A DNA stretch of 64,000 nucleotides. It comes from an uncultured Bacillota bacterium (lineage in GTDB: Bacteria; Bacillota_I; Bacilli_A; RF39; UBA660). This document shows positions 1-64,000 of the stretch, in pieces. Under the pieces are notes generated by a model that was given only the letters and a program-made list of their open reading frames with translations, made no database searches and was not told where the DNA came from. The DNA is taken from assembly GCA_900317975.1 (NCBI GenBank), contig ONIZ01000003.1, forward strand, positions 1 through 64,000. Reading direction: 5' to 3'. The position numbers and the translations under genes were made by a program. Positions within the stretch are counted from its first letter, which is position 1; each line of letters begins with the position of its first letter.

Positions 1-167
1 GTAGAAGATAGATTAATATTATTACCAGCAAAAAATGATGTAGAATTAACCTCCTCTTCTGAGTTAATAGTATCTCCTGCTTTAAATGCATTCTTATCAG
101 TAGCAAACACAGGAATTGTAGCAATTACCAATAAAAAAATTGTTATTATTACTAATTTTTTCTTCAT
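1..167 (-). CDS. Secreted protein, N-terminal part only (runs off left edge)
   Basis: The first 55 codons of a gene continuing beyond base 1. It begins with a clear signal peptide: MKKK, a hydrophobic stretch of about 17 residues and a PVFA cleavage-like site. The mature start reads FKAGDTINSEEEV then FFAGNNINLSS. The AGDTIN/AGNNIN rhythm resembles exported bactofilin-like (polymer-forming cytoskeletal) proteins of Firmicutes; that assignment is inference from a short stretch. An AGGAGA-like ribosome site sits just upstream of the ATG at 167, and a TATAAT box is at 190-195. It is too short to say more. Confidence 0.7.
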   Translation of the reverse strand, partial: MKKKLVIITIFLLVIATIPVFATDKNAFKAGDTINSEEEVNSTSFFAGNNINLSS

Positions 168-189
168 ATTCCGTCTCCTTCCTGACTAA

Positions 190-195
190 ATTATA
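190..195 (-). promoter_or_regulatory. -10 box (TATAAT) for the secreted protein at 1-167
   Basis: A perfect TATAAT on the minus strand, 23 bases upstream of the start codon. No convincing -35 at 17 bases; TTGCTA lies further upstream. It gives the left-edge gene its own transcript after scpB. Confidence 0.5.
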
Positions 196-243
196 ATATA
201 TATTTTTTCAATAAAATAGCAATTTTATTTAATTTTGATTTTT

Positions 244-813
244 TTATTCACTTTCAACATATTTTGAAGTATATAAATCACTGTTTTCATCAACTTCTTC
301 AGTATTTTGTTCAATAAACTTGGAAACATCAGGCAACTCTTCAATAGAAGATAATCCAAAATAATCTAAAAATTCATTAGTAGTTTCGTACAAAATAGGT
401 CTTCCAGGTAAATTACTTCTACCACTCTCTTTAATAAAGCCTTTCGCAACTAACTTTCTAATTATTTGTACAGAACTAACTCCTCTAAGATTATCTATTT
501 TCATTCTAGTTATAGGTTCATTATATGCAATAATTGCTAAAGTCTCTAATGCTGCTTGACTAAGTTTGTTAGACATAGGATTTTCAATTAATCTTTGATA
601 ATAGTCTTTATGTTCTTCTTTAGTAGTTAATTTAAATCTATTGCCTAAAAAATCTATTCTTAAACCACGAGATTCATCTTCATAATCAGATTTTAAATCT
701 TTAATTAACTCTTTAGAAGCATTTTCATCTATATTTAATATATCCATTATTTGATCAATAGTTAATCCATCCTCACCAACTACAAATAATAGTCCTTCTA
801 ATACTGCTTTCAT
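244..813 (-). CDS. scpB: Segregation and condensation protein ScpB
   Basis: The 189-aa winged-helix kleisin partner ScpB, which binds ScpA and SMC to organise and segregate the chromosome. Two winged-helix lobes are visible, with the typical segment SQAALETLAIIAYNEPIT (about residues 85-102) and the glycine-rich turn GRPILYETTNEFLDYFGL. Length is normal for the family. The ATG at 813 directly abuts the scpA stop at 814-816, with GGAGAG inside the end of scpA, so the two are translationally coupled. No smc is in the window. Confidence 0.96.
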   Translation of the reverse strand: MKAVLEGLLFVVGEDGLTIDQIMDILNIDENASKELIKDLKSDYEDESRGLRIDFLGNRFKLTTKEEHKDYYQRLIENPMSNKLSQAALETLAIIAYNEPITRMKIDNLRGVSSVQIIRKLVAKGFIKESGRSNLPGRPILYETTNEFLDYFGLSSIEELPDVSKFIEQNTEEVDENSDLYTSKYVESE

Positions 814-1527
814 TTACACACTCTCCACAACTATGTCTCCAAAAGTATCATCTTGACTAATAGTTAACTCTTTATTTTTACACATCTCAAGAATTGCTAA
901 AAAAGTCACAACAATATAATCTTTACTATTATATTCAAACAATTTAAAGAAAGATACTTTTTTATTACTTTTTAATACATTCCTAATATCATCACACCTT
1001 TTTGTAATACTAATTTCATTAACTGTTACTTTTGTTTTTAAAGGTTTATTCTTTTTATTTCTTTCAAGAAACAATTTAAATGCATTAACCAAATCATCTA
1101 TTTCACCATTTTGTTCAATAGGTTTATCATCAATATAATTATTAATATTTTCAGGTAACTTAGTATAAATTAAACTCCTATTTTCATTTTTTTCTTCTAA
1201 TATATTACTAATTTTTTTATAAGCATCATATTCAAGTAATCTATTTATTAATTCTTCTTTAGAATTAATCTCTTCTTCATCTTCTGATTCAATAGTCTCA
1301 TTAGGAAGCAATAATTTACTCTTAATATGTATTAATTCACTAGCCATAACTAAATATTCAGAAGCCACTTCTATATTCATCTTCTCTAAAGAATTAATAT
1401 AATTGACATATTGATCAGTTATCTTCTCTATTTGAATATTCATAATATCCATCTCATTAATTTTAATAAGATGAAGTAATAAATCTAATGGACCTTCAAA
1501 GTCATTTATTTTAAAGTCATAATTCAT
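814..1527 (-). CDS. scpA: Segregation and condensation protein ScpA (kleisin)
   Basis: The kleisin that bridges SMC heads together with ScpB. The start DFEGPLDLLLHLIKINEMDI is the family hallmark, and a C-terminal winged helix contains VVTFLAILEMCK. An upstream in-frame GTG at 1536 would add MKS. The ATG at 1527 is preferred because AGGTGA then lies five bases ahead, the spacing used throughout this window; this gives 237 aa. Promoter TGTTATAAT at 1541-1552 is immediately upstream. It forms a two-gene operon with scpB. Confidence 0.95.
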   Translation of the reverse strand: MNYDFKINDFEGPLDLLLHLIKINEMDIMNIQIEKITDQYVNYINSLEKMNIEVASEYLVMASELIHIKSKLLLPNETIESEDEEEINSKEELINRLLEYDAYKKISNILEEKNENRSLIYTKLPENINNYIDDKPIEQNGEIDDLVNAFKLFLERNKKNKPLKTKVTVNEISITKRCDDIRNVLKSNKKVSFFKLFEYNSKDYIVVTFLAILEMCKNKELTISQDDTFGDIVVESV

Positions 1528-1543
1528 ACTTTTCACCTAAATC

Positions 1544-1552
1544 ATTATAACA
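1544..1552 (-). promoter_or_regulatory. Extended -10 promoter for scpA-scpB
   Basis: TGTTATAAT on the minus strand (TATAAT at 1544-1549), directly downstream of the terminator at 1554-1586. The leader would be only about ten bases. Confidence 0.5.
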
Positions 1553-1553
1553 T

Positions 1554-1586
1554 AAAAAAGTAAGACTAGTCTATTTAGACTAGTCT
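1554..1586 (-). terminator. Rho-independent terminator
   Basis: A 10-bp palindromic stem AGACTAGTCT repeated around a 4-base loop, followed on the minus strand by TACTTTTTT. It ends either the candidate small RNA or the patatin transcript. Confidence 0.75.
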
Positions 1587-1627
1587 ATGAGAGAATATGA
1601 AAAATTCATAGTAAGCTCATCACTTAC
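1554..1627 (-). ncRNA. Candidate small RNA of about 75 nt with own promoter and terminator
   Basis: On the minus strand, TTGAAA (1656-1661), a 16-base spacer and TATGAT (1634-1639) would start a transcript near 1627. It opens with a hairpin (GTAAG/CTTAC, 1611-1627), continues with ATGAA-TTT-TTCAT (about 1598-1610), and ends in a perfect 10-bp stem (AGACTAGTCT at 1563-1572 and 1577-1586) followed by T6 (1554-1559). No open reading frame fits. It matches no RNA family that I recognise. The alternative is a long 3' trailer of the patatin gene. Confidence 0.4.
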
Positions 1628-1633
1628 AAATTA

Positions 1634-1661
1634 ATCATATCATATTTTTTCTACATTTCAA
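1634..1661 (-). promoter_or_regulatory. Sigma-A promoter inside patatin-scpA gap
   Basis: TTGAAA (1656-1661), 16-base spacer, TATGAT (1634-1639). It points at the candidate small RNA rather than directly at scpA, because a terminator intervenes. Confidence 0.5.
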
Positions 1662-1688
1662 GAGAGATGTTGCTTTTTTTATTAAATT

Positions 1689-2849
1689 TTACAAATAAAA
1701 CAATTTATCTTTCCTTTGATTGATTACTTCCTCTATAGCATTATTAGCCATAAAATAATTAGAAAACACCCCATTATACTTACTAAGTAATGCCGGATAA
1801 TTATTAGTAATCTCTCTACAAATAGATATTCCATATCCCTCTTTAATATAATTACTAATATTTGTAACATTAATATCCTTAATACTAGGAAACTCACTTA
1901 TTTCTTTATTGTAAGCACTAATTATAGCATTAATAAACTCTTTTGCTTTCCATCTCTTATATCTATTTAATTTATATATTAAACCTGCTTCTTCCAAACC
2001 TAAAATATCATCAATACTATATCTAGTTAATAATTTAAAATATTCAATTTTTTCAAAGTAAAAATGTTTACCCATTAAAACCCTAAAGGCTTTTAAGGTA
2101 TCAAGATAACCCAAATTAATATTATGATCAATCTTCTCTTTATTAAATTCAAAAGTACCACCTAAATCTTCAGTAGGCTTAATTACTTTGAAATAAACGT
2201 CATCACCCATAGTTCTTCTAATCATACCTATTCCATTAATATCAATTAATATAATATTTTTATATCCTTTATTAATTAACATATTAATAGGCATATTATC
2301 ATATAAACCACCATCTAAATATACGTTACCCCCTATTTTCTGAGGTTTAAAAATAGGAAAACATGATGAAGCAAGTATATAATCTATCATCTTATCTTTA
2401 GGTATATCTTTTTTAAACAATTCAATACCTTCTTCATTTTTAACATCATATGTCATGATACCAAAATCTATTTTAGATTTATATATTTTATCCAAATTGA
2501 TATATTTATTCAATAATTTTCTAAGAGGCTCATTAGATATACCTTTATTACGAATATATTCATTTGCTATTTTTAATATATTATCAGGACTTAACAGATT
2601 CTTAGAAACATTTAACTTATTTTTTTCACTAATTTCCATAATATCTTTCATTTCTATATTATGATATAAATCTTCTAATAATTTTAAATCACCTTGTACA
2701 AATAAAGCACCATTAATAGAACCAATAGAAGCGCCTGAAACAGCCCCTATTTTTATATGCATTTCTTTTAATGCTTTTAATGCTCCTACTTGATAAGCAC
2801 CTTTAGTTCCACCACCAGCAAATACCAATCCATATTTAGTATTATTCAT
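1689..2849 (-). CDS. Patatin-like phospholipase
   Basis: A 386-aa cytoplasmic patatin-family lipid acyl hydrolase. The oxyanion-hole loop FAGGGTKGAYQ (residues 10-20), the nucleophile elbow GASIG (Ser41) and the catalytic-dyad segment YLDGGLYDNMPI are all present, so it should be active on phospholipid or acyl substrates that cannot be named from sequence. About 170 C-terminal residues lie beyond the patatin core, as in other bacterial members of this size. GGTGAT precedes the ATG. It is divergent from the RNHCP gene across a 63-base gap with promoters on both strands. Confidence 0.9.
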   Translation of the reverse strand: MNNTKYGLVFAGGGTKGAYQVGALKALKEMHIKIGAVSGASIGSINGALFVQGDLKLLEDLYHNIEMKDIMEISEKNKLNVSKNLLSPDNILKIANEYIRNKGISNEPLRKLLNKYINLDKIYKSKIDFGIMTYDVKNEEGIELFKKDIPKDKMIDYILASSCFPIFKPQKIGGNVYLDGGLYDNMPINMLINKGYKNIILIDINGIGMIRRTMGDDVYFKVIKPTEDLGGTFEFNKEKIDHNINLGYLDTLKAFRVLMGKHFYFEKIEYFKLLTRYSIDDILGLEEAGLIYKLNRYKRWKAKEFINAIISAYNKEISEFPSIKDINVTNISNYIKEGYGISICREITNNYPALLSKYNGVFSNYFMANNAIEEVINQRKDKLFYL

Positions 2850-2864
2850 ATTATCACCAATTTA

Positions 2865-2873
2865 ATATTATCA
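2865..2873 (-). promoter_or_regulatory. Extended -10 for patatin gene
   Basis: TGATAATAT on the minus strand, 16 bases upstream of the start codon. Confidence 0.4.
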
Positions 2874-2888
2874 TAATAATAGAATTAA

Positions 2889-2897
2889 TGATATAAT
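2889..2897 (+). promoter_or_regulatory. Extended -10 for RNHCP gene
   Basis: TGATATAAT on the plus strand, 15 bases ahead of the ATG, with GGTGAA between. Confidence 0.5.
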
Positions 2898-2912
2898 TTA
2901 GTTGGTGAAACT

Positions 2913-3215
2913 ATGAAAAGATTTAATGAATTAGATGAAGAATTTATTTGTCTAAATTGTGGAAAAAAAGTAAATAAATTAGAATACTCATCTAGAGACC
3001 ATTGTCCATATTGTCTATATTCACTACATGTTGATATAAATCCAGGTGATAGACAAAATAATTGTAAAGGTCTACTAAAACCAATAGATCTAGAAAAATT
3101 TAAAGATACATATAAAATTATATATAAATGTGAAAAGTGTAATCAATTACATAAAAATATCATGGCAAAAGATGATAATTATGAAGAAATAATAAAATTA
3201 ACAAACAATAAATAA
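2913..3215 (+). CDS. RNHCP domain protein (small zinc-ribbon type)
   Basis: A 100-aa protein of the RNHCP family, named for the conserved motif seen here as SRDHCPYCLYSLHVDINPGDR. Four CxxC-type pairs (CLNC, CPYC, C at CKGL, CEKC) suggest zinc binding. The family function is unknown; a nucleic-acid or regulatory role is often assumed. It is a single-gene plus-strand transcript with its own extended -10 promoter and a strong terminator overlapping the end of dut, in a region otherwise coded on the minus strand. Confidence 0.88.
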   Translation: MKRFNELDEEFICLNCGKKVNKLEYSSRDHCPYCLYSLHVDINPGDRQNNCKGLLKPIDLEKFKDTYKIIYKCEKCNQLHKNIMAKDDNYEEIIKLTNNK

Positions 3216-3240
3216 AACCTACTTAGTAGGTTTATTTTTT
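3215..3240 (+). terminator. Bidirectional terminator between RNHCP gene and dut
   Basis: Stem AAACCTAC/GTAGGTTT (3215-3222, 3226-3233), followed by TATTTTTT on the plus strand. It overlaps the dut stop codon (3232-3234) and has a weaker T tract on the minus strand. Confidence 0.8.
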
Positions 3241-3690
3241 ATCTGTTGAACCAAATCCTCCAGCTCTTTCTCCACTAGCATTATCTCCATCACATATTAA
3301 AAACTTTGTAAACATAACTTGAGCTATTGCATCCCCTTTTTTAATATGTATAACTTTATCACTACAATTAAAAACCTGAACCATAAAATGCCCATCATTA
3401 TCTGGATTTTCATAATAATCTGCATCTATTAATCCCAAACCATGTGGAGTCAAAAGACCCTTCTTTGGTCCTCCAGATCTATTCATCAAAAAATAACATT
3501 CATCGTCTTGACAATATGCTTTTAATCCAGTTGGAATAAGAGTTGGTTTAATCCCAGGTTTAAAAACAGGAATATCTATATCTTCAGCAGCTTCTATATC
3601 ATAAGCAGCAGATCTTGCTGTTTTTCTAACAGGTATATTAATATTTTTATCTTCCCATCCTTTAGCTATTTCAAATCCTCTAGTCTTCAT
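3232..3690 (-). CDS. dut: dUTP diphosphatase
   Basis: A trimeric dUTPase that hydrolyses dUTP to dUMP and pyrophosphate, keeping uracil out of DNA and feeding thymidylate synthesis. The five motifs are in order: ARSAAYDIEAAEDI (I), RSGGPKKGL (II), GLIDADYYENPDNDGHF (III), GDAIAQVMF (IV) and the C-terminal lid RAGGFGSTDKK (V). Motif II has RSGGPKKG instead of the common RSSxxxKG. The ATG at 3690 follows GGAGGT; a non-ATG extension to 3705 is less likely. 152 aa. Nothing phage-like surrounds it. Confidence 0.94.
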   Translation of the reverse strand: MKTRGFEIAKGWEDKNINIPVRKTARSAAYDIEAAEDIDIPVFKPGIKPTLIPTGLKAYCQDDECYFLMNRSGGPKKGLLTPHGLGLIDADYYENPDNDGHFMVQVFNCSDKVIHIKKGDAIAQVMFTKFLICDGDNASGERAGGFGSTDKK

Positions 3691-3709
3691 AATAATTACC
3701 TCCATCTTT

Positions 3710-3718
3710 ATAATAACA
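3710..3718 (-). promoter_or_regulatory. Extended -10 for dut
   Basis: TGTTATTAT on the minus strand (TATTAT 3710-3715), 20 bases upstream of the start. Confidence 0.4.
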
Positions 3719-3733
3719 TATTTTATAAATAAT

Positions 3734-3760
3734 AAAAAAAGATAAAAGAATACTCTTTTA
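3734..3760 (-). terminator. Terminator of tex
   Basis: Stem TAAAAGA/TCTTTTA (3743-3749, 3754-3760) followed by T7 on the minus strand. The tex stop codon lies in the stem. Confidence 0.7.
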
Positions 3761-5911
3761 CCTAGGAAGTAAACTTAAGTTTACTTTTTCTTTTTCTAAA
3801 TTAATATCATCAACATAACAATCAACTATATCTCCTACACTAAATAAATCACTTGGATGCTTAATATATTGATTAGATAATTTACTAATATGAGCTAATC
3901 CATCATTGTGTAATCCAATATCTATAAATAAACCAAAATCTACTACATTTCTAACAGTACCTTGTAATTTATCACCTATTTTTAAATCTTTAATATCTAG
4001 AACATCACTTTTTAATATTGGTTGAGGCATTTCATCTCTAGGATCTAAATTAGGCTTCTTTAAACTAATTATTACATCTTCTAATGTATAAGTATCTGTT
4101 CCTAATTCTTGAGCCATACTATTTACATCAACTTTACCTAATTTTTCTTTAATACCATCAGTACCAATATCATTCAAAGTACATCCTATTTTATCAAGTA
4201 ATTTTAAAGCAACATCATAACTTTCTGGATGTATTGCGGTAGAATCAAGTATATTATCACCATCAGCAATTCGTAAAAATCCAATAGCTTGTTCATAAGT
4301 TTTATCTGTTAATATTTTTTTCTTTTTTAATTCTTCTCTAGAATTAATTCTACCCATTTTTTCTCTATATTCAATAATCTTATCAATTGTTTTCTTAGTA
4401 ATACCAGAAACATATTTTAATAATGATTTAGAAGCAGTATTAATATTTACTCCTACACTATTAACGCATTTTTCTACTACAAAATCTAAAGAAGTTGATA
4501 ACTTTGATTTTTGAACATCATGTTGATATAAACCTACCCCTATTCCTTCAGGCGGTATCTTAACAAGCTCTGCAAGTGGATCTTGACACCTTCTACCAAT
4601 ACTAACAGCACTTCTTTTTTCAACAGCTAAATCAGGAAATTCTTCAATTGCTACATCACTGGCTGAGTAAATTGATGCTCCTGCTTCACTAACAATAATA
4701 TATTTACATTTCAAATTATTTTGTTTAATCATTTCAGCACAAAACTTTTCACTCTCACGAGAAGCAGTACCATTACCTATCGCAATAATATCAACATTAT
4801 ATTTATTTACTAAATCTACTACTACTTTCATAGAAGATTCTTTTAATTCTTCTTCTTTTCCTTTTAAGAAAGGTTTTATAACAGTAGAATCTAAATATTT
4901 ACCTGTCTTATCAATAACAGCTAATTTACAACCATTAACAAAGCCAGGATCAAACGCTAAAATTATTTTCTCTTTCATAGGAGGAGTTAATAATAAAGCT
5001 TCTAAATTCTTACCAAAATTATCTATAGCAGCAATCTCACCTTTTTCAGTTAAATCACTTCTAACTTCTCTTTCTACACTAGGTTCTATTAATCTCTTAT
5101 AAGAATCTTCAATAGCCTCTTTAACATAGCTAGCTACAAAACTATCTTTATTCTTAATAATCTTACTTTCTAAATAACTAATTATGTCTCCTTTTTCTAC
5201 ATCAATACTAACATTAAGTACCTTTTCATTTTCTCCTCTGTTCATTGCTAAAATTCTATGAGGCTTAACAGATTTAACAGCCTCACTATAGTCATAGTAC
5301 ATTTCATAGACTTTACTTTCATCTGAAGCACCTTTTTTTATTTTAGATACAATAACTCCATTTTTATAAAAATATCCTCTAATCCACTTTCTATAATAAG
5401 CATTATCACTAATCCATTCAGCAATAATATATTTAGCACCTTCTATACATTTTTCTTCATCCAAATCTTCTTTTATAAATTTAGAACAAATACTTTTAAT
5501 ATCTCCACTTGTTGGAAAAGACATTATGATTTTTGCCAAAGGTTCTAATCCCATCTTAATAGCTTCAGTTGCCTTAGTCTTTTTCTTTTCTTTATAAGGT
5601 CTATATAAATCTTCTACTTCAACCAACTTAGTACAATTAATTATTGAATTCTTTAATTCATCAGTAAGTAGTCCTTTTTCATCAATTAATCTAATAACAT
5701 CTTCTTTTCTCTTTAATAAATTAACTTGATAGTCATATACTTCCCCAATTGCTTTTATTTTTTCTTCATCTAATCCACCAGTAGCTTCTTTTCTATATCT
5801 AGCAATAAAAGGAATAGTATTTCCTTCACTTAATAAATTTAATACTGTAGTAGCTTGTTTATCACTAATATCTAAATCTTTACTAATATTTTTAATTATG
5901 TCTTCATTCAT
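3758..5911 (-). CDS. tex: Tex family S1-domain RNA-binding protein
   Basis: A 717-aa cytoplasmic Tex (YdcI-type) protein implicated in transcription and RNA metabolism. In order: N-terminal Tex helices with the FIARYRKEATGGLDEE signature, a YqgF-like RNase H fold (FDPGFVNGCKLAVID), the helix-hairpin-helix segment VGVNINTASKSLLKYVSGI and a C-terminal S1 domain (LQGTVRNVVDFGLFIDIG). Full family length. The ATG at 5911 has GGTGAT upstream; the in-frame extension to 5923 is unlikely. It has its own extended -10 at 5929 and a terminator, so it is monocistronic. Confidence 0.95.
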   Translation of the reverse strand: MNEDIIKNISKDLDISDKQATTVLNLLSEGNTIPFIARYRKEATGGLDEEKIKAIGEVYDYQVNLLKRKEDVIRLIDEKGLLTDELKNSIINCTKLVEVEDLYRPYKEKKKTKATEAIKMGLEPLAKIIMSFPTSGDIKSICSKFIKEDLDEEKCIEGAKYIIAEWISDNAYYRKWIRGYFYKNGVIVSKIKKGASDESKVYEMYYDYSEAVKSVKPHRILAMNRGENEKVLNVSIDVEKGDIISYLESKIIKNKDSFVASYVKEAIEDSYKRLIEPSVEREVRSDLTEKGEIAAIDNFGKNLEALLLTPPMKEKIILAFDPGFVNGCKLAVIDKTGKYLDSTVIKPFLKGKEEELKESSMKVVVDLVNKYNVDIIAIGNGTASRESEKFCAEMIKQNNLKCKYIIVSEAGASIYSASDVAIEEFPDLAVEKRSAVSIGRRCQDPLAELVKIPPEGIGVGLYQHDVQKSKLSTSLDFVVEKCVNSVGVNINTASKSLLKYVSGITKKTIDKIIEYREKMGRINSREELKKKKILTDKTYEQAIGFLRIADGDNILDSTAIHPESYDVALKLLDKIGCTLNDIGTDGIKEKLGKVDVNSMAQELGTDTYTLEDVIISLKKPNLDPRDEMPQPILKSDVLDIKDLKIGDKLQGTVRNVVDFGLFIDIGLHNDGLAHISKLSNQYIKHPSDLFSVGDIVDCYVDDINLEKEKVNLSLLPR

Positions 5912-5928
5912 CTTAATCACCAATTTCT

Positions 5929-5937
5929 ATTATATCA
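5929..5937 (-). promoter_or_regulatory. Extended -10 for tex
   Basis: TGATATAAT on the minus strand (TATAAT 5929-5934), squeezed between the preceding terminator and the tex ribosome site. Confidence 0.5.
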
Positions 5938-5939
5938 TT

Positions 5940-5966
5940 AAAAAAGTTTTGATTAAATCAAAACTT
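5940..5966 (-). terminator. Terminator of 3D-domain gene
   Basis: 10-bp stem AAGTTTTGAT/ATCAAAACTT (5944-5953, 5957-5966) with a T run on the minus strand. It overlaps the stop codon of the gene it ends. Confidence 0.8.
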
Positions 5967-6567
5967 AATATCCATTTCTAATTACATTATAATTAACATT
6001 ACTTATTCCATATTGATAAGCTTCTTCATTACTATTAACTAATATATCAAATACTCTTTTCTTATCAGTTCCTATCATGCCACCTCTATCAAGACATATT
6101 CCATTAAAATCACCCAAAGGAGTCCCACTAATAGTAATAACTGTTCCATATGAATATTCCCTTCCACAGGCCATTGCTCTAACATAACCATATGTAGGAT
6201 CATTATAAAACACCCCATCTAATGCAGCTCCACTTCCAAGATTACCACTACAACCAGAACATTGTAATGAATAATAACTTACTTTACCTGATGCTACACC
6301 ATCACTAGAAATATTAAATTCAACAGGAGCACTACTATTTATAGAAACATTTCTAACTTTTTCTTGTTCTTTTTCTTTCTCTTTTTCTTCTTCCTCTTTT
6401 CTAAGTTGAACATCATCAATTTGATTAATAAGATTAGTATTTAAAAATTTATCAATTCGATTATTACCTAAATTAATATACGAATATTTAATAGGTTTTA
6501 ATAAAAACAAACCACTAAATACAAGAAATAAAGATAAATAGATAAGTACATAGCCCATCTTTTTCAT
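5965..6567 (-). CDS. Exported 3D-domain protein (cell-wall active)
   Basis: 200 aa. One N-terminal membrane anchor (KMGYVLIYLSLFLVFSGLFL), a highly charged EEEEKEKEKEQEK linker, then a 3D (three-Asp, double-psi beta-barrel) domain with YYSLQCSGCSG, VRAMACGREYSYGT and CLDRGGMIGTDKKRVFDI. 3D domains occur in wall-remodelling lytic transglycosylase-like proteins (YocH and YabE types). No LysM or G5 domain is present, so it is a minimal form. The four cysteines in the domain suggest disulfides or metal binding. The ATG at 6567 follows GAGGTAA; an upstream 16-codon extension has no ribosome site. Confidence 0.85.
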   Translation of the reverse strand: MKKMGYVLIYLSLFLVFSGLFLLKPIKYSYINLGNNRIDKFLNTNLINQIDDVQLRKEEEEKEKEKEQEKVRNVSINSSAPVEFNISSDGVASGKVSYYSLQCSGCSGNLGSGAALDGVFYNDPTYGYVRAMACGREYSYGTVITISGTPLGDFNGICLDRGGMIGTDKKRVFDILVNSNEEAYQYGISNVNYNVIRNGY

Positions 6568-6586
6568 AATAATTACCTCTATAAAG

Positions 6587-6595
6587 ATAATACCA
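6587..6595 (-). promoter_or_regulatory. Extended -10 for 3D-domain gene
   Basis: TGGTATTAT on the minus strand (TATTAT 6587-6592), 19 bases upstream of the start. Confidence 0.4.
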
Positions 6596-6599
6596 TAAT

Positions 6600-6624
6600 T
6601 AAAAAGGATTAACAATGTTAATCC
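6600..6624 (-). terminator. Terminator of P-type ATPase
   Basis: Stem GGATTAAC/GTTAATCC (6606-6613, 6617-6624) with T5 on the minus strand. The ATPase stop codon is inside the hairpin. Confidence 0.8.
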
Positions 6625-9188
6625 GTATACATATATTTTAAAGCAGGTTTAAGTATTTCATAACAAGCAAATCCAAATAGATTAATTATAAGTACTAATA
6701 ATACATATTTAATTGGAATTATTTCTATACTTATCAATGCTCCTACAGGAGTAAGGAAGAATATTACTTCTATTATCAATAATATAAATAATCCAATATT
6801 CATAGCTCTATTAGAAAACATATTTTTAAGATTAATATGCTTTTTTAAATTTCTACAAGATACAGCATACATTAATTCTTGGAATACTAATGAAAGTAAA
6901 GCAAGTTCTAACTCATAATTACCAATATTGAATTTTGCAAAGAAATAAACAAATAGTACAAAAATAGTTTCTATTATTGCTGAAGAAACAATACAAGATA
7001 TTACAAATGGAGTAAATATAGGTTTCTTTATATCATTAGGCTCTTTATCCATAATACCATCTTCAGCTTTTTCAAAAGATAAAGCAATACTAGGAATAGA
7101 GTCTGTAACTAAATCAATAAATAGAATATGTATAGGTAATAATATTACATTACCTGTAAGCATACCTATAATAACAATTAATAATTCTGCTATATTAGAA
7201 CTTAATGAATATACAACATTATTTCTAATATTTGAAAATATCTTTCTACCTTCTTCTACAGCAACAACAATAGTTCCAAAAGATTCATTTAATAGAACTA
7301 TATCTGATACATTTTTAGTAACATCAGTACCAGTAATTCCCATACCAATACCTACATTAGCATCTTTTATAGCAGGAGCATCATTAACTCCATCTCCTGT
7401 CATTGCAACTATTTTACCTTGTTTTTGTAATGCATGAATGATTCTAAGTTTATGAGTAGGACTAACTCTAGCATAGACATTATATTTAGAAACAACATCT
7501 ATTAATTCATCATCACTATATTTATCTAAGTCACTACCTAAAATACCCTCATCATCATTAGAAGTAATGCCTACTTCTTTCGCAATCGCAATAGCTGTAA
7601 CTAATGAATCACCAGTTATCATAATAGGTCTAATAGAAGCATTCTTACATGTTTTAACAGCATCTTTAACATCACTTCTTGGAGGATCAATAATACCTAC
7701 ATATCCAGCTAGAATTAAATTATTTTCTTGTTCTAACACTTCATTAGAATTAGCTGGAATCTTTTTTAATTCTTTATAAGCATAACTCATCACTCTAAGA
7801 GCTTTCTTAGCCATATTATTTCCATTTTCCAATATTTCATCTTTTTCTTTTTTAGTTAATTTTTTATTCTTATCACCTAAATAATCACATCTATTTATAA
7901 CATTAGAAAAAGATCCTTTAACTAACAAATAGTATTTACCATTAATTATATTTACTGTACTCATTATTTTTCTATCTGAATCAAAAGGCGCAGCTTCTAC
8001 TCTTTTATTAGTAATTCTCATATTAAGTACATCAATTTTTTTATTATTTAAGTAATCATATAAACAACTTTCAGTAGGATCACCAATTAACTTATCTTTA
8101 TCAATTAATGTATCATTACACAATCCAAATATATAATGTAAAAATTCTTCATTATAAATAATATCCTCTTTAATAGTCATTTCATTTTTTGTTATAGTAC
8201 CAGTCTTATCAGAACAAATAACGCCTACATTACCTAAAGTTTCTATCGCACCCATCTGTCTAACAACAGCTTTTCTCTTTAATAAATCTTGAGTTCCGTT
8301 AGATAAAGTTATTGTTATGACAGCAGGAAGGCCTTCAGGAATAGCTGCTACTGCTAAAGAAACACATAACATGATTGTTTCTACAATACTATTTTTCATA
8401 AATACACTATATAAAAATATTAAAACTAATATTACAAATATTAATTTAGTAATAGTGATACTAATCTCTTTCATTTTCTTTTCAAGAGGTGTTTCTACTC
8501 TATAAGGAGTATTTAAACTAACAGCTATTTTTCCAAGTTCTGTATTCATACCTGTAGATGTAACAATAGCCTCACATCTACCATTAGTAATATTTGATCC
8601 AGAAAATAACATATTATTTTGATCTTGTAATTGTAAAGTTCCATTTAAAGTCTTTTCAGCTTTCATAACAGGAACACTTTCACCAGTTAATTGAGACTCA
8701 TCAACATATAGATTATCTAATTCAATAATTCTAGCATCTGCTGCTATTCTATCTCCTGCTTGTAAAACTATAATGTCTCCAGGAACTAATAAAGAAGAAT
8801 CAATAACCTCAAGTTTACCATCTCTTTTAACAGTACTACGACGAACAATATAACTCTTAAGACCATCCAAAGTAACCTGAGCTTTTGCTTCTTGTAAAAA
8901 ACCCATAAAAGCATTAATAAGAACAACTACAGCAATAACAATAGTATCTGTATAATCACCACTAACAAAATATGCATAAATACCCATCGTAATTGCAACA
9001 ATAATTAGAATAATAATCATAAAGTCATTGAATTGATCTAAAAAAATTCTAAACTTAGATCGACTCTTAGCTTCAACTAATTCATTATTTCCATATTTCT
9101 CTATTCTATTTAATGCTTCATTAGATGTTAACCCATCTTTAGAACTATTTAATTCATCATAAATATCATTTAAATTCTTATTATACAT
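6618..9188 (-). CDS. Calcium-type (P2A) cation-transporting P-type ATPase
   Basis: An 856-aa integral membrane P2 ATPase, most like bacterial SERCA/PMCA-type calcium pumps. Visible: TGES loop, AAIPEGLPAVITITLSNG in M4 (the Ca-binding Glu), phosphorylation motif SDKTGTITKNE, hinge TGDGVNDAPAIKDA, M5 SSNIAELLI (Asn and Glu ligands) and M6 FIDLVTDSIPSIALSFE (Thr and Asp ligands; the position of SERCA Asn796 is Asp). The ion is inferred from these ligands; manganese transport is possible. The ATG at 9188 follows AGGTGG. Neighbours give no functional hint. Confidence 0.92.
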   Translation of the reverse strand: MYNKNLNDIYDELNSSKDGLTSNEALNRIEKYGNNELVEAKSRSKFRIFLDQFNDFMIIILIIVAITMGIYAYFVSGDYTDTIVIAVVVLINAFMGFLQEAKAQVTLDGLKSYIVRRSTVKRDGKLEVIDSSLLVPGDIIVLQAGDRIAADARIIELDNLYVDESQLTGESVPVMKAEKTLNGTLQLQDQNNMLFSGSNITNGRCEAIVTSTGMNTELGKIAVSLNTPYRVETPLEKKMKEISITITKLIFVILVLIFLYSVFMKNSIVETIMLCVSLAVAAIPEGLPAVITITLSNGTQDLLKRKAVVRQMGAIETLGNVGVICSDKTGTITKNEMTIKEDIIYNEEFLHYIFGLCNDTLIDKDKLIGDPTESCLYDYLNNKKIDVLNMRITNKRVEAAPFDSDRKIMSTVNIINGKYYLLVKGSFSNVINRCDYLGDKNKKLTKKEKDEILENGNNMAKKALRVMSYAYKELKKIPANSNEVLEQENNLILAGYVGIIDPPRSDVKDAVKTCKNASIRPIMITGDSLVTAIAIAKEVGITSNDDEGILGSDLDKYSDDELIDVVSKYNVYARVSPTHKLRIIHALQKQGKIVAMTGDGVNDAPAIKDANVGIGMGITGTDVTKNVSDIVLLNESFGTIVVAVEEGRKIFSNIRNNVVYSLSSNIAELLIVIIGMLTGNVILLPIHILFIDLVTDSIPSIALSFEKAEDGIMDKEPNDIKKPIFTPFVISCIVSSAIIETIFVLFVYFFAKFNIGNYELELALLSLVFQELMYAVSCRNLKKHINLKNMFSNRAMNIGLFILLIIEVIFFLTPVGALISIEIIPIKYVLLVLIINLFGFACYEILKPALKYMYTD

Positions 9189-9202
9189 AATGCTCACCAC
9201 CT

Positions 9203-9229
9203 AAAAAATGTTAGCTGTAATTAACTAAC
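9203..9229 (-). terminator. Weak terminator after 305-aa membrane protein
   Basis: GTTAG/CTAAC stem (9225-9229 with 9210-9214) and T6 on the minus strand. The T run also forms part of the leader of the ATPase gene. Confidence 0.4.
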
Positions 9230-10138
9230 TTTTTGACAAGTAAATCCACCAGCTAACATACTTTTTTCTATTTCATTGATATTATCATCTAATTCAAATT
9301 CAGGATATTCAACACCAGCTTCAGTATAAGCAGATTTTAATTCACCCTTATCTATTGTATTATAATCAAAAGTTTGTGTTTCAACCACTTTGTCATCGCC
9401 TTCAACATAACTACAATCTATAACAATACCAGTTAGATTATTTATTCCAACTGTTTTGCTTAAATTATCACATTTACCATAAATTTCCTTGAATTTTCCA
9501 ATATCTTTAGAAGCATCTCCCTTAGTTTCAACACTATAATTAAATGATTGCAATTTATATTTTTTAAAACTAAATGTTTCATTATAAGTAATATCAAAAT
9601 CATCTGTACTTCTATCTAGTGTACAAATAAGTTTACCTGAAGAAATCTCTTCTTCTTCAACATGAGTTTTATATTGAATATATAAATCCCTAAGATTAGG
9701 TAAAAATATAACAAAAGCAATTAATAGAATGAAAAATATTAGCATTCCTACTCTTCTTCTAGAATAACCTTTTTCTTCTTCAGCAGTATGAACAATTTCT
9801 TTCTTTTCTTTCTTCTCATGATGTTGATAAGCATCTAAATGAATATGACCTTCTCCACCTGTTTCAGTTTCAATTCTAGCAGCCCCATCATTTGGAGTTT
9901 GTTCAGGAGGTTCTTGTTCAGGAGAAGCTTGTTCTACAGAATTATCACCAACATTTGACTCAACAGTATTAGTTTGTTCAACACTAGGTTCTTCAGGAGT
10001 TAAAATCTCATTACTATTACTAACAGGAGTAGTAGGTTGTAATTCTTCAACAGGAGTACTTTCTAATATTTCAGGATTAGAATTATCAAAAGTATTTTGA
10101 ACATTTCCATTATTTAAATTATTTTCTTCATTATTCAT
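9221..10138 (-). CDS. Single-pass membrane protein, unknown function
   Basis: 305 aa, not recognised. A cytoplasmic part of about 125 residues rich in Asn, Glu, Pro, Thr and Gln, low in complexity, then a basic YSRRR stop-transfer boundary, one membrane helix (about 130-147) and an extracytoplasmic domain with four Cys (LICTLD, GKCDN, IDCSY, FTCQ). The C-terminal domain resembles small extracellular lipoprotein-like folds of unknown role found in related gut Firmicutes (inference). The ATG at 10138 follows GGGGTGA. Extended -10 at 10162. Confidence 0.7.
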   Translation of the reverse strand: MNNEENNLNNGNVQNTFDNSNPEILESTPVEELQPTTPVSNSNEILTPEEPSVEQTNTVESNVGDNSVEQASPEQEPPEQTPNDGAARIETETGGEGHIHLDAYQHHEKKEKKEIVHTAEEEKGYSRRRVGMLIFFILLIAFVIFLPNLRDLYIQYKTHVEEEEISSGKLICTLDRSTDDFDITYNETFSFKKYKLQSFNYSVETKGDASKDIGKFKEIYGKCDNLSKTVGINNLTGIVIDCSYVEGDDKVVETQTFDYNTIDKGELKSAYTEAGVEYPEFELDDNINEIEKSMLAGGFTCQKVS

Positions 10139-10161
10139 ATAAGTCACCCCTTATTATATTA

Positions 10162-10170
10162 ATTATAACA
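10162..10170 (-). promoter_or_regulatory. Extended -10 for 305-aa membrane protein
   Basis: TGTTATAAT on the minus strand (TATAAT 10162-10167), between rpe and the gene at 9221. Confidence 0.45.
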
Positions 10171-10173
10171 AAA

Positions 10174-10803
10174 TTATCTTAAACTATCTATTTTATTTTG
10201 AAAATTATCACTCTTTACAATATAACTACCAGATACAACCATATCACAATCTACACACATAGATTTAGTATTATTATTTACTCCCCCATCTATATTAATA
10301 ATTATATTATTAAGTTTATATTCTTTAAGCAAATGTCTTATCTCTTTAACTTTATCATAAGATGAAGGTATAAATTCTTGTCCCCCTTCACCAGGTTCAA
10401 CACTCATAACAAGTATCAAATCAACATAAGGTAAATAAGGAATAATATCTCTAATATTAGTATTAGGCTTAATCGCAATACCAGCTTTTATATTATATGA
10501 TTTTATTAATCTAATATAACTTGTAATATCTCCAGGTATCTCTGAGTGTATAGTAATATATTCAGTATTTAAAGATGAATAATTCTTTATATATTTAGTT
10601 GGATCACTAACCATAAGATGAACATCTAATCTCTTATCAGTATATTTATATATGTTTTTCATCTCACTCCAAGGCATAGTCTTATTCTTAACAAAAATTC
10701 CATCCATAATATCCACATGAATATAATCACAATCTGTATCATTTAATTTTTTTAAATCTCTAGGAATATTATCACTACTTAAAAAAGATACACTTACTTT
10801 CAT
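10174..10803 (-). CDS. rpe: Ribulose-phosphate 3-epimerase
   Basis: A 209-aa TIM-barrel epimerase interconverting ribulose 5-phosphate and xylulose 5-phosphate in the pentose phosphate pathway. Metal/catalytic motifs: IHVDIMDGIFV, LDVHLMVSDP, SVEPGEGGQEFI, IINIDGGVNN and the phosphate loop VSGSYIV. Slightly shorter than usual (about 215-220). It overlaps the rsgA stop by four bases (ATGA). In Bacillus rpe likewise follows prkC and rsgA. Confidence 0.95.
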   Translation of the reverse strand: MKVSVSFLSSDNIPRDLKKLNDTDCDYIHVDIMDGIFVKNKTMPWSEMKNIYKYTDKRLDVHLMVSDPTKYIKNYSSLNTEYITIHSEIPGDITSYIRLIKSYNIKAGIAIKPNTNIRDIIPYLPYVDLILVMSVEPGEGGQEFIPSSYDKVKEIRHLLKEYKLNNIIINIDGGVNNNTKSMCVDCDMVVSGSYIVKSDNFQNKIDSLR

Positions 10804-11627
10804 CTTCTATCATCTCCTACAAATTTTAGATAATTATCATATCTACTCTTAATTATATTATTATCTAAAACAGCTTGAATTACACCACAATTCTCTGTAT
10901 TAATATGAGAACAGTCTCTATATTCACAAGGATAATTATTAAATTCAATAAAAGCAGATTTTATTTCTTCTTTAGAATAATTATTTAAATCTAATGCACT
11001 AAATCCAGGAGTATCAATTATATATCCAGAAGAAACTTCATACATAGAAGTTTCTCTAGTAGTATGTCTTCCTCTACCAAGTGATATAGATACATCTCCA
11101 GTTTCTATATCATATGAATCATCTAATTTATTAATTAATGTACTTTTACCAGCACCAGTTTGTCCAGTAAACACACTAATCTTACCATCAAGCAAACTCA
11201 TTATTTTATCTATTTCAGTATTATAAATGACTTCATATCCAATTTTTCTATAATAATTAAATATCTCTTCAAATTTGCTCATATCATCAACTAGATCAGT
11301 CTTAGTAATAATAATTATAGGTTTTACTTTATGAAGTTCCATTAATACTAAGAATTTATCTAATAAATTAAGAGAAAAATCAGGAATAACTAAACTAGTA
11401 ATAATAAATGCCTGATCAATATTACAAACTTTAGGTCTATCAAAACTATTTTTTCTAGGTAATATTTCATTTATTATCAATTCATTTTCATCAAAAAGAA
11501 CATATTCACCCACTAGTGGCGTGATATGTTCATGTCTCAATATTCCTCTACATTTACAAGGATAAATCTTATTATCATATTTTACAAAATGTAAATCACT
11601 TATTATTTTAACGATTTGTCCTTTCAT
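10800..11627 (-). CDS. rsgA: Ribosome small-subunit assembly GTPase RsgA
   Basis: A 275-aa circularly permuted GTPase that helps mature the 30S subunit. In order: N-terminal OB fold, G4 IIIITKTDL, G1 GQTGAGKSTLINKL, G3 DTPGFSAL, and a C-terminal zinc site CEYRDCSHINTENCG. Order and length match YloQ/RsgA. GGAGGT precedes the ATG. It lies 23 bases downstream of prkC. Confidence 0.96.
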   Translation of the reverse strand: MKGQIVKIISDLHFVKYDNKIYPCKCRGILRHEHITPLVGEYVLFDENELIINEILPRKNSFDRPKVCNIDQAFIITSLVIPDFSLNLLDKFLVLMELHKVKPIIIITKTDLVDDMSKFEEIFNYYRKIGYEVIYNTEIDKIMSLLDGKISVFTGQTGAGKSTLINKLDDSYDIETGDVSISLGRGRHTTRETSMYEVSSGYIIDTPGFSALDLNNYSKEEIKSAFIEFNNYPCEYRDCSHINTENCGVIQAVLDNNIIKSRYDNYLKFVGDDRR

Positions 11628-11650
11628 TTAATACCTCCAAATATTATAGA

Positions 11651-13402
11651 CTATCCCTCTACCTCTTCAGGAGTAGTAGTTGGAGTAGTACTAGGAGTTG
11701 GTTTTGCTTTAGGTTTAACTGCTACAGTAAGAGTTAAATTTGTTCCCTTAGTAATAGAAGAACCAGCTCTAATACTTTGTTCATAAATAGTTCCTTCTTC
11801 ATAAGTAGTATTCTCTTCTTCAACATACTTACATTTAAGTTCATATTTAGTACAGAATGCATCCACTTCATCCTTAGTCCAACCTTGCATATTAGGGAAT
11901 GTATCTACTTGATTAGCAACATACAATGTGATTTTATCCCCTTTCTTAACCTTAGTTCCAGCAGGTAAACTCTGTTCAATAATTGCATCAGGATCATCTA
12001 CAGCAGTAGTTACATCTTTTTTCTCTATAGTAACTTCTAATTCATATTTAACCTCTAATACAGCTTTTATTTCATTAGAATTTTTACCAACATAATCTTC
12101 TAATTCTACAGTTTCTGATCCAAGAGATTTATAAATTGTAATAGTTGTTCCAGTTTTAACTGTTCTTCCTGATTCAGGATTAGTCTTTACAACTTTATTC
12201 TTATCAACACTATCTGAATATGTAGTTTTTATTTTAGTCGCAACTTCTAAATCTTTTTCATGAAGAAGTTGTTCACATTTACTAACAGTCTTTCCTGTAC
12301 AATCAGGAATAACTACATTTTTCTCAGCAGTCAAAGCTGGATAAATAACAAATACAAATAATAATGTAAGTAAAGCAATTGATAAGATTACAGCAAGAAT
12401 AATAATTAATACTTTACTTTTCTTATCTTCAATTTCATCTATCTTATTAACTATCTCTTTTGTATCCTCTATATCACTTTCCCCATCTTTAGGTAAATCT
12501 TCTATTTTCTTTATCTTTTTAGTTTCATCAGTCTCATGTTCAGGATACTTAAATTTAATAGGAGGTTCATTTATTCTTTCTTCATTAAGAGCAGTTAATA
12601 AATCCTCATGCATACTTCTAGAATCTTCATATCTATTTTTTGGATTCTTAGCAGTAGCTTTAAGAATAATATTTTCTATACTTTGAGGTATTTCATCATC
12701 TTCTTCTCTAATACTTGGAAAAGGATCTCTCATTTGTTTTAAAGCTATTTCAACAGCATTTTCACCCTTGAAAGGTAACTTTCCAGTTAATAATTCATAA
12801 AAGATTATACCCATAGAATAGATATCACTCTTTACAGTTGCTCCCTTACCACTAGCTTGCTCAGGTGGTAAATAATGAACACTACCCATTACTGAATTAG
12901 TTTGAGTAAGTTGAGTAGAATTTAATGCCATTGCAATACCAAAATCAGTAATTTTAATTTGTCCATCATCCTTAATCATTATATTTTGAGGCTTTAAATC
13001 TCTATGAATGATATAAGAATCATGTGCATGTGCCATACCATCAGTAAGTTGTAACATTATATCTATAGTTTCACTTAATGTTAAAGTACCACGTTTCTTT
13101 AATAATTGTTTTAATGTAACTCCATCAATAAATTCCATCACTATGTAATAAAGTCCATCATCTTCTCCGACATCATACATTTCAACTATATTTGGATGAG
13201 CCAAACTAGAAGCTGATAAAGCTTCACGTTGAAAACGCCTAACAAATTTTTCATCGTTAGATAAGTCACCTCTTAAAACTTTAATCGCTACATTTCTGTC
13301 AAGAATAGTGTCATATCCAAGATAAACATTGGCCATTCCACCTTCACCGATAGATTTTATAACTTCATAACGATCATTAATTTTTTGACCCTTAGTTACC
13401 AC
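11651..13402 (-). CDS. prkC: PASTA-domain Ser/Thr protein kinase PrkC/Stk
   Basis: A 583-aa membrane sensor kinase. Cytoplasmic Hanks kinase: GEGGMA loop, Lys41, HRDLKPQN (133-140), DFG (153-155). Juxtamembrane acidic/Lys-rich linker, one membrane helix (about 331-355), then three extracellular PASTA repeats (about 362-428, 430-497, 498-562) and a Thr/Pro-rich tail. PASTA repeats bind muropeptide or lipid II. Start is GTG at 13400-13402 with AGGTGA six bases upstream; that G is shared with the stp stop (TAGTG), so the kinase and its phosphatase are coupled. Confidence 0.96.
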   Translation of the reverse strand: MVTKGQKINDRYEVIKSIGEGGMANVYLGYDTILDRNVAIKVLRGDLSNDEKFVRRFQREALSASSLAHPNIVEMYDVGEDDGLYYIVMEFIDGVTLKQLLKKRGTLTLSETIDIMLQLTDGMAHAHDSYIIHRDLKPQNIMIKDDGQIKITDFGIAMALNSTQLTQTNSVMGSVHYLPPEQASGKGATVKSDIYSMGIIFYELLTGKLPFKGENAVEIALKQMRDPFPSIREEDDEIPQSIENIILKATAKNPKNRYEDSRSMHEDLLTALNEERINEPPIKFKYPEHETDETKKIKKIEDLPKDGESDIEDTKEIVNKIDEIEDKKSKVLIIILAVILSIALLTLLFVFVIYPALTAEKNVVIPDCTGKTVSKCEQLLHEKDLEVATKIKTTYSDSVDKNKVVKTNPESGRTVKTGTTITIYKSLGSETVELEDYVGKNSNEIKAVLEVKYELEVTIEKKDVTTAVDDPDAIIEQSLPAGTKVKKGDKITLYVANQVDTFPNMQGWTKDEVDAFCTKYELKCKYVEEENTTYEEGTIYEQSIRAGSSITKGTNLTLTVAVKPKAKPTPSTTPTTTPEEVEG

Positions 13403-14139
13403 TAGTTTTCACCTGCCTCGCGCACTAAATAAGCAACCGAAATATTATCTGTCCCACCCCTGTTATTGGCTTTATTTATTAGCTTCTTAACTTTCTCTTC
13501 AACAGAATCTTTAGTTAATAAAACTTTATTTATTTGTTCTTTATCAAGTAAATTAGTTAACCCATCACTAGATAGTAATATTTCACTAATATCCATATTA
13601 CAATCAAAAATATCTACATCTACTTTTGCACTTGCACCCAAAGCTTTCATTAAAACATTTTTCTTTGGATGATTAGAAGCTTCCTCCTTAGTCAATTCTC
13701 CTGCACTAACAAGTAAATTAACTAAAGTATGATCATAAGTAACTTTATGTAATACTTTATCTTTCATAACAAAACCACTTGAGTCTCCAACATTTCCAAA
13801 AAGTAAATACTTTTCAGTTAAAATAGCCATTACTAAAGTTGTACCCATACCTTTACTTTCAGGATTATTCTTTTCATGTTGAAAAATCAAACCATTTATC
13901 TCTTCATAAGCAGCTCTAATCCATTTAACAGCATCTACTTTACTTAAATCAAAAAATGTTTCTTTAAAATGTTTTCCTAAATAGTTTATAGCAATTGATG
14001 AAGCTACTTCACCAGCACGATGACCACCCATTCCATCAGCAATAGCCATTAACTGACATCCATTTGCTTCTACAATAACTACACTATCTTCGTTATGATC
14101 CCTCACTTTACCAGGATCAGTCAAATAAAAGGATTTCAC
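13402..14139 (-). CDS. stp: PP2C-type Ser/Thr phosphatase (PrkC partner)
   Basis: A 245-aa metal-dependent PP2C phosphatase, cognate of PrkC. Metal-binding motifs DPGKVRDHNEDSV, AIADGMGGHRAGEVAS, GNVGDSSG, LSSDGLTNLL and the C-terminal GGTDNIS are all intact. It overlaps rlmN by ATGA upstream and prkC by one base downstream, giving a tightly coupled rlmN-stp-prkC unit as in Bacillus. Confidence 0.96.
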   Translation of the reverse strand: MKSFYLTDPGKVRDHNEDSVVIVEANGCQLMAIADGMGGHRAGEVASSIAINYLGKHFKETFFDLSKVDAVKWIRAAYEEINGLIFQHEKNNPESKGMGTTLVMAILTEKYLLFGNVGDSSGFVMKDKVLHKVTYDHTLVNLLVSAGELTKEEASNHPKKNVLMKALGASAKVDVDIFDCNMDISEILLSSDGLTNLLDKEQINKVLLTKDSVEEKVKKLINKANNRGGTDNISVAYLVREAGEN

Positions 14140-15158
14140 TTTAACTCCTCCTTACTTCGAAGCTGTCCACAGGCAGCACTAATATTACCGCCAAACTCTC
14201 TTCTTATTGTAACATTAATATCATTCTTCTTAAGTATATCATAAAAACTACTGATTTGTATCATTTTACTACGTTTAAACTGAATATTTTCTGTCTCATT
14301 GTAAGGAATAAGATTAACATAACAATTCAAACCTTTTAATAGTTTAGAAAGTTCCAGTGCACATAGATCACTATCATTAACTCCATCTAACATAATATAT
14401 TCCATAGTAAGTCTTCTATTAGTCTTAGAATAATACTCTTTTAATGCAGGCATCAAAACATCTAAAGGATAAGCTTTATTAATAGGCATTATCTTATCTC
14501 TAATCTCATTATTAGGAGCATGTAAACTAATAGCTAAATTAACCTGTAAATCTAAATTACTAAATTCTTTAATTTTAGGAACAATACCACAAGTACTAAC
14601 AGTAATATGTCTAGCTCCTATAGCAAGTCCAAAATTACTATTAATAATCTTAATAAATTTAACTATATTATCATAATTATCAAAAGGTTCACCTATACCC
14701 ATAATAACAACATGACTAATCCTATCACCTAATTCTTCTTCAATTAAAAGTATTTGTTCTACCATCTCATATACTTCAAGAACTCTAACTCTTTTTCTTC
14801 TTCCACTCTCACAGAATTTACATCCCATGTTACAACCAACTTCAGAAGAAATACAAACACTCTTACCATAATCATGTATCATTAAAACCGCTTCTATATG
14901 TTCTCCATCTACAAGCTCAAATAAATATTTTCTAGTATCTTTATCTTTTTCTACTTTAATAATTTTTATCTTTTCAAAAGTAAAATCAGATTTAATTTTC
15001 TCAACAATATCTTTTTTTATATCAGTTATTTCATCCATATCTTTAATCTTTTTTTCATATAACCATCTAAATAGTTGTTTACCATGAAATTTCTTATCGC
15101 CTATAGATTCAAAATAACTTTCAAAATCATCTAAATTATAACTATAAATATTAGACAT
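14136..15158 (-). CDS. rlmN: Radical SAM rRNA/tRNA adenine methyltransferase RlmN family
   Basis: A 340-aa radical SAM enzyme methylating C2 of A2503 in 23S rRNA (and A37 of some tRNAs). The iron-sulfur motif is GCNMGCKFCESG (Cys109, 113, 116) and the methyl-carrying Cys is Cys330 in SAACGQLR. After the third Cys the text is ESGRRKRVR rather than the ATG-type loop of E. coli RlmN, as in a clostridial subgroup. A Cfr-like activity cannot be excluded from sequence, but the gene neighbourhood is that of RlmN. AGGTGA precedes the ATG. Confidence 0.92.
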   Translation of the reverse strand: MSNIYSYNLDDFESYFESIGDKKFHGKQLFRWLYEKKIKDMDEITDIKKDIVEKIKSDFTFEKIKIIKVEKDKDTRKYLFELVDGEHIEAVLMIHDYGKSVCISSEVGCNMGCKFCESGRRKRVRVLEVYEMVEQILLIEEELGDRISHVVIMGIGEPFDNYDNIVKFIKIINSNFGLAIGARHITVSTCGIVPKIKEFSNLDLQVNLAISLHAPNNEIRDKIMPINKAYPLDVLMPALKEYYSKTNRRLTMEYIMLDGVNDSDLCALELSKLLKGLNCYVNLIPYNETENIQFKRSKMIQISSFYDILKKNDINVTIRREFGGNISAACGQLRSKEELK

Positions 15159-15174
15159 CTAATCACCTAAAGAT

Positions 15175-15183
15175 ATTATACCA
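15175..15183 (-). promoter_or_regulatory. Extended -10 for rlmN-stp-prkC-rsgA-rpe
   Basis: TGGTATAAT on the minus strand (TATAAT 15175-15180), 16 bases upstream of rlmN. Confidence 0.5.
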
Positions 15184-15187
15184 TAAG

Positions 15188-15206
15188 AAAAAGACTATAA
15201 AGCCTT
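15188..15206 (-). terminator. Short terminator upstream of rlmN
   Basis: Stem AAGGC/GTCTT on the minus strand with one G-T pair, followed by T5. It overlaps the stop of the gene at 15205. Confidence 0.4.
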
Positions 15207-15615
15207 ATATCTGTTTATTAATATCTAATAAAATATCTAAATGTTCTTTATAATCTTCTTTATAATTTAAATATCCTCTAATTATTTTTTCATTATCTTC
15301 TTTAGTTAAACGATAACTATCACTTAATTCAACAAATTCCTTCAATTCACTCCTACTAACGCTAAACTGTTTATTATTTCCATTATAAAAATCTTCTAAA
15401 ATTTTAGATAATTTTCTATGTTTTTTCAAATCAATAAAATCATTTCTAAAATTCCTATAATCAGTAAATAAACTTAACGCTATAACATATGAATTAATTT
15501 TAAATTCATTATAATCAGTATTATATAAAAAGTGATATAACACTTCTTTATTACGTTCTTTTTCTTCAGAAATACTAAAATAATAAATATTTAAGAATAA
15601 CATCTTTTCTTTCAT
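15205..15615 (-). CDS. Small hypothetical protein, unknown
   Basis: 136 aa, not recognised. Mostly helical and charged, rich in Lys, Tyr, Phe and Asp, with no signal peptide, membrane helix or metal motif. It starts four bases inside the preceding 729-aa gene (ATGA overlap) with AGGAGGTGG upstream, so it is co-translated with that protein and probably acts with it. Confidence 0.65.
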   Translation of the reverse strand: MKEKMLFLNIYYFSISEEKERNKEVLYHFLYNTDYNEFKINSYVIALSLFTDYRNFRNDFIDLKKHRKLSKILEDFYNGNNKQFSVSRSELKEFVELSDSYRLTKEDNEKIIRGYLNYKEDYKEHLDILLDINKQI

Positions 15616-17801
15616 CTATGACCACCTCCTAAACCTCCGCTACTATGTACACCACTACTTGGCGAATAATTAAAATTAGGATTTAGCATTGCTTCTAATT
15701 GAGCATCCTGAGGAGCCGAAGAAGAACCAACATAATTTGTATTATCTCTATCTAATGGAAGATGTTGAAATCTATAATCAACATGAATAGTAATACCAAC
15801 TCTACTTTTTCCCCCATAATTATGATATTCCACTTTCTGATTAGGATATACATGAGAAGGTACTAATTGATAGTTTCCAAATCCTCCAACATCTTTCAAT
15901 TCTAAATAAACACTAGTTCCAATATTTGGATCAGTACCAGGTATAAACATTATAAAGTTTTCTACAGTATCATAAGAATAAGAATCTATATAATGATTAG
16001 TATTATTACCAGTATCACTATAATATAAATCTTCTACAGCAGTCATTATTTTAACACCAGAATTATTATCAATTACACTACCTAAACCTTTCAAACTATC
16101 ACATTTTTGAGTAATTCTAGATAAATTAAAAACTTCTTCTCCATTAATAAATTTACTAGTAAGTTCCCTCATACATTCAGGTGTATCAAAAATAGCATTT
16201 AAAATATCTAAATAATTACCACAATCATATGATTCAAGTTCCCTCATCGCAGCATTTAAATTAGTTTTTCTTAGTAATACATCTTTAACAATACTAGAAG
16301 TAACTTTTCTTTTTACTTCTATTAAATCACTAATATTATCATTTCCACTTAAATATCTAGATTTAACATATTCAACAGAAGGTAAAGGACTAATAATATC
16401 ATGTTTATAATCTTTAAAATCCCCTTCATCTAAACCAATATAATCTAAAACATCAGAATAATTATTTGGACTATTAAAACCAATTCCAATATGAGACAAA
16501 GAAACTTTTCTTACTATATCATTAGAAATTAAATATGTTAATCCTCCACAAAAAGAAACATCCATAGGATCCCCTTTTCCTAAACTTAAATCATCAATAA
16601 TTTCAAAAAATCTATTAGTAATAACTTCATCCATAGAAAAGTCTTCACTCAGATTAAATCTATCAATAAATAAATCTCTAATTTCATTATAATTATCATC
16701 ATTTTTATTTTTTTCAAAATAATATTTAAATTTCATTAATTCATAAATTGAAATATCGTCTTTAAAAATAGTATCAGTTAATTCATCAATATCTAAAGGA
16801 TTAGAATTTAATGATTTAGATACTCTCTTATAATAATTAGACATTGAACTTTTAAGTCTAGCAGGAATATCTATTCCAAACTTATTTGAATCAAGAGTAC
16901 CATCATGATACATCTTTAATGATTTTAAAGTTGCAAGACGCAAATATTCTCTCTTACCATTTTTTATTAAATCATCTACATTTCTAGTACCAGTATAATG
17001 TTTAGTGGCATGACTAGTTACATAATCAACTAATTCTTGATTAGTAGGATCATCAAAAATACTCTTATATAAACCTAAGTTTGATTTCCTTAGATTAAAT
17101 ATTTCATAGGCCATATCTCTTTGAATATCTTCTGGCTTAGATAATTTAACCCACTCTAAATCAAATTTTTGTTCTCTATAACTAAAATATAATATTTTAT
17201 TAATCAAACCTAGTGTTTGCAACTTGATATTAAAATCATTACAATCTATCAATCCATCTAAAGCAACATTTCCATATTCATCATTTGAAGATAAATAATA
17301 AAAGAATGAAGCTATGGAAGAATACTTTTCTGGAGTAGTAGCAGTAACATCTAATCGATCAACAATACCACTAAAACTTTTAACAAGATTATCATAATAT
17401 TGAACTTTACTAGCATCAGATTCAACTAATGGTTGTGTATTATTACGAACAACATCTACTAATTTATACAATAAATCTCTAGAAGTATTTGTTTGAGAAA
17501 AAGTAGGAAATCCATATCCATGAATTATATGTTTTAAATTCAAAGGGACAGGACCACCTGGAAAGGAAAAAGAAGTATTTCTAATAGGTAAATATGTAAA
17601 TACAATATTATTTGCTCCTAAAGTGCATAATTTTAAATATTCACGATAAGCAGCATTAAAAGAACTACTAAATTGTTGTAGTTGGTCATTGTACTCAACA
17701 ATATCATCATTAGTAACATGAGAGCTCTCATCATATATGACAGATCCCTCTACCCTTCTAGCATCCTCTAAAGAAGAATATAAACTAATATGCCCTGCCA
17801 T
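15612..17801 (-). CDS. Large cytoplasmic hypothetical protein with Gly/His C-terminus
   Basis: 729 aa, no family recognised. No signal peptide or membrane helix. The first part is helical with a hydrophobic, His-containing segment (LKHIIHGYGFPTF), the middle is charged and helical, the last 150 residues look beta-rich (VENFIMFIPGTDPNIGT) and the end is low-complexity Ser/Gly (SSGGLGGGHR). The start is the second ATG of an ATGATG pair (17801), five bases after AGGTGA. It is driven by a canonical promoter sharing its -35 with the divergent gene at 17892, and coupled to the 136-aa gene downstream. Confidence 0.65.
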   Translation of the reverse strand: MAGHISLYSSLEDARRVEGSVIYDESSHVTNDDIVEYNDQLQQFSSSFNAAYREYLKLCTLGANNIVFTYLPIRNTSFSFPGGPVPLNLKHIIHGYGFPTFSQTNTSRDLLYKLVDVVRNNTQPLVESDASKVQYYDNLVKSFSGIVDRLDVTATTPEKYSSIASFFYYLSSNDEYGNVALDGLIDCNDFNIKLQTLGLINKILYFSYREQKFDLEWVKLSKPEDIQRDMAYEIFNLRKSNLGLYKSIFDDPTNQELVDYVTSHATKHYTGTRNVDDLIKNGKREYLRLATLKSLKMYHDGTLDSNKFGIDIPARLKSSMSNYYKRVSKSLNSNPLDIDELTDTIFKDDISIYELMKFKYYFEKNKNDDNYNEIRDLFIDRFNLSEDFSMDEVITNRFFEIIDDLSLGKGDPMDVSFCGGLTYLISNDIVRKVSLSHIGIGFNSPNNYSDVLDYIGLDEGDFKDYKHDIISPLPSVEYVKSRYLSGNDNISDLIEVKRKVTSSIVKDVLLRKTNLNAAMRELESYDCGNYLDILNAIFDTPECMRELTSKFINGEEVFNLSRITQKCDSLKGLGSVIDNNSGVKIMTAVEDLYYSDTGNNTNHYIDSYSYDTVENFIMFIPGTDPNIGTSVYLELKDVGGFGNYQLVPSHVYPNQKVEYHNYGGKSRVGITIHVDYRFQHLPLDRDNTNYVGSSSAPQDAQLEAMLNPNFNYSPSSGVHSSGGLGGGHR

Positions 17802-17812
17802 CATTCTCACCT

Positions 17813-17841
17813 ATTATAATGATATCAAAATACATTGACAA
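17813..17841 (-). promoter_or_regulatory. Sigma-A promoter for the 729-aa/136-aa pair
   Basis: TTGTCA (17836-17841), 17-base spacer, TATAAT (17813-17818) on the minus strand. Its -35 overlaps the -35 of the divergent plus-strand promoter. Confidence 0.7.
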
Positions 17842-17863
17842 ATTCAACGGAATATGATAAAAT
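17835..17863 (+). promoter_or_regulatory. Sigma-A promoter for the 249-aa divergent gene
   Basis: TTGACA (17835-17840), 17-base spacer, TGATAAAAT with TAAAAT at 17858-17863. A near-consensus promoter face-to-face with the minus-strand one; the two share five bases of -35 sequence. Confidence 0.75.
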
Positions 17864-17891
17864 ATACACCGAAAAAAAGGAGACTAGTAGT

Positions 17892-18641
17892 ATGAAAAGT
17901 GGTATTGATAAAATTGATAAAATAGATAGAATAAAAGCTAAAATAGATGAAATAAGACAATGTAGTAATGATGAAGCTGGAACAAAAAAAATGCTAGAAT
18001 TACTTGATTTAAATTATGACGATTACAAAAAAGCATTAAGTGAAACAGGAGATCAATTAACAGCACAATTACAAGCAAAAAATAGAAATTTATTAGGTAA
18101 AGAAGTTTCAGATACAATAACATTAAATGGTAATGTTATTCCAGAAGAATTGTATGATCAAATATCACGAGCAGCACAAATTGCTATTACTTTTAAATAT
18201 AATAGAATGTCTTTAGAAAATGCCATCTCATATTTAAAAGAAGGTAATAGTATTTTATTAACACCAATACAAATAGCACAATTACTAGTTAATACAGAAC
18301 CTGAAGATAAAGAATTATTTGATAATGAAGATAAAGAATTAATAAATGAATTGTGTGCAGAAGCACAAATATATACACCAGAAGAAGCAAGAACACTATT
18401 ACAATTCCTACAACTTAAAAGATTATCAACTAAAGAAAATACAGATTTATATAAAAGAATTGTAAGATGTTTAGAAACTAATTATGACTATAGTCTTTTA
18501 TTAACAGAAGATGGAACTCTACTAAGAACTAGTAGTCAAAATATAGAAGATAAAAAACGTGAAGATGAGGCAACTCCAGAGAATAAAGGAATTATTAAAA
18601 AAAGAGAATTTCAAAGTCCAAAAATGAACAGATCATTATAA
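17892..18641 (+). CDS. Hypothetical cytoplasmic protein, divergent from 729-aa gene
   Basis: 249 aa, not recognised. It opens with a repetitive helical IDKIDKIDRIKAKIDEI segment, then continues helical and acidic without membrane helices or cysteine motifs (two Cys only). The start is ATG 17892 after AGGAGA; the longer reading from 17835 would begin inside the -35 box and is rejected. Strongest promoter of its neighbourhood and its own terminator. The shared promoter core suggests linked regulation with the 729-aa protein. Confidence 0.68.
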   Translation: MKSGIDKIDKIDRIKAKIDEIRQCSNDEAGTKKMLELLDLNYDDYKKALSETGDQLTAQLQAKNRNLLGKEVSDTITLNGNVIPEELYDQISRAAQIAITFKYNRMSLENAISYLKEGNSILLTPIQIAQLLVNTEPEDKELFDNEDKELINELCAEAQIYTPEEARTLLQFLQLKRLSTKENTDLYKRIVRCLETNYDYSLLLTEDGTLLRTSSQNIEDKKREDEATPENKGIIKKREFQSPKMNRSL

Positions 18642-18655
18642 TCTGTTCATTTTTT
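18624..18655 (+). terminator. Bidirectional terminator between converging genes
   Basis: 10-bp stem ATGAACAGAT/ATCTGTTCAT (18624-18633, 18641-18650), T tract on both sides. The plus-strand stop codon is in the loop. Confidence 0.85.
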
Positions 18656-18666
18656 CTTTTAAAAAA

Positions 18667-19395
18667 CTAATTATTATCTTCATTTAAACTTATAGGATTT
18701 TTAATACCTTCAATTTTTCCTATATCGTTATATTCCAATTTAACATCAAAATTATTAGTACATAATCCAATAGTACGACAATAATTGCTAAACTTATAAT
18801 TAACATGATCTATACTATTATCAGCTTTAAATATAACTTCTACTTCACTAGGAATATCATCATAATCAGTAACATTACCATCTAATAACTCATTAATAGT
18901 ATTAGTGCTAATTAAGAAATTATAAATAACTTTTCCACTTTCATAATCTGTTTTATTAGTAAAAGATGAATTTTTAACTATCTTATCCACATAATCTATA
19001 TTAGTAAATTTATAAAAATTATTAGGATTATCACACATAATCCAGTTACCATCTGAATTAATTAGAAAACTATCAATACTTCTAAAATATTCCCTTACTT
19101 CATCACCAGTTGTTATAGTAAACTTCTCATTAGTTTCTTTTATTTTTCCTTCTATTATAGTCTCTACTCCATCAATATTTATTGTATATTTATAACCGTA
19201 ATTAGCAGCTAATAACTCCTCCCATGAAGAATCATTAGTAATAGTATTATAGTATTCTTCAGGATTAGTAGTCCCTACAGTTCTAGAAAATATCGCAATA
19301 AAAACAAGAAATAAAAGAAATGCAAAAAAGAAAATTATAGCTTTTCCTTTAGATGTAGATCCAACTTCATTAATATTTTCAATAAAATTCTTCAT
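18667..19395 (-). CDS. Membrane-anchored extracytoplasmic protein, unknown
   Basis: 242 aa, not recognised. A short cytoplasmic head, one helix (about 19-37, IIFFFAFLLFLVFIAIF), then an extracytoplasmic domain of about 200 residues predicted beta-rich (YGYKYTINIDG, VEVIFKADNS), resembling a lipoprotein-carrier-like sandwich (inference). Cys pair near the C-terminus (NYCRTIGLC). Its ATG overlaps the fmt stop (TAATG), so it is co-translated with fmt. Confidence 0.65.
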   Translation of the reverse strand: MKNFIENINEVGSTSKGKAIIFFFAFLLFLVFIAIFSRTVGTTNPEEYYNTITNDSSWEELLAANYGYKYTINIDGVETIIEGKIKETNEKFTITTGDEVREYFRSIDSFLINSDGNWIMCDNPNNFYKFTNIDYVDKIVKNSSFTNKTDYESGKVIYNFLISTNTINELLDGNVTDYDDIPSEVEVIFKADNSIDHVNYKFSNYCRTIGLCTNNFDVKLEYNDIGKIEGIKNPISLNEDNN

Positions 19396-20315
19396 TACAA
19401 CACCTTATTTATTAATTTATTCTTATCTATACCATTCAAATAACTAGAAACATCCATTTTTTTCTTTCCAAAAGGCTGAATTTCTTCTAAAATAATTTCT
19501 CCATCTCCAGTACTAATACCTATACCATCTTTATATAATTGAAAAATTACTCCAGGCCTATCATACTTATTAGTACCTATTCTACTTTTATAAACCTTAG
19601 TACGATTATCATCCATCATAAAATATGCTCCAATACTAGGAGATAATCCTCTAATTAAATTATATATTTCTAAAGTTGATTTATTAAAATCAATAACTTC
19701 ATCTTCAGGCTTAATATTATAAGCATAACTTACTTCATCTTCGTTTTGCTTCTCTCTACCATTAGTACCATCTATTATTGAAGGTAATACTTCTATTAAT
19801 AATTCACTACCTAATTTACTTAATTTATTAGATAATGTTTCTAAATTATCATCCATCTCTATTGGAATAGATCTTTTACTAATCATATCTCCAGTATCCA
19901 TTCCAACATCCATATACATAATAGTTATACCAGTTTCACTATCACCATTAATTATAGCTCTGTGAATTGGAGCACCACCCCTATATTTAGGTAATAAAGA
20001 AGCATGTACATTTATGCATCCTAATCTAGGTATATCTAATACTTCTTTTGGAATAATCTGTCCATAAGCACATGTAACAATTAAATCAGGATTCCATTCT
20101 ACAATTTTTTGATAATCATTTCTAATCTTTACAGGCTGAAATACTTCTATATTATTATTTAAAGCTAATTCCTTAATAGGTGTATTAGTTAATATTTTCT
20201 TTCTACCAACTTCTTTATCAGGCTGACTAACTACTCCAATAACTTCATAATTATCAATTAAACTTTGCAATATATTTGTCGCAAAAACAGGCGTACCCAT
20301 AAAAACAATCTTCAT
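19395..20315 (-). CDS. fmt: Methionyl-tRNA formyltransferase
   Basis: A 306-aa enzyme that formylates initiator Met-tRNA using 10-formyl-THF. MKIVFMGTPVFA start, the active-site signature NVHASLLPKYRGGAPI and the catalytic Asp in DVGMDTGDM are present; an OB-like C-terminal domain follows. Normal length is about 310. AGGAGTGA ribosome site and a TTGATT/TATTAT promoter at 20336-20364. The deformylase gene def, often adjacent, is not in the window. Confidence 0.96.
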   Translation of the reverse strand: MKIVFMGTPVFATNILQSLIDNYEVIGVVSQPDKEVGRKKILTNTPIKELALNNNIEVFQPVKIRNDYQKIVEWNPDLIVTCAYGQIIPKEVLDIPRLGCINVHASLLPKYRGGAPIHRAIINGDSETGITIMYMDVGMDTGDMISKRSIPIEMDDNLETLSNKLSKLGSELLIEVLPSIIDGTNGREKQNEDEVSYAYNIKPEDEVIDFNKSTLEIYNLIRGLSPSIGAYFMMDDNRTKVYKSRIGTNKYDRPGVIFQLYKDGIGISTGDGEIILEEIQPFGKKKMDVSSYLNGIDKNKLINKVL

Positions 20316-20335
20316 ATTATCACTCCTAAGTAGCT

Positions 20336-20364
20336 ATAATAAATTATTTATGTAATAAAATCAA
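20336..20364 (-). promoter_or_regulatory. Sigma-A promoter for fmt
   Basis: TTGATT (20359-20364), 17-base spacer, TATTAT (20336-20341) on the minus strand. The -35 lies within the last codons of the preceding gene. Confidence 0.6.
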
Positions 20365-21452
20365 ATAATATTTATTATTACTAATAATAATCCTACAGTT
20401 AATAGAATTACTCCTAATAACATTAATAATGAAACAATACCATGATTACCAACAAAATCATCATATAAACTAAATTCATTATCCTCTATTTTATAATTAG
20501 TAGATTTAACAAAATTATTAGAAAAGCTAATTATTTCAATATCATCATTCTTAATATCATACTCATATTTATAATTAGTATAATTATTATTAACTAGCCT
20601 ATCAAAAATAATATCATAATTCTCAGATTTATATTTTTGGGTAAATCTGTCTAAATCAAACTTATCCATTTTTAACTTATCTCTTCTTATTAACATAATA
20701 GATGAATTAACACTATCATTATTAAGAAGTTCCCATTCTTTATTAAATAAGTCAATTATCTTATTGCCTAAATCAGTAGAAATATAATTACTACTTATAA
20801 CCTTCTTAATATTAGTTAAACATCTCTTATAATTCTTTTTTAAATAAGCATCTTTATATTTAACTAAATCATCATTACATATTAAATCATAAAAGTAATA
20901 AGGACTCCTAACAGAATAATAATAAGCAGTTTTCATATTATCAGTTAAATATATAACTTTATCATTAAAATCTTTATCTATAATATTAATATTATCATTT
21001 AATAAATCTACTTTTAAACTATTAAAATCATTATATAAATTTTTATAATTATCTATAATAAATCCATTCTTATTAATCTCATCAGTATAAATATCACTAT
21101 AAGCATGCATCATATATCCATTAACAATATATTTATCATAAATATATTTTATAAATGATTCTTTACTATTATATCCTAATTTAGTAATAACAATTTTACT
21201 AAGTAACTTATTTATACCATCATTAATATCATCCATTTTATCTAACTTTTTAAATAAATATTTTAATTCTCCAAAGTAACTATCAAAATACATTATATTA
21301 TCAACAATAATACTATATTTAAATAAAGCATCATAAAAGATACCAATCAAATCATATTGATCAGCATTTACTTTATTATGATATACATCTTTATTATATA
21401 GATCAGTAATAAAATTAATAATATCCTCTCTTCTTAATAGTTCTTTAAACAT
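20361..21452 (-). CDS. Tail-anchored protein, possible ADP-ribosyltransferase-like fold
   Basis: 363 aa, no family assigned. A C-terminal membrane helix (about 341-363) with nothing after it suggests tail anchoring with a cytoplasmic body. The segments GYMMHAYSD (His116) followed by KNGF, then VIYLTDNMKTAYYYS (about 166-180) and SPYYF resemble the H...Y-L-T...A..YS layout of ADP-ribosyltransferase-like proteins. This is pattern reading, not proof. Asn, Asp and Tyr content is very high. It follows the 85-aa tail-anchored gene by eight bases; AGGAGA precedes the ATG. Confidence 0.55.
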   Translation of the reverse strand: MFKELLRREDIINFITDLYNKDVYHNKVNADQYDLIGIFYDALFKYSIIVDNIMYFDSYFGELKYLFKKLDKMDDINDGINKLLSKIVITKLGYNSKESFIKYIYDKYIVNGYMMHAYSDIYTDEINKNGFIIDNYKNLYNDFNSLKVDLLNDNINIIDKDFNDKVIYLTDNMKTAYYYSVRSPYYFYDLICNDDLVKYKDAYLKKNYKRCLTNIKKVISSNYISTDLGNKIIDLFNKEWELLNNDSVNSSIMLIRRDKLKMDKFDLDRFTQKYKSENYDIIFDRLVNNNYTNYKYEYDIKNDDIEIISFSNNFVKSTNYKIEDNEFSLYDDFVGNHGIVSLLMLLGVILLTVGLLLVIINII

Positions 21453-21460
21453 AAAATCTC

Positions 21461-21718
21461 CTAATTTGTACCTCTACTAATATAGAAAAATGCCATAACA
21501 GCAATAAAAACAAATAATGCAATTAAAATAATTTTAACTACAATATTATTTTTATCATAAAAATGACTTTTATCAGAAGTACTATTATTAATTAATTCTC
21601 TATATTCTTCTTGATTTTTTCTATTTACATCAACACCATTGTCACCATCATTAAAATTAAAATTTTGTTCATTCTGTTCTTCACTATAGTTATTACCCTT
21701 ATTATCAAAGAATTCCAT
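21461..21718 (-). CDS. Small tail-anchored membrane protein
   Basis: 85 aa, unknown. An Asn/Glu/Gln-rich acidic N-terminal half (low complexity) and one helix near the C-terminus (KIILIALFVFIAVMAFFYI) with a short basic end. AGGTGA ribosome site. Probably co-transcribed and functionally linked with the tail-anchored 363-aa protein just downstream. Confidence 0.65.
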   Translation of the reverse strand: MEFFDNKGNNYSEEQNEQNFNFNDGDNGVDVNRKNQEEYRELINNSTSDKSHFYDKNNIVVKIILIALFVFIAVMAFFYISRGTN

Positions 21719-21759
21719 AACTATTCACCTCTATTCTTACTTATATATTATCATAAATA

Positions 21760-21790
21760 TTAATAAAATCCTACATTAATGTGTAGGATT
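21760..21790 (-). terminator. Terminator of priA
   Basis: 9-bp stem AATCCTACA/TGTAGGATT (21767-21775, 21782-21790), then TTATT on the minus strand. The stop codon lies in the loop. Confidence 0.65.
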
Positions 21791-23932
21791 AAAATCTATA
21801 TCGACTTTTATATTATTATTATTTTTATAATGATCAATAATTTTAGATAAAATATCTTTAATATTATCAATCTTTTTATATTTAATATATATACTATATC
21901 TATAAGTATTATTAATTCTAAATAATTCAGAAGGACCTAAAATAATATTATTATTTAAATTTCTATCTAAACTCCTTTTAATCTTATTAGATTCATTAAA
22001 TACAATTGAATTATCTTTTCCACTAATTTTAATAAAACAAATATAATAATATGGAGGATATTTTAATATTCTTCTAATATTCATTTCTTCTTTATAAAAG
22101 CCTAAATAATTATTATATTTAACATACTTTATAGCATAATGATCTGGATTATATGTTTGAATTAATACTTTTCCAGATTTATCACTTCTTCCAGCTCTAC
22201 CACTTACTTGATTAAGTAATGAGAAAGTATTTTCACTACTTCTAAAATCTGGAATATTAAGTGATGTATCAGCATTAATTACTCCAACTAATGTAACAAG
22301 AGGAAAATCAAGTCCTTTACTAACTATTTGAGTACCTAATAATATGTCATATTCATGATTACGAAATGAAGTTATCATTTTTTCATGCATACCCTTACGA
22401 CTAGTTGTATCATAATCCATTCTAAGTATTTTACCAGTAGTAAGTTTTTTTAATTCTTCTTCAATTCTCTCAGTCCCAACTCCTAAAGGAGAAAGTGATT
22501 TTTCACCACATTCAGGACAAACAATCTGTTCCTTAGTAGCATATCCACAATAATGACATCTTAAAGTCTTACTACTTTTATGATAAGTAAGAGTAATATC
22601 ACAATTAGGACATTTAAATGTATATCCACAATTCTTACAAGATACAAATGAAGAATATCCCCTACGATTAAGAAGTAATATAACTTGTTCACCCAAACTA
22701 ATTTTATTATTTATTTCATCAATTAAAATTTTACTAAAGTGACCAACGCTTCTTTTCATTTCATTATTCATATCAATTATTTTAATTTCAGGAAGATCTT
22801 TACCATTAACTCTTTTATCTAATTTTAATAAATGATAAACTCCCTTTTCAGCTCTAGCCATAACTTCAAGAGAAGGTGTTGCTGAACCAAATAATACTTT
22901 AGCATTATGATATTTAGAACGAATTAAGGCTACATCTTTAGCATTATATCTAGGATTAGAATCACTTTGTTTATAAGAATCACTATGTTCCTCATCAATA
23001 ATAATTACTCCAATATTTTTAAGAGGCGCAAATATAGCGCTTCTTGCTCCTATAACAATAGTAGCTTCTCCTCGCTCTATTCTTCTATATTCATCATATC
23101 TTTCTCCATCACTTAAAGCAGAATGTAGTGCAGCAATCTTATTACCAAATCTATCACTAAATCTATTTAATAATTGGTGAGTTAAACTAATTTCAGGAAC
23201 TAAAACAATTGCTGTTTTATTAAGCTTTAAATAATAATCAATTATTTCCATATAAACTTCAGTTTTTCCAGATCCAGTAACACCAAACAAAAGTGTTGGA
23301 ATTAAATCATCATAAGAAATAAATTCATCATAAACAACTTTTTGTAAAGGCGTTAATTTATGCACAATTTTTTTCTCATTAGAATGATCCAATCTATAAG
23401 TTTCAATCTTTTCTTCAATTAGAATGTTTTTATTTTTTAAAGTATTTAAAGAACTAATACTAATATCAATTAGTTCACTACGTTTAACTTTATCATTTCC
23501 ACATTTATTAATAATTTCTAATTGTTTATCATTAAACTTATAATCTTTTAAATCTATATCTTTATTTATAGAATAATAAGTATCATATTTTTTATTAATA
23601 GAATTATCATGAGCCTTCAATGCTTTTGGAAGCATTACTTGATAACAAGATATTAATGTAGATAAAGTCATTTCTTTTAATTGTTTTCCTAATTCTAACA
23701 TCTCATCATTTAAAATTACATCTTTAGAAACAATAGAATTAATATATTTTAAATTATCTATTTCACTATCATTTTTTATTTCTAAAACAAAACCAATTAT
23801 TTCTCTTCTTCCAAAAGGAACATTAACTTTAACTCCAACTCTTATATCATTTTCTAATTCTTGAGGTACAAGATAATCAAAGCACTTATCAACATTGCTA
23901 CTAGAAACTTCTACTAAAACACTAACAACCAT
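21776..23932 (-). CDS. priA: Primosomal replication-restart helicase PriA
   Basis: 718 aa. Loads the replicative helicase at stalled forks. In order: N-terminal DNA-binding domain (FDYLVP start), winged helix, DEAH-type helicase with GVTGSGKTEVY and IIDEEHSDSYK, a zinc-binding module of four Cys pairs (CKNC, CPNC, CHYC, CPEC) and helicase lobe 2 with QVSGRAGR. Normal length. AGGAGGT ribosome site. Own TATAAT (23953-23958) and terminator. Confidence 0.97.
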   Translation of the reverse strand: MVVSVLVEVSSSNVDKCFDYLVPQELENDIRVGVKVNVPFGRREIIGFVLEIKNDSEIDNLKYINSIVSKDVILNDEMLELGKQLKEMTLSTLISCYQVMLPKALKAHDNSINKKYDTYYSINKDIDLKDYKFNDKQLEIINKCGNDKVKRSELIDISISSLNTLKNKNILIEEKIETYRLDHSNEKKIVHKLTPLQKVVYDEFISYDDLIPTLLFGVTGSGKTEVYMEIIDYYLKLNKTAIVLVPEISLTHQLLNRFSDRFGNKIAALHSALSDGERYDEYRRIERGEATIVIGARSAIFAPLKNIGVIIIDEEHSDSYKQSDSNPRYNAKDVALIRSKYHNAKVLFGSATPSLEVMARAEKGVYHLLKLDKRVNGKDLPEIKIIDMNNEMKRSVGHFSKILIDEINNKISLGEQVILLLNRRGYSSFVSCKNCGYTFKCPNCDITLTYHKSSKTLRCHYCGYATKEQIVCPECGEKSLSPLGVGTERIEEELKKLTTGKILRMDYDTTSRKGMHEKMITSFRNHEYDILLGTQIVSKGLDFPLVTLVGVINADTSLNIPDFRSSENTFSLLNQVSGRAGRSDKSGKVLIQTYNPDHYAIKYVKYNNYLGFYKEEMNIRRILKYPPYYYICFIKISGKDNSIVFNESNKIKRSLDRNLNNNIILGPSELFRINNTYRYSIYIKYKKIDNIKDILSKIIDHYKNNNNIKVDIDFNPTH

Positions 23933-23952
23933 ACTTATACCTCCTTAAATTT

Positions 23953-23958
23953 ATTATA
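23953..23958 (-). promoter_or_regulatory. -10 box for priA
   Basis: TATAAT on the minus strand, immediately after the srtB terminator. No clear -35. Confidence 0.4.
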
Positions 23959-23962
23959 CACT

Positions 23963-23993
23963 AAAAAAGAAAAAAGACTATTACTAGTCTTTT
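23963..23993 (-). terminator. Terminator of srtB
   Basis: 9-bp stem AAAAGACTA/TAGTCTTTT (23972-23980, 23985-23993) with a long T-rich tail on the minus strand. It overlaps the srtB stop. Confidence 0.85.
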
Positions 23994-24933
23994 AAAAAGA
24001 TTCTTCACTAATCAATTTAGCATGTACTACTTTTCTACCTTTATTATCCTCTGTACAAGTAGAAAGAGTAATTATTTTATCACTTGCACTAACAGATTCA
24101 CCAAATCCCATTGTATCTTTACTAGCAAGTCCATTTAACCAATTTTGATATTCGCTATCACTATAGAAATCAACTTGTAAATAATCTACTACAGGTTCAC
24201 TAATATAAACACTAAATATTTTATAAGTATATTTTTTACCTGGAGTCAAAACAACAATATTATGAGAAGTATTATTAAACCATTTCTTAGTAAATAATTT
24301 ACTAACACTACCAAACCCACCTTTATTCAACAGGTTATGCCCATAAAATATAACATTATTATCACTCATAGGTCTATTTCTATAATCCATAAAAATCCAA
24401 CCGTTATGAGTATATTCCTTAGTAAAATTATGAGTTAAATAGAAATCATTATCAGAAGTTAAAACAACAGGATAATTAATATTAGTACCATCTACACTAA
24501 TCCATGCAACAGTCTGTTCATTAATACTTTGTAACCAAGAAAAATCAACTTCTCCTAAACTCATTTTACTAAATCTAGCATATGAATAATCAGCAATTAC
24601 AGGCTCTTCTTGAGGTGGAGCCTCTTCTACCTTTTCTTCAACTTTAGGAATTTCATCATTTTTAGATAGATCTACAACTTTTTGTCCAGGTGTATATACT
24701 AAACTAAAAATAGTAGTAAAACTCAAAACATAAATACAAGCAAGTAATATAGCTTCTGGTCTATCCTTTTCAAGTAATTTATTAATAGGTTTATCAAACT
24801 TATTTTTAAATATCTTATTTAAAACTTTTAATATAGAAATAAGAATTGTACTAATACCTGTATAAATAATGTTAAGAATAAATGTAAAACCATTCATTGT
24901 AGTATTAAAAAGATATGCTAAAATTTTAAACAT
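23992..24933 (-). CDS. srtB: Class B sortase
   Basis: A 313-aa membrane transpeptidase. Two N-terminal hydrophobic segments (residues about 1-40 and 62-80), a Pro/Glu linker, then the sortase B core: VAWISVDGTNINYPVV, YLTHNF, GWIFMDYRNRP, catalytic His in VIFYGHNLL, catalytic Cys in TLSTCTEDN and Arg in GRKVVHAKL, all intact. The double N-terminal hairpin is longer than usual. Possible substrate: the NPVTG protein at 54016-58650 (inference). It follows a 113-aa membrane protein by 15 bases. GGTGAT ribosome site. Confidence 0.92.
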   Translation of the reverse strand: MFKILAYLFNTTMNGFTFILNIIYTGISTILISILKVLNKIFKNKFDKPINKLLEKDRPEAILLACIYVLSFTTIFSLVYTPGQKVVDLSKNDEIPKVEEKVEEAPPQEEPVIADYSYARFSKMSLGEVDFSWLQSINEQTVAWISVDGTNINYPVVLTSDNDFYLTHNFTKEYTHNGWIFMDYRNRPMSDNNVIFYGHNLLNKGGFGSVSKLFTKKWFNNTSHNIVVLTPGKKYTYKIFSVYISEPVVDYLQVDFYSDSEYQNWLNGLASKDTMGFGESVSASDKIITLSTCTEDNKGRKVVHAKLISEESF

Positions 24934-24948
24934 TTATATCACCACATT

Positions 24949-25290
24949 TCAAATAATATCATCACTGTTTTCTATTTCTAATATCTCCAATACTATAGGT
25001 TCTTCAGTTTCCATCGGAGTTAAAGCAATACCCGTATTATTGTCTAATTCCTCTATTCTAGGAATATTTATATCAACAATTGTCTTCCCTTCTAAAATAG
25101 CTTCATCTCTTACGGCATTTTCTTTAATTATCTCATCTAATTTTTCTTCATATTGCCCTGCAATGTCACTATTACTATTCTTTTTTATATTTCTACCATG
25201 ATATATATCAATTACATTAATAACAATACCAGTTATAAAAGAAAGGACAGCAATAATAGCAAGAACAATAATCTCAACTTTAATCAACAT
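24949..25290 (-). CDS. Small single-pass membrane protein, co-operonic with srtB
   Basis: 113 aa, unknown. One N-terminal helix (about 4-27), then a hydrophilic acidic domain (IPRIEELDNNTGIALTP) without Cys. AGGAGGG precedes the ATG. Tight linkage to the sortase suggests a helper role, which is inference. Confidence 0.65.
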   Translation of the reverse strand: MLIKVEIIVLAIIAVLSFITGIVINVIDIYHGRNIKKNSNSDIAGQYEEKLDEIIKENAVRDEAILEGKTIVDINIPRIEELDNNTGIALTPMETEEPIVLEILEIENSDDII

Positions 25291-25335
25291 AAAAGCTTCC
25301 CTCCTATCTTCTTAAATTATACAATAAAAGTTAAA

Positions 25336-25376
25336 CAAAAAAAAGACATAATAAACTAAAATAGTCTAATTATGTC
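25336..25376 (-). terminator. Terminator of uppS-cdsA-rseP
   Basis: Long imperfect hairpin with outer GACATAAT/ATTATGTC and inner AGACTA/TAGTTT, then T8 on the minus strand. It contains the rseP stop codon. Confidence 0.85.
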
Positions 25377-26408
25377 ATGAATTGTCACATATAACATGAG
25401 TATCATCAGTAATATCATACCTATTGTATGAATATAATTTTCTACCTTTGGATTAACCGGCTTACCAAATCTTAAGATCTCAATTAATATAAATATAATA
25501 TGTCCACCATCAAATGCTGGTAAAGGAAGTAAATTAATAAATCCTACATTTATACTTAAATAAGCCACTAAGAATAATACTGATTTTAATCCAGCTTCTC
25601 TTTGTTGACCTACTATAGAATAAATACCTACAGGCCCACTTAAATCGTTTATTCCAACAACACCTGTAAATAAGAATTTAACTGTATACCACATTTGTCT
25701 AAATAAGGAAGCCCCTTTATGAATCATATAAGATAGACTAGCAACAAAACCATGAGTCTCTTTTTGTTCTAACGCTATACCATATACATATGATTCTTGC
25801 CCATCTACTTTAACTTTATTAGGTTTTACTTTATAAGTTTCTTCTTTACCTTTTCTATCTACAACAATTGTAGTTTTTTTAGTAGGATCAGAAACTGCTA
25901 AAAATAAAGATACATCATCACTATAAACAACTTTAGTACCATTAATTTCAACTATTTTATCATTCTCTTTTAACCCTACTTTTTCAGCAGCACTATCCTT
26001 TACTACTTCAGTAATAACAGGATTCATAGTATTACCACCAAAAATTAAAGCTATGAAAAATAATATAAAAAATGCACTTAAAAAGTTATTTCCAGCTCCA
26101 AAGAACATTATTAAAAATCTTTGAAAAGGATTCTTATCTTGTAATCTTCTATTCTTAGGAATTTTCTTTAAATCATCATCTTCAACATCTTCACCAGCTA
26201 AAGCACAAAATCCACCGATAGGAATTGCTCTTAAAGAATATTCTGTCTCTTTACCTTTATGACTCCATATCTTAGGACCCATTCCAATAGCAAATTCATA
26301 TACATAAACTCCACATATTTTAGCCCAAGTAAAATGTCCAAATTCATGGATAAATACAATAAAACCAAGAATAACAATAAATAATAATATATTAATAATA
26401 ATTGTCAA
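25356..26408 (-). CDS. rseP: Site-2 intramembrane zinc metalloprotease RseP/RasP
   Basis: A 350-aa polytopic protease cleaving anti-sigma factors and signal-peptide remnants. Zinc motif FIHEFGHFTWA in helix 1, a periplasmic-side PDZ domain (residues about 115-200, VGLKENDKIVEINGT) and the second zinc-ligand motif NLLPLPAFDGGH. The start must be TTG at 26406-26408: AGGAGGGG lies six bases upstream and no in-frame ATG occurs before the active site. dxr, often between cdsA and rseP, is absent. Confidence 0.95.
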   Translation of the reverse strand: MTIIINILLFIVILGFIVFIHEFGHFTWAKICGVYVYEFAIGMGPKIWSHKGKETEYSLRAIPIGGFCALAGEDVEDDDLKKIPKNRRLQDKNPFQRFLIMFFGAGNNFLSAFFILFFIALIFGGNTMNPVITEVVKDSAAEKVGLKENDKIVEINGTKVVYSDDVSLFLAVSDPTKKTTIVVDRKGKEETYKVKPNKVKVDGQESYVYGIALEQKETHGFVASLSYMIHKGASLFRQMWYTVKFLFTGVVGINDLSGPVGIYSIVGQQREAGLKSVLFLVAYLSINVGFINLLPLPAFDGGHIIFILIEILRFGKPVNPKVENYIHTIGMILLMILMLYVTIHDIIRLF

Positions 26409-26418
26409 GTTACCCCTC

Positions 26419-27219
26419 CTATATTAATTCAATTATAATTATAAATGCTAATGCTACAAATATTAAACTATCTACTCTATCTAAAACCCCACCATGTCCA
26501 GGTATTATATTACCAAAATCTTTTTGATCAAAATATCTTTTTATAGATGAGAAAACTAAATCTCCTAATTGACCAACTAATGATAATAATACTGTAATAG
26601 GAATTATATAATAAAGTGAAATCGAAGTATTTATTACAGTTAAGTAGAATGCTACAGCAACAAAAGTACCCATTATAGTACCACCAATAGCACCTTCTAC
26701 TGTCTTTTTAGGACTTATTTTAGGACATAATTTATGTTTACCTATAAAATATCCTGTAAACAATGCAAACGTATCAGTAAATATAGTAATAAATACTAGA
26801 TATAAGAAATAATTAATATCATAATATCTAATTAATATTAATAAATTGAATGCAAAACCAATAAATACTGTAATACCAGTTAACCATATCGCATCCATAA
26901 AACTATATCTATCATTATCATTAATGAATATGACAGGTACTAAAAATAAGAATATAACCAAAGCTATTAGCTGATAACTAACAGTATAATAGTTAGTATG
27001 AAATGAAGCATTATTTAAACAAAGAAATATATAAGTTAAATAAGCAAATATTTTCATATAGATAGGTACTTTATTCTTCTTATCTTTAATATGAATCATT
27101 TCATATAAAGCAAGTAATCCTAAAGCAGTAAGGACTACTTTAAATACAGTTCCACCCATTACTAAAACAGGTACAAGTACAACTATCATTATAATAGCAC
27201 TAATTATTCTTGTTTTCAT
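26419..27219 (-). CDS. cdsA: Phosphatidate cytidylyltransferase
   Basis: A 266-aa polytopic enzyme making CDP-diacylglycerol, the branch point for phospholipids. The C-terminal signature SSIKRYFDQKDFGNIIPG then HGGVLDRVDS matches the CDS family exactly. About eight membrane helices. ATG 27219 follows GGAGGT, which lies in the last codons of uppS (20-base overlap); a TTG at 27231 is inside that ribosome site and is rejected. Confidence 0.96.
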   Translation of the reverse strand: MKTRIISAIIMIVVLVPVLVMGGTVFKVVLTALGLLALYEMIHIKDKKNKVPIYMKIFAYLTYIFLCLNNASFHTNYYTVSYQLIALVIFLFLVPVIFINDNDRYSFMDAIWLTGITVFIGFAFNLLILIRYYDINYFLYLVFITIFTDTFALFTGYFIGKHKLCPKISPKKTVEGAIGGTIMGTFVAVAFYLTVINTSISLYYIIPITVLLSLVGQLGDLVFSSIKRYFDQKDFGNIIPGHGGVLDRVDSLIFVALAFIIIIELI

Positions 27220-27925
27220 GAATACCTCCAAATCTTCTATCTCTATGATTATAAACTAATAAAGCTTTATCAAATTCATCTTCATTAAAATCAGGAAATA
27301 ATACTTCAGGAAAATAATATTCTGCATAACTAGCCTGATATAACATAAAATTACTAAGTCTTAATTCACCACTAGTTCTAATAACAAAATCTAGTGGAGG
27401 TAAATCTTGATACAAATTATGTTGTATAAATTCAGGATCAATATCATCCAATTCAATTTCTCCAGCTTTATACATTTCACATATCTTTTTAGTAGTATCA
27501 ACTATTTCATAAACAGAGCCATAATTTAAACAAATATTAAATGTTAGTCCATCAAAATCTTTAGTATTTTCCATTATTTTATCCATAGTTTTAAGTACTT
27601 TATCAGATAAAGGTTCTCTTCTTCCAGAAAAAACTACTCTAATTTTATTATCCATAAAAAAATCAAATTCTTTATTAATGACACTAAAAAATAAATTCAT
27701 TAAAAAATCTACTTCAGCTTTTTCTCTTTTAAAATTTTCTGTTGAAAAAGCAAATACAGATAAATATTTAACACCTTTATCAGCAATATGAATACATAAT
27801 TTCTTTAAATTATCTGCTCCAGCTTTATGCCCAGCAGTTCTCATTAAACCGCGTTTAGTTGCCCATCTACCATTACCATCCATTATTATTCCAACGTGAT
27901 TAGGTATTTTTAATTCTTCATTCAT
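27200..27925 (-). CDS. uppS: Undecaprenyl pyrophosphate synthase
   Basis: A 241-aa cis-prenyltransferase making the C55 lipid carrier for wall polymers. Catalytic HVGIIMDGNGRWA, FAFSTENFKR and the C-terminal RTSGELRLSNFMLYQ with YFPEVLFPDF are intact. GAGGTAA ribosome site. First gene of uppS-cdsA-rseP; TATAAT sits about 20 bases upstream. Confidence 0.97.
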   Translation of the reverse strand: MNEELKIPNHVGIIMDGNGRWATKRGLMRTAGHKAGADNLKKLCIHIADKGVKYLSVFAFSTENFKREKAEVDFLMNLFFSVINKEFDFFMDNKIRVVFSGRREPLSDKVLKTMDKIMENTKDFDGLTFNICLNYGSVYEIVDTTKKICEMYKAGEIELDDIDPEFIQHNLYQDLPPLDFVIRTSGELRLSNFMLYQASYAEYYFPEVLFPDFNEDEFDKALLVYNHRDRRFGGIHENKNN

Positions 27926-27997
27926 ACAATTACCTCTATTTAATTATATAATAATAAAGAAAAAATTAAAAGAGCATTTAATTCCAACAAAAAGACA

Positions 27998-28023
27998 AAA
28001 AAAAATAACTAATAATAGTTATC
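27998..28023 (-). terminator. Terminator of rpsP-khpA
   Basis: Stem ATAACTA/TAGTTAT (28006-28012, 28017-28023) followed by T8-9 on the minus strand. Confidence 0.8.
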
Positions 28024-28031
28024 TTTATATA

Positions 28032-28280
28032 TTAAAATTTATCAATATTGATTTTTATATATTTATTATCTTTTAAAGCACTACTAGCTTGAACTAGAGT
28101 TCTAATAGCATTAGCACATTTTCCGTTCTTTCCAATTACTCTACCCATATCATCTTCTGCAACTACTACTTGAATAACCATAGTATTTTCATCTTCAGAA
28201 TCAAATTCTTTTACACTAACAGCTTCTTCATCATTAACGATACTTTTAATAATAAATTCAGTTAATTCTACTAAATCCAT
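28032..28280 (-). CDS. khpA: KH-domain RNA-binding protein KhpA
   Basis: An 82-aa KhpA (YlqC) protein; in related bacteria it forms an RNA-binding complex with KhpB/Jag and affects cell division. Single KH domain with the GxxG loop in MGRVIGKNGKCANAIR. Starts two bases after rpsP, the normal arrangement. rimM and trmD, which usually follow, are absent: a terminator comes directly after. Confidence 0.95.
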   Translation of the reverse strand: MDLVELTEFIIKSIVNDEEAVSVKEFDSEDENTMVIQVVVAEDDMGRVIGKNGKCANAIRTLVQASSALKDNKYIKINIDKF

Positions 28281-28282
28281 AA

Positions 28283-28558
28283 TTAATTATCCTTCTTATC
28301 TTTAGATTCAGCAAATTTTTTCATAATACCAGCTTTAGATAAAATACTTCTTACAGTATCTGAAGGAATTGCTCCTCTATTTAACCATTTTAATGCAACT
28401 TCTTCATCAATATTAACTTTACTATCATTAATAGGTTCATAAGTACCGATTAATTCGATATATTCTCCATCTCTTTTTCTATGAGAGTCTGCTGCTACTA
28501 TTCTATAAAAAGGTCTTTTTTTAGCACCCATTCTTTTTAATCTTAATTTTACTGCCAT
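28283..28558 (-). CDS. rpsP: 30S ribosomal protein S16
   Basis: 91 aa. [20 protein letters not shown] and DSRKRDG-like segment (here [12 protein letters not shown]), then LIGTYEPI and [19 protein letters not shown] mark S16. Start ATG 28558 after AAGGAGG; the GTG/ATG extension is rejected. It has the best promoter in the window (28588-28616), fitting a ribosomal gene. Confidence 0.97.
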
Positions 28559-28587
28559 TTCATTTCCTCCTTTCAAATAACGATAAT

Positions 28588-28616
28588 ATTATATATTATT
28601 CACTTAATCTTGTCAA
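28588..28616 (-). promoter_or_regulatory. Consensus sigma-A promoter for rpsP-khpA
   Basis: TTGACA (28611-28616), 17-base spacer, TATAAT (28588-28593) on the minus strand: consensus at every position. Confidence 0.85.
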
Positions 28617-28630
28617 CCATTTTTTATTAA

Positions 28631-28660
28631 CAAAAAAAACAGCTATTTTTTTCTAGCTGT
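28631..28660 (-). terminator. Terminator of DUF1292/coiled-coil pair
   Basis: Stem ACAGCTA/TAGCTGT (28639-28645, 28654-28660) followed by T7 on the minus strand. It contains the stop codon of the gene it ends. Confidence 0.85.
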
Positions 28661-29467
28661 CCCTTTTTCATTAGTATCTTCTGGTCCTTTAAAATCAAGC
28701 ATTGTAGATAAAACAGGACTAACTCTATCTCTAAGTCTTTGTCCAGCAGTTTTAGCAATCGCTATAGCCCTTGCTCCTTTTATACCTACAAATCTACTAT
28801 TTTTTAAATTTTCTAATACATCCTTGTCAAACGAAGCTTTCCATTCACTAGCTCTTCTTCTAACCTCTAGAACTTTATCAACAACTAAAGCATTAAGAAA
28901 TTTATCATCATCAAGATTATCTTGTTTTTTAGCAATATCAGCAGCTTTCATTTCACTTTTAACTACTATAGCTTCTTGTTTAGCAATCATTTCACGTTTT
29001 AAAGATTCTTTTTTACTTTTCTTTAATAAAATACTTCTTTGTCTATTGCCAAACTTAATACGTTTGCTTCGTAAATCTTCCAATCTAATAGTTTTAGCTC
29101 TAGCGTCAGCTAAAAGTCTACCTTTTTCTAAAGAATCTGTAGTATTTGCAGCTGCTTCATTTAACGTACTAATTTCTTCTGTTAATTGTTGAGATTCATC
29201 AATTACTTCAGATAACTTACTGTCTATTTTAGTCACTTGACTCTCTTTCTCTGGAATCATACTAAATTCATCATTTTTTGCTTTTTCAATTTCTTGCTTA
29301 ACCTGATCAATTTGAGCAGTAAGCATTAATTCTCGCTCAGTAAAACGATCACTCATAAGTTTAGACTGAGTAGCCATATATTTAACTTGAGGAAGTTCAG
29401 ACTGTAATCTAGATAATTCTCTATTTAAGATATCAATATAAATGTTTTTAGTATCTATACTAGCCAT
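28643..29467 (-). CDS. Coiled-coil cytoplasmic protein, unknown
   Basis: 274 aa, not recognised. Nearly all helix with heptad-like coiled coil (about residues 10-190), rich in Lys, Glu, Gln and Ser, no Cys, no membrane helix. C-terminal GIKGARAIAIAKTAGQRLRDRV is basic and may bind nucleic acid or partners (inference). The start is the second ATG of ATGATG (29467) after AGGTGAGG. It overlaps the DUF1292 gene by eight bases, so the two are translationally coupled. Confidence 0.68.
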   Translation of the reverse strand: MASIDTKNIYIDILNRELSRLQSELPQVKYMATQSKLMSDRFTERELMLTAQIDQVKQEIEKAKNDEFSMIPEKESQVTKIDSKLSEVIDESQQLTEEISTLNEAAANTTDSLEKGRLLADARAKTIRLEDLRSKRIKFGNRQRSILLKKSKKESLKREMIAKQEAIVVKSEMKAADIAKKQDNLDDDKFLNALVVDKVLEVRRRASEWKASFDKDVLENLKNSRFVGIKGARAIAIAKTAGQRLRDRVSPVLSTMLDFKGPEDTNEKGTARKK

Positions 29468-29771
29468 CATCCTCACCTAAACTCTCCAAATTAGCTTGAA
29501 TAGTTTTATTAACAGCATCCCATTCTTTTTCATCACTAATTTCGACTAAATTATAAGAATCATCAGTTTGAGTAACTCTAGATACATATACTCTTTCATT
29601 AGAATCATCTACACTCTCACCAAAAGAATACATAATATAATCGTTATCATCATATCCTTCTACTTTAAAAATATCCAAAACTTCAGCTCTATATTTCTTA
29701 CCTTCATCATCAGTAACAAAAATATGATTATCTATATTATTATTATCTATTTTCTTTTCTTCTGTACCCAT
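29460..29771 (-). CDS. DUF1292 family protein
   Basis: A 103-aa acidic protein with the DUF1292 pattern: IFVTDDEGKKYRAEVLDIF, then YDDNDYIMYSFGE and ERVYVSRV. Conserved in Firmicutes (YrzB type), function unknown. Driven by a near-consensus promoter at 29797-29825; co-translated with the coiled-coil protein. Confidence 0.85.
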   Translation of the reverse strand: MGTEEKKIDNNNIDNHIFVTDDEGKKYRAEVLDIFKVEGYDDNDYIMYSFGESVDDSNERVYVSRVTQTDDSYNLVEISDEKEWDAVNKTIQANLESLGEDDG

Positions 29772-29796
29772 GTTACCACCAACCTATTCTATATAA

Positions 29797-29825
29797 ATTA
29801 TACATTTCAAAAAATAAATAGTCAA
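29797..29825 (-). promoter_or_regulatory. Sigma-A promoter for DUF1292 operon
   Basis: TTGACT (29820-29825), 17-base spacer, TATAAT (29797-29802) on the minus strand. Confidence 0.8.
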
Positions 29826-29826
29826 T

Positions 29827-29852
29827 TAAAAACGAAGATATTAATCCTCGTT
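29827..29852 (-). terminator. Terminator of miaB / RicA-like operon
   Basis: 8-bp stem AACGAGGA/TCTTCGTT with one G-T pair, loop of six, then TTTAA on the minus strand. It overlaps the stop of the RicA-like gene. Confidence 0.65.
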
Positions 29853-30155
29853 AATAACTCTATAAAAGTAATTATTTAATTCATCATTAACAAAACTAAT
29901 CATCTCATTAACCTTCTCTAAATTATTCATATAATTGTAATATAAAGGTTCATTATTTAAATCTTCTATTAATAAATCTAATTCTTTTTTTATAGATAAA
30001 TCATTACTTTTAATATACTTTTTTTGTAATACTTTTACTTTATTAATTTTATCCATTAATTTAGAATTATTACTCATCTTATCTTTTAAACTAATACACT
30101 TTTTATATTCAGAACTATTAGTAATATAATCAATTATCTTATTTAACTCTTCCAT
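29841..30155 (-). CDS. YlbF/YmcA family regulator (RicA-like)
   Basis: A 104-aa all-helical protein of the Com_YlbF family. Position directly after miaB, overlapping by 17 bases, matches Bacillus ymcA (ricA), a subunit of the RicAFT complex that modulates RNA processing and phosphorelay. Only one Cys (KKCIS) is present, so iron-sulfur binding like that of RicAFT is uncertain. No RicF or RicT is in the window. Confidence 0.78.
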   Translation of the reverse strand: MEELNKIIDYITNSSEYKKCISLKDKMSNNSKLMDKINKVKVLQKKYIKSNDLSIKKELDLLIEDLNNEPLYYNYMNNLEKVNEMISFVNDELNNYFYRVINED

Positions 30156-31551
30156 CTAAGCTCCAAGTATGTACTTCAGTTATAACAACATTAACTATAT
30201 CACCAAGATTAAGTTCATTATCACTAGTAAAATTAATAAGTTTATTAGTATCACTATATCCATAATACATATTTTTCTTATCACTTATTCCTTCAACTAA
30301 GACAGGCAATTCAGTGTTCAATAATTTATTATTATTTTCTAAAAAATAATTATTAACAACTTCATTTAATCTTTGAAGTCTATCTTCTCTAACTTCCATA
30401 GGAATATTATTTTTTAATTTACAAGCAGGAGTACCAACTCTCTCACTATAAATAAAAGTAAAAGCATTATCAAACTTACAATAATTAACTAAGTCCATAG
30501 TTTCTAAGAAATCTTCTTCCTCTTCTCCAGGAAAGCCAACTATTATATCAGTTGAAACAGAAACTCCAGGAATATTATTCTTAATCTTATCAAATAATTC
30601 CAAATAAGACTCTTTAGTATATCTTCTTCCCATTAATTTAAGTATTCTATTAGAACCACTTTGAACAGGTAAATGTATACTAGGCATAATATTAGGATAT
30701 TTTGAAATAACTTCAATCATCTTATCAGTAAAATCCCAAGGATGAGATGTCATAAATCTAACTCTAGGAATCCCACTCTTCGCAATATCTTCTAATAATT
30801 CTCCAAAATGATAATCATCATATAAATCTTTTCCATATGCATTAACATTTTGTCCTAATACAGTTATTTCTTTATAACCATCATCTACTAAAGATTTAAC
30901 TTCTTTTAAAATATCTTCTTTTTTTCTACTTCTTTCTCTTCCCCTAGTATAAGGAACTATACAATAAGTACAAAATTTATCACAACCATAAATAATATTA
31001 ACATATGCCTTATATTTATTACTTCTAATAACAGGCATACCTTCTACTAAATCTTCTTCTCTAGATAAAACTTCAATTTGTTGTGAATTCTTAGCAACTG
31101 CTTCATCTAATAATTCAGGTAGTCTATCTATATTATGAGTACCAAATATTAAATTAACAAATTTATAATTTTTCATTATTTCTTCACAAACATTTAATTC
31201 TTGTGCCATACATCCACATAAACCAACAATTATTTCAGGTCTTTTTTCTTTTAAATGTTTAAATCTGCCTAACATCCCAAATGCCTTATTATGAGCATTT
31301 TCACGAATACTGCAAGTATTAAGTAATAATAAATCTGCTTTAGTATAATCTTTTTCTTCACTAAAACCTAAACTCTCTAGTATCGCAACTAATGTTTCAG
31401 AATCTCTCTCATTCATCTGACAACCATAAGTTTTTAGAAAAAAAGTTTTTCCACTATATCTGTTAATATCATCATCTTTTAATTTAAAATCTCTAGTTTT
31501 ATATATTTTCTTATAAACAGATCCTTCTTCCCTTTGATCAGGTAAAAGCAT
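30139..31551 (-). CDS. miaB: tRNA-2-methylthio-N6-dimethylallyladenosine synthase MiaB
   Basis: A 470-aa radical SAM methylthiotransferase modifying A37 of tRNAs. N-terminal UPF0004 domain with TYGCQMNERDSE, NTCSIREN and GLCGCMAQE cysteines; radical SAM CxxxCxxC in YGCDKFCTYCIVPYTRG; C-terminal TRAM domain. Full length. GAGGTGAT ribosome site, five bases after the stop of the LTA-synthase-like gene. Confidence 0.97.
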   Translation of the reverse strand: MLLPDQREEGSVYKKIYKTRDFKLKDDDINRYSGKTFFLKTYGCQMNERDSETLVAILESLGFSEEKDYTKADLLLLNTCSIRENAHNKAFGMLGRFKHLKEKRPEIIVGLCGCMAQELNVCEEIMKNYKFVNLIFGTHNIDRLPELLDEAVAKNSQQIEVLSREEDLVEGMPVIRSNKYKAYVNIIYGCDKFCTYCIVPYTRGRERSRKKEDILKEVKSLVDDGYKEITVLGQNVNAYGKDLYDDYHFGELLEDIAKSGIPRVRFMTSHPWDFTDKMIEVISKYPNIMPSIHLPVQSGSNRILKLMGRRYTKESYLELFDKIKNNIPGVSVSTDIIVGFPGEEEEDFLETMDLVNYCKFDNAFTFIYSERVGTPACKLKNNIPMEVREDRLQRLNEVVNNYFLENNNKLLNTELPVLVEGISDKKNMYYGYSDTNKLINFTSDNELNLGDIVNVVITEVHTWSLDGRVK

Positions 31552-31555
31552 ATTA

Positions 31556-32971
31556 TCACCTCATTTTCTCATAATAAAATTTACTATAATTACTCATACT
31601 AACATTAAACTTATCATAACCATCTTTTTCTATTAATGTTTCCCTTCCACTAAATAAATCAGTTCCTAAACCTAATCTATCTCCTTCAATTTTAACATTC
31701 ATTGCAGATAAAGTAGTAGGAAACATATCCATAGTACTAAAATCTCTATTAGTATTATAAAAAGTACTCTTAGTATTAATAAATAGATTATATATAGTTC
31801 TAGAATCCTTTTCTTCAAAATAATTATTTTGCATAGTAATATGATCTCCAGTAATTACAATTACTGTATCATCATAATAATCAGTAGTTTTTAGCCATTC
31901 AATAAATTCATTTATCTCAGTTGCTGTACAATAAATAGAATTAGAATATTTATCTTCAAATTTAGTAGAACAACTCTTATCTAAATAACCATCTTGTACA
32001 TGTGTATTACTAGTAAGTATCTGTAAATTAAAATTATCCTTTTCAGAAAGTTTTTCTAATTCAGATTTCGCAATTTCAAAAACTTTCCTATCTTCAACTC
32101 CCCACCATTCTTTATAATCAGCTGGTATATATTTCATATCAATCATTTCATTATAATCTAGTATTTTGTCATATGCCTCTCCTTCTAATAATAAGTCTCT
32201 ATAACCAAAAGAAGCATCACTTCCCATGATAAATTCATTATAATATCCATTATCATGTAAAATATCTCCAATTGAAGTATATTCTTCTAACATATCAGAA
32301 TTATCAAGTCTAAGTTTTAAAGGAAGTCCTGTACTTTGAGCAGTCATCGCAGCAGTAGTCCAATTAGTTTCAGATACATCTCTAGCTCCACCAAATTTAT
32401 CTGAATTAGAAAAATTAATATTATTTCTAGTTAATTGAGTTATAGGTTCTAATAAATTATCTTCTTTAACTCCACCCAATTCTTTACTAAAATAACTAGC
32501 TTCATATGATTCAACATAAATATAAATTAAGTTTTTCTTTTTTTCAGGAAACTTAATAGAAACTTTTGAAGGATCTACATAATTATTCTCAATATAAGAA
32601 GATTTAGTAGTTTGAAGACTAACATACTTAAAGAAATCAAACTTATTTAATGCATGAACAACATCAAATATAGAAAAAACAATTATAAAAACTATCACTA
32701 CTATTTTTAGTATCCTCTTATTATCATCTTTTATATATTTAAATAATAAACTAAATAGAAAGAAAACTATCAATGAAATAATTATACTAGGTAATAAACT
32801 TTTTAAGAAAAAGGCATTCATTACAGATGATTCTGTAGCAGCCAAAGGAGATCTTAATTGAAATAAGATCTCCGAAAAGTTAACATCGCCAAAATAACTA
32901 TCTGCCCAATCTGAAACAGATTCTATAAAAACTAATAAAAATGTAAATAAATATAATAAGATTTTTTTCAT
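31556..32971 (-). CDS. LTA synthase-family sulfatase-fold membrane transferase
   Basis: 471 aa. Two to three N-terminal membrane helices (about 1-20, 52-75, 87-107) and an extracellular alkaline-phosphatase-fold domain: metal Glu in LIYIYVESYEAS, catalytic Thr in SETNWTTAAMTAQSTGLPL and GDH in VIVITGDHITM. The Thr segment is closer to OpgB/MdoB phosphoglycerol transferases than to classical LtaS, and there are fewer helices than the five of LtaS. Likely moves glycerol-phosphate to an envelope polymer. Follows proS by one base. Confidence 0.88.
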   Translation of the reverse strand: MKKILLYLFTFLLVFIESVSDWADSYFGDVNFSEILFQLRSPLAATESSVMNAFFLKSLLPSIIISLIVFFLFSLLFKYIKDDNKRILKIVVIVFIIVFSIFDVVHALNKFDFFKYVSLQTTKSSYIENNYVDPSKVSIKFPEKKKNLIYIYVESYEASYFSKELGGVKEDNLLEPITQLTRNNINFSNSDKFGGARDVSETNWTTAAMTAQSTGLPLKLRLDNSDMLEEYTSIGDILHDNGYYNEFIMGSDASFGYRDLLLEGEAYDKILDYNEMIDMKYIPADYKEWWGVEDRKVFEIAKSELEKLSEKDNFNLQILTSNTHVQDGYLDKSCSTKFEDKYSNSIYCTATEINEFIEWLKTTDYYDDTVIVITGDHITMQNNYFEEKDSRTIYNLFINTKSTFYNTNRDFSTMDMFPTTLSAMNVKIEGDRLGLGTDLFSGRETLIEKDGYDKFNVSMSNYSKFYYEKMR

Positions 32972-32972
32972 T

Positions 32973-34661
32973 TTATAATTCTTTCTCGATAGCTTTTTCT
33001 ATTGTCTTAACTATTTTATCAGTACTTATATTAGTAGAATCACTATCTCTTCTTAATTTAAATTCTACTTCACCATCTTTGAAAGCTCTACCTACAGTAA
33101 CTCTGAAAGGTATTCCAAGTAAATCCATATCATTGAATTTTACTCCTGCTCTTTCATCTCTATCGTCTACTAACACATCAATTCCAGCTTCTTCTAGTTC
33201 TTTTTCTAAACTATAAGCATAGTTAAGTGCATCTTCATCTTTAACATTAGCAACAACTATACATACAGTATATGGAGCAATACTGACTGGAAATATTATA
33301 CCATGTTCATCATTATTTTGCTCAACAACTGAAGAAATAACTCTAGCAGGTCCAATACCATAACTTCCCATAACAACAGGATTAGCTTTATTATCTTTAT
33401 CTAGATAAGTTAATCCTAATGCTTCAGAGTATTTAGTACCTAATTTAAATAAGTTACCAATTTCAATACCTTTCTTAAAGTATAATTTTCCACCACAATC
33501 AGGACAAATATCTCCTTCAATAACATTAGATATATCTCCAGAAACATCATACTTAATATCATCAATATTACAATTAATAAAGTGATAATCTTCTTCATTA
33601 GCTCCAACTACAAAGTTATGCATTAATTTAACTTCTTCATCAATAACAACTTTACAATTTAATCCAACAGGACCAGTAAATCCCGGACAAGCATTACTTG
33701 TTGCTATTAACTCATCATTAGCAAAGTTAATTTCACTAACTCCTAGTAATTTACAAGCTTTACTAACATTAAATTCTCTATCTCCTCTTACAAAGAAACA
33801 AACAAACTCATCATCAACATTCATAAGTAGTGCTTTAACACTTTTTTCAACAGGAACATTTAAGAAATTGCAAACATCTTCTATAGTCTTGCAATTAGGA
33901 GTTTTTACTTTTTCTAACTTTTTAGGTTTATCATTATCTCCAACCATCTTAGTAGTCGCAACTTCTAAATTTTCTGCATAATCACAACCATCACATAAAA
34001 CAATAGTATCTTCACCAATATCAGTAAGCGCTTGATATTCTTCAGATAAATCTCCACCCATAGCTCCTACATCTGCTCTAACAATTTTATAATCAATCTT
34101 CATTCTATCAAAAATTCTACAATAAGCATCATACATTTTCTTATATGATTCAGGTTGTGTTTCAGGAGTATCAAAAGTATAAGCATCTTTCATAATAAAT
34201 TCACGAGTTCTAATCAAACCATATCTAGGTCTAGGTTCATCTCTAAATTTATCAGCTTGTTGATATAAATTAAAAGGTAAATCTTTATAACTTCTAACCA
34301 TCTCTTTCGCAGCTAATGCAAACATTTCTTCATGAGTAGGTCCTAAACAATAGTCTCTTAGATTTCTATCTTTAAATTTAAACATACCATCTCCAAATGC
34401 TTCAACTCTACCACATTGTTCATATACATCAATTGGTAACATACTAGGCATTACTAACTCTTGTGCTCCAGATCTATCCATTTCTTCTTTAATGATACCT
34501 TCAACTTTTCTAAGCACTCTAAGACCCATAGGCATAAATACATACAAACCAGATCCAGCTTTCTTAATCATTCCAGCTCTAGTTAATAATGATCCACTTC
34601 TACTAGCATCATCACTAGAATCTTCTCTTAAAGTATAGAAAAAACTATTTTTAATTCTCAT
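32973..34661 (-). CDS. proS: Prolyl-tRNA synthetase, bacterial type
   Basis: A 562-aa class II synthetase. N-terminal TRAGMIKKAGSGLYVFMP and motif 2 around FRDEPRPRYGLIRTREFIMKDAY; YbaK-like editing insertion (residues about 230-380, VKALLMNVDDEFVCFFVRGD); motif 3 GSYGIGPARV; anticodon-binding C-terminus. GGGAGG ribosome site. Expression controlled by the T-box leader upstream with a proline specifier. Confidence 0.97.
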   Translation of the reverse strand: MRIKNSFFYTLREDSSDDASRSGSLLTRAGMIKKAGSGLYVFMPMGLRVLRKVEGIIKEEMDRSGAQELVMPSMLPIDVYEQCGRVEAFGDGMFKFKDRNLRDYCLGPTHEEMFALAAKEMVRSYKDLPFNLYQQADKFRDEPRPRYGLIRTREFIMKDAYTFDTPETQPESYKKMYDAYCRIFDRMKIDYKIVRADVGAMGGDLSEEYQALTDIGEDTIVLCDGCDYAENLEVATTKMVGDNDKPKKLEKVKTPNCKTIEDVCNFLNVPVEKSVKALLMNVDDEFVCFFVRGDREFNVSKACKLLGVSEINFANDELIATSNACPGFTGPVGLNCKVVIDEEVKLMHNFVVGANEEDYHFINCNIDDIKYDVSGDISNVIEGDICPDCGGKLYFKKGIEIGNLFKLGTKYSEALGLTYLDKDNKANPVVMGSYGIGPARVISSVVEQNNDEHGIIFPVSIAPYTVCIVVANVKDEDALNYAYSLEKELEEAGIDVLVDDRDERAGVKFNDMDLLGIPFRVTVGRAFKDGEVEFKLRRDSDSTNISTDKIVKTIEKAIEKEL

Positions 34662-34683
34662 ATAAAATCCTCCCTTTTATAAA

Positions 34684-34878
34684 ATAAAAAAGAATGGCCC
34701 AGGAAGTGCATAATGCACGGTACCATTCCTTTTTTTACTTAATTAAATAACGAGTTTCCCCGGATATATTTTCATATATCATCTCCAAGGTAGGAATCAT
34801 TTACAATAATATTTCTTTTCACCAACCAGAAACTCTCTAAAATTATTAATAAACAATCATGTCCTCTTCATCAATCTG
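34684..34878 (-). promoter_or_regulatory. T-box riboswitch (tRNA-Pro) upstream of proS
   Basis: Minus-strand leader with all T-box parts: GAAGAGGAC K-turn region, stem I distal AGAGAGTTTCTGG and TTGGTGAAAAG, specifier loop GATTCCTACC with codon CCT (34792-34794, Pro), conserved TGGTACCGTG (34716-34725) whose TGGT pairs with the tRNA ACCA end, and a terminator (GAATGG/CCATTC stem with inner GTGCAT hairpin, T6). Uncharged tRNA-Pro should favour the antiterminator. Confidence 0.93.
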
Positions 34879-34883
34879 CTCAT

Positions 34884-34912
34884 AGTATACACTATTTTTT
34901 AAGATAATTCAA
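34884..34912 (-). promoter_or_regulatory. Promoter of the proS T-box transcript
   Basis: TTGAAT (34907-34912), 17-base spacer, TATACT (34884-34889) on the minus strand. Confidence 0.7.
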
Positions 34913-34915
34913 ATA

Positions 34916-35608
34916 TTAAATAATAACTTCATTAATCGTAGTATTAATAATAGAAGTCACTACATCTAAACTATCATCCATAATATTAGCTCTAATAGCT
35001 TCTCTATTATCATACATTCTATCAACTAATTTCTTCATATTAGGTTGTAATTCTTTTTTATTAAGCGACTTAATAATAGAGTTAAAATTACTAACCTTAG
35101 AGTACTTCCCATAATAATCATTATTAATACTAAGATCAAATAGACCTTTAAAATCATATAAATCTATTGAAGTAAATCTTTTATCTTCTAATATTTTTAA
35201 AGAAGAAATTAAATAATTATTATGTATTGCTTTATCAAGTAAAGTTTCCCCTTTATTATTTCTAATATTAGGAATAAATCTTTTCTTATTTAGTAATGCA
35301 TCAACAACTTTTATAGAGGAAGCACTATTGTCACAAGCTAATATGTGCCCAAAAGTATCTCCATCAACATTTTGATGATTAACATTCCAATTTCTTTTCT
35401 TAATATACTTCAATACTAGATTATATTCTCTTACTTTTAATAATCTAACTAAAACATCATTACCATTCATATCAACAGTATTAATACTTACAATTCCCTT
35501 ATCAAGTAAATAATCTACTGTATCGAACTCCCCCCTATTAATTAAAGGGAAAATCCCCGAGGGTTCTTCCTCACATGACTTAATAATATTCTTATTAATA
35601 TTTAACAT
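34916..35608 (-). CDS. Ankyrin-repeat-like protein
   Basis: 230 aa with about four degenerate ankyrin-type helix-turn-helix units (EFDTVDYLLDKGIVSINTVD, NNKGETLLDKAIHNNYL). No signal peptide or membrane helix. Ankyrin proteins usually mediate protein contacts; target unknown. GGGAGGAG ribosome site and its own good promoter (35639-35667). Because proS has its own promoter just downstream, it is probably transcribed alone. Confidence 0.75.
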   Translation of the reverse strand: MLNINKNIIKSCEEEPSGIFPLINRGEFDTVDYLLDKGIVSINTVDMNGNDVLVRLLKVREYNLVLKYIKKRNWNVNHQNVDGDTFGHILACDNSASSIKVVDALLNKKRFIPNIRNNKGETLLDKAIHNNYLISSLKILEDKRFTSIDLYDFKGLFDLSINNDYYGKYSKVSNFNSIIKSLNKKELQPNMKKLVDRMYDNREAIRANIMDDSLDVVTSIINTTINEVII

Positions 35609-35638
35609 AAATACTCCTCCCAGAGTCGTGTAAAAAAT

Positions 35639-35667
35639 ATATTACCAAGAAACAAATATATTGTCAA
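35639..35667 (-). promoter_or_regulatory. Sigma-A promoter for ankyrin gene
   Basis: TTGACA (35662-35667), 17-base spacer, TAATAT (35639-35644) on the minus strand. Confidence 0.65.
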
Positions 35668-35756
35668 ATTTCAGGAAATCAAATAATACCAACAAATTAT
35701 AAAAATAATGTAAATTTTACTCTTTAATTTCAACAATTATAAAAATTAAAAAATAT

Positions 35757-35786
35757 AAATAAAAAAATCTGCATAAAGCAGATTTT
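35757..35786 (-). terminator. Terminator of ydjGHI-like operon
   Basis: 9-bp stem AAAATCTGC/GCAGATTTT (35764-35772, 35778-35786) followed by a T run on the minus strand. Confidence 0.85.
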
Positions 35787-35794
35787 AATTATTA

Positions 35795-36943
35795 TTAAAC
35801 TAATTTAGTTCCACATTTAGTACAGAAGTTTCCATTATTTTCAGCTCCACATTGTGGACAGAATTTCTTTTCTCCTGCTGGTGCTTGATCAGCTTGAGGT
35901 GCTGCTTGAGCAGTAGCTCCTGCTACAACTCCTGTGTTATATGGATCAACATTCATTGTTGTACCAGGTGTTTGATTATTAATAGCTCCACCCATAGCTC
36001 CACCGCTAGCAATGTTAACCATTCCAACACCCATCATACCATTAACTGCTCCCGCTTCATTTTTAGCAGCATCTTGAACAGCTTGAGCATAAGCTCCAGT
36101 AAGTGTACCTTTTTGCATGAATGTATTTGAAGAAAGTTCATAGTTATCAATTTTCTTTTGACTTTCATCACTTAATGTAACAGATTCAACAGCAAATCCA
36201 ACAATAGACATACCACGATCTCTAATTGGTTGGTCAAACACTTTTTCATCCATTACTTTCTTAATTTCATCAGTTTGACTAGGAAGTTCTAATACTGGTA
36301 CTTTGTGAGCACTAGTTCCTAATTCATTTAACACATTTTGGAATGAAGCAATAACTTCACTTCTCATTTGTTCAATAATTGTATCTTTCTTATATTCTTC
36401 TGCAGTACCTGCAATCTTACTCATAAAAGTAGATGGATCAGTAATTTTAAATGTATATTTACCAAAACATTTAACATCTACTCTTAAAGGAGTAACTGAA
36501 TTTGTCATTTGATTTGGAATTGGATGTGACCAATCTTGGAATGGAATAGGTGCTGGAGTACCAAACTTATTATCAATAATTTCTTTAGCATTGATAAAGA
36601 ATACAGCTTGTTCCTTACTAACTCCTCCTCCATATGTAAAACGATTCCACATTTCTTTAAATACAGGTCCAAATTGTCCTGCAAAGAAAGATGGTGATGT
36701 AGAAGAATCAAATGTATAAATTCCTTCTTCTGCAGTTGCATCTAAAATTTTACCACTGTCAAATATAACAGCAATTTGTCCAGGTGCTACCTGAACAGCA
36801 CTATCCTTAGAAACGATTCCATTAGGTGTAGAAACACGTTTCATTAGAATATCATTACCTAAATCTTCACAACGGATGAAATCTTTCCATTGATCATGTA
36901 GAGTACTACCTGCTGCCTCTACTGCAGCTTTAATTAATCCCAT
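35795..36943 (-). CDS. ydjI: SPFH-domain protein with C-terminal zinc ribbon (YdjI-like)
   Basis: 382 aa. The virion-core-like SPFH/band-7 domain fills residues about 30-270 (QVAPGQIAVIFDSGKI, VDVKCFGKYTFKITDP), followed by a Gly/Ala/Met-rich low-complexity stretch and a terminal zinc ribbon CPQCG-CTKCG. It lacks a membrane helix, as YdjI does. In Bacillus YdjI works with membrane partners YdjG and YdjH in an envelope-stress complex, and both are encoded directly upstream here. GGAGAGG ribosome site. Confidence 0.88.
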   Translation of the reverse strand: MGLIKAAVEAAGSTLHDQWKDFIRCEDLGNDILMKRVSTPNGIVSKDSAVQVAPGQIAVIFDSGKILDATAEEGIYTFDSSTSPSFFAGQFGPVFKEMWNRFTYGGGVSKEQAVFFINAKEIIDNKFGTPAPIPFQDWSHPIPNQMTNSVTPLRVDVKCFGKYTFKITDPSTFMSKIAGTAEEYKKDTIIEQMRSEVIASFQNVLNELGTSAHKVPVLELPSQTDEIKKVMDEKVFDQPIRDRGMSIVGFAVESVTLSDESQKKIDNYELSSNTFMQKGTLTGAYAQAVQDAAKNEAGAVNGMMGVGMVNIASGGAMGGAINNQTPGTTMNVDPYNTGVVAGATAQAAPQADQAPAGEKKFCPQCGAENNGNFCTKCGTKLV

Positions 36944-36962
36944 ATTTTCCTCTCCTTCTTAA

Positions 36963-37856
36963 TTAAAACTTATGTCCGCCACCAGTATGACTAGAACCGC
37001 TACTACTGATGTGTCCACCGCCACCTCCACTGAAGCCACCGCCATGTGAACTTCCAGTATTGTGATCAATAGCATGCTTTGTAACATGATGCCCAGTTAC
37101 AATATCTTTTATTTTTTGAACACCTTTAGAGTTTTTATCATAATACTCCTCAGATGTAGTAGCCACTTTTACTAAATCATTTCTCTTTATTAGAATGATT
37201 ATACCTATAATAGTAGATATACTAGAAAATATTAATACATACAAATAATTTACATCTGCAGTATTATAACTATATTCATCATAATCACTATCATCATTAT
37301 AACTTATTTCATAATAAGTATCCAGTTTTTTTGTCATTTGATAAGTACCATCATAATATTTTTGATCACTAAAGTATGTATATACTTCTTCAGTAAGCAT
37401 ATCACATTCTTTATCAGGATATAGAGACTTTGCTCCTCCAGTAGCTGAAATATAAATATATCTATTTTCCATATCTACTAAGAATAAGACCCCATCTCTA
37501 TCAGGTCCATAACCAAAATTATTATAATCAAAGAAATCATCAGCATATTCTTGTGTACTTTCAAAATTATCATTAATAGTAACAATAACTAAATCTAAAT
37601 TTCTTCTTTGATAAAAATCATATACTGCACTATATAGATTCTTTTCTTCCTCATCTGTATATAAATCAGCAAAGTCATATATTTTTTCTTCTTCATTAAC
37701 AGAAGGTGTATTTAAAATATTATCCTTATTATCTTCAGTAACTGTAATCCAAGAATTAATTCTTAAATCATCTTCTGTCCTAGGATAAGTATTTGTACTA
37801 GCAAAACTAACTATAGGAAGTAAAAATATAATTAAGCTTAAAACGATCTTCTTCAT
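36963..37856 (-). CDS. ydjH: TPM-domain membrane protein (YdjH-like)
   Basis: 297 aa. Signal peptide (MKKIVLSLIIFLLPIVSFA), extracytoplasmic TPM domain (about 45-190; IYDFADLYTDEEEKNLYSAV, DRDGVLFLVDMENRYIYIS), one membrane helix (about 206-226) and a cytoplasmic Gly/His/Ser-rich tail (SSHGGGFSGGGGGHISSSG). This layout matches YdjH. AGGAGGTG three bases ahead of ATG 37856. It starts nine bases after ydjG. Confidence 0.88.
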   Translation of the reverse strand: MKKIVLSLIIFLLPIVSFASTNTYPRTEDDLRINSWITVTEDNKDNILNTPSVNEEEKIYDFADLYTDEEEKNLYSAVYDFYQRRNLDLVIVTINDNFESTQEYADDFFDYNNFGYGPDRDGVLFLVDMENRYIYISATGGAKSLYPDKECDMLTEEVYTYFSDQKYYDGTYQMTKKLDTYYEISYNDDSDYDEYSYNTADVNYLYVLIFSSISTIIGIIILIKRNDLVKVATTSEEYYDKNSKGVQKIKDIVTGHHVTKHAIDHNTGSSHGGGFSGGGGGHISSSGSSHTGGGHKF

Positions 37857-37865
37857 AAGCACCTC

Positions 37866-38930
37866 CTATATTATAAACCTAGCAAATAGAAATCCTATTA
37901 AGAAAAATATAATTAGGAAGATAAAAATCCAAAGTATAGTTTTTCCAACACTAACAGGAATATCTCCAACTATTTTCCCAGTATCTCCATTCATAGCAAA
38001 AATATAATCTTTATTTCTATATTTAATTGAAACCATCCATACAGGAAGTAATATATAGTAAGTTTTTTTATTATTAATACTTAAGTCATTTTTAGAAACA
38101 ACTGCAGTACCATGTCTACAGGCACTTCTAGCTTTACTAATAGAAGTATTCATAACTCTTTGACTTGCCCTTGTAAAAGCAACATCATTATTAACATCAT
38201 ATTTTTCAGCTAAAAAGCCAGATAAATAAGCATGATTATAATCAACTAAATGTCCATAATCAAAAGGCTCTAATGAATCCATTAAATCATCAGGGAATCT
38301 ACTCGATCCATCAGCAAGAACTTTATTAAAATCCAAATCACAATCCACTGTAGTACTATAAGTTGTAGTTTCAGTATAATGATAATCATAAGTATTCCAA
38401 CTTCTTACATCCTCACAATGAAAAGTAATATTACCACTACTTTTAATATCATATGCCCAGAAAGGTATATAAACACCTGATATCTTCTTTATATTATTAA
38501 CATCTTTAAATGCCTTAGGAGTTAAAGGTCTACCTTTAAACAACTTAGTAAAAGCATCATAAGTAGATTCTTTTTCATTTTTAAAAGGAATAATATAATT
38601 AGGAGAAATTCCTGAATTAATCTTTTCTTTTAATATTGCAGTACTTCCACAATAAACACAAAAAGTTGCTGTAGTATTTTGATCAGCAATAATTTCTGCT
38701 CCACAGTTTTTACATCTATATACATCTAATCCATCTTTAGAAGTAATCTTATTGAAATTTTCTTCTACTTTATTATTTTCTAAAGAAGCAGCAGTATTAT
38801 ATTGTTGCATTTGTTCTAAAGTAAATTGAGAAGCACAATATTCACACTTAAATTTCTGTTCTGTTGGATTCCAAACAGCTTTGGCATTACAAGCAGGACA
38901 CTTATTATCTAAAGCAGTTATATCAGCCAT
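37866..38930 (-). CDS. ydjG: Zinc-ribbon membrane protein (YdjG-like)
   Basis: 354 aa. Two N-terminal TFIIB-like zinc ribbons (CPAC...CEYC at about 11-33; CKNC...CVYC at about 75-95), a central domain with a conserved WAYDI segment, and a C-terminal membrane helix (about 331-350). Matches YdjG. First gene of the trio, with TGTTATAAT at 38950. The ribosome site (AGGATGTGA) is weak. Confidence 0.85.
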   Translation of the reverse strand: MADITALDNKCPACNAKAVWNPTEQKFKCEYCASQFTLEQMQQYNTAASLENNKVEENFNKITSKDGLDVYRCKNCGAEIIADQNTTATFCVYCGSTAILKEKINSGISPNYIIPFKNEKESTYDAFTKLFKGRPLTPKAFKDVNNIKKISGVYIPFWAYDIKSSGNITFHCEDVRSWNTYDYHYTETTTYSTTVDCDLDFNKVLADGSSRFPDDLMDSLEPFDYGHLVDYNHAYLSGFLAEKYDVNNDVAFTRASQRVMNTSISKARSACRHGTAVVSKNDLSINNKKTYYILLPVWMVSIKYRNKDYIFAMNGDTGKIVGDIPVSVGKTILWIFIFLIIFFLIGFLFARFII

Positions 38931-38949
38931 AACATCACATCCTATGATA

Positions 38950-38958
38950 ATTATAACA
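38950..38958 (-). promoter_or_regulatory. Extended -10 for ydjGHI-like operon
   Basis: TGTTATAAT on the minus strand (TATAAT 38950-38955), 19 bases upstream of ydjG. Confidence 0.5.
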
Positions 38959-38973
38959 TAGTTTATATATTAT

Positions 38974-39004
38974 AAAAGAAGAAAAATCATAGACTTTTCT
39001 TCTT
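38974..39004 (-). terminator. Terminator of serS
   Basis: 10-bp stem AAGAAGAAAA/TTTTCTTCTT (38995-39004 with 38976-38985) and TTATAA on the minus strand; the T tract is short. Confidence 0.5.
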
Positions 39005-39008
39005 ACTT

Positions 39009-40295
39009 TTATTTTACAGGTTCTATCTTAGTTTTACCACCCATGTATGGTTGTAAAACCTTAGGTATATTAATACTTCCATCCTCATTATAATTATTTT
39101 CTAATAAAGCAATTAAACCACGAGGAGTAGCAACTACAGTATTATTTAAAGTATGTAAATAATAAGTTCCATTATCACCCTTAGTTCTAATTCCTAGACG
39201 TCTTGCTTGAGCATCTCCTAAAGTAGAACAACTACCTACTTCGAAATATTTTTGTTGACGAGGACTCCATGCTTCAATATCACATGATTTTACTTTTAAG
39301 TCAGCTAAATCTCCACTACAACATTCTAATTGTCTAACAGGAATATCCCAACTTCTAAATAAATCAACAGTTAATTTCCACATTTTTTCATACCAATCCA
39401 TTGATTCTTCAGGTTCACAAATAACAATCATTTCTTGTTTTTCAAATTGATGTACTCTATATAATCCTCTTTCTTCTAAACCATGAGATCCACCCTCTTT
39501 TCTAAAGCAAGGTGAATAACTAGTCATATTTATAGGTAACTCATCTTTATTAATAATTTGATTCTTATATCTACCAATCATACTATGTTCAGAAGTACCT
39601 ATTAAATATAAATCTTCTCCCTCAATCTTATACATCATTGCTTCCATTTCAGGGAAAGACATAACTCCTTCAACAACATCACCATGAATCATGAATGGAG
39701 GAATTGCATAAGTAAACCCAGCATCAATCATATAATCTCTAGCATTAGCAAGCATAGCTTCATGAAGTCTAGCAACATCTCCTATTAAATAATAGAATCC
39801 TTCACCTGAAGTTCTACCAGCAGCTTCCTTATCAAGTCCACCTAATCTAGCAATAATATCAGCATGATGAGGAATTTCATATTTAGGTTCAGTAGCCTCA
39901 CCAAATCTTTCTACTTCAACATTTTCACTATCATCTTTACCAATTGGAACACTAGGATCCATAATTTGAGGTATTACAAGCATCTTCTTTCTAATATCTT
40001 CTTGTATAGCAGGCAATTCTTCATCTATTTCAGCAATTCGACTACTCATATCAGCAATCTCTTTTTTAGTTTGTTCTGCCTCATCTTTCTTACCATCTTT
40101 CATTAAAACGCCAATACTTTTACTCAATTTATTCTTATTAGCTTTTAACTCATCACCTTCAGTTTGTAAAATACGAGCTTTCTCATCTAATTCTTTTATT
40201 TCATCAACTAAAGCTATTTTTTCATCCTGAAATTTCTTCTTAATGTTTTCTTTTACTATATCAGGATTTTCTCTTATTAATTTAATATCTATCAT
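39009..40295 (-). CDS. serS: Seryl-tRNA synthetase
   Basis: 428 aa. N-terminal tRNA-binding coiled coil (about 30-105), then the class II core with LYLIGTSEHSM, motif 2 CFRKEGGSHGLEERGLYRVH and motif 3 HTLNNTVVATPRGLIALLE. Normal length. AAAGGAGA ribosome site. Second gene after DUF1653 under a serine T-box. Confidence 0.97.
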   Translation of the reverse strand: MIDIKLIRENPDIVKENIKKKFQDEKIALVDEIKELDEKARILQTEGDELKANKNKLSKSIGVLMKDGKKDEAEQTKKEIADMSSRIAEIDEELPAIQEDIRKKMLVIPQIMDPSVPIGKDDSENVEVERFGEATEPKYEIPHHADIIARLGGLDKEAAGRTSGEGFYYLIGDVARLHEAMLANARDYMIDAGFTYAIPPFMIHGDVVEGVMSFPEMEAMMYKIEGEDLYLIGTSEHSMIGRYKNQIINKDELPINMTSYSPCFRKEGGSHGLEERGLYRVHQFEKQEMIVICEPEESMDWYEKMWKLTVDLFRSWDIPVRQLECCSGDLADLKVKSCDIEAWSPRQQKYFEVGSCSTLGDAQARRLGIRTKGDNGTYYLHTLNNTVVATPRGLIALLENNYNEDGSINIPKVLQPYMGGKTKIEPVK

Positions 40296-40309
40296 AATAT
40301 AATCTCCTT

Positions 40310-40564
40310 TTAATTATTTTTAACTTCTTCAAATCTATATTTTTGTTTAATATCTGGATATTTTTTCTTATCAACTAATGAATTAAACATATCATAAGGT
40401 CTAACCCATACTTCTTTAGTATCAACATTCTTATAAACTACAACTCTCGACTTCGATGGATCTTTCTCATTATAATTCTCAGAATCATAAGCAATTGCTA
40501 TAACTTTATAAATATGACCCTTAAAATGTTTGTAAATATTATCTATTTTAATCTCTCTTTCCAT
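40310..40564 (-). CDS. DUF1653 family protein
   Basis: 84 aa with the DUF1653 pattern: IYKHFKGHIYKVIAIAYDSE, RVVVYKN and EVWVRPYDMF. Family function unknown. The ATG at 40564 follows AAGGTGG; the longer reading to 40636 would run through the T-box terminator and is rejected. It lies between the serine T-box and serS, so its synthesis should follow the level of uncharged tRNA-Ser. Confidence 0.85.
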   Translation of the reverse strand: MEREIKIDNIYKHFKGHIYKVIAIAYDSENYNEKDPSKSRVVVYKNVDTKEVWVRPYDMFNSLVDKKKYPDIKQKYRFEEVKNN

Positions 40565-40579
40565 AAAAACCACCTTATA

Positions 40580-40767
40580 CAAAAAAAGAATGGTATAAGG
40601 AGTGCATAAGCACGGTACCATCCTTTTGTAACTCATTTTGAATAACGGATAAACTCCGGGTATTATTATACCTCTATAGGGTAGATAAATAAGTATTTAT
40701 TATCGTTTTCATCAACCACGAATTTTCTACAAATAAATAATCTTATTATTAGTCCTAATCATCGAAC
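40580..40767 (-). promoter_or_regulatory. T-box riboswitch (tRNA-Ser) upstream of DUF1653-serS
   Basis: Minus-strand leader with GATTAGGAC K-turn region, GTGGTTGATGAAAACG stem I loop, specifier loop TATCTACCC with codon TCT (40683-40685, Ser), TGGTACCGTG (40611-40620) and a terminator ending in T7 (40581-40587). TGGT would pair fully with an ACCA end, whereas bacterial tRNA-Ser usually ends GCCA, giving a G-U pair. Confidence 0.92.
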
Positions 40768-40773
40768 AAACTT

Positions 40774-40802
40774 ATTATATCACTGATTGTTTGAAAAAAC
40801 AA
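40774..40802 (-). promoter_or_regulatory. Promoter of the serS T-box transcript
   Basis: TTGTTT (40797-40802), 17-base spacer, TGATATAAT with TATAAT at 40774-40779. It overlaps the last codons of the preceding gene. Confidence 0.65.
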
Positions 40803-41604
40803 ATGGTTTTTCACAAGACATAGGATCAAAATGATCAAGGCCTAGAAAAGTAAATAATCCAACATCACTAGCATCTAGTTCATTAACATTAACATTATTT
40901 ATACCCATAACACCATCAGTTAAAGTAACAAATACATCTGTTTTACCACTGTCATAGTGTTCTATTCTAATATACCCCTCTAATTTTTGATTAAAGAATG
41001 GAGAACCAAAAGAATCACCAAATTGTTCTTTAGAATTATAAATATTAAAATAGTATTGATGAGAAATATTAGTAGTACATTTTTGCCCCTCTTGACTAAA
41101 ATATGTTTGTACTTGAAGAGCTATATCTTTACCCCTATTAGCATAAGTTTCTCTCTTATCACTAAATGAACCCTTTGTACCAGGTAAAAAATGTATAACT
41201 ACCATAATAACAATCCCAATAATAACAATATCTAATATAAGTCCAATTATTTTATTAAGAAGTGTTTTATTATTAGCATTAATATACTTAGTATTATAGT
41301 TAGCATTGCCATCATTTTCAGGAGATACATTATAATTAAAATCAGAATAACCAGTTGTTTTAGTTCTATTTTTTCTTACCCCATAACTAAAATCATTATT
41401 TGGTTGACTATCATTTTCCCCTTGAAAAATACTAAGATCACTATTATCTATATTAGATGTATCATTAGTTATATCATTACTTGAACCTATATTTTTCTTC
41501 TTCTTTTTTCCTCTAAAGAAATCCCCAAATATAGATCTTTTCTCTTCATAGCCTTCTAATTCATCATCTTTTATTGAATTATCATTGTCATTTTTTCCAA
41601 ACAC
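40780..41604 (-). CDS. Single-pass membrane protein, paralogue of next upstream gene
   Basis: 274 aa, not recognised. A hydrophilic Asn/Lys/Asp-rich cytoplasmic part (about 1-115), one helix (about 120-140) and an extracytoplasmic domain with two Cys (KCTTN, MSCEK). That domain aligns by eye with the C-terminal domain of the neighbouring protein: C...YYF, GYIRI, GINNVNV...DVG, ending in SC. GTG start at 41604, five bases after AGGTGA; an upstream GTG at 41613 overlaps the ribosome site. Confidence 0.7.
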   Translation of the reverse strand: MFGKNDNDNSIKDDELEGYEEKRSIFGDFFRGKKKKKNIGSSNDITNDTSNIDNSDLSIFQGENDSQPNNDFSYGVRKNRTKTTGYSDFNYNVSPENDGNANYNTKYINANNKTLLNKIIGLILDIVIIGIVIMVVIHFLPGTKGSFSDKRETYANRGKDIALQVQTYFSQEGQKCTTNISHQYYFNIYNSKEQFGDSFGSPFFNQKLEGYIRIEHYDSGKTDVFVTLTDGVMGINNVNVNELDASDVGLFTFLGLDHFDPMSCEKPFVFSNNQ

Positions 41605-41613
41605 TAATATCAC

Positions 41614-42279
41614 CTACCTACAATCGCTATCAGTAATAGTATCTAACTCTACTCCAAAATAAGGTAAGACATCCCAAGAACTAACTTTTTCAATATTCTT
41701 CTCTTTAATACCAAACTGATCAAATTTCATATTAATATAATATTCATATTTATTATCAGTTTTTACTATTTTAACATACCCATTATAATTATGATTTAAC
41801 TTAACGTTGCCCATTCTTTCAATAGACTTAGTATCAAACACTATATAATAAGCACCATTAATTTCATTGCAAGAACTAAAATTATCATTATATTTATTCT
41901 TAATTATAGAAACAATTACATTAGCATCCTCAACTACCTTAATTTGATAACTTTTAATTCTACCAATAACTATACTAAGTATAATTAAGAAAACAGCTAA
42001 AACAATCCATTTTGCAAATTTATTAATAATAGTAAAAAACCAACCATTTACTTCATGAACTTTTTTCTTCTTTTCTTTAGTCTCTATATCAATATATTTA
42101 TTTTTCCTTTTTAAGAAACTGAAAATACTCTTCTTATTATATTTTTTTAAATATTCATTTTGAGTATTCTCATAATTAATATATCCACAATGAACACAAA
42201 ATCTATCATTAACTTTCATCTCAAATCCACATTTTGGACACATTATAGATGGAATACGATCTTTATCATTTGTATCCAT
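41614..42279 (-). CDS. Zinc-ribbon membrane protein, paralogue of downstream gene
   Basis: 221 aa. N-terminal zinc ribbon (CPKCG...CVHCG, about 11-32), basic linker, one membrane helix (about 89-107) and an extracytoplasmic domain with two Cys (SSCNE, SDCR) sharing the pattern C...YYI, GYVKI, GIKEKNI...DVL, C with the neighbour at 40780. Function unknown. AGGTGA ribosome site; part of the run 43475 to 40780. Confidence 0.72.
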   Translation of the reverse strand: MDTNDKDRIPSIMCPKCGFEMKVNDRFCVHCGYINYENTQNEYLKKYNKKSIFSFLKRKNKYIDIETKEKKKKVHEVNGWFFTIINKFAKWIVLAVFLIILSIVIGRIKSYQIKVVEDANVIVSIIKNKYNDNFSSCNEINGAYYIVFDTKSIERMGNVKLNHNYNGYVKIVKTDNKYEYYINMKFDQFGIKEKNIEKVSSWDVLPYFGVELDTITDSDCR

Positions 42280-42290
42280 GCAAATCACCT

Positions 42291-43475
42291 CTACTCAAAA
42301 AACTCACTCAAAGTCATAGTAACAACACTATAACCTTCTTCATTTAAGTTTAATCCATCTTTACTATATTCTTCTTTTAAATAACCTTCTTCGTCAATTA
42401 ATAAAGAATATAAGTCTATATAATTAATCTCATTTTCTTCACATAGAGCTTTAATACTTTCATTTAAATTAGATATAGTTTCATTATTTCTACTCTTACT
42501 AGTTTTTCCTACAGGAAGAACTGAAAGAACATAGATATTAGATAAACTTCTATTAGTCTTAATTTCATCAATTATACCAGTAAGATTAGTAAGAATTTCT
42601 TCATTAGTTAAACCCTTAATATAATCATTACTACCAGTAGAAATAAATACATCACTAGGATTATATACTAATACTCTATTTTTAATATTTTTAAGTAATA
42701 ATTCACTAGTATCATCTTCATCAGAAGAATTAACTACTTTATCTTCACTAATATACTTAGTTAAATCATAATTAGAAAATACATGATCACCTAAGAAAAC
42801 ATAATTCTTATCAGTAACCTTTACTTCTTTCTCAACTATCTTTTCTTTTACTTTAACTTTATTAATATCTTTTCTAAAATATAAATATGTTAATAAAGCC
42901 CCTAATAATAAGAAAAATATACATAAAAAGATTTTACCTAATACTTTACCAAAACTATGTGTTTTGATAGGTTTATCAGCTTTATTAAGGTCATCCTTCA
43001 ATTCTTTAGATTTAACTTTTCCTTCAACAAAACTAGTATCAAGAGATTGTACATCTTTTAGTCTTTTCTCATCAAAATCAAAATCATATAAATTTGTATC
43101 TCCTGTATCTTCTTCATTTTTTATTTTCTTAACAATTTCAGAAGCATCATCATCATTTATAATTCTTTCATCATTATCATATAAATCATCATCAATAGAA
43201 TCTTCATATGACTCAGTCTCTCTTGAATAATCTAAATCAGAAGAATCATCCTCTTTTATATCATCAATTATTTCTTGTGTATAATTCAATTCATTCTTTT
43301 TAACTCTACTAGTTAAAATATCTCTATCTTCATCAAGAACTCTTTCTCTAGCTTCTTCTATTAAATCTTTAGTATCATCTATGTTTTTATCAACTTTTTT
43401 AGCTACTACTTTTTTAGTAGTCTTAGTACCAGTCTTCTTAGTTGATCCTTTCTTTTTTGTTGTTTCTTTAGCCAT
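42291..43475 (-). CDS. Membrane-anchored SGNH-fold protein lacking catalytic residues
   Basis: 394 aa. A Lys/Thr-rich head, a long acidic cytoplasmic region, one membrane helix (about 177-200) and an extracellular domain (about 224-394) that reads as an SGNH/GDSL hydrolase. The nucleophile block is LGDH (His231 instead of Ser), block II lacks its Gly, block III GSND is kept (Asn283), and the catalytic block is DGLN (Asn376 instead of His). It is probably a binding protein rather than an enzyme. GGAGGTG precedes ATG 43475. Confidence 0.75.
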   Translation of the reverse strand: MAKETTKKKGSTKKTGTKTTKKVVAKKVDKNIDDTKDLIEEARERVLDEDRDILTSRVKKNELNYTQEIIDDIKEDDSSDLDYSRETESYEDSIDDDLYDNDERIINDDDASEIVKKIKNEEDTGDTNLYDFDFDEKRLKDVQSLDTSFVEGKVKSKELKDDLNKADKPIKTHSFGKVLGKIFLCIFFLLLGALLTYLYFRKDINKVKVKEKIVEKEVKVTDKNYVFLGDHVFSNYDLTKYISEDKVVNSSDEDDTSELLLKNIKNRVLVYNPSDVFISTGSNDYIKGLTNEEILTNLTGIIDEIKTNRSLSNIYVLSVLPVGKTSKSRNNETISNLNESIKALCEENEINYIDLYSLLIDEEGYLKEEYSKDGLNLNEEGYSVVTMTLSEFFE

Positions 43476-43557
43476 ATTTGCACCTCCAGACACAATCTTA
43501 ATCATAACTACATTATATACTATTTATAAATAAAAAGATATAAGTAACAAAAAAGTT

Positions 43558-43589
43558 TACAAAAAAAAAGAAATTAATCAAATTTCTTT
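43558..43589 (-). terminator. Terminator of the surface-protein/sortase operon
   Basis: 9-bp stem AAAGAAATT/AATTTCTTT (43567-43575, 43581-43589) followed by T9 on the minus strand. Confidence 0.85.
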
Positions 43590-44146
43590 TTATAATATAA
43601 AAATAATTTATAAAACATAGTATAGATAAACCAAATAAGTAATAAGAAATTACTAATTTGAACTAAACTAAGAATTGTATTATTTGTATATAATTGTTTC
43701 ATATCACTTAATTCAATTCCATTAGAAGCACTAAGAGTAACGAATAATAAGAACAAGAAATATATACCAACAAAGAAAATATAATTAAATATCTTCTTAA
43801 ACTTAGTCATTTTCTTACTAAATATAGTTACTATTATCATAATAGATATAAATAGTATTATGAAAAAATAAACTATAGTAGACGGAAAATATATATATCT
43901 CATAATATACTTGAATAGTGATCTAAAAGAATATGAAACATAATCTCCATAACTTAGAAATACTCCTAAGAATAAACCAATAAATATTGCAAAAAAGCCA
44001 ATATTTATAAATATATTTTTTCTTTTTAAATTAAGAATTAAAAGAATAAATAAAAGTAAACAAAAAACAAACAATTCTAAAGTAATATATGAAGAAAACA
44101 TATATTTAATAACAAACCACATCTTATCAAGTAAAGAACTGTTCAT
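43574..44146 (-). CDS. Polytopic membrane protein, unknown
   Basis: 190 aa with about five membrane helices (around 19-37, 46-65, 92-110, 122-140, 160-180). No motif recognised. GGGGTGA ribosome site, 13 bases after the sortase gene. Third gene of the thioester-protein/sortase operon, so perhaps a helper of display or assembly (inference). Confidence 0.7.
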   Translation of the reverse strand: MNSSLLDKMWFVIKYMFSSYITLELFVFCLLLFILLILNLKRKNIFINIGFFAIFIGLFLGVFLSYGDYVSYSFRSLFKYIMRYIYFPSTIVYFFIILFISIMIIVTIFSKKMTKFKKIFNYIFFVGIYFLFLLFVTLSASNGIELSDMKQLYTNNTILSLVQISNFLLLIWFIYTMFYKLFLYYKKKFD

Positions 44147-44159
44147 AATTTCACCCCAA

Positions 44160-44819
44160 TTATTCTAATTCTGCAACATAAATAGTTTGATGATTATCAT
44201 CATCTTTAGTACATGTAATTAAAGTAAGACAAGTCTTAGACTCATTTCTAACTACATCAACCCATCCCACTTTATCAACATTATATATATTAACAATTCT
44301 ATAATTATATACATTTCCATTATAAGTCACACTTGCTGTATCTCCAATATTTAATCTATACAAATATCTAAAATATGAATTGTAACCTGTACCTGAATGA
44401 GCAACTAATATCAAATTACCATTTTGTACATCAGGTAAATCAGATCCAGGTAAAAACATAACATTATACTTTATATCATTATATTTATTATCAGTATTAT
44501 AAAATCCTCTTTTTAAATGAACTCTAGGTATCTCTAAAACCCCTAAATATTTACTATAATCAATTGGCTCTTCAACGACAGGATCTTCCACAGTTGTAGC
44601 AACATCTTGAGTAATAGGAACATTTTCAACTACTTCGACATTCTGATCAGAAAATAATATTAACATATCAGAATAAAGGTCATTCCTAATATCAACTAAT
44701 TTAGGCCAATTAAGAACAACAATTCCTCCAAAAACAAGTAAAGAGCCAAATAACATTATCTGGCTCCTTTTTAATTTGTTTTTATTATTGTTGTGTTTGT
44801 GTTTTTTGTTTTCTAACAT
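44160..44819 (-). CDS. Sortase with Gln at the catalytic Arg position
   Basis: 219 aa as given. Basic head, one membrane helix, then the sortase barrel: VAHSGTGYNSYFRYLYRL (His141) and LTLITCTKD (Cys203). The residue expected to be Arg, four before the final VAEL, reads HQTIYVAEL (Gln211). The start at 44819 overlaps the upstream gene by 35 bases and has a poor ribosome site. An in-frame ATG at 44756 has AAAGGAG seven bases upstream but would remove the basic cytoplasmic head. Probable substrate is the protein encoded just upstream. Confidence 0.85.
   Translation of the reverse strand: MLENKKHKHNNNKNKLKRSQIMLFGSLLVFGGIVVLNWPKLVDIRNDLYSDMLILFSDQNVEVVENVPITQDVATTVEDPVVEEPIDYSKYLGVLEIPRVHLKRGFYNTDNKYNDIKYNVMFLPGSDLPDVQNGNLILVAHSGTGYNSYFRYLYRLNIGDTASVTYNGNVYNYRIVNIYNVDKVGWVDVVRNESKTCLTLITCTKDDDNHQTIYVAELE
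44741..44769 (-). promoter_or_regulatory. Hairpin masking an internal Shine-Dalgarno and ATG
   Basis: GAGCCA/TGGCTC stem (44761-44766 with 44743-44748). AAAGGAG is partly in the stem and ATG 44754-44756 is in the loop. It may modulate sortase translation or act as a weak attenuator after the surface-protein gene. Confidence 0.35.
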
Positions 44820-46059
44820 TTATATATAAGATACCTAATCCAGATAACAATACAATTAAACCAACAACATAAATTGTTCCAGAGATATCAGTAGCAGTAT
44901 CAGGTACTTTTACAATTGTAAAGTCTAAACCTTTACTAACTTCTTTTGGTATAGTGCCTAACATAGTTACAGTTTGATGTCCATCAGCTTTATAATAATA
45001 ACCACTAATTACATCAAATTTATAATTAAATACTACAGTAACATTTTTCTTTTCAGTAGAAACTGCATCTTTTGGAACATAAACTCTAAAATGATCATAA
45101 TCTCCTAGAGATATATTACTTAAATCAGTAATTTCTTTGCAATCACCACTAGCAGGGCAACCATATAATTTAGCTTTATCAATTCCACTTAATGAAGCAG
45201 ACACTACATTACTACTAGAACCTAAAGTTTCAACTGATATTTTACCAGTTCTATAGAAATCTCCAGATTCAACCCATTGAGAATTTCCTTCATTAGCAAC
45301 TCCTAAATTAATAGAAACATCATCTAAAGTTCCTTGTTTAGTTAAAGCTTCACTAACAACATCAGTAACCCCATAATGATTAAACCATGTATCTCCACCA
45401 GGGCATGTATAACTTTCACCTGCTGTAGCATCACTATCAAATACTACAGTAGAATTTATAGTACCATTATAATCATAATAAGTATCTACAGAACTATCTG
45501 TAATTTGTCCATATATTTCAGGATTTGAAGGACCAAGTTTTTGTGCTTGATATGCCCAAACAGCATTTTGTCTTACCCATGCAGCAATATCTTCTCCACT
45601 ACAAGTAGTTTGAGTACAACCAAAATTATTATTTGAACTATAATCGCTTTCAATTTGTGCACCTATTTCATCTAATCTTTGAATTAAGTATATTAATCCA
45701 ACATCGTTAATTTCATCGCCATCTTTAGTTAAAGTAACTTGTCCACCATAAACTACAGCACTCTCTAAACAAATACCACGAGCTGTCGCATTATTTTCAC
45801 CATACTGTAACTTAAACATAATAGTAGTATTAGCAGCCTGATTACCTTGTAAACGTTTATCAAATCTCAACGCATTAACACTTTCAGGTAATGTATCAAG
45901 CTTCTCATATGAATATGATGGTTTAAATGCAACTACTAATAATATTGATGCTACAGCAATAAAAGCAATTGCAAAACTTAAACCAACTGTTACATTTAAC
46001 ATATTAAATGTCTTTTTTTGTTTTTGGTTTTGATTGTTTTCCATATAAATCTTTTCCAT
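44785..46059 (-). CDS. Surface protein with thioester-adhesin-like domain and sorting tail
   Basis: 424 aa. An N-terminal hydrophobic signal/anchor (about 23-45), then a region with ARGICLES (Cys97) and WVRQNAVWAYQ (Gln164), the spacing and context of the Cys-Gln internal thioester in TQxA adhesin domains. Beta-rich repeats follow with pilin-like KVPDTATD (385-391), a membrane helix and a KQKTQTQQ tail: a non-canonical sorting signal. Likely anchored or processed by the adjacent sortase. AGGTGA four bases before ATG. Confidence 0.8.
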   Translation of the reverse strand: MEKIYMENNQNQKQKKTFNMLNVTVGLSFAIAFIAVASILLVVAFKPSYSYEKLDTLPESVNALRFDKRLQGNQAANTTIMFKLQYGENNATARGICLESAVVYGGQVTLTKDGDEINDVGLIYLIQRLDEIGAQIESDYSSNNNFGCTQTTCSGEDIAAWVRQNAVWAYQAQKLGPSNPEIYGQITDSSVDTYYDYNGTINSTVVFDSDATAGESYTCPGGDTWFNHYGVTDVVSEALTKQGTLDDVSINLGVANEGNSQWVESGDFYRTGKISVETLGSSSNVVSASLSGIDKAKLYGCPASGDCKEITDLSNISLGDYDHFRVYVPKDAVSTEKKNVTVVFNYKFDVISGYYYKADGHQTVTMLGTIPKEVSKGLDFTIVKVPDTATDISGTIYVVGLIVLLSGLGILYINVRKQKTQTQQ

Positions 46060-46083
46060 AAATTCACCTTACCTTATGAAAAC

Positions 46084-46110
46084 ATTATAACATAAATTTT
46101 CATTAATCAA
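46084..46110 (-). promoter_or_regulatory. Promoter of the thioester-protein/sortase operon
   Basis: TTGATT (46105-46110), 15-base spacer, TGTTATAAT with TATAAT at 46084-46089 on the minus strand. Confidence 0.5.
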
Positions 46111-46120
46111 ATAGTTTTTA

Positions 46121-46145
46121 ATAAAATTAGTTAATTTCAATTAAC
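46121..46145 (-). terminator. Terminator of pdp
   Basis: Stem GTTAAT/ATTAAC (46130-46135, 46140-46145) then TAATTTTATT on the minus strand; it contains the pdp stop. Modest strength. Confidence 0.45.
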
Positions 46146-47350
46146 TCCTTTACACTTTTAATTCTCATATCTTTATTAATATACAATGTAGCAAGCAATT
46201 CTCCTCTTTTTACACTATCTCCAAGTTGTTTATTTAACTTAATTCCTACACCATAATCAATCTTATCATCTAACTTAGTTCTACCAGCACCTAACTTAAC
46301 TGATAATTTACCAAATTCTAAAGCATCAATCTTAGTAATTTTACCGCTCTTATATGCTCTAATATTCTTAGTCTTTTTAGATACTTTTAATTTATTAATA
46401 TTTCCACCTTGAGATTTAACAAAATCTAAAAATTTTCCATAAGCTAATCCACTATCAATAGAATTTTTAACTTCTATTAAAGCCTCTTTTTTACTTATTT
46501 TCTTTCCAAGACTAATCATTTCACTTGCTAAATCATAGCAAACTTCAACTAAATGAGTATTTTCTTCTCTTCCCCTTAAAACATCCATAGCTTCTTGAAC
46601 TTCTAAAGCATTACCAATGTTATAACCTAGAGGTGTATTCATATCACTAATTATTACACTAACTTCTTTATTATAAATTTTTCCAATTTCTATCATTAAT
46701 TCTTTTAACTTATTAGCATCTTTCATATTAGAAATTAATGCACCATTTCCAACTTTTAAATCAATAACTATTGAATCAGCACCACTTGCTATTTTCTTAC
46801 TCATAATAGATGATGCAATTAATCCTATACTTGAAACAGTTCCAGTAACATCTCTTAGTGCATAAATCATCTTATCCATAGGAACTAAATTAGCAGTTTG
46901 ACTACTAACAACAATACCTATATCTTTAGCTTGTTTTAATATTTCTTTTTCACTTAAATCAACTCTAAATCCAGGAATAGACTCTAATTTATCTATAGTA
47001 CCCCCAGTATAACCAAGTCCTCTTCCACTCATCTTAATAACATTAACACCACAAGCAGCAACTATAGGAGCAACAATTAAAGTAGTTTTATCTCCAATAC
47101 CACCTGTTGAATGTTTATCAACTATTGGTCCATTTAATTTATAGTTAAGTACATCACCACTATCAATAAAAATTTTAGTAAGAGCATAAACTTCTTCATC
47201 AGTTAATCCATTAATACATATAGCCATTAATAAACTACTCATTTGATAATCAGCTATTTTTCCATCTAAATAACCTTCGAAAAAATCTCTTAATTCAACA
47301 AAACTTAATTCTTCCCCCAACCTTTTCTTATTAATAATATCTACTATCAT
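46127..47350 (-). CDS. pdp: Pyrimidine-nucleoside phosphorylase
   Basis: A 407-aa phosphorylase converting thymidine or uridine plus phosphate to base and sugar 1-phosphate. Family motifs: VDKHSTGGIGDKTTLIVAPI, KMSGRGLGYTGGTIDKLESI, and a C-terminal beta domain with KLGAGRTKLDDKIDYGVG. ATG 47350 is one base after the GNAT stop (TAGGATG). Works with the upstream thymidine kinase in pyrimidine salvage. Confidence 0.95.
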   Translation of the reverse strand: MIVDIINKKRLGEELSFVELRDFFEGYLDGKIADYQMSSLLMAICINGLTDEEVYALTKIFIDSGDVLNYKLNGPIVDKHSTGGIGDKTTLIVAPIVAACGVNVIKMSGRGLGYTGGTIDKLESIPGFRVDLSEKEILKQAKDIGIVVSSQTANLVPMDKMIYALRDVTGTVSSIGLIASSIMSKKIASGADSIVIDLKVGNGALISNMKDANKLKELMIEIGKIYNKEVSVIISDMNTPLGYNIGNALEVQEAMDVLRGREENTHLVEVCYDLASEMISLGKKISKKEALIEVKNSIDSGLAYGKFLDFVKSQGGNINKLKVSKKTKNIRAYKSGKITKIDALEFGKLSVKLGAGRTKLDDKIDYGVGIKLNKQLGDSVKRGELLATLYINKDMRIKSVKELIEIN

Positions 47351-47351
47351 C

Positions 47352-47744
47352 CTAATTATTCCTTTCAAATACATTTGTATTATAAATTTCAAATCCTAAT
47401 TCAGAATACATCCTATTGGCAACCTCTTTTTTGGGATTAGAAGTTAATCTAATTAACTTACAATCACTACATTTCTCCATTGCAAAAATCATCATCTTTT
47501 TACCAATACCTCTTCCTCTACTATTAGGATCAACACAAACAAAATTAATCCAAGCATACTTCATATTCCTAACAACATCAAAGTCTTTTGTTATATTCAA
47601 ATAACCAACAACTTTCCCATCATCTTCATAAACAAAACTTTCTACATTAGAAGCTTGATATATATTATCTATATTTAAATTAAATGAAGTATATATTATA
47701 TTCTTTACTATTGAAAAATCATTATCATTATATTCTCTTATCAT
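47352..47744 (-). CDS. GNAT family N-acetyltransferase
   Basis: 130 aa. Acetyl-CoA loop SRGRGIGKKMM with the preceding beta strand WINFVCVDP and the C-terminal ANRMYSELGFEIYN. Substrate unknown. ATG 47744 follows AGGTGA; a 23-codon extension to 47813 would run through the tdk terminator. Co-transcribed with pdp. Confidence 0.9.
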   Translation of the reverse strand: MIREYNDNDFSIVKNIIYTSFNLNIDNIYQASNVESFVYEDDGKVVGYLNITKDFDVVRNMKYAWINFVCVDPNSRGRGIGKKMMIFAMEKCSDCKLIRLTSNPKKEVANRMYSELGFEIYNTNVFERNN

Positions 47745-47776
47745 ATAATCACCTATAATAATTCTATCACACAAAT

Positions 47777-47807
47777 AAAAAAAATAAGAATTAATCGTTC
47801 TTATTTT
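47777..47807 (-). terminator. Terminator of tdk
   Basis: 10-bp stem AAAATAAGAA/TTCTTATTTT (47781-47790, 47798-47807) with further T on the minus strand; it contains the tdk stop. Confidence 0.85.
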
Positions 47808-48399
47808 TAACAAGTTTTTTAACTTTTTTTAAATAACATCTAGGACACATAGATTTATAAGTAACTTCATCAAAACCATCTATCGCAACTTGATCTCCAT
47901 CAACAGTAAATTTATCATTTACAAATCTAGCATTCATTGTAGCTTTTTTCCCACATTCACATATTGTCTTCATTTCTTCAATTGAAGATGCTAATTCAAG
48001 TAATCTAGTTGCTCCGGGAAACCCATTTCCTTTAAAATCTGTTCTAAGTCCATAACATATAACAGGAATATCTTCCATAGCAGATAATTCAAACAAATCC
48101 TCAACCTGCTTTGGTTGTAAAAATTGAGCTTCATCCACCAATATGCATGATAGTTTTTGTTTTTTTTCATTCACATCATCATGTACTAAATCAATAATAG
48201 ATTCATCAGGAGTAACTAGATAATCTACCTCTCTTGAAGAACCTAGCCTAGAAACAACACTTTTTCCACCTTTTTTATCAATAGATGGTTTCAATACTAA
48301 TACATTCATACCTCTTTCTTTATAATTATAAGCAACTTGTAAAAGTGAAGTTGTTTTTCCACAATTCATTGCTCCATATCTAAAATATAATTTTGCCAT
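47791..48399 (-). CDS. tdk: Thymidine kinase
   Basis: A 202-aa type II thymidine kinase. P-loop RYGAMNCGKTTSLLQ, VDEAQFL (Walker B), zinc lasso CECGKKATMNARF and CPRCYLKK, and thymidine-binding FDEVTYKSMCPRC region. Normal length. AGGTGA ribosome site. Confidence 0.96.
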   Translation of the reverse strand: MAKLYFRYGAMNCGKTTSLLQVAYNYKERGMNVLVLKPSIDKKGGKSVVSRLGSSREVDYLVTPDESIIDLVHDDVNEKKQKLSCILVDEAQFLQPKQVEDLFELSAMEDIPVICYGLRTDFKGNGFPGATRLLELASSIEEMKTICECGKKATMNARFVNDKFTVDGDQVAIDGFDEVTYKSMCPRCYLKKVKKLVKNKND

Positions 48400-48548
48400 T
48401 TTATCACCTAAAAAAAATATATCACAAATAATTTTTCACATCTTATAAATTTACATATTAAATTAAAATATTTTTTCAATTAATCTTTTTATATATGGAA
48501 AAACAGCAATTGCATATAATGTCCATTTACATTTATCATTTTATCAAT

Positions 48549-48577
48549 TTGTCAACAACTTTACTGTGCGGTAGTAT
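48549..48577 (+). promoter_or_regulatory. Promoter of ssb
   Basis: TTGTCA (48549-48554), 17-base spacer, TAGTAT (48572-48577) on the plus strand, about 25 bases upstream of the coding start. The rest of the tdk-ssb gap (48400-48548) shows only AT-rich sequence. Confidence 0.5.
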
Positions 48578-48601
48578 ACACTTTCGAAAGGAGGTGTAAA
48601 T

Positions 48602-48946
48602 ATCCTTAATCAAGTAATATTAGTAGGTAGATTAACTCGTGATCTTCAAGTAAATAAATCTAAAAATGGCATTAAAGTAACAACTATTCCTCTAGCAATC
48701 CCTCGTAGTTTTAAAAATATAGAAGGAGTTTATGAAACAGATTTTATAGATTGTCTAGCCTTTGATAATATTGCAGAAAATACTGAACAATATTGTAAAA
48801 AGGGAGATATTATAGGTGTCAAAGGAAGACTACAATCAAGACAAATTGAAGAAGATGGAGTTAAGAAAAATATAACGGAAATAATATCAGAAAAAGTAAC
48901 ATTCTTATCTAGTAAAAGTAAAGATGAAAAAGAAGAAAAAGATTGA
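48602..48946 (+). CDS. ssb: Single-stranded DNA-binding protein, apparent AUC start
   Basis: 114 aa. Clear SSB OB fold: LNQVILVGRLTRDLQV, VTTIPLAIPRSF, ETDFIDCLAFDNIAENT, KKGDIIGVKGRLQSR. The frame contains no ATG, GTG or TTG start upstream of the conserved region and no Met anywhere. AAGGAGGTG is followed after a normal gap by ATC at 48602-48604, exactly where the Met of MLNQV is expected, and a TAG closes the frame upstream at 48572. The acidic DDDIPF-type tail is missing, as in the short competence SsbB of Bacillus. TGA stop. Confidence 0.82.
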   Translation: MLNQVILVGRLTRDLQVNKSKNGIKVTTIPLAIPRSFKNIEGVYETDFIDCLAFDNIAENTEQYCKKGDIIGVKGRLQSRQIEEDGVKKNITEIISEKVTFLSSKSKDEKEEKD

Positions 48947-49011
48947 AATAAATATTCATAAAAGACATTACTTTATTTTTTATCCAAACGATAGAAAACA
49001 TAAAGTATATA

Positions 49012-49060
49012 CAGTTTAAGAATTATGTCAACACCCATTCTATGAATCAGATTTAAACTG
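49012..49060 (+). other. Inverted repeat preceding the ssb terminator
   Basis: CAGTTTAA (49012-49019) is complementary to TTAAACTG (49053-49060), which also forms the base of the terminator stem. The pairings are mutually exclusive. The rest of 48947-49011 shows nothing clear. Confidence 0.35.
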
Positions 49061-49089
49061 AAAAAGATAACACTTTTTCAGTTTTTTAA
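49053..49089 (+). terminator. Terminator of ssb
   Basis: 11-bp stem AACTGAAAAAG/CTTTTTCAGTT (49056-49066, 49073-49083) followed by T on the plus strand. Confidence 0.9.
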
Positions 49090-49116
49090 TAAAAAAAGTC
49101 CTGATTAGGACTTTTT
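49088..49116 (-). terminator. Terminator of suf operon
   Basis: 10-bp stem AAAAAGTCCT/AGGACTTTTT (49093-49102, 49107-49116) with more T on the minus strand; it overlaps the sufB stop. Confidence 0.88.
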
Positions 49117-50428
49117 ATAGATTACGTTTAATTAATTGATTTAACTCAACAGCATATTCCATAGGAAGCTCTTCTCTAAATTTTTCAATAAAGCCAAGTA
49201 CTATCAACTCTTCTGCTCTATCTCTACTTATTCCTCTACTCATTAAATAAAATAGGTTTTCCTCACTAATCTTCGAAACAGTAGCTTCATGTTCTAAAAA
49301 ACTATTAACATTTTGACAGGTATTATCAGGAAAAGTATCACTTTTACTCTTTTCATCTAAAATTAAAGTATCACATTTAATACTAGCTTCACTATAATCA
49401 GCATTTTTATCTATATAAACCTTTCCTCTATAAGAAGCATTTCCACCATTTCTAGAAATACTTTTAGAAAGTATATTACTCTTAGTATATTTACCTAAAT
49501 GAATCATTCTAGCTCCACTATCTTGATTCTGACCATTTCCTGCGACACTGATTGTAATACAGGTACCTCTACTATAATTTCCTTTTAAAACACAGCAAGG
49601 ATATTTCATAGTAGCAAGACTACCAATATTACCATCAATCCACTCCATAGTACCATTCTCATCTACTAAAGCTCTTTTAGTAACAAGATTATATACATTA
49701 TTAGCCCAATTCTGAATAGTAGAATATCTACATTTACTATTCTTACCAACATAAATCTCGACAACAGCAGCATGAAGTGATGAATCAGAGTACGTTGGAG
49801 CAGTACATCCTTCTATATAATGTAAATCACTATCATGATCAACTATAATTAAACTTCTTTCAAATTGACCCATATTTTTAGCATTAATTCTAAAGTAGCT
49901 TTGTAAAGGTCTATCTAATTTAGTATGAGGAGGAACATAAATAAAACTACCTCCTGAAAAAACAGCTCCATTTAAAGCAGCAAATTTATTTTCTTTATTA
50001 GAAACAATCTTCCCAAAATACTTTTCAACAAGTTTAGGATAATCCCTCATAGCAACTTCAATAGAAGTAAAAACGACCTTTTTCTCTTCTAATTCTTTTA
50101 ACATAGAATGGTATATAACTTCACTTTCATATTGAACTCCCATTCCACCCATATGAGTTTCTGCTTCTCTTACACCTAAATCATCAAGTTCATCAACAAT
50201 AGGTTTTAATACATTATTCCAATCATTTTGAATAACTTCATCACTTTTATCATTTTTATAATAAATTATTTTATCAAAATTAAGATCTATTTCAGGGCCA
50301 AATTCAGGCATAGAAAGATTTTTAAAATTATTATAACTATCTAATCTAAACTTAGTTATCCAAGGCTTCTCTTTTTTTACTTCGGAAATCTTCTTAATTT
50401 TATCTTCACTTATACCTATTATTTCCAT
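49115..50428 (-). CDS. sufB: Fe-S cluster scaffold protein SufB
   Basis: A 437-aa right-handed beta-helix scaffold of the SufBCD complex. GMGVQYESEVIYHSM, FSGGSFIYVPPHTKLDRPLQ, HYIEGCTAPTYSDSSLHAAV and the C-terminal FLEHEATVSKISEENLFYLM with SRGIS are intact. Slightly shorter than the usual 465. Last gene of the operon, separated from sufU by an unknown gene. AGGAGA ribosome site. Confidence 0.96.
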   Translation of the reverse strand: MEIIGISEDKIKKISEVKKEKPWITKFRLDSYNNFKNLSMPEFGPEIDLNFDKIIYYKNDKSDEVIQNDWNNVLKPIVDELDDLGVREAETHMGGMGVQYESEVIYHSMLKELEEKKVVFTSIEVAMRDYPKLVEKYFGKIVSNKENKFAALNGAVFSGGSFIYVPPHTKLDRPLQSYFRINAKNMGQFERSLIIVDHDSDLHYIEGCTAPTYSDSSLHAAVVEIYVGKNSKCRYSTIQNWANNVYNLVTKRALVDENGTMEWIDGNIGSLATMKYPCCVLKGNYSRGTCITISVAGNGQNQDSGARMIHLGKYTKSNILSKSISRNGGNASYRGKVYIDKNADYSEASIKCDTLILDEKSKSDTFPDNTCQNVNSFLEHEATVSKISEENLFYLMSRGISRDRAEELIVLGFIEKFREELPMEYAVELNQLIKRNL

Positions 50429-50430
50429 AT

Positions 50431-50970
50431 CTATCTCCTAAATTTCAAAATATTACCTCTTGTATTAGTTCTTCTATTAAAATCATAGCAACCACGTTCC
50501 ACAAAATAATCAATCATTTCTTCACGCTTCTTAGAATCTTCAAAAATAACTCTTCTAGACCACATATCTCTCATACCTCTTCTATTCATAATACGAGTTC
50601 TATCCTTAAAATATCTACTTGAATAAATTATCATGTTTTCTATATCTTGAACAGGAATATTTTCCATTCTTTCTCTAGTTAAAATAAAGCAAGGTCCTTC
50701 CTTCATAGTTGTAGATTCTTGTATTAATTTACAACCAACTTGGTGTTCTTCACCATCAGCATCATAATAATATTGTCCATATTTATTAGACCTACTAAAA
50801 GCAGGATATTCTTCATTAGTAAATACATTTACAAATCTTGTATATGTAAGCCCATCTTCAAATCTCTCTTCCTGTTTTTGGACAACAACATAAGAAGGCA
50901 CTTCTCCCGTTTCAACCCTATTTCCATCTGTATATTTTAATTCAGCAACGTAACATTCATTATTACTCAT
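50431..50970 (-). CDS. Unknown protein inserted in suf operon
   Basis: 179 aa, not recognised. An N-terminal beta-rich half (CYVAELKYTDG, SYVVVQKQEE, FVNVFTNEEYPAF) and a basic Arg-rich C-terminal half (RTRIMNRRGMRDMWSRRVIF) with four Cys spread along the chain (C6, then around 80, 94 and 160). It shows neither the CxC of A-type carriers nor SufT motifs. It overlaps sufU by eight bases and ends three bases before sufB, so it is translated with the Suf machinery. Confidence 0.68.
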   Translation of the reverse strand: MSNNECYVAELKYTDGNRVETGEVPSYVVVQKQEERFEDGLTYTRFVNVFTNEEYPAFSRSNKYGQYYYDADGEEHQVGCKLIQESTTMKEGPCFILTRERMENIPVQDIENMIIYSSRYFKDRTRIMNRRGMRDMWSRRVIFEDSKKREEMIDYFVERGCYDFNRRTNTRGNILKFRR

Positions 50971-51391
50971 TCTCCAAACCTCCTAACATTTTATCTATAG
51001 CAGTCTCTGGCAACAATGCACATTTAATTCTATTAGGTTGCTTATTGATATTGTCATAAACATTTAATTCCCCTAATAATCCCTCATCATATTCTTTACC
51101 TTCAATCATATTTTTATAATTGATTAATATTTTTTTAGCTTCATCAACACTCTTGCCTATCAGTAATCTACTCATAATACTAGAAGCAGAAGTACTAATA
51201 GCACAAGCTTCTCCATCATAACGAATATCTACTATAGTATTATTCTCTATTTTCATCATAAAATCTAAATTATCGATACAACTCTCACTAGCTTGATTAA
51301 CTTTTAAATAACTATCATCATCAATTAATTCTTTATTTTCAGGATTTTGATAATTATCTAATATAATTTCTCTTTTTAAATTCTCATCCAT
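50963..51391 (-). CDS. sufU: Sulfur-relay zinc protein SufU
   Basis: A 142-aa IscU-like protein accepting persulfide from SufS in Gram-positives. Ligands Cys38, Asp40 (SCID), Cys63 (GEACAIS) and Cys124 (IKCALL) are all present. Overlaps sufS by one base (TAATG). Confidence 0.95.
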   Translation of the reverse strand: MDENLKREIILDNYQNPENKELIDDDSYLKVNQASESCIDNLDFMMKIENNTIVDIRYDGEACAISTSASSIMSRLLIGKSVDEAKKILINYKNMIEGKEYDEGLLGELNVYDNINKQPNRIKCALLPETAIDKMLGGLENE

Positions 51392-52584
51392 TAAATAACC
51401 TCTTTTAATATATCTTTATTACTTAGAGCCTCTACCAATCTATCTACATCTAAGAAATCATTATATAAATATATTGAAACTCTAACAGTATTATGTTCAC
51501 CTATTTCTTCATGAAGAAGTTTTGCACAATGATTACCTGCTCTTATAGCAATTTTATATTTATTTAAATAAATAGATATATCTTGAGCAAAAATACCATC
51601 TACATTAAATGAGATAATACCAGAAGCACTAATTGTATTATATAATCTAATATTTTTCATTTTCTCTAATTTAGAAACTAAATATTCTTTTAATTTCTTT
51701 TCATGTTCATGAATATTTTCCATACCTATTTTTTCTAAATATAAAATAGCACTTCTAAGACCAATTACTTCTCCAATAGGAGGAGTGCCAGCTTCAAACT
51801 TAGTTTCATCAGTATGTAATTCATATTTACCATCACTATAGAAATCTAAGTTCATTCCACCTCCTAAGAATAGAGGATCCATTTCATTAAATAACTCACC
51901 ACGTACAACTAAACATCCAATTCCAGTAGGTCCTAGCATCTTATGACCAGAAAAACTTAAGAAATCCATGTTTGATTTACTAAAATCAACAGGTAAGTGT
52001 GGAACACTTTGAGCTCCATCTACACAAAAATAAATATTATTTTCTCTACAAAACTCACCTATCTTTTCTACATCTCTAATATCACCAATTACATTAGTAA
52101 CATGAGCAATACTTACTACTTTAACTTTATTATTAACAACCTTCTTTAAATTATTAATTGTTAATTCATAATTCTTATTTAAAGGAATATATTGAATATC
52201 TATTCCAATTTCTTCTTTTAACTTAAACCAAGGAAGTATATTAGAAGCATGTTCACTCTTAGTTAATAAAACAACATCACCTTTTTTTAGATGACTTTTC
52301 ATAAAAGAAAATACAACCATATTAATACTCATAGTAGTACCAGAAGTATAAATACATTTATCTTCACTTCTAGCATTAACAAATTCTTTTACAGTATTTC
52401 TAGTTTCATCAAATAAAGTATTTGTCTCAATCGCAGCATCATAGTCCCCTCTATGAATATTGGAAGTAAACTCACTATAGTATTTATCCATATCTTCAAT
52501 CACTTGAGTAGGTTTTAAAGTAGTTGCTCCATTATCAAAGAATACTAAATCCCCTTCTAACATAGGAAAATCTTCTTTATTCAT
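51391..52584 (-). CDS. sufS: Cysteine desulfurase SufS
   Basis: A 397-aa PLP enzyme (class V aminotransferase fold) taking sulfur from cysteine. PLP Lys215 in FSGHKMLGP, catalytic Cys353 in RAGNHCAKLL (usually RAGHHCAQP). Slightly short (about 405 typical). Delivers sulfur to SufU encoded next. Confidence 0.96.
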   Translation of the reverse strand: MNKEDFPMLEGDLVFFDNGATTLKPTQVIEDMDKYYSEFTSNIHRGDYDAAIETNTLFDETRNTVKEFVNARSEDKCIYTSGTTMSINMVVFSFMKSHLKKGDVVLLTKSEHASNILPWFKLKEEIGIDIQYIPLNKNYELTINNLKKVVNNKVKVVSIAHVTNVIGDIRDVEKIGEFCRENNIYFCVDGAQSVPHLPVDFSKSNMDFLSFSGHKMLGPTGIGCLVVRGELFNEMDPLFLGGGMNLDFYSDGKYELHTDETKFEAGTPPIGEVIGLRSAILYLEKIGMENIHEHEKKLKEYLVSKLEKMKNIRLYNTISASGIISFNVDGIFAQDISIYLNKYKIAIRAGNHCAKLLHEEIGEHNTVRVSIYLYNDFLDVDRLVEALSNKDILKEVI

Positions 52585-52594
52585 AATACACCTC

Positions 52595-53164
52595 CTATAA
52601 TTTATTTATTTCATCTACAAATTCACTAATTTTTTCTTTATCAATACTATCAGTATTTAATAAAAATCCACTTAATAACAATTTATAAGCACTTTTTCTA
52701 CTAATCCCTCTACTCATAATATAAAATAAATCTTCTTCCTTAAATTTACCTATATAGGCAGCATGATTAGCATTAACATCAAAATTATCAATTAATAGAT
52801 TAGGCCAAATCTTACTATTACCATCACTAATATTAATAATTTGATTATCCTGATTACAATCACATCCATTACTATTCTTTGGAACATACCCATCAACCCA
52901 GTAATGTAATTTAGAATTATTAACATTTACTCCATGATTATATACAAAACTCTTAGTATTACTTTTATTATGATTAACTCTAATCTTATAATTATTATCA
53001 TTATAATTAATATTATTGTAATAATAATATAAGGTAATATCTTCTTTATTTAGATTAATAGTTATATCACTACTTTTATCTATAGAAAAATGATAAATAA
53101 TAGTATCTTCTTCTAAATTAAACTCTTTATGTTCTTCTCCATTTAAATAGATAACATTATTCAT
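52595..53164 (-). CDS. sufD: Shortened SufD-like protein
   Basis: 189 aa in the SufD position, against about 400-440 aa normally. The C-terminus has the SufB/SufD signature: NANHAAYIGKFKEEDLFYIM then SRGIS (His134 kept; the neighbouring Cys of E. coli SufD is not). The N-terminal 120 residues are a short, Asn/Tyr-rich beta region, so most of the beta-helix is missing. The frame is open and clean, which argues against decay. ATG 53164 follows GGAGAA; it overlaps sufC by eight bases. Confidence 0.85.
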   Translation of the reverse strand: MNNVIYLNGEEHKEFNLEEDTIIYHFSIDKSSDITINLNKEDITLYYYYNNINYNDNNYKIRVNHNKSNTKSFVYNHGVNVNNSKLHYWVDGYVPKNSNGCDCNQDNQIINISDGNSKIWPNLLIDNFDVNANHAAYIGKFKEEDLFYIMSRGISRKSAYKLLLSGFLLNTDSIDKEKISEFVDEINKL

Positions 53165-53906
53165 TTTCTTCTCCAATTATTTGATAACCATTTTTCTCTA
53201 TTTCTAAAGCTAACTTCATATCTCCAGTCTTCTTAATATTTCCATCTTTCAATATATGAACATAATCAGGCTTAATATATTCTAATATTCTAGGATAATG
53301 AGTAATAATTAAGATAGAACAATCTTTATTATCCTTTAAATATTTATTAATATTTTTACTAACAATTTTTAAACTATCAACATCTAATCCAGAATCCAAC
53401 TCATCCAAAATAATAAATTTAGGTTTCAATAGTTTCATTTGAAGAATCTCATTCTTCTTTTTTTCTCCTCCACTAAAATCCTTATTAATAGATCTATGAA
53501 TCATATTAGAATCTAATTTTAAGTCATCTAAAGATGATTCCATACTCTTAATAAATTCATATAGATTAGTTTTAGATCCATTTATTTCATTTTGAGCAGT
53601 TCTAATAAATTCACTATTACTAACTCCATCTATTACAGTAGGATCTTGCATAGAAAGAAAAATGCCCAATTTAGCTCTTTCATCAACAGAAAGTTTTGTA
53701 ATATCTTTACCATTAAATTTAATATTACCACCAGTAACTTCATATTGATAATGACCCATTATAATTTTTGCCAAAGTACTCTTTCCAGTACCATTAGGTC
53801 CCATAATAGCATGAACTTCTCCATTACCTATTTCTAAATTCAATTTATTTAATATGTTAATATCACTATCTATAACTTTTACAGATAAATTATTAATATT
53901 AAGCAT
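53157..53906 (-). CDS. sufC: Fe-S assembly ATPase SufC
   Basis: A 249-aa ABC-type ATPase energising SufB/SufD. Walker A GPNGTGKST (36-44), signature FSGGEKKKNEILQM, Walker B with LDELDSGLDVDSL and the switch His in THYPRIL. ATG 53906 follows AGGAGTGA. First gene of the operon; extended -10 TGATATTAT at 53930. Confidence 0.96.
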   Translation of the reverse strand: MLNINNLSVKVIDSDINILNKLNLEIGNGEVHAIMGPNGTGKSTLAKIIMGHYQYEVTGGNIKFNGKDITKLSVDERAKLGIFLSMQDPTVIDGVSNSEFIRTAQNEINGSKTNLYEFIKSMESSLDDLKLDSNMIHRSINKDFSGGEKKKNEILQMKLLKPKFIILDELDSGLDVDSLKIVSKNINKYLKDNKDCSILIITHYPRILEYIKPDYVHILKDGNIKKTGDMKLALEIEKNGYQIIGEENE

Positions 53907-53929
53907 AGCATCACTCCTAAAACACCAAT

Positions 53930-53938
53930 ATAATATCA
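53930..53938 (-). promoter_or_regulatory. Extended -10 for suf operon
   Basis: TGATATTAT on the minus strand (TATTAT 53930-53935). No clear -35; no IscR/SufR-type operator seen. Confidence 0.4.
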
Positions 53939-53980
53939 TAAAATAGTCAAAATAACTAGATAAACCTAATAATAGACATA

Positions 53981-54008
53981 AAAAAAGGATGTTTATAATA
54001 CATCCTTT
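53981..54008 (-). terminator. Terminator of the 1544-aa surface protein gene
   Basis: 9-bp stem AAAGGATGT/ACATCCTTT (53984-53992, 54000-54008) followed by T on the minus strand. Confidence 0.85.
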
Positions 54009-54015
54009 AAAAAAT

Positions 54016-57000
54016 TTACTTTCTAAATTTTCTTATAATTTTTTTATTACGTACAGATATTCCTAATATAACAATTGAAAGGAATGCAATAACTAGTAAT
54101 GTTGTAGCACCATGACCCGTTACAGGATTATTAAATGGTCTAATATAAGTATTTGTAACAACAACATCTATTGGAGAAAAATCTTCAATTAATCCACTCT
54201 TATTACTAATCTTAGTTTCATAACCTTCATTAGAATAATCTTCTTCTTCAATTGTATATTTCATACCCATAGGTAAATTATATAGATTTACAGTTTCTCC
54301 ATCACCTAGAGTAAATTCACCAACACCATCTACAAATTCAATATCACCATATTTAGTATTAAGTAAATCTAAATCCTCAATTTCATCAGCTAACCTATAA
54401 TGTTCCTTAGAAGTAGTAGGAGTATTTTCAAGACCATTGTTATCTTCAGTTGAGTTTACATTAGGAGTATCACTTTCAACAGTATTTTCATCCTCTATAG
54501 GAAGAGCTAAAGTAACTTTAAATTTAAATTTCTTATGTTTATCTATAGCGATTTTATCATATTTAGCATCAACTTTCTTAGTTATACTAATATTTCCAGC
54601 TGAACTTGAGTGATATGTTTTTGGTGACAATAGTTCATATTTAACTCCATTAAATCCTTCTAATCTAGCTTGATTAGTTATTAATTCTTTATTACTTGTT
54701 GTAACAGTTACAGGAATTAAGATATGTAACTCTTCTTCAGCCAATAATTGTTTAACATTAAAATTCATCTTTCTATTGTCATTGTCAAATTCAACATCAA
54801 TAGCACCATCTTCACTTAATAATCTATATTCATTTATACTTCCTTCACCAGCTTTATAATAAGCAAGATAATCAGGATGAACTAACACAGCTTCAGATAC
54901 CTCATCAGTAACTAAAACATCAGAATAAGATTCAAAAGTACTATCATTTTTAACGACAACATCATATATTATTTTTTCACCCTTTTGAACAATAGCAGGA
55001 TCTACTTCTGTTCCAGAAGACTTAAATGATTGTTTATCTAGAGAAATTGGAACATCATGTAATAAAACTTTTGTCGATTCGTATACAGAATAACTAAAGT
55101 GTGGAGCCTCATTTCCTTGTTGAGTTGTACCTTTCCACCAAGATGCATTCTTAGCAGTTGCTCCAGCTTCTTCTAACTCTTTAGCATTATCAACAGGAGC
55201 TTGCATTGTCATAGTAATTGTTAAACTCTCTTCAGATTCTAAAGTATAATCATTACCATTTCTATCTTTAGATAAATCTATCGCAATAGCAGTTACACTA
55301 GACATATCTTCAGGTGGTTCTGTAGACCAAATAGATGTATCAGTAATATCAGTTACACTAGGTGGATCTTGATCCGCAACAACTTTACCTTTCTCATAGA
55401 AATTCAAATCAGTCTTAGTTGTATAGTAAACTACAGGCTCTATTCCCTTAGATTTAGGTTGAATAAGATTAATATCAATAAGTTTACCTTTCCAACTAGG
55501 AGTTCCATCATCATAAGTTTCTAATTGATCATATATAACTAATCCAGTAGATTTCATATTCTTTTGAGATTGATAACGTAATTGATATGTATAATATCCT
55601 CCTGCATTTGCCACAACATCACCTTGATGTCCATCAACAAAATCAGTCATACCAGCCGTCTTAACTTCTTTTCTGAATGAAGCATCAGAAGCAGTATTAA
55701 ATGTAAATGACAAACCAGTTTGAGCATATACAGTATCTTTAATTGTTCCTTCTGGATTTCCATCTTCATCTAAATCAGACATATAATCTTTATCTGCAAT
55801 AGTAGAAGTAGAAATACTAGAACTATCATCCGGATAACCATTACTTAAATTTCCACTACCAGACTTATATGCAACAGTATTTACTAAATATGAACCATAA
55901 TCAGCAATACTATCCCAACTATAATATGCCTTAAATGTTAATTGCATACCACTATAAGTTTGACTAGAAGAACTATATCTATTGGTTTCATTTTCATCTA
56001 CTTTAGCTTTAACAATCAGCATATCTCTACCAGTACCCTTCCAGTTAGATTTGACTGAAGATGTAACCGGTATATTTTTACCATTTAAATATCCAGTAAC
56101 TTTAACTGTACTTAAGTCAGCACTTACACCTATAGGTAATAAATCATAGAAAGTTCCAACCTTTTGTTCATTAATGATTTTATAATCATAAATATCGTCC
56201 GCAGTTAATACTTCTGAATCAAAATTACGATATTCATAAGCATAAGCAGTATAATTCGCAACTACTCGTCTATTTAATACATCATTACTATAAGTAACAC
56301 TCTTAGATTGATAAGTAGTTCCACCACTAATTCTAGAATAATCCATATAATCATATTCATGTGCAACATCATCAAGACCATATCGTTCTTGATCTAAGTC
56401 ATGAATAATTTGACTAAAATTGCTTCTTAAACCATATCCATAGCTATCATCAGTATAAATATTTCCATCTTGTTCAGCATACATAGTATTAACATTATAT
56501 ATACGAAGAGTATCACTATCTTCGTAGATACTTTGAACTTTATCGCTATTTATTAATTTAGCTTTAAAATCCAAATATAAAGATGTCCTATAACGATTAG
56601 TATCATAAGAAGCTTTTATTCCTGTAGTTCCAGCAGGTAAATCAACCAAGTTTGATGAATTAATTGTCTTTTCATTACCATCATTATCTATAAATTTATA
56701 TGTATTATTAGCAGTTATCTTAATAATTCCTAATTTCTTCCAATCACCATTGGTTTTATAATATATATCTATTTCTGGATAACTACTATAATCATAATTT
56801 GACGCTTCTCTATATCCAGAATAATGAGTAGTAACTTTAGTACTTTCATTATAAGATGTCCAATTTTGATATGTATAATCATATTGATAAAAACTATCAA
56901 TATAAAAACTAGTTAATTCATAATCACCATAACCAAGTTTGACATAATCAGTATCAGCATTAGATGCAAGAAAGTCTTCATTAACTAAATTAACTTTATA

Positions 57001-58650
57001 TTTTTTTACACCATAATTATCTAAATCTGCAATACTTCCTGTTCCGCTATAAGTAAGATTATAACCCTGGAAAGATCCATAATTTGACCAGTTCCTATAG
57101 TTATAAGCATTCCCCCCCAATCTAACCTTATAATCACTGTCTGAATTAGACAAAGTATTTAAACCACCTCGCATAAGAGCATACGAATCATGATAATAAC
57201 ATGAAGAATAACTACATCTACCAGTCAATGAATTACTACTCCAATCATTAGCATAAGCCATATCATCATATAGCGTACCAGACCTAACAGGTACAACACC
57301 TGGATAATCAACCCAAACATCAGTTGGCTCAATATAAACATATTTATAATCAATTGAACTAGTTGCTTCCTTAACATCGGTTGCTCCATCAACACCAGTT
57401 AACTCAACTATTGCTTTATTCTTTAAAGTATGAGTCTCACCATCTTGTAAAACACTTTTAGGATATTTAACCATATAATAATAATAATAATATTGCTCGT
57501 AATCAGAAAAAGGTTCTTTAATACTAGCAGTCAATGGTTCAGCAATAGCTTTGTGAGAACTATTTCCTGAATACCAACCTCCATTATAACCATAACTATA
57601 AGTAGTAGAATTACCAGTACTAGTCTTTGAAAAGCAATTATTATCATAAGAATTAGTAGCTGAACTAGAAGTTCCATAATCTCTATATCTACAATAACCA
57701 ATTATTTCTCCACCCAAATCATCAATTACTTCACTTTTAAATTTTAACTCATATGGCTGAGTAGCATAACGGACTTCAGTACTTGAATACCATATAGCAT
57801 AAACATAATCAGACGCATTTTCAGGTTTAATTGAATCACTCCAATTATTATTCCAGTTTGAATATAAATTAACATAAGTAGCACTTTCTGGATCACGATG
57901 TTGACTAGTTCTTTCATAAAGGGAATATATTGAAGCATGCGAATGATTCTCAAAATTTAATTTATTAGAATTAGCTAAAATATCTATTAAACCATCTTGT
58001 TCAAAATCAATACTAACTTCACCTTGAATTTCTTTTGTATATCCATCTGCCAATTCTGAAGGAGTAATTAATATCCAAGTAATTGAACATTCAAACAAAT
58101 ATGATGCAGATATTTCTTGATTATTTTCTAAAACAATCCAATCAACTCCATCATCGTCTTTCTCATATCTCCAATTAAATCCAGTTCCACCTTCATTAGG
58201 ATATTCAACTAATGGAATATCAACAACTTGATTAGTCAAAGGTTTTCCATCTCTTCCATAATATAAATATCTAGGAATTTTAATTGTTATTGAACCTGCT
58301 GGTGCATTTTTAGAACCACCCATATTTAATACTAATTGATATGTAGCGTGTCCTCCACCACCTGTATTAGATGACGCATTATATACTTTATTTTGAACAG
58401 CGTCCATTATAAACCTTGATGAATCATTTTCATCAACATGACCAGCATTATTTATTGTACTATTAGTCCATGCTAATTGGAATTGTCCAATTTCATTTGA
58501 AGCAGTAGGACTTAATCTAACATTCTTATTAACCTTATGATAACTTTTGAATAATCCTATAGATATAACAAAAGTAATAATAACTAATCCAAATACTACA
58601 AGAAACAATTTTTTAGATAGTTTTAAACTTTTCCCTTTAAAATTTTTCAT
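54016..58650 (-). CDS. Giant cell-wall-anchored surface protein with NPVTG signal
   Basis: 1544 aa. N-terminal signal/anchor helix (about 13-33), then about 1100 residues of Tyr/Ser/Asn/Asp-rich beta sequence without a recognised family, an isopeptide-type domain (SLDKQSFKSSGTEVDPAIV, IIYDVVVKND) and a pilin-like FctA/DUF7601 domain (ITKKVDAKYDKI ... YNLPMGMKYTIEEEDY) near the end. The C-terminus is NPVTG (1508-1512), a hydrophobic helix and RNKKIIRKFRK: a complete sorting signal of a type used by class B-like sortases. Good promoter at 58704-58733. GGGGAG ribosome site. Confidence 0.88.
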   Translation of the reverse strand: MKNFKGKSLKLSKKLFLVVFGLVIITFVISIGLFKSYHKVNKNVRLSPTASNEIGQFQLAWTNSTINNAGHVDENDSSRFIMDAVQNKVYNASSNTGGGGHATYQLVLNMGGSKNAPAGSITIKIPRYLYYGRDGKPLTNQVVDIPLVEYPNEGGTGFNWRYEKDDDGVDWIVLENNQEISASYLFECSITWILITPSELADGYTKEIQGEVSIDFEQDGLIDILANSNKLNFENHSHASIYSLYERTSQHRDPESATYVNLYSNWNNNWSDSIKPENASDYVYAIWYSSTEVRYATQPYELKFKSEVIDDLGGEIIGYCRYRDYGTSSSATNSYDNNCFSKTSTGNSTTYSYGYNGGWYSGNSSHKAIAEPLTASIKEPFSDYEQYYYYYYMVKYPKSVLQDGETHTLKNKAIVELTGVDGATDVKEATSSIDYKYVYIEPTDVWVDYPGVVPVRSGTLYDDMAYANDWSSNSLTGRCSYSSCYYHDSYALMRGGLNTLSNSDSDYKVRLGGNAYNYRNWSNYGSFQGYNLTYSGTGSIADLDNYGVKKYKVNLVNEDFLASNADTDYVKLGYGDYELTSFYIDSFYQYDYTYQNWTSYNESTKVTTHYSGYREASNYDYSSYPEIDIYYKTNGDWKKLGIIKITANNTYKFIDNDGNEKTINSSNLVDLPAGTTGIKASYDTNRYRTSLYLDFKAKLINSDKVQSIYEDSDTLRIYNVNTMYAEQDGNIYTDDSYGYGLRSNFSQIIHDLDQERYGLDDVAHEYDYMDYSRISGGTTYQSKSVTYSNDVLNRRVVANYTAYAYEYRNFDSEVLTADDIYDYKIINEQKVGTFYDLLPIGVSADLSTVKVTGYLNGKNIPVTSSVKSNWKGTGRDMLIVKAKVDENETNRYSSSSQTYSGMQLTFKAYYSWDSIADYGSYLVNTVAYKSGSGNLSNGYPDDSSSISTSTIADKDYMSDLDEDGNPEGTIKDTVYAQTGLSFTFNTASDASFRKEVKTAGMTDFVDGHQGDVVANAGGYYTYQLRYQSQKNMKSTGLVIYDQLETYDDGTPSWKGKLIDINLIQPKSKGIEPVVYYTTKTDLNFYEKGKVVADQDPPSVTDITDTSIWSTEPPEDMSSVTAIAIDLSKDRNGNDYTLESEESLTITMTMQAPVDNAKELEEAGATAKNASWWKGTTQQGNEAPHFSYSVYESTKVLLHDVPISLDKQSFKSSGTEVDPAIVQKGEKIIYDVVVKNDSTFESYSDVLVTDEVSEAVLVHPDYLAYYKAGEGSINEYRLLSEDGAIDVEFDNDNRKMNFNVKQLLAEEELHILIPVTVTTSNKELITNQARLEGFNGVKYELLSPKTYHSSSAGNISITKKVDAKYDKIAIDKHKKFKFKVTLALPIEDENTVESDTPNVNSTEDNNGLENTPTTSKEHYRLADEIEDLDLLNTKYGDIEFVDGVGEFTLGDGETVNLYNLPMGMKYTIEEEDYSNEGYETKISNKSGLIEDFSPIDVVVTNTYIRPFNNPVTGHGATTLLVIAFLSIVILGISVRNKKIIRKFRK

Positions 58651-58703
58651 TTTTCTACAGCTCCCCTTTAATATGCATTTACACCAAGTCTACCATTAAC
58701 ATA

Positions 58704-58733
58704 AGTATAACATTTTTTAAGCATTCTAGGCAA
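58704..58733 (-). promoter_or_regulatory. Promoter of the giant surface protein
   Basis: TTGCCT (58728-58733), 18-base spacer, TGTTATACT with TATACT at 58704-58709 on the minus strand. Leader of about 45 bases. Confidence 0.6.
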
Positions 58734-58737
58734 TCTT

Positions 58738-58776
58738 AAGAAAAGTAGACGCGCACTTTACAGCCTGTCTACTTTT
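58738..58776 (-). terminator. Terminator of acidic coiled-coil protein gene
   Basis: 10-bp stem AAAAGTAGAC/GTCTACTTTT (58741-58750, 58767-58776) around an unusually GC-rich 16-base loop (GCGC inside). T-rich on both sides. Confidence 0.65.
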
Positions 58777-58805
58777 TATAGTTTTATTTCTTAATTATAT
58801 AAAAA

Positions 58806-60860
58806 TTATTCACCTAACAAACTTTGTGCATCAGCAAGAACTTTAGCAAGATTATTACTTCCTTCTACTTGTGCTCTTAAATCAGCTAATTCTTTAGTTT
58901 GATTTTTAATAGTAGATTCTTTTTCATTAATCTTACTTTCAAGCGTTTCCATTTGAGCTTTTAATTTAGTAATTTCAACCTCATAATTTTGAATTGAAGA
59001 TTTTACCTTCTCACGATCACTTCTTGCTTTATCAACAACTTTTTTATTTAAATCAGTTAACTCAGTAACTTGATTTTTATATTGATTTAATTCATCCTTT
59101 TGATTCTTATTAGCCTCTATTAATCTAGTAATTGTATCAACAGCATTATTCATAATACTAGAACTATTAGTAGAAATTGAATCTTTTTTAGGAACATATC
59201 TATAAGTATCATCTAATACTGATGAAGTATCACTATTTAAGAAATCATCGATTTCACTATCACCATTTAATAATTCATCTACAGAATCATCATCTATCTT
59301 AGCAGGCTCATCATCTATTTTTACAGCTTCCTCTTCTTCTTTATCTTCAGTTACACCTTCTTGAACATCTTCATCGTTTTCTTCAGAAGAATCTTCAACA
59401 TCAGTAACTTCTTCATCAGATTCTTTCTTAGAATCAATACCAGCAGTTAAATCAGCTAATATGTCTTCAGAATTTAAATCATCACCAAATTCTTCGGCAT
59501 TTTCATCTTTTTCTTCATTTTTTTTGCTATTTTCTGAAGTTTCTTCTGAACTATCGTCCGCTTTAATCTCTTCTTTAGATTCTTCAGCAGATTTGTCTTC
59601 AACATCAGTAGACTCATCACTAGTTTCATCTTTAACATCTAAAGCACCAGTTAAACCAGCTAATAAATCAGCAGCACTTACATCTTCTTTAGGTTCTTCA
59701 ACATCATCTGCTTTCTCTTCAGTTTCTTCTTTATCTTCAGAAGTCTCTTCTGTACTATCTTCTTCTTTAATTTCTTCTTGTTTTTCTTCTTTATCTTGAG
59801 AATCTACCTCAGTCTCATTATTATTTGTACTCTCAGAAGCATCTTCTTTTTCTATAGAAGTATCAACAACAGAGTCTATACTAGTTGGAACTTCTCCATC
59901 ATTCATTTCATCTATTGCCTTTGCAGGAATGGCTGTATAACCATCTTCACTATCTTCTTTTCTTGCCTCAGTCTTCTCTTCTACCTTTTCCTCATTAGCA
60001 GCAGGAGCTTCATTAGTTTCCTCTTTAGCCTCTTCAGATACAGCATTCATTGGAGGAACTACTACTCCAACAGGAACAGAAGGAGTACTTTCAATTGAAG
60101 AATCTTCAGGTACTTCAGGAACAGCAGGAATTTCAGGTACTGCAGGACCCAATTTAGTAATGTTTTCATTCATAGCATTATCAATATTTTCTTTATTAAC
60201 ACTAGCATCAGTAACATCTAACTTATTATCAGAACTTAAATTACTAGGAATACTAGCATCAACATTAGTAGTATCATTAAATTGCATTGAAGTTAATGAT
60301 AAACTATCTACACCAGAAGTTTGAACATTATCACTTAAATAGATAGTGTCCCCTCTTTTATTTAAAGCTATAAAACTATAATACTTATCATTTAATAAAT
60401 TTTTACCACTAATATCAAATAAAGATGCTTCACTAAATTGATCATTAAATATAAATCTAGCATCACTACCCATCTGAGTAGTCATCTTCTCTTTTATAGC
60501 AGCACTATTACTAACTAATTTAGTTGCAGCAAGCGGATCTTTTCTATTCTTTAGAGCCTCTACAACACTAGGAGATGTCGGATTAGCTTTTTCAACCAAA
60601 AGAATATCTTTAGTAATTAACTTAATTGATTTATTAACACAATCAATAACAATATTTCCATCACTATTAATTACACCTATATTAGCAGGTACAACACTAT
60701 GATCTATAGCTTCTACTAAAGCAGAAGTTACAATAATATTATTATTAGATAATTTTCTATCATTTATAAAATAATATTGTTTTCCTTCATCAGTAATACC
60801 ATATGTACAAACAATATCACTACGATCTTTGTATTTTACTAATCCCTTTTGTATCTTCAT
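58806..60860 (-). CDS. Acidic, coiled-coil cytoplasmic protein, unknown
   Basis: 684 aa, not recognised. An N-terminal globular domain (about 1-215), an extremely Glu/Asp/Ser-rich central region (about 220-560), and a C-terminal coiled coil (about 590-680). The centre has a duplicated unit: SAADLLAGLTGALD...STDVED and SEDILADLTAGIDS...VTDVED. No signal peptide or membrane helix. ATG 60860 follows AGGTGG; the GTG extension is unlikely. Has a good promoter divergent from the gene at 60992. Confidence 0.7.
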   Translation of the reverse strand: MKIQKGLVKYKDRSDIVCTYGITDEGKQYYFINDRKLSNNNIIVTSALVEAIDHSVVPANIGVINSDGNIVIDCVNKSIKLITKDILLVEKANPTSPSVVEALKNRKDPLAATKLVSNSAAIKEKMTTQMGSDARFIFNDQFSEASLFDISGKNLLNDKYYSFIALNKRGDTIYLSDNVQTSGVDSLSLTSMQFNDTTNVDASIPSNLSSDNKLDVTDASVNKENIDNAMNENITKLGPAVPEIPAVPEVPEDSSIESTPSVPVGVVVPPMNAVSEEAKEETNEAPAANEEKVEEKTEARKEDSEDGYTAIPAKAIDEMNDGEVPTSIDSVVDTSIEKEDASESTNNNETEVDSQDKEEKQEEIKEEDSTEETSEDKEETEEKADDVEEPKEDVSAADLLAGLTGALDVKDETSDESTDVEDKSAEESKEEIKADDSSEETSENSKKNEEKDENAEEFGDDLNSEDILADLTAGIDSKKESDEEVTDVEDSSEENDEDVQEGVTEDKEEEEAVKIDDEPAKIDDDSVDELLNGDSEIDDFLNSDTSSVLDDTYRYVPKKDSISTNSSSIMNNAVDTITRLIEANKNQKDELNQYKNQVTELTDLNKKVVDKARSDREKVKSSIQNYEVEITKLKAQMETLESKINEKESTIKNQTKELADLRAQVEGSNNLAKVLADAQSLLGE

Positions 60861-60898
60861 TAAAAACACCACCTAAATATTCTTTTCCTATCATAACA

Positions 60899-60927
60899 AT
60901 AATATCACAACCAAAATACTAAATCAA
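60899..60927 (-). promoter_or_regulatory. Promoter of acidic coiled-coil gene
   Basis: TTGATT (60922-60927), 17-base spacer, TGATATTAT with TATTAT at 60899-60904 on the minus strand. Confidence 0.65.
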
Positions 60928-60946
60928 TAAATTTAAGACATTTTGG

Positions 60947-60975
60947 TTGAAATAAATATACCATTTCGATAAAAT
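60947..60975 (+). promoter_or_regulatory. Promoter of plus-strand gene 60992 and HIT gene
   Basis: TTGAAA (60947-60952), 17-base spacer, TAAAAT (60970-60975) on the plus strand. It marks the switch in gene polarity. Confidence 0.65.
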
Positions 60976-60991
60976 AATGATGGGTGTTAAA

Positions 60992-61738
60992 ATGAAGAAA
61001 TTAAAAATACAATATACTATATTTGTAATGTTCATATGTATAGCATTTGGATCAATAATCTTAACAGAAAAGTTAAGACCTATAAGAAATGGTGATATAG
61101 ATAAAAAATTACAAGTATATATAGAAGAAAAATATAAAGATTTAAAAGAAGAAATAAAAACAGAAGATACATACTACGCTAATTTAAAATATAATAAAAA
61201 AGTAATAAATAAAAATAATAATTATTATTATTTTATGATTTATTATGAAAATAAAAAAATAACTGATACATACAAAAAAGATTATGTTGAAGGAAAAACT
61301 TTCTTAAAACATATTGAAAAAGAAATAAAAAAACAAATAAATGAAAAAGTCAAAGGAAATTATGAAGTAACTATAAATACTAAACTAAATAAGTTTAATG
61401 ATGAAATCAAAGAAAAAATAATAAAAGAAGATAATTTAAAATCATTAAAAATATATAATTTAGAAATTAAATTTAAAACTCCATTAGAAGAACAAAATGT
61501 AACAAATCAAATAATTGCTAAAATGGATAAACTAGAAAAAAATGGCATTTATCCTAAGACATATTCTATAATAATAACTGATAAAGAAGATAATACAAAA
61601 TCAGTGAAAATATCAGGCTTAACTAATGAAATAATTAAGAGTGAGAACTTTATTAACATAATAAGCGATATAATTAATAACAATATAGATAGCGAATTAA
61701 TAAAAGAAAATAATATTCAATATGAATATTTAAATTAG
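60992..61738 (+). CDS. Membrane-anchored extracytoplasmic protein, unknown
   Basis: 248 aa, not recognised. A short basic head, one N-terminal helix (about 8-25, FVMFICIAFGSIILT), then a Lys/Ile/Asn-rich extracytoplasmic domain with no Cys. ATG 60992 is chosen because GGGTG lies just upstream and the promoter's likely start point falls near 60982; the ATG at 60977 would precede it. Nine bases before the HIT gene. Confidence 0.68.
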   Translation: MKKLKIQYTIFVMFICIAFGSIILTEKLRPIRNGDIDKKLQVYIEEKYKDLKEEIKTEDTYYANLKYNKKVINKNNNYYYFMIYYENKKITDTYKKDYVEGKTFLKHIEKEIKKQINEKVKGNYEVTINTKLNKFNDEIKEKIIKEDNLKSLKIYNLEIKFKTPLEEQNVTNQIIAKMDKLEKNGIYPKTYSIIITDKEDNTKSVKISGLTNEIIKSENFINIISDIINNNIDSELIKENNIQYEYLN

Positions 61739-61747
61739 GAGGTATAT

Positions 61748-62140
61748 ATGGAAGATTGTTTATTTTGTAAAATAATAGAAGGTGAAATTCCTTCAAAAAC
61801 TATTTATGAAGATGAAATTGTTAAAGTTATGATGGATATAAATCCTATATCAGATGGTCATTTGCTAGTATTACCTAAAAAACACAATAAAGATTTATTA
61901 GATTTAGATGATGAAACAGCTCTACATATTAAAAAGATCATTGTAGAAATACTAATTCCTAAATTAAAGAACAAATTAAACTGTGAAGGAGTAACTATTT
62001 GTCAAAACAATGGATTAGGTCAAGAAATAAAACATTTTCATGTTCATCTAATACCAAGATATGAAAATGATAATATAAATATGAACAGTAAAGAAAATAT
62101 TGAAAATTTAGAAGAAATATATAATAAATTAATGGACTAA
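61748..62140 (+). CDS. HIT family nucleotide hydrolase
   Basis: A 130-aa histidine-triad protein (Hit/YhaE type) hydrolysing nucleoside phosphoramidates or dinucleotides. N-terminal zinc-type DCLFCKIIEGEIPS, then INPISDGHLLVLPKKH and the triad HFHVHLIPR (His96, 98, 100). AGGAGG ribosome site. In many Firmicutes hit lies next to prsA, as here. Confidence 0.94.
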   Translation: MEDCLFCKIIEGEIPSKTIYEDEIVKVMMDINPISDGHLLVLPKKHNKDLLDLDDETALHIKKIIVEILIPKLKNKLNCEGVTICQNNGLGQEIKHFHVHLIPRYENDNINMNSKENIENLEEIYNKLMD

Positions 62141-62160
62141 AACTAAAAAATTTGTTAGTA

Positions 62161-62166
62161 TATAAT
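62161..62166 (+). promoter_or_regulatory. -10 box for prsA
   Basis: TATAAT on the plus strand, 26 bases upstream of the ATG; no good -35. Confidence 0.35.
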
Positions 62167-62191
62167 ATAGTTTATTAAACAGGGAGGATAT

Positions 62192-63187
62192 ATGAATAAG
62201 AAAATATTATTAGGAGCAGTTGCTACTCTAGGATTATTAACATTAACTGGATGCGGAAAAAGCGCTGAAGTTGATAGCAAAAATATTATAGAAATGGATG
62301 GAGCTAAAGTAAGTGCTCAAGAGTTCTTTGATGATATCAAAGAAAAACATATAAAAGAATTAATTGATAAGATGGATCATAAACTATTAGATGATGAATA
62401 TAAAGAAACAGATGAAGAAGACAGATATGTTGAAGAACAAATTAATACATTAAAAACAACTTATGCAAATGGTGATGATGAAACATTTAAATCAATAATA
62501 TCTAGTTATTTTGGAGTAGATACAATAAAAGAATTAGAAGATAATATTAGAATTGAATATAAAAGAGAACAAGCAATAAATGATTATATTGAAAAAAATA
62601 TAAGTGATAAAGAAGTTGAAAATTACTATAACACTTACACTTCAGGAGAAATAACAGCTTCACACATTTTAATCAAATCAGATGCTAAATCAACTGATTC
62701 AGCTGAAGCACAAGCTAAAGCAGAAGAAAAAGCTAAAAAAGAAGCAGAAAAAATAATTAAAGAGTTAGAAGATGGAGCAGATTTTGCAGAATTAGCTAAA
62801 AAATACTCAGATGATGAAGCTACTGCTAAAAACGGTGGTTCTCTTGGAAAATTCTCACCTGATGATATGGTTGAACAATTTGCCGCAGCAGTTAAAGAAT
62901 TAAAAGTAAATGAATATACTAAGAAACCAGTAAAAACAACATATGGATATCACATAATATTAAAAACAGCAGAAGATGATAAACCAGAATTAAAAGATGC
63001 AGAAAAAGATATAAGAGAAAAATTAAGAGAGCAAAAATTAAATTCAGATAAAACATTATATTATAAATCATTAAAAGAATTTAGAGAAAGCAAAGGTCTA
63101 AAATTCGGAGATACAACAATGAAAAAAGCATATGATGATTATATGGATACCTTAATTAAGAATGCATCTGGAACTACTGAACAATAA
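62192..63187 (+). CDS. prsA: Foldase lipoprotein PrsA (parvulin peptidyl-prolyl isomerase)
   Basis: 331 aa. Lipoprotein signal with lipobox LTGC (Cys21), a charged N-terminal chaperone region, a parvulin PPIase domain (about 150-260; ASHILIKSD, KKYSDDEATAKNGGSLGKF, TTYGYHIILK) and a C-terminal helical region. Acts outside the membrane to fold secreted proteins, likely including the large surface proteins here. GGGAGG ribosome site, own -10 and terminator. Confidence 0.95.
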   Translation: MNKKILLGAVATLGLLTLTGCGKSAEVDSKNIIEMDGAKVSAQEFFDDIKEKHIKELIDKMDHKLLDDEYKETDEEDRYVEEQINTLKTTYANGDDETFKSIISSYFGVDTIKELEDNIRIEYKREQAINDYIEKNISDKEVENYYNTYTSGEITASHILIKSDAKSTDSAEAQAKAEEKAKKEAEKIIKELEDGADFAELAKKYSDDEATAKNGGSLGKFSPDDMVEQFAAAVKELKVNEYTKKPVKTTYGYHIILKTAEDDKPELKDAEKDIREKLREQKLNSDKTLYYKSLKEFRESKGLKFGDTTMKKAYDDYMDTLIKNASGTTEQ

Positions 63188-63189
63188 TG

Positions 63190-63219
63190 AAAAAAGCACT
63201 ATAAGTGCTTTTTATTTTT
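63190..63219 (+). terminator. Bidirectional terminator after prsA
   Basis: 10-bp stem AAAAAGCACT/AGTGCTTTTT (63191-63200, 63204-63213) with T on both sides. Also serves the converging gene at 63212. Confidence 0.88.
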
Positions 63220-64000
63220 CGTATTTATAAATATAATATCCATCTTTACCCTTATAAACAGGTTTATAATGCTCATTATTTTTAAGATAAATAAATATCT
63301 GTTGAGAATCATTAACTAAATAATAATCAAATTTATATTTAGAAATTAACTTTTCATATTCACTATGACATATTGAAATATCAATATAATCTTTATAATT
63401 ATAGTCACTATATAAATCTGCTCTACCATCAATGAACACTTTAATATTATTATAAATTAATTCTCCCCCATCCCCATATAGATTAAATAATCTATCAGGT
63501 TTAATCTCCTTTATCTTATTAATAGTTTCTTCATTAATTTTTTTCTTATTAACATTAGTAACAATTCTATCAAAAGCAAATATAAATAATAATAAATAGA
63601 GCGAAGCCAATCCTATAAAAATAAATTCCGTAAATTTATCATCTTTTCTAGCTCCAATATAATAAAATACTATAAAACTCATAATAATATATGTATATGA
63701 CCAAAATCTAATACTTTTTAATCCTAAATAAATAGATATTAAAAATAACATTAAATCAATAAATCTTATTTTCTTTTTACTAAGTATAAATATCATTAAT
63801 ATAAAGAAAATAAATATATAATACATTAAATGAGAATTATCACTTAAACTAGTATTTCTCCATTCACTTATAGTACTAATCATTAAACTATTACCCATAT
63901 TAATATATGGATAAATAAACATCTTAAAACCATGAGGATTAATATTAACACACAACATACAAACTAAAGCTATTAATAAAAATACAATTCTTTGTTTAAT
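63212..64000 (-). CDS. Polytopic membrane protein, C-terminal part (runs off right edge)
   Basis: The frame stays open to base 64000, so the N-terminus is outside the window; 262 codons are visible. NINPHGFKMFIYPYINM and ISTISEWRNT, several membrane helices, then a soluble C-terminal domain with NLYGDGGELIYNNIKVFIDG and RADLYSDY. The NPxG...EW and FIDGRADLY segments recall large uncharacterised membrane proteins related to lipid-linked-sugar glycosyltransferases (inference). The ATG at 63958 is internal, not the start. Confidence 0.7.
   Translation of the reverse strand: MKQRIVFLLIALVCMLCVNINPHGFKMFIYPYINMGNSLMISTISEWRNTSLSDNSHLMYYIFIFFILMIFILSKKKIRFIDLMLFLISIYLGLKSIRFWSYTYIIMSFIVFYYIGARKDDKFTEFIFIGLASLYLLLFIFAFDRIVTNVNKKKINEETINKIKEIKPDRLFNLYGDGGELIYNNIKVFIDGRADLYSDYNYKDYIDISICHSEYEKLISKYKFDYYLVNDSQQIFIYLKNNEHYKPVYKGKDGYYIYKYEK

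Follow-up and report, generated by a model that had tools for sequence, protein, structure and literature searches.

The locus examined here raises the question of whether a sortase that carries glutamine in place of the catalytic arginine can serve as the dedicated anchoring enzyme of the surface protein encoded beside it. The locus lies in a stretch of 64,000 nucleotides from an uncultured bacterium of the GTDB order RF39, and the whole of this stretch is henceforth referred to as the window. The individual parts of the locus are of known kinds; the sortase clade, its membrane partner, the hairpin nested between the genes and the design of the operon appear to be undescribed.

Gene order and distribution of the locus

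The genes for the surface protein, the sortase and a five-helix membrane protein, and a terminator-like hairpin behind them, were all found on the minus strand in the order given by a preliminary description of the sequence (Table 1). Given an overlap of 35 nt between genes one and two and a gap of only 13 nt before the third, the three very probably form one operon. The closing hairpin was not picked up by a terminator scan that requires GC. Just downstream of the operon, at 42291-43505 on the minus strand, lies a gene for an esterase of the GDSL type, whose N-terminal part is long and acidic and which has one membrane helix; its substrates may be cell-wall or surface esters.

Table 1 Features of the operon, listed in the direction of transcription with their positions in the window.
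Feature	Position	Strand	Description or basis
Surface protein gene	44785..46059	minus	424 aa
Cys97 codon	45769..45771	minus	Predicted thioester cysteine; C in 85/86 aligned homologues
Gln164 codon	45568..45570	minus	Helix-motif Gln of TQxxPhiW; alignment and published motifs
Gln362 codon	44974..44976	minus	Predicted thioester partner, late PhiQ strand motif; Q in 85/86 homologues
Sorting motif VPDTATD	44887..44907	minus	Residues 385-391 of the surface protein
Sortase gene	44160..44819	minus	219 aa; PF04203, 62.3 bits against a cut-off of 26.6
Terminator-like RNA hairpin AAGGAGCC...GGCTCTTT	44740..44769	minus	Sortase codons about 17-27
Arg191 codon	44247..44249	minus	12 residues before the catalytic Cys; R in 129/147 Gln-type sortases
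Gln211 codon	44187..44189	minus	Universal sortase Arg position; Q in 147/165 relatives
Five-helix membrane protein gene	43574..44146	minus	190 aa
Operon-closing hairpin	about 43565-43591	minus	A/T-rich, with U run; sequence and RNA fold

The trio of genes recurs across many genera of the window's GTDB family. The sortase is conserved next to such surface proteins, so that the preliminary description is not refuted on this count. The same order, with a pyrimidine-nucleoside phosphorylase-like gene upstream, was also observed in further genomes from the genus and the family. Contamination, reported at 7% for the window's genome, was dropped as a source of the operon on the grounds that the operon order recurs in other genomes. 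In the surface protein, sortase and five-helix genes alike dN is lower than dS (dN/dS of about 0.28 for the sortase), and all three are under purifying selection.

A profile search identified relatives of the window sortase in 159 of the 193 genomes of an order sample. In class (346 genomes) and phylum (392 genomes) samples, strong sortase matches were confined to the window's GTDB family, as was the five-helix protein, which was found in 11 of 247 class genomes. A scan of genome contigs gave two relatives. Those relatives that are named are MAGs recorded as uncultured Erysipelotrichaceae with RUG isolate names, from which the source habitat is taken to be, probably, the rumen. For RF39-type bacteria a thin peptidoglycan wall has been predicted (PMC10868615), and the two PBP-type transpeptidase genes of the genome are consistent with a cell wall.

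A sortase clade with glutamine at the arginine position

The window sortase comprises an N-terminal membrane anchor, His141, a conserved Arg191, Cys203 (within LTLITC, which matches the TLxTC motif) and Gln211 where Arg is expected. All known sortases are stated to use His-Cys-Arg (PMC8361268, PMC13257024), and Arg mutants of known sortases lose their activity (PMC13257024). The replacement of the catalytic Arg by Gln, first pointed out in the preliminary description, is present and proved to be a clade-wide trait. Gln occupies the Arg position in 147 of 165 non-redundant relatives, a fraction that describes the clade and not sortases at large because the relatives were chosen by similarity to the window sortase. 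Most of the others are ordinary sortases with Arg from the same genomes; the rest comprise two with His, one with Arg (L069) and a few that are unclear. The catalytic His is invariant in all 165 relatives, and the catalytic Cys in the 164 where it could be aligned. In a phylogenetic tree the Gln sortases cluster apart from the Arg sortases of the same genomes, with the Arg-bearing L069 inside the Gln group; several branches of this tree are long, so that its fine branching is unsure. Judged from these sequences, the loss of Arg is not decay.

The register of Gln against Arg is secure because Gln stands at Cys+8, where both L069 and S. pneumoniae SrtA (CEDLAATER; PMC8361268) have their Arg, and because Gln211 stands at the start of the strand across from the Cys strand in the sortase model, which is of moderate quality (pLDDT 56). 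Three related sortases, L069 with Arg and L208 and L223 with Gln at the catalytic site, are encoded next to genes for VirD4-like coupling proteins, an arrangement like that of conjugative elements; a search of viral contigs for relatives gave one sortase, L069. The window itself contains a further sortase gene at 24013-24501 on the minus strand, between rseP-like and priA-like genes, whose product has the usual Arg (STCTEDNKGRKVVHA) and is probably a class B-type enzyme.

Glutamine is an uncharged hydrogen-bond donor, and in papain a Gln side chain contributes to the oxyanion hole. The conservation pattern suggests that the Gln-type sortase is probably active without Arg. A phrase search of open-access papers returned no report of sortases lacking Arg, and a literature search on citrulline-substituted sortase found nothing. 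An inactive or very slow clade, whose members would escort or hold the adhesin while another, Arg-type sortase anchors it, would agree with the essential role of Arg in tested sortases (PMC13257024) and with the presence of further sortases in the genome, including the Arg-type enzyme at 24013-24501. This explanation is quite improbable, as a dead enzyme would not need the His and Cys that are invariant over 164-165 relatives, and both the dedicated pairing with VPxT proteins and the purifying selection on the sortase stand against it.

The position of Arg191 suggests a variant of the preferred reading, an active sortase without the usual Arg, rather than a full alternative to it. Here the function of the lost Arg would have passed to Arg191, in the region of strands 6 and 7, and Gln211 would be structural. 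Such a relocation would account for the retention of Arg191 in most Gln-type sortases, and the Arg-type L069 has Lys at that site. However, 18 of the 147 Gln-type sortases do without Arg191 (11 of them having Lys), whereas Gln is nearly fixed, and the beta6-beta7 loop is known to set P4 specificity (PMC8361268), so that Arg191 may serve recognition instead. Relocation is considered unlikely, and from its conservation Arg191 is best described as a candidate residue either for substrate recognition or for replacing the lost Arg.

The C-terminus of the surface protein carries the VPDTATD motif, helix and charged tail noted at the outset. Among proteins encoded beside Gln-type sortases, V takes the first place of the putative VPxT signal in 107 of 128 and L in only one, whereas the proteins next to ten Arg sortases from these genomes begin the signal with L in six cases and M in two ([LM]PxT in 8/10). 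Although the preliminary description called the motif non-canonical, VPDT is not exotic: in the pneumococcal pilin RrgC the signal reads VPDTG (PMC5640630). The S. pneumoniae pilus-1 system resembles the window locus in that a VPDT-type signal is used by a sortase (PMC5640630); its sortases, in contrast, are described as class C enzymes that build pili, and no pilus genes were seen in the window operon. The co-evolution of enzyme and motif that had been proposed is borne out as joint variation but not as causation by Gln: because both traits follow one clade boundary, the association of Gln with VPxT is a correlation and no proof of causation. Arg191 was also considered as the residue reading the Asp of VPDT, and no association was obtained (P 0.29).

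By fold and homology the window sortase is placed in the sortase superfamily, as a variant that is not claimed to be catalytically canonical. Its modelled fold matches the class C sortase 3tbe with a Z score of 15.0. With class C and D sortases it shares this fold, the His-Cys pair, the TLxTC motif and the membrane anchor; it differs from them in the Gln for Arg, the VPxT signals, the five-helix partner and its failure to reach any class model. Of the class-specific NCBIfam models (classes A-F), none reached its cut-off, the best being class C with 54.3 against 160. The locus could in principle combine an ordinary class C- or D-like sortase with an ordinary LPxTG-like adhesin, with Gln as drift and VPDTG as a known variant, as the RrgC signal and a match above cut-off to the generic sortase model TIGR01076 would allow. 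That combination is very improbable, given that class-specific models are not reached and that near-fixation of Gln over a clade is unlike drift.

The five-helix (5TM) gene follows the sortase gene in 97 of 102 loci of the main clade and in 0 of 29 of the sister group, which substantiates the five-helix protein as a conserved operon partner in the main clade. Its YxYFPS motif is conserved, with Y-F-P nearly invariant, and falls in a predicted outer loop; the positive-inside rule would place the Y-F-P motif outside the membrane, where the sortase domain is expected too. No known family in Pfam, NCBIfam or PDB was matched at useful scores, which does not imply a new fold. Presentation of a substrate or precursor to the sortase is a guess at the partner's role. 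The five-helix proteins of L001 (G000:C58), L053 and L099 have a long C-terminal tail (to over 400 aa), which is probably cytoplasmic. A second group of Gln sortases, found in L135, L137, L127, L147 and others, has the sequence TCRHNTNKQ and no five-helix gene; the partners of this group are large multi-domain TED/CnaB-type proteins of at least about 830 aa, cut short by the ends of the loci.

Likely domain class and predicted thioester residues of the adhesin

The predicted layout of the surface protein runs from an N-terminal signal or anchor helix through Cys97, a helix motif, a beta-sandwich and Gln362 to the VPDTATD sorting signal. PF08341 (Pfam TED) was matched by 15 of 26 homologues, while the window protein fell below the TED cut-off and matched no Pfam family. 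Together with the conserved pairing, these matches uphold the original view of a TED-like surface protein with a sortase of its own. The genome contains three further TED genes, two of which lie beside related Gln-type sortases.

The AlphaFold model of the adhesin was poor (mean pLDDT 41, from a three-sequence alignment). Its better-modelled part, residues 266-384, gave as rank-1 PDB match 6fwy, the class II TED of Enterococcus faecium TIE86 (Z 6.6, rmsd 2.5, 80 residues). The predicted order of strand, helices, beta sandwich and late strand agrees with class II, in a model that is poor and leaves the late strand unresolved. On this structural comparison the adhesin is likely a class II-like TED. 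It has in common with the class II TIE/TED adhesins BaTIE, SaTIE and EfmTIE86 (PMC4450167, PMC6194298) a signal peptide, a C-terminal sorting signal, a YC-type motif, a TQxxPhiW helix and, in its predicted layout, a beta-sandwich between the helices and the late Gln strand. Unlike these adhesins, it has no isopeptide stalk, is adjoined by its own dedicated sortase and scores below the Pfam threshold. The spacing of Cys and Gln is also wider, at 265 residues; it is 171-204 in two class II TEDs from the literature that were compared and 188 as modelled in TIEpLS20. The pLS20 TED adhesin of B. subtilis (PMC8092201) is likewise a class II TED with Cys and a late Gln, but it is not anchored by a sortase and serves conjugation.

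Cys97 and Gln164 had been put forward as the thioester pair. Both residues are present, but the placement of Gln164 as the bond Gln was rejected, as it occupies the TQxxPhiW position (context WVRQNAVWAY). The bond Cys of known TEDs belongs to a strand motif of the [YFL]C type, and their bond Gln to a late beta strand whose PhiQ motif is weak (PMC4450167, PMC6194298); the TQxxPhiW Gln on the central helix was dispensable for the bond in a Cpa-TED mutant (PMC4450167). The late Gln of the window protein is Gln362 (context GHQTVTM).

These residues were compared in an alignment of 87 proteins taken from beside related sortases. The helix Gln is kept in 86 of the 87 and the W of its motif in 79. 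The sole exception to both Cys and late Gln among 86 aligned homologues is L118 (G088:C2:59158-64769), which has Ala for Cys and Asp for the late Gln and retains the helix Gln; L130, conversely, lacks the helix Gln and has both Cys and the late Gln. Because of these two losses, each a single event, the pairing of Cys97 with Gln362 is favoured, and the two are the predicted internal thioester pair. Two details of the window protein depart from the published motifs. Its Cys motif is ICLE, with an Ile that is outside the published [YFL]C-Phi-zeta set (the preceding residue in homologues is mostly Y, F, L or I), and its helix motif is RQNAVW, with R replacing the T of TQxxPhiW. L118 represents a natural thioester-null adhesin that is still encoded beside its sortase.

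The junction hairpin and the proposed display mechanism

A terminator-like hairpin that the preliminary description had overlooked lies about 16 nt past the stop codon of the surface-protein gene, inside the sortase gene. The scanned region contained one such site against a shuffle mean of 0.7; since a single site is no more than chance would give, the case for the hairpin rests on comparison. A 36-nt window at or below -9 kcal/mol was found at 83 of 134 junctions (62%), compared to 5.5% of control windows from the same genes (P 2e-32, a value that ignores relatedness). Across 59 distinct homologous stems, pairing is kept in 93.9% of cells, and 8 of the 10 pairs are altered on both sides, although the stems were preselected for pairing, which inflates the paired percentage and may raise the other counts, and relatedness inflates them as well. 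None of 500 shuffles was as high as the observed stem pairing and covariation. Synonymous recoding weakens the fold; for 85 of 147 genes, the natural sequence was more stable than each of 20 recodings. The hairpin is absent in part of the 5TM clade, and L113, L117 and L175 have unrelated stem sequences at the same junction position.

From its sequence the element looks like an attenuator. The U run after it is short and the stretch that follows is U-rich. The simplest reading would be a leaky terminator, by which adhesin is made in preference to enzyme. According to one report (PMC4824070), the ribosome that translates a gene represses a terminator lying a few bases past it, and sortase expression may thus be tied to translation of the adhesin. 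A likeness is found in the attenuation of S. gallolyticus Pil1 (PMC3894217), where the distance between terminator hairpin and stop codon sets expression of the adhesin operon. The Pil1 hairpin, however, lies upstream of the whole operon, whereas the window hairpin lies between adhesin and sortase, within the sortase coding sequence. Alternatively, the hairpin could be an mRNA-processing or translation-coupling element between the two genes and no terminator at all. The shortness of the U run would fit such a role, as would the start of the sortase gene ahead of the adhesin stop codon, which brings the ribosomes of both genes to overlap nearby; the stem, its position after the stop codon and the U-rich stretch behind it are like those of an intrinsic terminator. 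This alternative is a tangible but on balance doubtful one.

With the leaky-terminator reading retained, it is probable that the locus as a whole is a dedicated surface-display operon. Its first gene would supply a secreted adhesin with a class II-like thioester domain as its body, in which Cys97 and Gln362 would form an internal thioester able to react with target amines. The adhesin would be tagged by VPDTA instead of LPxTG, and the membrane-anchored sortase would cut this signal after Thr and link the adhesin to peptidoglycan precursors. His141 and Cys203 would carry out this reaction, with Gln211 as an uncharged hydrogen-bond donor at the place of Arg, perhaps aided by Arg191, while the five-helix partner might present the substrate or precursor. 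The hairpin in the first sortase codons, acting as a leaky terminator, would cause adhesin to be made in excess of enzyme. The more specific proposal, a large clade of active His-Cys-Gln sortases in which Gln gives the transition-state hydrogen bond and which is paired with VPxT-tagged thioester adhesins, the two sharing an attenuator nested in the sortase gene, has about an even chance of being correct.

A natural clade without Arg makes the role of the supposedly universal sortase Arg directly testable, and Gln sortases may be protein-ligation enzymes with another substrate preference (VPxT). The locus also indicates that regulatory RNA can hide within the codons of a membrane anchor. In the organism itself, a member of an uncultured order of Bacilli that probably inhabits animal guts, it couples an adhesin predicted to act covalently with a dedicated anchoring enzyme.
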